DNA from: an uncultured archaeon
GTDB lineage: Archaea > Halobacteriota > Methanosarcinia > Methanosarcinales > Methanoperedenaceae
DNA: 15,335 nt
Direction of reading: 5' to 3'
NCBI GenBank assembly: GCA_902386085.1
Contig: CABMIA010000190.1
Span: 1-15,335 of the forward strand
Shown: positions 1 through 15,335 of the stretch, one piece after another
How positions within the stretch are numbered: the first letter of the stretch is position 1
Layout: each line of letters opens with the position of its first letter
Made by a program: the position numbers and the translations under genes
The notes under the pieces: model-generated
The model's database searches: none
What the model was told of the DNA's origin: nothing
The model's input: the letters and a program-made list of their open reading frames with translations, nothing else

Positions 1-753
1 GAGTTTGGGCGTCATAATGGGGGACGGGGATTCCTCGATGAGTTTCTGGTGACGCCGCTGTATTGAGCACTCGCGGTCGCCCACATGGATTATATTACCA
101 GATGAATCAGCCAGGATCTGGAATTCTATATGGCGCGGCTCTTCAAGGTATTTTTCTATGAACACAGTTGAATCCCCGAAAGTTGATTTTGCCACAGAAC
201 GGGCTGACTCGATCATCGCTATGAGGTCGCTGCTTTTTCTCACCACCTTCATGCCGATGCCTCCACCGCCTGACGACGCCTTGACTATTACAGGATATCC
301 GATGCTTTCAGCGATATCAAGAGCTTCATCAAAATCGTTTATGCCATTCTCGCTACCCGGAATTACCGGGATTCCCGCAGCCTTCATGGTCTTCTTGGCT
401 TCGATCTTGCTGCCCACGCTTTCAATGGCATGGCTAGTCGGGCCTATGAATGTTATTCCCTCTTTCTCGCAACGCGCAGCAAATTCCGGGTTCTCTGCAA
501 GAAAACCGTAGCCGGGGTGGATCGCCTGCGCGCCTGTTTTGTGCGCAACATCGAGAATATTGTCCATGTTCAGGTAGCTCTGGGTTGCGGGCGCAGGCCC
601 GATAAAATATGCCTCATCGGCATACTTTGCAAAAAGCGCGTTCTTATCCACTTCGCTATATACCGCCACGGTTTTTACGTCAAGCTCCCTGCACGCACGC
701 ATGACACGTATCGCGATTTCCCCGCGGTTGGCAATCAATATTTTTTTGAACAT
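1..753 (-). CDS. pycA: Pyruvate carboxylase subunit A (biotin carboxylase), 3' end outside the window
   Basis: Reverse-strand reading gives 251 residues that begin [20 protein letters not shown] and run off the window, about half of a roughly 490-500-residue protein. It is the ATP-dependent biotin carboxylase subunit, which carboxylates biotin carried by PycB. Visible: the N-terminal biotin carboxylase fold with [10 protein letters not shown] (79-88), the ATP-grasp lysine in VIVKAS (about 159), the glycine-rich loop [12 protein letters not shown] (160-171), and [19 protein letters not shown] (223-241). The ATG at 751-753 has a GGTGA ribosome site about 7 bases upstream. It could equally be labelled acetyl-CoA carboxylase AccC by sequence alone. 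The pyruvate carboxylase call rests on pycB lying upstream on the same strand. Confidence 0.93.
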
Positions 754-798
754 TATCCGGTCACCAGTTGCGAATATTATATGATATATTATGCTTCA

Positions 799-1014
799 CT
801 AAGCATATATCAACCTGCCTCTGGGTTGAGGGATATCTCTTCCAAGCTCTCTGGCGGTTTCTATCCATTCCCCGATTATGATGAGAGCGTTTTTTATCGC
901 TTCTTCGTATGTCCTGCCATCTGCCATGCAACCTGGAAGCTCGGGTACTTCTACAAGGTAGGCATCATCATTCTCACTCCAATATACGACCATTTCATAT
1001 TTTATGTTCTCCAT
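799..1014 (-). CDS. hicB: HicB-family antitoxin
   Basis: A 71-residue protein with the HicB core: a DDAYLVEVPELPGCMADG strand-turn followed by TYEEAIKNA and a C-terminal EWIETARELG helix ending in PQPRGRLIYA. This is the short antitoxin class that lacks an added DNA-binding domain. It should bind and neutralise the HicA toxin encoded just upstream. I prefer the ATG at 1012-1014 because AGAGG lies seven bases before it. A TTG at 1018-1020 would overlap the hicA stop by four bases but would place the ribosome site too close. Either way hicA and hicB are translationally adjacent. The pair stands between pycB and pycA on the same strand. Confidence 0.9.
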   Translation of the reverse strand: MENIKYEMVVYWSENDDAYLVEVPELPGCMADGRTYEEAIKNALIIIGEWIETARELGRDIPQPRGRLIYA

Positions 1015-1016
1015 GT

Positions 1017-1274
1017 TCAATCCTCTTTTAGATGAAATTTATATTTGATAAATAAATTTCTCACCTGCTTAATCTGATATTGCTTTGCGTTTCCATCTTT
1101 CAACGGTTGTACGTTAATTATTTCAAAAACATGTTCTTTAGAGAAAATATGGTGGTCACCTCGTATTCTTTCCAAAAAACCGTATCGTAATAAAAGCTTT
1201 CTTAAATCTTGAAATTTTATGTTTCTGTCATTTCTGCCAGTGAGAATTTTATCCAGAACTTTATCCATACTCAT
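1017..1274 (-). CDS. hicA: HicA-family mRNA interferase toxin
   Basis: An 85-residue protein of the HicA toxin family, dsRBD-like ribonucleases that cleave mRNA during translation arrest. The signature is LLLRYGFLERIRGDHHIF (about 27-44), with the catalytic histidine in GDHH (41-42), followed by EIINVQP and the conserved tail KQYQIKQVRNLF. The length is normal for the subclass with an N-terminal extension, so the toxin looks intact. The order here is toxin first, antitoxin second, as in most hicAB loci. Its ATG overlaps the stop of a small upstream ORF (ATGA at 1271-1274), which suggests translational coupling. An in-frame ATG at 1268 is a possible alternative start. Confidence 0.9.
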   Translation of the reverse strand: MSMDKVLDKILTGRNDRNIKFQDLRKLLLRYGFLERIRGDHHIFSKEHVFEIINVQPLKDGNAKQYQIKQVRNLFIKYKFHLKED

Positions 1275-1426
1275 TGCTCATTTGTTTTTTCTTTCATAAT
1301 TTGAATGATTTTTTTGATTTCTTTTTCTGGTTGAGTTTCATCTCGTCTTTTATATCGGCTTATCTCATCTTTTATTATCAATGCCAATTCTTTGCCTAAT
1401 CTTGGTTTGAGATTTAAAATGTCCAA
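1271..1426 (-). CDS. Small unrecognised ORF coupled to hicA
   Basis: A 51-residue reading frame opens at a TTG (1424-1426), reads MDILNLKPRLGKELALIIKD and then a highly charged Lys/Glu-rich helical tail, and its TGA overlaps the hicA ATG by the ATGA arrangement. I do not recognise it. An ATG at 1446-1448 in a neighbouring frame would give MKLEEVS and then join this frame if one base were shifted, so the annotated start may hide a frameshift or an older, longer gene. The position inside a pycB-to-pycA cassette and the coupled stop/start favour a real member of the toxin-antitoxin transcript, but the size and weak start keep confidence low. Confidence 0.35.
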   Translation of the reverse strand: MDILNLKPRLGKELALIIKDEISRYKRRDETQPEKEIKKIIQIMKEKTNEQ

Positions 1427-1470
1427 TAGAGACTTCTTCTAATTTCATACTTCTGTTTTTTTGAATATGA

Positions 1471-3183
1471 TTATCCAATCACAATCAGTGCATCACCTGC
1501 ACTTACCGTGCCGCCCTCTTTAACAAAGATATCCTTGACAGTGCCTGCGTGCGGCGCATGGATATTATTTTCCATTTTCATGGCTTCAAGAACCAGCACT
1601 ACATCCCCTTTGGTCACAGCGTCGCCTTTTTTTACCTTTATCTTCAGTACCATGCCCTGCATGCTTGCATTAATTGCCCCGTCCACGGATTTTGAACGTT
1701 CCGCCTCTGCCGGCTTGACAGACATCCCGCCCCCGGCGGATAGGATTTTCACATTGAATAAGTCGCCATCAACCTCTACCTTGAACTCGGTAGGCAGGGG
1801 CGCAGCTTTTCCATTGCCAGGCCTCGGAGCTTCAAGCGTCTCTTCTTTTGCTTCGCCGCGCAAGAACTTTGGGGCTATCGCAGGATACAAAGCGTAGGTA
1901 AGAATATCTTCAGGTTTCCTGACGATCCCGAGCGCATTCGCCTCTTTCGTTACTTTATCAAGTTCAGGCGGCAGGAGATCCGCAGGCCGGCAGGTGATGG
2001 GTTTTTCATCACCCAGTATCCTGGCGATTATTTCCCTGCTTATCGGGGCAGGCGTGCGCCCGTATAGGCCCTTGACGTAATCCTTCACTTCTTTCGGAAC
2101 AACTTTGTAGCGTTCACCCATCAATACGTTCAGCACAGCCTGAGTGCCCACGATCTGGCTTGTGGGAGTGACGAGAGGAGGATAACCCAGTTCTTCACGC
2201 ACTTTTGGCATTTCGGCAAGAACAGCTTCGTATTTATCAAGGGCATTCTGTTCTTTTAACTGCGATACGAGATTGGAGAGCATCCATCCCGGGATCTGGT
2301 ATTTCAAAACATTCGTATCTATCCTTTCTGAGATCGGATCGAGGATGCCGCGGTATTTTTCTTTTACCTCTTCAAAGTATTTTTTTATCTCTGTGAGCAG
2401 GAAGAGGTCAAGACCGGTATCATAAGGCGTTCCTTTAAGCGCTGCAACAATGGTCTCTGTTGGCGGCTGAGACGTGCCCCATGCAAATGTCGAAAAAGCC
2501 GTATCCAGGATATCAACCCCGGCCTCGCATGCAAAAAGATAGCTCATCGGCGCCATCCCGCTCGTGCAGTGGCTGTGCAGGTCAACCGGGATGCTTATTT
2601 CTTCTTTCAGCGCGCTTACAAGGTCAAAAGCATTCTGCGGCGAGATAAGTCCCGCCATGTCCTTGATGCACAGGGAATCGCATCCGAGTTCCTCAAGTTC
2701 CTTTGCCATCTTTACATACAGGGGGATGGGATGCACCGGGCTTATGGTATAGCAAACCGTGCCCTGCACATGAGCACCCACGCGTTTTGCGGTCGAAATC
2801 GACACTTCCATGTTACGAATGTCGTTGACAGCATCGAAAATCCTGAATATGTCAATCCCGCTCTCCGCTGCATGCTCAACGAATTTGACTACAATGTCAT
2901 CAGAATAATGCCTGTAACCCACAAGGTTCTGGCCGCGCAGCAGCATCTGGAGGGGCGTTTTCCGGATGGCTTTTTTAAGGGCGCGAAGCCTGTCCCAGTG
3001 ATCTTCGTTCAGATAGCGTATCGAGGAGTCAAAAGTAGCCCCGCCCCACACTTCAAGCGAAAAAAATCCAGCCTCGTCCATCTTCTCTGCAATGGGAAGC
3101 ATATCTCTTGTTCGCATCCTCGTGGCGATGAGGGACTGGTGTGCATCTCGAAGCGTAGTGTCTGTGAGTTTTACCTGGGGCAT
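1471..3183 (-). CDS. pycB: Pyruvate carboxylase subunit B (carboxyltransferase plus biotin carrier)
   Basis: A 570-residue protein, full length for the archaeal/OadA-type subunit. It transfers CO2 from carboxybiotin to pyruvate, giving oxaloacetate for anabolism. The N-terminal HMGL-like TIM barrel starts with TDTTLRDAHQSL (7-18), with metal ligand D13. The active-site lysine is in CIKDMAG (K174) and metal-binding histidines are in DLHSHCTSG (H203, H205). A conserved carboxylase domain follows, then a linker rich in Pro/Ala/Gly and a C-terminal biotinyl domain with EAMKMEN, the biotinylated lysine being about residue 536. No Shine-Dalgarno site is visible before the ATG. An AT-rich TATA-like element near 3217-3226 may give a short-leader transcript. 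Oxaloacetate decarboxylase alpha subunit is the main alternative label; the linked biotin carboxylase gene argues for pyruvate carboxylase. Confidence 0.94.
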   Translation of the reverse strand: MPQVKLTDTTLRDAHQSLIATRMRTRDMLPIAEKMDEAGFFSLEVWGGATFDSSIRYLNEDHWDRLRALKKAIRKTPLQMLLRGQNLVGYRHYSDDIVVKFVEHAAESGIDIFRIFDAVNDIRNMEVSISTAKRVGAHVQGTVCYTISPVHPIPLYVKMAKELEELGCDSLCIKDMAGLISPQNAFDLVSALKEEISIPVDLHSHCTSGMAPMSYLFACEAGVDILDTAFSTFAWGTSQPPTETIVAALKGTPYDTGLDLFLLTEIKKYFEEVKEKYRGILDPISERIDTNVLKYQIPGWMLSNLVSQLKEQNALDKYEAVLAEMPKVREELGYPPLVTPTSQIVGTQAVLNVLMGERYKVVPKEVKDYVKGLYGRTPAPISREIIARILGDEKPITCRPADLLPPELDKVTKEANALGIVRKPEDILTYALYPAIAPKFLRGEAKEETLEAPRPGNGKAAPLPTEFKVEVDGDLFNVKILSAGGGMSVKPAEAERSKSVDGAINASMQGMVLKIKVKKGDAVTKGDVVLVLEAMKMENNIHAPHAGTVKDIFVKEGGTVSAGDALIVIG

Positions 3184-3327
3184 ATTTCTGTGGGCTTAAT
3201 AGGTTGCAGTGTTATTTAATTTATGGTATTTTTCAGTTTCTGTCACTCATTTTCTCACGTTGTTTATATCCTGTTAAAATCCAAGATTTTAACCATTGAA
3301 GGCAATGTACCTTTGATGGATATTTGC

Positions 3328-3404
3328 TCAACACTACAAAGAACGCGAAGAGAGCAAAGTCTATTAACAACAATCTTTGCGAACTTTGCGCTCTCTGCGG
3401 TTGA
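3328..3404. repeat. Imperfect inverted repeat (REP-like)
   Basis: Left arm 3328-3359 and right arm 3375-3404 are imperfect reverse complements around a 15-base loop. Both ends share tcaac/gttga and both inner ends share caaag/ctttg, with repeated gcgaaag- and gagagc-like words inside. Short repeats of this ctttgcg/ctctgcggtt style are scattered through many environmental genomes, probably as REP or MITE-like elements; that is recalled rather than measured here. The surrounding 3184-3477 gap holds no gene that I can support. Confidence 0.55.
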
Positions 3405-3447
3405 AAACTCTGTTTTCGCAATCGAAAGTAAACCTAAATGACAGAGC

Positions 3448-3457
3448 ACAAATATAT
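3448..3457 (+). promoter_or_regulatory. TATA-like element before the STAND gene
   Basis: acaaatatatg lies about 26 bases before the GTG at 3478. That is the usual TATA-to-start distance in archaea, and no Shine-Dalgarno motif precedes the GTG. The gene is therefore probably transcribed as a leaderless mRNA starting at or near the GTG. This is a positional inference only. Confidence 0.4.
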
Positions 3458-3477
3458 GAAGAGAAATAGATGATAAC

Positions 3478-4614
3478 GTGAAACACTTCCTAGTTTATAT
3501 CGATTCTTTAGGATATGAAAAAAGAGCAGAGGAGGATGCAAAAAATACAGATCGTCCTGTAGAGGATATTCGAGAGTCGTATATAGATAGCATTGAGAAG
3601 AGATTGAAAGAACTTAAGAAAAGAGAGATTATAGAAAATTATAAAAAATCAGAGTATGGTGATGATTTTGTTGTGTTCACAGATAGCATCTGGAACGCTT
3701 TTAAAAGCATTGGTGAAGTTTTAAAAGCTAATTTGCCTCTTGCTATAGGTATTGGTTTTTTGAAAGTTGATGATTTGTATTTGATTGAACGAAGTAATGA
3801 AACGATATCAAACCTTAAAACCTACGTAGTTCCCAAATATAAAAATTTCTACGAAAGGGAGTATGGCGAACATTCGTTGACGCAAACCTTTATCCTTTTT
3901 ACACCAGAAGCATACGAGCAGCTCGACTCAAAAAGGAGATGTTCTAAACCATACCCATCTGCAGAATTTTATTCTATCGAGAGAAATGAATTTGAAAAGG
4001 AGTTAAAAGTTCTTGAATTTCTTGAGAAAATAGGCTCGCATAGGACTGAATACAGAGAAATAGAAGAACTGTATGTGGCGCCAAAGAACTATGATATGAT
4101 TAAAAGCATATTGGAAAAGCATAATATTGTTTTCATTGTTGGCGACGCAGAAATGGGTAAGACATATACAGCGATCAAGCTGCTATTGGAATATTCCAAA
4201 GGTTATGAACCTAAATATATTCCTGAAGAGAGAAGAAAAGATCAGTGGGAGTTTATCAGACAAAATGTTGACTTTGATGACAAAGTGATTTATTTTGAAG
4301 ACCCTTGGGGGAAAGTAGAATTTGAGACACCAGAGAGTCTCTTAACAGAGATAGGAAGTATCATTAGGGTAATAAAGAGAAAAAGATGCAAGATAATTAT
4401 AACTTCGAGAGAGAAAGTTTTCAAAGAATTTGAAAAAAGAAAAGAAATTTCAGAAGATTTGTGGCAATACGTGGTCCAGCTCAAAGTGAATTCGTCATAC
4501 AGCAGAGAAAATTTGAAGGCCATACTAAAAAAATATATCGATGTTTTTGAGCCGATATGGGCTTGTGATAAAGGACTAAGAACATTGCTTTTAAAGCAAT
4601 CGGAGTTAAGCTGA
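3478..4614 (+). CDS. nSTAND3-type NTPase with N-terminal nucleotide-cyclase-like domain (fragment 1)
   Basis: This 378-residue piece starts at GTG 3478; an in-frame stop at 3457 leaves no earlier start. Residues 1 to about 185 resemble a class III nucleotide cyclase palm: a first strand FLVYIDSLGY with candidate metal ligand D9, a hairpin YGDDFVVFTD with D62/D63, a strand PLAIGIGFLKVD (87-98), and a late segment FILFTPEAYEQL (138-149). Residues about 197-365 are the NTPase: P-loop GDAEMGKT (222-229), Walker B-like VIYFEDPWG (270-278), the ED-P-aromatic-G form typical of nSTAND3, and a sensor-like IIITSRE (306-312). From about residue 368 the reading leaves the true frame and stops at TGA 4612-4614. 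The NTPase assignment is firm; the cyclase reading is pattern matching on motifs. Confidence 0.8.
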   Translation: MKHFLVYIDSLGYEKRAEEDAKNTDRPVEDIRESYIDSIEKRLKELKKREIIENYKKSEYGDDFVVFTDSIWNAFKSIGEVLKANLPLAIGIGFLKVDDLYLIERSNETISNLKTYVVPKYKNFYEREYGEHSLTQTFILFTPEAYEQLDSKRRCSKPYPSAEFYSIERNEFEKELKVLEFLEKIGSHRTEYREIEELYVAPKNYDMIKSILEKHNIVFIVGDAEMGKTYTAIKLLLEYSKGYEPKYIPEERRKDQWEFIRQNVDFDDKVIYFEDPWGKVEFETPESLLTEIGSIIRVIKRKRCKIIITSREKVFKEFEKRKEISEDLWQYVVQLKVNSSYSRENLKAILKKYIDVFEPIWACDKGLRTLLLKQSELS

Positions 4615-4622
4615 GAACTCCA

Positions 4623-5057
4623 ATGAGCGTCAAGAAATTAATAGAATCTTCAAAAGATGTGAGAAGCATAGATAGTTTCTGGGTTGTGATTGAGAAAGCA
4701 TCTGAAGAAACAAAAATAGCATTTGCCAAAGAGATAAAAGAAATATTCAACAGAGAAGAATATGATAAACTAGTCTTTCTAAGTTTTACTTACATAGGGA
4801 TAGAACATAATGTTGCCAAATCATATTATATAGAGATTTTAGCAAATTTAGGATATAACTTAATTAAAGCTAAAGATTTTGATGATTTTTTGGAAGAATT
4901 TAAAGAGGTTGAAACTCTTAAAGCATTAAGATACATTCATCCGTCATACGAGGATGCTTTCGGACTTGCATTGACTGATTCCGGCAAGCCCAATAATATC
5001 TGCAAGAACATATTTTCGAAAGTCTTATTTAGCTCTCAGAAAAGGGTGACGCGATAG
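4623..5057 (+). CDS. STAND protein middle fragment (winged-helix/arm region, out of frame)
   Basis: The frame is open from 4572, and the first ATG in it is 4623, giving 144 residues. MSVKKLIESSKD, a helical segment, then RYIHPSYEDAFGLAL resemble the region that follows the NTPase core in nSTAND3 proteins, where an IHPSY/FHPSF-like motif is common. Reading upstream of the ATG gives NIAFKAIGVKLRTP, which joins naturally to the first fragment, so the ATG is unlikely to be a genuine start. No ribosome site precedes it. The frame ends at TAG 5055-5057 just after the point where the repeat region continues in the next frame. I treat it as part of one broken gene. Confidence 0.55.
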   Translation: MSVKKLIESSKDVRSIDSFWVVIEKASEETKIAFAKEIKEIFNREEYDKLVFLSFTYIGIEHNVAKSYYIEILANLGYNLIKAKDFDDFLEEFKEVETLKALRYIHPSYEDAFGLALTDSGKPNNICKNIFSKVLFSSQKRVTR

Positions 5058-6124
5058 AGAAAGTTGCAATTTCTATTGCTGATAACTTCGATAAACTTCC
5101 AGATGATGTAAAGATTAAACTATTGCTCAAACTCTCAGAAAATAAGATTGTTGCGAAAAGTGTTGCAATATCTTTAATATTTTATTTTGATCAACTCGCT
5201 GAAGATGTCAGGAACAAAGTATTGATAAATCTAAATCTTTCTGGGAAAGATGCAGTTGCATGGGTTGTAGCAAGATTTTTAGCAGATAATTTTTACAAGC
5301 TCCCAGAGGATTTATTATTGAAGCTTTCTTCGAACGATGAAGCTGCATGGGGTATTGCAAAGGGTATAGCAAACAATTTCGATAAATTTCCTGAAGAAAT
5401 ACGAAATAAATTATTGCTAAAACTCTCTGAGAAGAGTGAATCTGCATGGATTGTAGCAAGAATTATAGCAGATAACTTCGATAAACTTCCAGAGGATTTA
5501 AGGGATTTGTTTTTTGAACTCTCTGAAAAAGATAATGCCGCTGTGATGTTAGTATGGGTAGTGGCAGATAATTTCGATAAACTTCCTGTAGAACAGGGAA
5601 AGAATATACTATTAAAATTTTCTAATAATTATGATGCATTAAGTAGAGTAGTATGGGCCATAATGAATAATTTTGATAAGATCCCAACAGATACAAGATA
5701 TGAAATATTACTTAAACTTTCAGAGAAGAAAAATGTGGCAAGTACAATAGCATGGGCTTTGGCAGATAATTTCGATAAGTTTCCAGAAGATATTAGAAAT
5801 GAACTACTGAATAAGCTTTCGAAGATGGATGGAACTGCTGTGGATATTACAAGAATGTTAGCAGATAATTTTGATAAAATCCCGGAGGATATAAGGAACC
5901 TGCTATTTAAATTCTCTGAGAGAGACGATGTTGCATGGTGTGTCGCAAAGATGTTAGTCAATAATTTCGATAAACTCCCTGAAGATATACGGGACAAACT
6001 GTTGATTAGCCTTTCAAAGAAAGATGAAACTGCAAGGATTGTAGCAAAATCGATAGCGAATAATTTCGATAAACTTTCAGAGAATGTTAGATATTTATAT
6101 GAAAAAGTAGCTATAATATTATAA
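5033..6124 (+). CDS. STAND protein C-terminal helical-repeat fragment
   Basis: Open from 5033; the first internal ATG is 5123 (333 residues), but repeats already begin before it with ADNFDKLPDDV, so that ATG is not the true beginning. About eleven copies of a 31-34-residue unit follow. The unit runs approximately as PEDIRNKLLLKLSEKDD, then an Ala/Trp/Val-rich helix, then ADNFDKL. Each unit predicts two helices, so the whole should form a HEAT- or TPR-like superhelix. The DNA copies are also similar: gataatttcgataaa-like words recur about every 93-99 bases. In STAND proteins such a C-terminal array usually senses the ligand. The final unit decays into LYEKVAIIL before the TAA, so the C terminus looks natural. 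A T run follows at 6125-6130. Confidence 0.6.
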   Translation, partial: LSEKGDAIEKVAISIADNFDKLPDDVKIKLLLKLSENKIVAKSVAISLIFYFDQLAEDVRNKVLINLNLSGKDAVAWVVARFLADNFYKLPEDLLLKLSSNDEAAWGIAKGIANNFDKFPEEIRNKLLLKLSEKSESAWIVARIIADNFDKLPEDLRDLFFELSEKDNAAVMLVWVVADNFDKLPVEQGKNILLKFSNNYDALSRVVWAIMNNFDKIPTDTRYEILLKLSEKKNVASTIAWALADNFDKFPEDIRNELLNKLSKMDGTAVDITRMLADNFDKIPEDIRNLLFKFSERDDVAWCVAKMLVNNFDKLPEDIRDKLLISLSKKDETARIVAKSIANNFDKLSENVRYLYEKVAIIL

Positions 6125-6202
6125 TTTTTTAACTCAGAGATTTAAATAATTTCAAAAAATTCATCCCGACTCAAAAGGCGGAGGGATTCTTGATGCCACG
6201 AA

Positions 6203-7252
6203 CTAAAAAATCTTGAAAAACCTGTCTGCGATCTCAACCGCTTTGGTTATGAGGCGTGCGCTCATTTCAAGGTCGCTCATGCTCAGCACTGTTACAGGTG
6301 TATGGATATACCTGGAAGGCGTGCTGATAACGCCAGTTGGTATGCCTTCGCGGGAAAGATGTATTGCGGATGCATCGGTTGTCCCGCCCGCACCCACTTT
6401 CAACTGGTAAGGGATGTTACCTGCCTCTGCCGCGCCTTTTAACCAGTTCAATACTGTTTCGGTGACGATTATTCCTTCCCCTTCTGCATCGCTCACCGTA
6501 ATAGCCGGTCCTTTTCCTATTTCAAGCGAGAAGTCCTTCTTCTCAATGCCCGGATGGTCTCCTGCAACGGTAACCTCTGACACCAGGGCAACGTCGGGAT
6601 TCAGCATGAAAGCCGAGGTTCTGGCGCCTTTTAACCCCACTTCCTCCTGCACCGTGAAAACAGCATGGACTGTGGCTTTTACTTCCTTCATTGAGCGAAG
6701 CGCCTCAATGATCACCGCACAGCCTCCCCTGTCATCAAGGGCTTTGCCTGTAACCCTGTCATTACCGAGCGACTTAAATTCCATATCAGGAGTTATAGGC
6801 GTCCCGACGTTAACGCCTATCTTTTCTGCGTCTTCCCGGCTCACTGCTCCCACATCTATAAACATGCCCTCGGACGGTACGGGTTTCTTTCTCTCCTCTT
6901 CTTTCATGGCATGGGGAGGCTTTCCGCCGATCACGCCGTAAACCGGGCCTTTTGCCGTATGCAGCAACATCCTCTTGTTGAGGAGCGTCTGGTCAAACCA
7001 ACCGCCTGTTTTTGTAAAATAGATAAAACCTTTCTCATCCACATATTTTACCATGAGACCGATCTCATCCATATGGGCCGCAAGCATTAATGTCGGCGAG
7101 CCACCGTATTTTGTGGCAATAAGGTTTCCCATTTTATCAGTTTTGATCTCGTCAACATAAGGCCTTATCTCGTCCTCTATGATCTGCCTGATATTCCCTT
7201 CGTACCCTGAAACCCCGTGGGCATTGGATAACCTTTCCAGAAGAATTTTCAT
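6203..7252 (-). CDS. M42-family metalloaminopeptidase (TET-like)
   Basis: A 349-residue protein, the usual length for M42 peptidases, which assemble into hollow tetrahedral dodecamers and trim peptides in the cytosol. Expected dimetal ligands and catalytic residues are all visible: H60 and D62 in AAHMDEIG, D173 in KALDDRGG, E203/E204 in VQEEVG, E226 in VSEVTVAGDHPG, and H317 in SRYIHTPV. Many relatives carry Asp where E226 sits, so substrate or metal preference may differ slightly. The start ATG (7250-7252) lacks a strong Shine-Dalgarno site, and the next upstream ATG is followed at once by a stop. The gene converges with the STAND locus, 78 bases apart. Older databases call this family endoglucanase M, which is a misannotation. 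Confidence 0.93.
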   Translation of the reverse strand: MKILLERLSNAHGVSGYEGNIRQIIEDEIRPYVDEIKTDKMGNLIATKYGGSPTLMLAAHMDEIGLMVKYVDEKGFIYFTKTGGWFDQTLLNKRMLLHTAKGPVYGVIGGKPPHAMKEEERKKPVPSEGMFIDVGAVSREDAEKIGVNVGTPITPDMEFKSLGNDRVTGKALDDRGGCAVIIEALRSMKEVKATVHAVFTVQEEVGLKGARTSAFMLNPDVALVSEVTVAGDHPGIEKKDFSLEIGKGPAITVSDAEGEGIIVTETVLNWLKGAAEAGNIPYQLKVGAGGTTDASAIHLSREGIPTGVISTPSRYIHTPVTVLSMSDLEMSARLITKAVEIADRFFKIF

Positions 7253-7340
7253 TCCATTCGTAAATGATCGCCTGTTTCTAATTGGAAGGATGAGCTATCA
7301 AGCTATCGGAAAAGCAATCCTAATATCAACCGAGGAAAAG

Positions 7341-7350
7341 TATAAATATA
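7341..7350 (+). promoter_or_regulatory. TATA-like promoter of the small membrane peptide
   Basis: tataaatata lies about 50 bases before the probable TTG start at 7391. The predicted transcript start is near 7371, so the AGGAGG at 7375-7380 would be almost at the 5' end of the mRNA. Confidence 0.4.
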
Positions 7351-7390
7351 ATTATATGTATTATAAACAACAGCAGGAGGTATGATTAGC

Positions 7391-7543
7391 TTGAACATCA
7401 AAATGGCAGGTCGTATAGTGTATGCAATAGGAATAATAGGCGGTGTTGAAGGGGCGACTTTGAGAGGCATGCAGGGCATCGGGATCAGCATTGCAGCCTT
7501 GATCGTGATCATAATCGGCAGCTACATGATTGATAAGCAGTAA
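7391..7543 (+). CDS. Small membrane peptide, about 50 residues
   Basis: Short gene reading (M)NIKMAGRIVYAIGIIGG and ending GSYMIDKQ. It contains two hydrophobic stretches, IVYAIGIIGG near residue 8 and ISIAALIVIIIGSYMI near the C terminus, separated by the polar, glycine-rich EGATLRGMQG, so one or two membrane passes are likely. A consensus AGGAGG (7375-7380) lies ten bases before the TTG at 7391. The ATG at 7382 in the same frame is only one base from that motif, too close for use, so I prefer TTG. A TATA-like box and a downstream T run fit a single-gene transcript. I do not recognise the family. Confidence 0.6.
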   Translation: MNIKMAGRIVYAIGIIGGVEGATLRGMQGIGISIAALIVIIIGSYMIDKQ

Positions 7544-7545
7544 TT

Positions 7546-7555
7546 CTTTTTTTTC
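7546..7555 (+). terminator. T-rich terminator after the small membrane peptide
   Basis: Just after the TAA comes a run of eight T (7547-7554) followed by ctttg. A plain T run like this is a typical archaeal intrinsic termination signal. No stem precedes it. Confidence 0.45.
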
Positions 7556-7629
7556 TTTGCGTAAACATTAACATCGAACTAATACAAGCCCAATTTTGTT
7601 AGCAGAGCTGAACATTAACCGAGTCATTA

Positions 7630-7660
7630 CCTCGGACTCCGCTTCGCTAAAAGTCCGAGG
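7630..7660. repeat. Perfect 9-bp hairpin
   Basis: cctcggact (7630-7638) pairs exactly with agtccgagg (7652-7660) around a 13-base loop ccgcttcgctaaa. The loop and stem words resemble a palindrome I associate with repeated elements in methanogen genomes, which is recollection rather than a search. It lies in the gap downstream of the basic-protein gene and is not part of an obvious gene. Confidence 0.55.
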
Positions 7661-7664
7661 CATC

Positions 7665-7691
7665 AATGGAGTGCATGATGTTTTCTCCATT
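7665..7691. repeat. Second 7-bp hairpin next to the first
   Basis: aatggag (7665-7671) pairs with ctccatt (7685-7691) around a 13-base loop. Together with the hairpin four bases upstream it makes a tandem of two stem-loops, each with a 13-base loop. Function unknown; possibly part of a repeat element or the 3' end of the minus-strand transcript of the basic protein. Confidence 0.4.
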
Positions 7692-7735
7692 GTCGCATTG
7701 GAATGTATCGAAAAGGGGGTACGAATAACTTCTCA

Positions 7736-7972
7736 TTATTTGGACGGGTTAATTGGTCCTCTCTTCTTGGTAGTAGCTGCTCCGCACTTTGCCATTTCTA
7801 CTTTTCTTGGATTTTGCGTATACCCTAGCCGTAGATATTTTGTCTTCTTATCGGTTATTTTATTCTTTGCAATAGAACCAACTTTGTTAGTCCCCCATTC
7901 TTTTACATACTTTGTTTCCATTGCCTTCGTGAATATTGGCATCTTATGTCTTTCAAGATGGTGATGTACCAT
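7736..7972 (-). CDS. Small basic protein of unknown function, 78 residues
   Basis: Reads MVHHHLERHKMPIFTKAMET, then KYVKEWGTNKVGSIAKNK, and ends CGAATTKKRGPINPSK. It is rich in Lys/Arg/His (net strongly positive), with one Cys and no membrane segment or recognisable zinc motif. Gene status is supported by a strong ribosome site, AGGAG, six bases before the ATG at 7970-7972, and by AT-rich promoter-like DNA upstream. An internal ATG at MPIFTK is an alternative start. The composition suits a nucleic-acid-binding protein, but nothing more specific can be said. Two hairpins lie downstream of its stop. Confidence 0.6.
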   Translation of the reverse strand: MVHHHLERHKMPIFTKAMETKYVKEWGTNKVGSIAKNKITDKKTKYLRLGYTQNPRKVEMAKCGAATTKKRGPINPSK

Positions 7973-8193
7973 AATAATCTCCTATTTTTGCTGTTTAAGA
8001 TAGTCTTGTTAAGAACATAAGCTTTTGTGTTCAAATATTCTATAAATTATATTATTTCTTGATTAATTAAGCTAAATACGCTATACTAGGTCTCAAAATA
8101 CGAAAAAAGACTAATATGTGTTTAGCATATTGATTTCCGATTAATTATGTAAAACGTTTTAATATAACATTATACACTTTAAAATTTAGATGT

Positions 8194-8637
8194 TTAAATA
8201 AAAAATAAAATAAAAAATACCATAGCAAGTGCAATTTCAACAGATAGAGAGATAAGTGCCAATTTTAAAAAATTATGTGCTAGACTAGTGATACAGGTCC
8301 ATTCTTTTTGCTCATTATCTGTCAAAGAATGCTTTCGCTTATAACGATAATCTAAATGTCGACTATGTGATTCAAGCCCAAAATATATATTTAGCAATGA
8401 AAAAGCAGACGTTAATAAACCAGCGATAGAAGAAATTATTACAAACCACACAAGATTTCCTACTTCATTGCGGTATTTAATAGTAAAATCGACTAAGAAA
8501 GCTATAATGGCAGCACTTCCAGTAATTAAAAAATAAGTAAGTTGCTGCTTAAAATCAAGAAACTTTTCAACCTGAGCATCAACTTTAAACCCATATTCGT
8601 CATCTCCATTTTGATTTTGAGGTTGGTCATTACCCAT
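8194..8637 (-). CDS. Three-helix membrane protein of unknown function
   Basis: 147 residues. A polar, Asn/Gln/Asp-rich N terminus of about 20 residues is followed by VEKFLDFKQQ, then TM1 (about 31-52), TM2 (about 61-88), a charged cytosolic loop with SRHLDYRYKRKHSLTDNEQK (91-111), and TM3 (about 122-147) reaching the C terminus. There is no signal peptide. The layout, short helices with a soluble connecting segment, resembles small SLATT-like membrane effectors associated with nucleotide-signalling immunity, but no diagnostic motif is seen and the likeness is only in layout. AGGAG lies about eight bases before the ATG, and a second ggagaaaatagg copy lies just upstream. The 220-base gap to the basic-protein gene downstream on the same strand is very AT-rich and empty. 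Confidence 0.65.
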   Translation of the reverse strand: MGNDQPQNQNGDDEYGFKVDAQVEKFLDFKQQLTYFLITGSAAIIAFLVDFTIKYRNEVGNLVWFVIISSIAGLLTSAFSLLNIYFGLESHSRHLDYRYKRKHSLTDNEQKEWTCITSLAHNFLKLALISLSVEIALAMVFFILFFI

Positions 8638-8644
8638 TCCCGAT

Positions 8645-8662
8645 TCTCCTATTTTCTCCTAT
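8645..8662. repeat. Duplicated ribosome-site-like word
   Basis: tctcctat occurs twice, ten bases apart (8645-8652 and 8655-8662). On the minus strand this gives two ataggaga motifs upstream of the membrane-protein start; the nearer copy is the likely Shine-Dalgarno site. Confidence 0.4.
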
Positions 8663-8668
8663 TAATAG

Positions 8669-8788
8669 TGCGCACACATTTCAATGCAAAATACTATTCT
8701 AATCGTCAGTATATTAATTTTTTGCCAGAGAGTTCATTGTGTAGAGTTCATTGATTCATGATTTGTACTGCGCACACAGAATGCAAAA
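8669..8788. repeat. Pair of direct repeats, tgcgcacaca ... aatgcaaaa
   Basis: tgcgcacaca followed by aatgcaaaa is found at 8669-8691 and again at 8769-8788, with a spacer of four bases in the first copy and one in the second. A separate 11-base word agagttcattg is repeated at 8729-8739 and 8743-8753 between them. These could be operator sites, or relics of the mobile element whose transposase debris lies next door. No gene is visible in 8640-8835. Confidence 0.45.
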
Positions 8789-8835
8789 CCCGCTGAACTA
8801 AGCATTTCTAAGCCTAGAAGTCACATACACCGTAC

Positions 8836-9150
8836 TTAAGAACGAGGCCTGTACATATCGCTTTTTGCATGGTGTGTATCCTGACCGCTTATATATTTCT
8901 CAACAACCTCCTATCCATTCCCTACAGACCCATGGTAGCAGCTCGGAGCCCATAGATGCTCCCCACAAAACTCCCTGAGATGGGGAAATTCTTTCCTGAG
9001 TATCCTGCTTGTCCGTCCTTTCAGTCTCTTTGCGATAAAACTGAGCGAATATTTCGGCGGGTATTTGAAAAATATACGGACATGGTCGGGATTTACCGCA
9101 ATTCGATTATTGCAGTATAAGGGGCGTCTGTATTCGTCTGCGGGTTTTTG
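8836..9150 (-). pseudogene. IS200/IS605-type transposase (TnpA) remnant
   Basis: Minus-strand translation recovers pieces of an IS200-like Y1 transposase: EYRRPLY, then NPDHVRIFFKYPPKYSLSFI, AKRLKGRTSRILRKEFPHL and REFCGEHLWAPSCYHGSVGN, then after an in-frame TAG EVVEKYISGQ, which contains the position of the catalytic tyrosine. The HUH motif is damaged (HVR where HVH is expected), the stretch between the start region and NPDHV is far too short, and no start codon is evident. The element is therefore dead. I found no clear hairpin ends. The relic fills most of the gap before rubrerythrin. Confidence 0.75.
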
Positions 9151-9249
9151 GTCGCACCAATGCGCAACGCAACAGCCTCATTATTTCCAAAAGCTTATAC
9201 ACATAAAAACCAAGTTATTCTACCATAAAAAACAATGCGAGGATTTCGA

Positions 9250-9822
9250 ATGAACTTTAAAGGCAGCAGAACCGAAAAGAATCTTTTAGCAGCATTTGCC
9301 GGGGAATCCCAGGCAAGGAACAGGTACACATATTTTGCAGGCGCGGCAAAAAATGAAGGACTTGAGCAGATCTCCGGGATTTTCCTTGAGACTGCGGACA
9401 ACGAAAAAGAACATGCCAAAGTCTTCTTCAAGCACCTCCAGGGAGGTAGCGCTGAAATAACAGCTATGTATCCGGCAGGCGTGATCGGAAAGACCGCAGA
9501 CAACCTCTTTGCAGCCGCGGAAGGGGAAAAACTGGAATGGGAGACGCTCTATCCCGGATTTGCAGAAGTTGCGAAAGAAGAGGGATTCCAGGCTGTCGCT
9601 GACTCATTTACTGAAGTCGCTGAAGTGGAACGCTTTCATGAACGGCGATACAGGGAGCTAATAAAGAATGTAAAAGCAGGCTCTGTCTTCAAAAAGAACA
9701 AAACCGTAAAATGGCACTGCAGGAACTGCGGGTATATCCATGAAGGCACAGAAGCGCCTGATGTATGCCCTGCTTGCAAGCATGCCCGGTCATATTATGA
9801 GGTACTTGCAGAGAACTGGTAG
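9250..9822 (+). CDS. rbr: Rubrerythrin
   Basis: 190 residues, normal for rubrerythrin, a cytosolic non-haem peroxidase that reduces hydrogen peroxide in anaerobes. The ferritin-like diiron domain is complete: E19 in AFAGESQARNRY, E52/H55 in NEKEHAK, E93/E96 in EGEKLEWE, and E127/H130 in EVERFH. The C-terminal rubredoxin-like domain has CRNCGY (C157, C160) and CPACKH (C173, C176). I choose the ATG at 9250 because GAGG lies seven bases upstream and family members begin close to this point. An in-frame ATG at 9235 would add five residues and has no ribosome site. The gene is followed by a cysteine-cluster gene seven bases downstream, so the two probably form an operon. Confidence 0.95.
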   Translation: MNFKGSRTEKNLLAAFAGESQARNRYTYFAGAAKNEGLEQISGIFLETADNEKEHAKVFFKHLQGGSAEITAMYPAGVIGKTADNLFAAAEGEKLEWETLYPGFAEVAKEEGFQAVADSFTEVAEVERFHERRYRELIKNVKAGSVFKKNKTVKWHCRNCGYIHEGTEAPDVCPACKHARSYYEVLAENW

Positions 9823-9829
9823 TTTTCCT

Positions 9830-10255
9830 ATGAGTGGCACAAATGGCGCCCTTGATTGTGATATCAAGCTCTGCGATTCGCTTTGCTGCCGCAACTGTCC
9901 TGTTCTCACAGAAAATGAGGCCGCGGAGTTGATCGAAAAGGTCAGGAAAGAATATGGCCTGGAGCTTGATCCAAAAAAGTATTTCAAACAGGCGGCGGGA
10001 GAGCACGGGCTGTACTATGCTGTTAAGATGATCAAAGGACAGTGCATCTTCCTGAACAGGGAGAAACGCTGCCGCATATACAGATGCCGCCCGACATTGT
10101 GTGAATTGTATCCAGTCATTGATGTGGATGCGGTGGATGAGCGGTGCCCAATTGTCGGGGAACTCCCTCATGTGATGCTGGCCACTTTGAAGCAGCGGTA
10201 TGCTGATGAGGTTGATAAGAGGGTAAAGATGGAGCAGACGTTCAGGTTTGTTTAG
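9830..10255 (+). CDS. YkgJ-family cysteine-cluster protein
   Basis: 141 residues beginning MSGTNGALDCDIKLCD. Cysteines are arranged as C-x5-C-x3-CC-x2-C near the N terminus (CDIKLCDSLCCRNC), and again as GQC, then C-x4-C-x4-C in CRIYRCRPTLCELYP, the pattern of the YkgJ / UPF0153 putative Fe-S or zinc-binding family. The biochemical role of the family is not settled. Seven bases separate it from the rubrerythrin stop, with no independent promoter, so co-expression with the peroxide-defence gene is likely. The ATG at 9830 has only a weak ribosome site, consistent with translation from the upstream gene. Confidence 0.85.
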   Translation: MSGTNGALDCDIKLCDSLCCRNCPVLTENEAAELIEKVRKEYGLELDPKKYFKQAAGEHGLYYAVKMIKGQCIFLNREKRCRIYRCRPTLCELYPVIDVDAVDERCPIVGELPHVMLATLKQRYADEVDKRVKMEQTFRFV

Positions 10256-10281
10256 GGAAGGATAATAAAAGGTAAAAAATC

Positions 10282-10575
10282 ATGAGCAGTATAATTTATA
10301 ACGGTGTAGAAGCGCTAGTTAAAAGGGGTATTTATTCCACAAAAGATGAACTTATCGAAGACGCCCTGAGAACTTTTTTTGAGTTTAGAAAGGATATGCG
10401 GGTAGCTGCAGTAATAGAGTTATATAAAACTGAAGAAATGTCTATTTCAAAGGCCGCTGAGTTGGCAGGAGTAAGCACGGAAGAGATAAAAGATTTTTTG
10501 GAAAAGGCCGGGGTAAAGATAAGGAGAGGTTTATCAGGAGATAAAGGGTCACAACTGGCAAGGCTGGTTAGATGA
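10282..10575 (+). CDS. UPF0175-type antitoxin
   Basis: 97 residues. The N-terminal part (NGVEALVKRGIYSTKDELIEDALRTFF) is ribbon-helix-helix-like and is followed by a helix-turn-helix SISKAAELAGVSTEEIKDFLEKAG, the arrangement of UPF0175 proteins, which act as antitoxins to PIN-domain toxins. Its stop overlaps the start of the next gene (ATGA, 10572-10575), the classic coupled toxin-antitoxin layout. An aaaggt motif lies before the ATG. It probably represses its own promoter. It appears intact although the toxin is shortened. Confidence 0.85.
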   Translation: MSSIIYNGVEALVKRGIYSTKDELIEDALRTFFEFRKDMRVAAVIELYKTEEMSISKAAELAGVSTEEIKDFLEKAGVKIRRGLSGDKGSQLARLVR

Positions 10576-10883
10576 TAATCGATACCTGTATCTTGAGTTC
10601 CCTTGCAAAAATAGATAGGTTAGATTTATTGGATATCCTATTCAAGAAGCATATCTGTTATATTACATCATCAGTGTTAAATGAATTAAACGCAAACAAG
10701 ATTGCAGGGTTTAAATTTGTTGAGAAAATTGAGCAAATGGTAAGATTCATCGATGCAAAAAATAAAATTTGTGTCTTATCACCAGCTTTAGAAGAAATTA
10801 CTGAAAATCTGAAGCAAAAAGATTACTATCTGTTTTCCGAAGATGATCTAATGGGACTTTTTGCTTTTTTCCCAAACAATTAA
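10572..10883 (+). CDS. PIN-domain toxin, C-terminally shortened
   Basis: 103 residues of a PIN-like ribonuclease (VapC/DUF3368 style). Visible: MIIDTCILSSLAKIDRLDLL with the first acidic residue D4, SSVLNELNAN with E38, and FSEDDLMGLFAF (88-99) corresponding to the conserved S-x-x-D-x2-A segment with D91/D92. Relatives continue for about 40-60 more residues through a TDD-like strand with the last acidic residue; here the protein ends PNN right after the third acidic position. I saw no continuation in the other two frames, so a deletion is more likely than a single frameshift. The remaining protein may fold poorly and be inactive, leaving an orphan antitoxin. Confidence 0.7.
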   Translation: MIIDTCILSSLAKIDRLDLLDILFKKHICYITSSVLNELNANKIAGFKFVEKIEQMVRFIDAKNKICVLSPALEEITENLKQKDYYLFSEDDLMGLFAFFPNN

Positions 10884-10963
10884 CTATCCTTTATTAAGCC
10901 ATTTCCCGGAAAATAGTTGAAAATTATGTTAATGGAATTAGTTCAAAGAATTTTTTATACATC

Positions 10964-12325
10964 ATGTGCGGAATAGCCGGCACCGTTGCAGCCGATTCGG
11001 AAAGCCTTGTCAGGAAAATGCTTGAAGTAATCAAGCACAGGGGACCTGACGGCTCAGGAGTAATTTCCAGCAGTAGCATCACCCTCGGCAATGTTCTTCT
11101 TAAAATCACGGGGAATAAAACCCAGCCTGTTCATAACGGCGGCGCTCTCACGTACAATGGGGAGATTTACAATTTTAAAGAAATAGCTGAAAAGCTGGAT
11201 CTTAAGACCGGTTCAGACAGCGATGCTCTTTTTGCTCTCATTAAATCAAAAGGCACAGAGGCAGCCGTACAGGAACTCGACGGCGACTACGCATTCGCTT
11301 ATTTATCCGGCGATGGGCTTGAGCTTGCGCGAGACCCCGCAGGCGTAAAGCCGCTGTATTATGGTTATTCTGAAGGAATGTTTGCTTTCGCATCTGAGAA
11401 AAAAGCTCTATTAGCAATAGGCATGAACACGGTTTTTCCGCTCAAACCCGGGAATATGCTTCTCTTTACTCACGACAAAATAGTGCAAAAAAAAATTGCG
11501 TGCTTTGCCCCGGGCAAGAGGATAACAGATGAAAATGAGGCATCTGAGCATTTATTCACAGCGATCGGGAAAGCCGTAAAAAAGCGAAGATATATTCCTT
11601 CAGGCATTGCATTCTCAGGCGGTCTTGACAGCTCGCTCATTGCTGCGCTTTCCCGTGATTCTGAATTGTTCACGGTGGGTATGGCGGGCTCACATGATAT
11701 CCATCAGTCAAAAAAAGCCGCACAAATTCTCGGACTTCCGGATAAGCTCCATCTGCATGAACTCACACCTGAAGAGATCGAATCTGCGGTAATTCCTGTG
11801 ATCAGGGCGATCGAGTCATCAGACCCGCTAAAGGTAAGTATCGCCATGCCGCTGTTTTTTGCATCAAAGGATGCCAATGATTGCGGAATCAGGGTGATGC
11901 TTTCAGGACAGGGAGCGGATGAACTTTTCGGTGGTTATAAGAGGTATGAGTCCCTGGCTCCCGGTGAGCTTGAAACTGCGCTGAGGCATGACCTTGACAA
12001 TATAGCAGAGAACAATCTTGAGCGGGATGACGCTGTGACGATGGCAAACGCTGTCGAGCTTCGCGTACCTTACCTTGACAGGGAGGTCGTGGAACTGGCT
12101 TTAGGGATCGATCCCGGGCTTAAGATAAGCCATGGAATAAGGAAATACATTCTGCGCAAAGCCGCAGGGAAAATCCTGCCATCGGAGCTGGCTTTGAAAG
12201 AAAAAAAGGCAGCACAGTACAGCAGCGGGATATATTCTGCACTTCTGAAGATAGCAAAGAAAAACGGGTTCAGAGGAGACCGGTTCCTGGGCAGGTACTT
12301 GGAAGAGATGAAGTCAGGTTTGTGA
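10964..12325 (+). CDS. asnB: Asparagine synthetase, glutamine-hydrolysing (short archaeal form)
   Basis: 453 residues. The N-terminal class II glutamine amidotransferase starts MCGIAG with nucleophile C2, and shows RGPDGSG (26-32), YNGEIYN (64-70) and the conserved DPAGVKPLYY (124-133). The C-terminal synthetase domain has the PPi loop SGGLDSS (218-224) and SGQGADELFGGY (314-325), then ELRVPYLDREVVELAL. It converts aspartate and glutamine to asparagine and glutamate with ATP. It is about 100 residues shorter than bacterial AsnB, as is common in archaea. No Shine-Dalgarno site precedes the ATG, which fits a short-leader or leaderless transcript. It converges with hisI with only seven bases between the stops. 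Confidence 0.92.
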   Translation: MCGIAGTVAADSESLVRKMLEVIKHRGPDGSGVISSSSITLGNVLLKITGNKTQPVHNGGALTYNGEIYNFKEIAEKLDLKTGSDSDALFALIKSKGTEAAVQELDGDYAFAYLSGDGLELARDPAGVKPLYYGYSEGMFAFASEKKALLAIGMNTVFPLKPGNMLLFTHDKIVQKKIACFAPGKRITDENEASEHLFTAIGKAVKKRRYIPSGIAFSGGLDSSLIAALSRDSELFTVGMAGSHDIHQSKKAAQILGLPDKLHLHELTPEEIESAVIPVIRAIESSDPLKVSIAMPLFFASKDANDCGIRVMLSGQGADELFGGYKRYESLAPGELETALRHDLDNIAENNLERDDAVTMANAVELRVPYLDREVVELALGIDPGLKISHGIRKYILRKAAGKILPSELALKEKKAAQYSSGIYSALLKIAKKNGFRGDRFLGRYLEEMKSGL

Positions 12326-12332
12326 ATAGCTT

Positions 12333-12698
12333 CTATTTCTTATAAACATCATCCGGCTCGAACAATTTCTCACCGATCACTTCTCCTTCGATCGTCCTGT
12401 AAAAACACGACCTGTAACCCGTGTGGCAGGCGCCGCCGATCTGCTCGACTTTAAGGAGCACTGCATCCGCATCACAGTCTATTAAAATATCGTGGACGAT
12501 CTGCTCATGACCTGAAGTTTCCCCTTTCTTCCAGAGTTTGCGCCTGCTCCTGCTCCAGTAAAATGCACGCTTTGTACTGATGGTTTTGTCCAGGGCTTCC
12601 CTGTCCATGAAAGCCACCATGAGAACCTCGCCTGTTTTGTAATCCTGGGCTATGGCTGTTATGAGGCCATTATCGAATTTCAGGTCTTTGATGTCCAT
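12333..12698 (-). CDS. hisI: Phosphoribosyl-AMP cyclohydrolase
   Basis: 121 residues, typical of the stand-alone archaeal enzyme, which hydrolyses the adenine ring of PR-AMP in histidine biosynthesis. Signatures: VAFMDREAL, the substrate region [19 protein letters not shown], the metal-binding [11 protein letters not shown], and the catalytic cysteines in [14 protein letters not shown]. No fused HisE (pyrophosphohydrolase) domain is present, unlike many bacteria. The ATG at 12696-12698 has gagagg two bases upstream, close for a ribosome site. A TTATTAAA element around 12721-12730 could drive a short-leader transcript. Confidence 0.95.
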
Positions 12699-13111
12699 GG
12701 CCTCTCAGGCGACCTGAAGGTTTAATAAGTTATCCGAAAAAGGCTTGACGTTCCAGAATGTGAAAAATAGATGCTTATACAGAAGATTGATGGCAGGTTT
12801 GTGCCTGAATTTCAGCATCCATGGAGGAATTTTTGCTTCATATTGACTATACGCGCATGACCATTTTGGCTTTAGTCACTGGCCTTGGAATCGATTGTAT
12901 TTCTGTTGTGTTTGCTTGATTTCTGAATATCTATTTAGGTGCAAGTAAGTTAAAAAAGGTCCTGGTTCACATTACGGCAATAATTTGTAGAATGATGTTT
13001 AATTTTTAACGTATAGTTGTCTATGAACTTTATTTCATAGATTGATATAAAAAAGCGTCTGTAGGGGGACTTTTTCATATCAGGAATTTATAAAAGCTAT
13101 TTCGTTTCTTA
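12699..13111. other. 413-base AT-rich gap without a supported gene
   Basis: I saw no tRNA, no convincing ORF and no clear transposase remains. A 29-codon frame at 12771 (MLIQKIDGRF...) has no ribosome site and is not recognised. The one structured element is a hairpin, tctatgaa (13020-13027) pairing with ttcataga (13034-13041) around six bases. The segment nearest 12700 should carry the hisI promoter. Confidence 0.5.
13020..13041. repeat. 8-bp hairpin
   Basis: tctatgaa and ttcataga pair perfectly around ctttat. It lies about 70 bases beyond the 3' end of the minus-strand 242-residue gene. A terminator or repeat role is possible but unproven. Confidence 0.4.
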
Positions 13112-13840
13112 TTACTGTTTGTATTTAACATACATGTCTAAAAATTCTTTGTATAATTTTCTAATTCTTTCCACATGTTTTTCATTCACTTGCATGTTTT
13201 TGTATCGAATGTTATCTATAGTGTCATGAATCCATTTAAGTTCTTCATCCCAGTGTTCTTTTTCCAAATCATCTTTAATGATTTCCTTTTTAAAAAGTAT
13301 CCAAGATGCATATAATCCACTAAGAACGGTACGCTCTTGTTTTCCAATATCTTGTATCAAAGGAGTAAAGGCATTTGTCATACTAAGGTATGCATGGTTT
13401 GGAGAAATTGCCATATCTGCATAATGAAACGCACTGATAGAATTTGCTATTATATCTTTATTTGATGATGCGGCAGTGTCATCGATTTTTTGGATATACT
13501 TTTCATATTCTGTATCAACGGGTTTATTTGATTTAATTTTAGTACACGCCGATTGCTTACCAGTTTTAAGATTTTTTATATTTTGTATCTTATAATGATA
13601 AGAACGTGTACCATCCAATTCAAATCTGCCCAAAAAATAACTCATCAAAGCATCAATTTCCGTTCCACGATTCTCCTTCGTTGATTTTAATTTGATGCTA
13701 AACCATGTTTCATTTTGATTTTCTTTGAACTCTATTTTCTTTCCCTTATATGCAAAAGTCACTAACCCAGTTTTTTCTATTTCCCATAAAGCTGGCTCAA
13801 CAGAAACAGTTACTTCCCAATCTATTATTTCATCTGTCAT
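13112..13840 (-). CDS. Unrecognised 242-residue protein divergent from a JAMM protease
   Basis: Soluble protein with no signal peptide or membrane segment. The first 90 residues (MTDEIIDWEVTVSVEPALWE, VTFAYKGKKIEF, ETWFSIKLKSTK) look strand-rich, and the rest is helical, including HYADMAISPNHAYLSMTNAF (about 140-160), YASWILFKKEI and a charged C-terminal helix RKLYKEFLDMYVKYKQ. The helical half recalls abortive-infection/HEPN-like or C-terminal all-alpha domains, but I see no R-x4-6-H motif with confidence. The ATG at 13838-13840 has no clear ribosome site, and AT-rich DNA upstream could hold its promoter. It faces the JAMM gene across about 240 bases, so the two may share regulation. Function unknown. 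Confidence 0.65.
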   Translation of the reverse strand: MTDEIIDWEVTVSVEPALWEIEKTGLVTFAYKGKKIEFKENQNETWFSIKLKSTKENRGTEIDALMSYFLGRFELDGTRSYHYKIQNIKNLKTGKQSACTKIKSNKPVDTEYEKYIQKIDDTAASSNKDIIANSISAFHYADMAISPNHAYLSMTNAFTPLIQDIGKQERTVLSGLYASWILFKKEIIKDDLEKEHWDEELKWIHDTIDNIRYKNMQVNEKHVERIRKLYKEFLDMYVKYKQ

Positions 13841-14011
13841 ATTCAGGATGCACTATTTCCTCTTTGCTTACATAACCTTTTTCAAATAAATTTAGACCAT
13901 CCAAGTTTTACTGGTTTATATAAATCTTCGAATCTATGATAATTTTTGATCACCTAACGACTTTTGACAGTCATTCAGAGCAAACGTGGACTTGACGGAA
14001 CCGATTAGAAG

Positions 14012-14020
14012 ATAAATATA
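14012..14020 (+). promoter_or_regulatory. TATA-like promoter of the JAMM gene
   Basis: ataaatata, followed closely by gtatatatc, lies about 60-70 bases before the ATG at 14082. The predicted transcript start is near 14042-14048, leaving a leader that contains AAGGAG. Confidence 0.4.
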
Positions 14021-14081
14021 TGTATATATCAAATTAATGAAAAAGATGTTTATAGATCGAATCGAATGCTAAGGAGATTTT

Positions 14082-14849
14082 ATGGGACTCGACAGAGTTT
14101 ATTATATTAGGATTTCTGAAGATGCGTCAATTCAATTAATTCTTAATGCACTTGAAGCTTACAGTGTTTTTCATCAAGGAAAGAAGAAAGCTAAGACTTG
14201 CTTGGAAACTTATGGATTACTTTGGGGACATGAAATCAATCTCTCTAAAAATAAAGATACTCTTTATTCTATTGAATTAATATCTATTGATACATCAGCA
14301 GAGAGGGAGCGTAGCTTCTGCAACCCAAACGAATCAGCATTAAAATTGAAAAGAGACCTTATGACGTCATTTTGGCCGTATTACGATTTTTTAGGGGATG
14401 TTCACACGCATCCTTATGAAAAAAATTATACCCATGTGTGCAGTAAAAAATATTATAACTATAGTACGGATGACTTTAAAAGATTGGAAGATTACAGCGA
14501 ATATTGGAAAGAACATAACTATAGAGTCGGTTTAGTTCTAACAATAGCGCTAATGGATAAAGCAGGCACAAAGGATCCTATTTATAAACCAGATAATATG
14601 ATTGAATTCACATTAGGAAACTATAGACTTTGGCTTAAAGGTCACGTTTTATATGAAGATTCAGAAGAAAATGAAGATAGTGAAAAAAGAACGGCATTAA
14701 AGGTTACTGATCATGATGAAAAAAATGTTTTTTTAGATTGTCCTTCTTTATTTGGGCTAAAAACCGAATTTACTCAATTTGGTAGGAGAAGAACAGGACC
14801 TGGTGAAAAACATATACCAAGCGATATTTTAAACAAAATTAAGTTATAG
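14082..14849 (+). CDS. JAMM/JAB (MPN)-domain metalloprotease-like protein
   Basis: 255 residues. The JAMM zinc site is recognisable: the catalytic glutamate in ETYGLLWGH (E42), the HxHP motif in GDVHTHPY (H108, H110), and S128-x2-D131 in YSTDD. The spacing between HTHP and the Ser is about 16 residues instead of the usual 7, so there is an insertion containing an extra His and Cys (THVCSKKYY). JAMM proteins remove ubiquitin-like modifiers or process cysteine-carrier proteins, and in prokaryotes they also occur in defence loci. Residues beyond about 150 hold a second strand-rich part, an acidic stretch EDSEENEDSEKR, and the tail RRRTGPGEKHIPSDILNKIK. AAGGAG (14071-14076) is a strong ribosome site. 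No E1, E2 or ubiquitin-like gene is in view. Confidence 0.75.
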   Translation: MGLDRVYYIRISEDASIQLILNALEAYSVFHQGKKKAKTCLETYGLLWGHEINLSKNKDTLYSIELISIDTSAERERSFCNPNESALKLKRDLMTSFWPYYDFLGDVHTHPYEKNYTHVCSKKYYNYSTDDFKRLEDYSEYWKEHNYRVGLVLTIALMDKAGTKDPIYKPDNMIEFTLGNYRLWLKGHVLYEDSEENEDSEKRTALKVTDHDEKNVFLDCPSLFGLKTEFTQFGRRRTGPGEKHIPSDILNKIKL

Positions 14850-14867
14850 AAGGCTTTAATGAAATTG

Positions 14868-14975
14868 TTATGACCAATTCATATTATTCATGCCTGGTTT
14901 TAACTTTGAAAAGGTTATTCTGGACATATCCTCTCCGAGCATGAGTTCCCTATCGCTTTCAGTCACAAACCCCAT
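14868..14975 (-). CDS. 35-codon ORF, possibly a gene fragment
   Basis: The minus strand between the JAMM gene and the next gene reads MGFVTESDRELMLGEDMSRI and on to MNNMNWS. Its composition is protein-like, unlike the AT-rich gap, and it looks like a piece cut from a longer protein, but I do not recognise it. There is no ribosome site. The TTTAAATAA before its ATG also serves as the TATA-like element of the next plus-strand gene. Confidence 0.2.
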   Translation of the reverse strand: MGFVTESDRELMLGEDMSRITFSKLKPGMNNMNWS

Positions 14976-15017
14976 ACAAGAAATTATTTAAACCAGGCGA
15001 CGGATTATCAACTTTGA

Positions 15018-15335
15018 ATGGATAGAAATATCATTATGATCGATTTAACAGGACAATTTATTATCTTTTGCTGGGCAATCTTTCTTATTTACTGGTCCAT
15101 CAGTGCTTTTTCAGTCAAACGCACGGCCCTGAGGCAAGGCTGGAGAAGCTGGGGTTGGCGCCTGCCGATACTTGCAGCTGTGCTAGTCTTAATACTCCTT
15201 AATCGTGTCGGATTCACAAAGTACGCAGGGGTAATTCTATGGCAGAGTACACTTGTGATAGGCCTTGCTGCCGACCTTATTACTTTTTCTGGCCTTATTG
15301 TAATGCTCTGGGCCCGCAGAACACTTGCCGGCAAC
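15018..15335 (+). CDS. Isoprenylcysteine carboxyl methyltransferase-like membrane protein, 3' end outside the window
   Basis: The first 106 residues of a polytopic membrane protein: MDRNIIMIDLTGQFIIFCWA, an amphipathic SVKRTALRQGWRSWGWRLP loop, TM segments at about 49-61 and 70-97, then WARRTLAGN at the window edge. The WARRTLGGNWS-like motif is the entry to the conserved SAM-binding core of the ICMT/phospholipid methyltransferase superfamily, whose prokaryotic members methylate lipids or unknown membrane substrates. The ATG at 15018 has no ribosome site, and a TATA-like tattta about 30 bases upstream suggests a very short leader. The in-frame ATG at 15036 is an alternative start. Confidence 0.75.
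   Translation, partial: MDRNIIMIDLTGQFIIFCWAIFLIYWSISAFSVKRTALRQGWRSWGWRLPILAAVLVLILLNRVGFTKYAGVILWQSTLVIGLAADLITFSGLIVMLWARRTLAGN

Follow-up and report, generated by a model that had tools for sequence, protein, structure and literature searches.

Does an archaeal gene that combines a cyclase-like domain, an nSTAND3 NTPase and a repeat tail encode an immune sensor, and is its N-terminal domain an enzyme? We analysed a 15,335-nucleotide stretch of DNA from an uncultured member of the Methanoperedenaceae (hereafter, the window), in which the gene occupies positions 3478–6124 of the plus strand and starts with a GTG codon at 3478. The gene has no single open frame. It runs from frame 1 (3478–4614; 378 residues up to the frame's stop at 4614) to frame 3 (4623–5057) and then to frame 2 (5057–6124), and tblastn searches with five relatives passed through these frames in this order, with the first change of frame at about 4578–4605 and the second at about 5027–5072. 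The frame 3 segment corresponds to the linker between the NTPase and the repeats. The first-pass annotation, which had placed all of these features on one locus, was correct in that every motif it named is present, but they are spread over three frames. The window copy is broken, either because the gene has decayed or because the assembly is wrong at the frame changes. We ruled out programmed frameshifting, as 10 of 17 loci in this family read in a single frame from start to stop and the copy in another genome (G433) is also broken. No second copy was found in the window's own genome, which is 64% complete and consists of 207 contigs. The G+C content of the gene is 33–34%, compared with 47–50% in the flanking genes; because two further stretches of the window are equally low in G+C, this is no proof about the origin of the gene.

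The N-terminal domain (residues 1–199; 3478–4074, plus strand) is predicted to adopt a class III cyclase fold. Its AF2 model (pLDDT 83.5, pTM 0.82) matched class III cyclases in both Foldseek and VIA comparisons, and the correspondence spans residues 1 to about 175. In Foldseek, class III cyclases ranked above the mCpol structure 9pd0 (rank 13) and a GGDEF domain (rank 40), and their alignments extended further along the domain. A Cas10-like identity was rejected on the basis of this ranking. Sequence comparisons gave a different picture. None of 17 N-terminal domains matched PF00211 at an E value of 1, and no Pfam family was common to two members; the frame 1 piece of the window gene gave no SIR2 match in Pfam. 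Alignment by hhalign to three PF00211-matching domains from Sinorhizobium pSymA paired only the β1 motif, at a probability of 0.2%. A sequence search of the PDB found no cyclase (best E value 1.3). The best match in a PDB profile search was a designed repeat protein, k-cTRP5 (E value 2.3e-12, profile positions 15–76), and TIP-alpha also appeared (E value 0.0016); both were taken as chance or helix composition. The predicted kinship to class III cyclases is thus a matter of modelled structure and motif placement, not of sequence.

Both metal-site motifs highlighted in the first-pass annotation are present on the plus strand: IDSLGY at 3499–3516, with D9 at 3502–3504, and YGDDFVVF at 3655–3678, between β2 and β3, with D62 at 3661–3663. 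We aligned 17 domains from 16 loci (alignment A2; L032 contributed two domains; median pairwise identity 30%), leaving out L056, which has an odd partial duplication of its N terminus and contains both motifs, the broken L060, and L059. D9 is aspartate in 16 domains and glycine in one, and D62 is aspartate in 16 and asparagine in one. The single exception at both positions is L022 (genome G113), in which both metal acids have been lost; this protein (7706–10885 of its locus) also has about 195 additional N-terminal residues that match no Pfam family, together with nSTAND3. Other positions are also well kept (R32 in 16 of 17 domains, Y121 in 15 and K114 in 14). The first-pass annotation had named a non-palm fold or an unconserved acidic pair as what would count against it, and we observed neither.

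Canonical class III cyclases carry a lysine four residues before the second aspartate and an Asn-x3-Arg motif after β4. Only two of the 17 domains have a lysine at this position, and only two contain Asn-x3-Arg between β4 and β5, at unrelated positions. Both features are present in the three pSymA domains that served as yardsticks, of which only the lysine is independent, as these domains were chosen by an Asn-x-[AS]-[AS]-Arg pattern. K114 as a stand-in for the missing arginine is a guess. From these patterns of conservation, the metal site seems to be in use, and the parts for base specificity and the transition state look non-canonical. Because the substrate lysine and Asn-x3-Arg are missing, we call the domain class III cyclase-like rather than a class III cyclase.

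The NTPase assignment made at first reading was confirmed. Residues 199–354 (4072–4539, plus strand) match the nSTAND3 family PF20720 with an E value of 1.5e-22 and a score of 80.4 bits, compared with a curated cut-off of 27.2, and all six cyclase-headed relatives that we scanned also match this family (L020, L021, L026, L028, L036 and L056). The P-loop GDAEMGKT (4141–4164, plus strand; G222, E225, G227, K228 and T229) and the Walker B-like YFEDPWG, which includes the EDPWG noted earlier (4291–4311, plus strand; Y272, F273, E274, P276 and G278), are invariant at the listed residues in five of five sequences. The same residues 199–354 match the PADLOC candidate family PDC-S73 (E value 3.7e-12). 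The protein thus combines several features of nSTAND3 STAND NTPases: a Pfam match, Walker A and B motifs, and C-terminal repeats; ligand-driven oligomerisation, a further trait of the class, would be expected of it.

The frame 2 segment encodes 11 repeats of about 33 residues, which are probably helical. An NFDKL-type motif occurs 11 times, at intervals of 29–35 residues, mostly 33, in agreement with the roughly eleven repeats reported at first reading. The self-identity of the tail reached 0.307 at a lag of 33, compared with at most 0.145 in 500 shuffles (lags of 20–59). No Pfam repeat family matched the tail above its cut-off; DUF6525 passed its cut-off over a 14-residue stretch, PADLOC OloA matched with an E value of 3.2e-6, and a relative with another head gave a HEAT_2 match just under the cut-off. 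'HEAT-like' is a fair description of the tail, not a test. In one relative (L019), the end of the open reading frame at 9281–11605 contains about two repeats followed by what seems, by eye, to be a GNAT-like acetyltransferase domain.

We searched 1,843 genomes, in groups that overlap and several of which were sampled rather than complete. Among 149 genomes of the window's relatives, 17 matched at an E value of 0.001, the window genome included, and four genomes besides it contained the whole architecture. One scan of genome contigs gave 13 loci from taxa including Aenigmatarchaeota, Hydrothermarchaeota, Altiarchaeales, Methanophagales, Lokiarchaeota and Chloroflexota; it did not return L020 and L021, and three pairs of labels denote the same places (L037 and L018, L030 and L057, L035 and L059). 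A search with a five-row alignment matched 6 of 30 genomes of the genus of G090 and 10 of 392 of the phylum, and in further genome sets 4 of 53, 2 of 29, 1 of 400 and 4 of 227; in the last set, the cyclase part was found only in the genome of L036. Viral contigs yielded one nSTAND3 relative, which has another head (L039), and a second search of viral contigs yielded none; no relatives were found in plasmids and phages, and BFVD contained no match at an E value of 0.001 or below. In total, 17 loci have a cyclase-like head joined to nSTAND3 (the window, L018–L021, L026–L029, L031–L033, L036, L056–L058 and L060), with the degenerate L022 and the partial L059 kept outside this count. The family is rare and patchy.

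Ten of these 17 loci have an uninterrupted reading frame with a usual start codon and a stop (L018, L019, L020, L021, L026, L028, L029, L032, L056 and L057). L036 and L058 are in one frame throughout and have no usual start ahead of the first motif, L027 and L033 run off their contigs, L031 seems to stop early, and L060 and the window are broken. In Altarchaeum, the cyclase–nSTAND3 gene is present in tandem copies (L032, 7808–11913), and the Altiarchaeales locus L029 contains a truncated duplicate at 8244–8489.

The same NTPase carries other heads: SIR2_2 (L023), NERD (L025), Mrr_cat (L062), PNP_UDP_1 (L038) and, just above the cut-off, CN_hydrolase (L039); the heads of L034 and L061 look nitrilase-like by eye. 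In a tree of 29 NTPase rows, with 14 of its 26 forks left open and a junction of two long branches, the cyclase label requires 4 changes, compared with 7.9 in shuffles. We dropped L097 (a duplicate of L038), L099 and L011 from this tree, and labelled L022, L059 and L060 as cyclase. L061 belongs to the supported group of four that includes the window (100/96). The pattern is that of a STAND sensor with exchangeable N-terminal effectors. Other combinations also appeared in these searches: a protein with nSTAND3 followed by a Ras/Roc-type GTPase (L098 of genome G1097, ORF 1132–3474; PF00071, E value 9.7e-28), an unusual fusion from the phylum to which the Lokiarchaeal G514 belongs; a Lokiarchaeal nucleoside phosphorylase–nSTAND3 protein (L038, 9221–11125); and two proteins, one from a Chitinophaga and one from a viral-collection contig, in which a nitrilase-like head (by eye in L034) and nSTAND3 are followed by a C-terminal PUA domain (L034, 9440–12373; L039, 7044–9983).

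Clear defence genes (restriction–modification or CRISPR) adjoin 5 of the 17 loci, which is a raw count without a background rate. These are type III-F genes at L020, type III-C genes at L021, an AccI-type restriction–modification set with Mrr_N at L026, a type ISP methylase at L033, and a type I set at L056, where the gene lies between hsdS (by eye) and hsdR. Weaker defence neighbours are found at L027 (AAA_21 and DUF499) and L029 (Schlafen AlbA_2 and nSTAND1). The other 12 loci, including the window, where the neighbours are small toxin–antitoxin-like genes only, have no clear defence gene within the fetched, annotated flanks. At several loci of the family, neighbours look like housekeeping genes by eye. 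HMM scans covered the neighbours, mostly in part, at the window and 10 loci (L020, L021, L026, L027, L029, L032, L033, L036, L056 and L058); neighbours at the remaining loci were read by eye, in flanks of about 5 to 21 kb. In Pycsar systems, a cyclase gene is paired with a gene for a cyclic-nucleotide-binding effector. By eye, the fetched neighbourhoods showed no conserved neighbour able to bind a messenger and no conserved Pycsar-like partner. The expectation in the first-pass annotation that intact homologues would often lie beside defence genes was therefore borne out as to uninterrupted copies, and as to defence genes in 5 of 17 loci. On these raw counts of neighbours, a defence role is putative.

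The closest known architecture is that of Avs5, described in the accessible text of PMC12931631 as an antiphage SIR2–nSTAND3–repeat protein, which shares the nSTAND3 core, the C-terminal repeats and an enzyme domain in the head position; the window family, mostly archaeal in our sample, has a class III cyclase fold in place of SIR2. Compared with class III cyclases (Ma1120, Rv1900c, and the soluble and guanylyl cyclases), the window domain shares the fold and two metal aspartates in matching motifs but lacks the canonical lysine, Asn-x3-Arg and a Pfam match, and the 22-residue helix at residues 107–128 of its model appears longer than is usual in these enzymes. The Cas10 palm, mCpol (Panoptes) and GGDEF domains also combine a palm with a metal acid pair, but class III cyclases are closer in Foldseek. 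Mammalian soluble adenylyl cyclase (ADCY10) likewise has its class III part N-terminal to a predicted STAND region, according to the portion of PMC12802110 available; it has two cyclase domains, whereas the window protein has one, and the likeness is one of architecture. The iSTAND2 and VMAP ternary systems, predicted conflict systems in the excerpts of PMC8195603 and PMC7159879, also combine cyclase domains with STAND or related NTPases, but these are other NTPases in multi-gene systems, and the excerpts name nSTAND1 and nSTAND2 and not nSTAND3. As far as these partial sources go, cyclic nucleotide (cNMP) cyclase domains in STAND-like conflict systems and the class III–STAND pairing in soluble adenylyl cyclase are already known, so cyclase–nSTAND3 is a variant and not a new category. 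Among the matches listed in a full-text literature search that covers few subscription journals, no title or abstract opening described a class III cyclase–nSTAND3 protein, and the passages containing the words cyclase and STAND in two archaeal surveys (PMC12988326 and PMC4158269) mentioned none.

We put at about even chances the explanation that the window contains, in broken form, the gene for an Avs5-like STAND sensor with a class III cyclase-fold N-terminal effector. It is supported by the NTPase and the repeats, by the predicted fold with its aspartate pair, by the exchange of effectors and by defence neighbours in some genomes. In an unbroken copy, the repeats would maintain a closed state that ends when they bind a foreign molecule, probably a viral one; by analogy with STAND proteins, nSTAND3 would then bind ATP and the proteins would assemble. 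Because the catalytic site of class III enzymes lies at the interface of two cyclase domains, assembly would bring the heads together in pairs. To judge from the fold and the retained aspartates, this could switch on metal-dependent nucleotide chemistry, the output of which may be a nucleotide messenger or the destruction of NTPs. Coupling enzymes that need pairing to a STAND assembly switch would be a simple design that lends itself to testing. Should an unbroken copy prove protective against viruses, the cyclase fold would be added to the set of nSTAND3 effector heads, and this in archaea, where STAND immunity is to our knowledge little explored. The sensor reading of the first-pass annotation thus gained from the fold, the aspartate pair, the uninterrupted relatives and the STAND-like architecture with swapped heads, and lost from the missing canonical residues, which raise the question of the head's product, and from the broken state of the window copy. 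Further points against the explanation are the negative comparisons with Pfam cyclases at the level of sequence, the absence by eye of a conserved messenger-binding neighbour, and the 12 of 17 loci in whose annotated flanks no clear defence gene was seen.

The same missing residues make it possible, if doubtful, that the domain has no catalytic activity. It would then bind a nucleotide or metal and serve for dimerisation, either gating the STAND switch or recruiting a partner. In the available part of Kaur 2020 (PMC7159879), several cNMP cyclase domains that are fused to conflict-system vWA components are likewise described as inactive, and perhaps merely nucleotide-binding. A dead domain fits poorly, however, with the retention of both metal acids in 16 of 17 diverse domains and their joint loss in the seventeenth, and with its place where sister proteins have enzyme domains. 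Soluble adenylyl cyclase, which in the accessible portion of PMC12802110 combines class III domains with a predicted STAND region, and the housekeeping-looking neighbours would be in keeping with a regulatory protein outside defence, of the kind represented by that enzyme or by STAND transcription regulators. We consider this unlikely, as the patchy spread over distant phyla, the head swapping and the restriction or CRISPR neighbours at 5 of 17 loci fit defence better.

The two CRISPR-adjacent copies bear on a further alternative, in which the protein is a signalling or effector arm for type III systems in which Cas10 no longer has a cyclase. At L020, a long CRISPR array lies about 250 bases from the start of the gene, and cas10f follows 136 bases after its end; at L021, cmr3 precedes the start of the gene by 68 bases, and an array lies about 9 kb away. 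The gene and the cas genes are on the same strand at both loci, and neither Cas10 contains GGDD. Consistent with this, in the text of PMC11229360 (Hoikkala 2024) available to us, III-C loci are described as lacking cyclase active sites and known effectors, and the III-F systems of its set as lacking cyclase motifs and effectors. The accessible part of a 2025 classification (PMC12669027) lists III-C, and not III-F, among inactivated subtypes. Although 35% identical over most of their length, the L020 and L021 proteins are grouped by the NTPase tree, with support (96/78) slightly below the mark set for it. Set against this, no cas genes were seen (partly by eye, with some short flanks) and no array was found by k-mer scan at the other 15 loci; the window has no array and no cas gene among the ten open reading frames scanned. 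Of 185 genomes, 4 contain a III-F-like Cas10 and 13 a III-C-like one, which makes 16 genomes, as both kinds are present in G036. A cyclase-headed match is present in only two of the 16, G090 and G131, and the gene is absent from five further loci of these kinds that we fetched (L081–L085). PF22335 matched about 39 places in 37 of the 185 genomes, and seven of the places are the III-C-like ones. With about 17 of some 49 type III loci being of the III-C or III-F kinds, both copies would fall at such loci by chance about 1 time in 8. An obligate CRISPR component was rejected, as most III-C/III-F-like genomes lack a cyclase-headed match, and we judge a CRISPR-associated role improbable; the association of L020 and L021 is a lead. 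If it is more than coincidence, it would suggest that the protein substitutes for the signalling that Cas10 has lost. A more elaborate version strikes us as very unlikely: that a class III fold shed its cNMP-specific residues and kept the metal acids alone, as in a Cas10 palm, that STAND pairing yields an unknown nucleotide product, and that the protein was recruited to III-C/III-F loci to restore in trans the signalling of a cyclase-dead Cas10.

Elsewhere in the window, we observed a UPF0175 protein followed by a weakly PIN-like open reading frame (10282–10883), which is likely a toxin–antitoxin pair, and a HicA-like open reading frame below the cut-off (1017–1274, minus strand; E value 1.2e-4). 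A small protein on the minus strand (8194–8637) looks membrane-like by eye and weakly matches the PADLOC SAVED_TM effector (E value 0.0011), and an open reading frame at 14082–14849 has weak JAB-domain matches (E values of 0.16 in Pfam and 0.021 in PADLOC).
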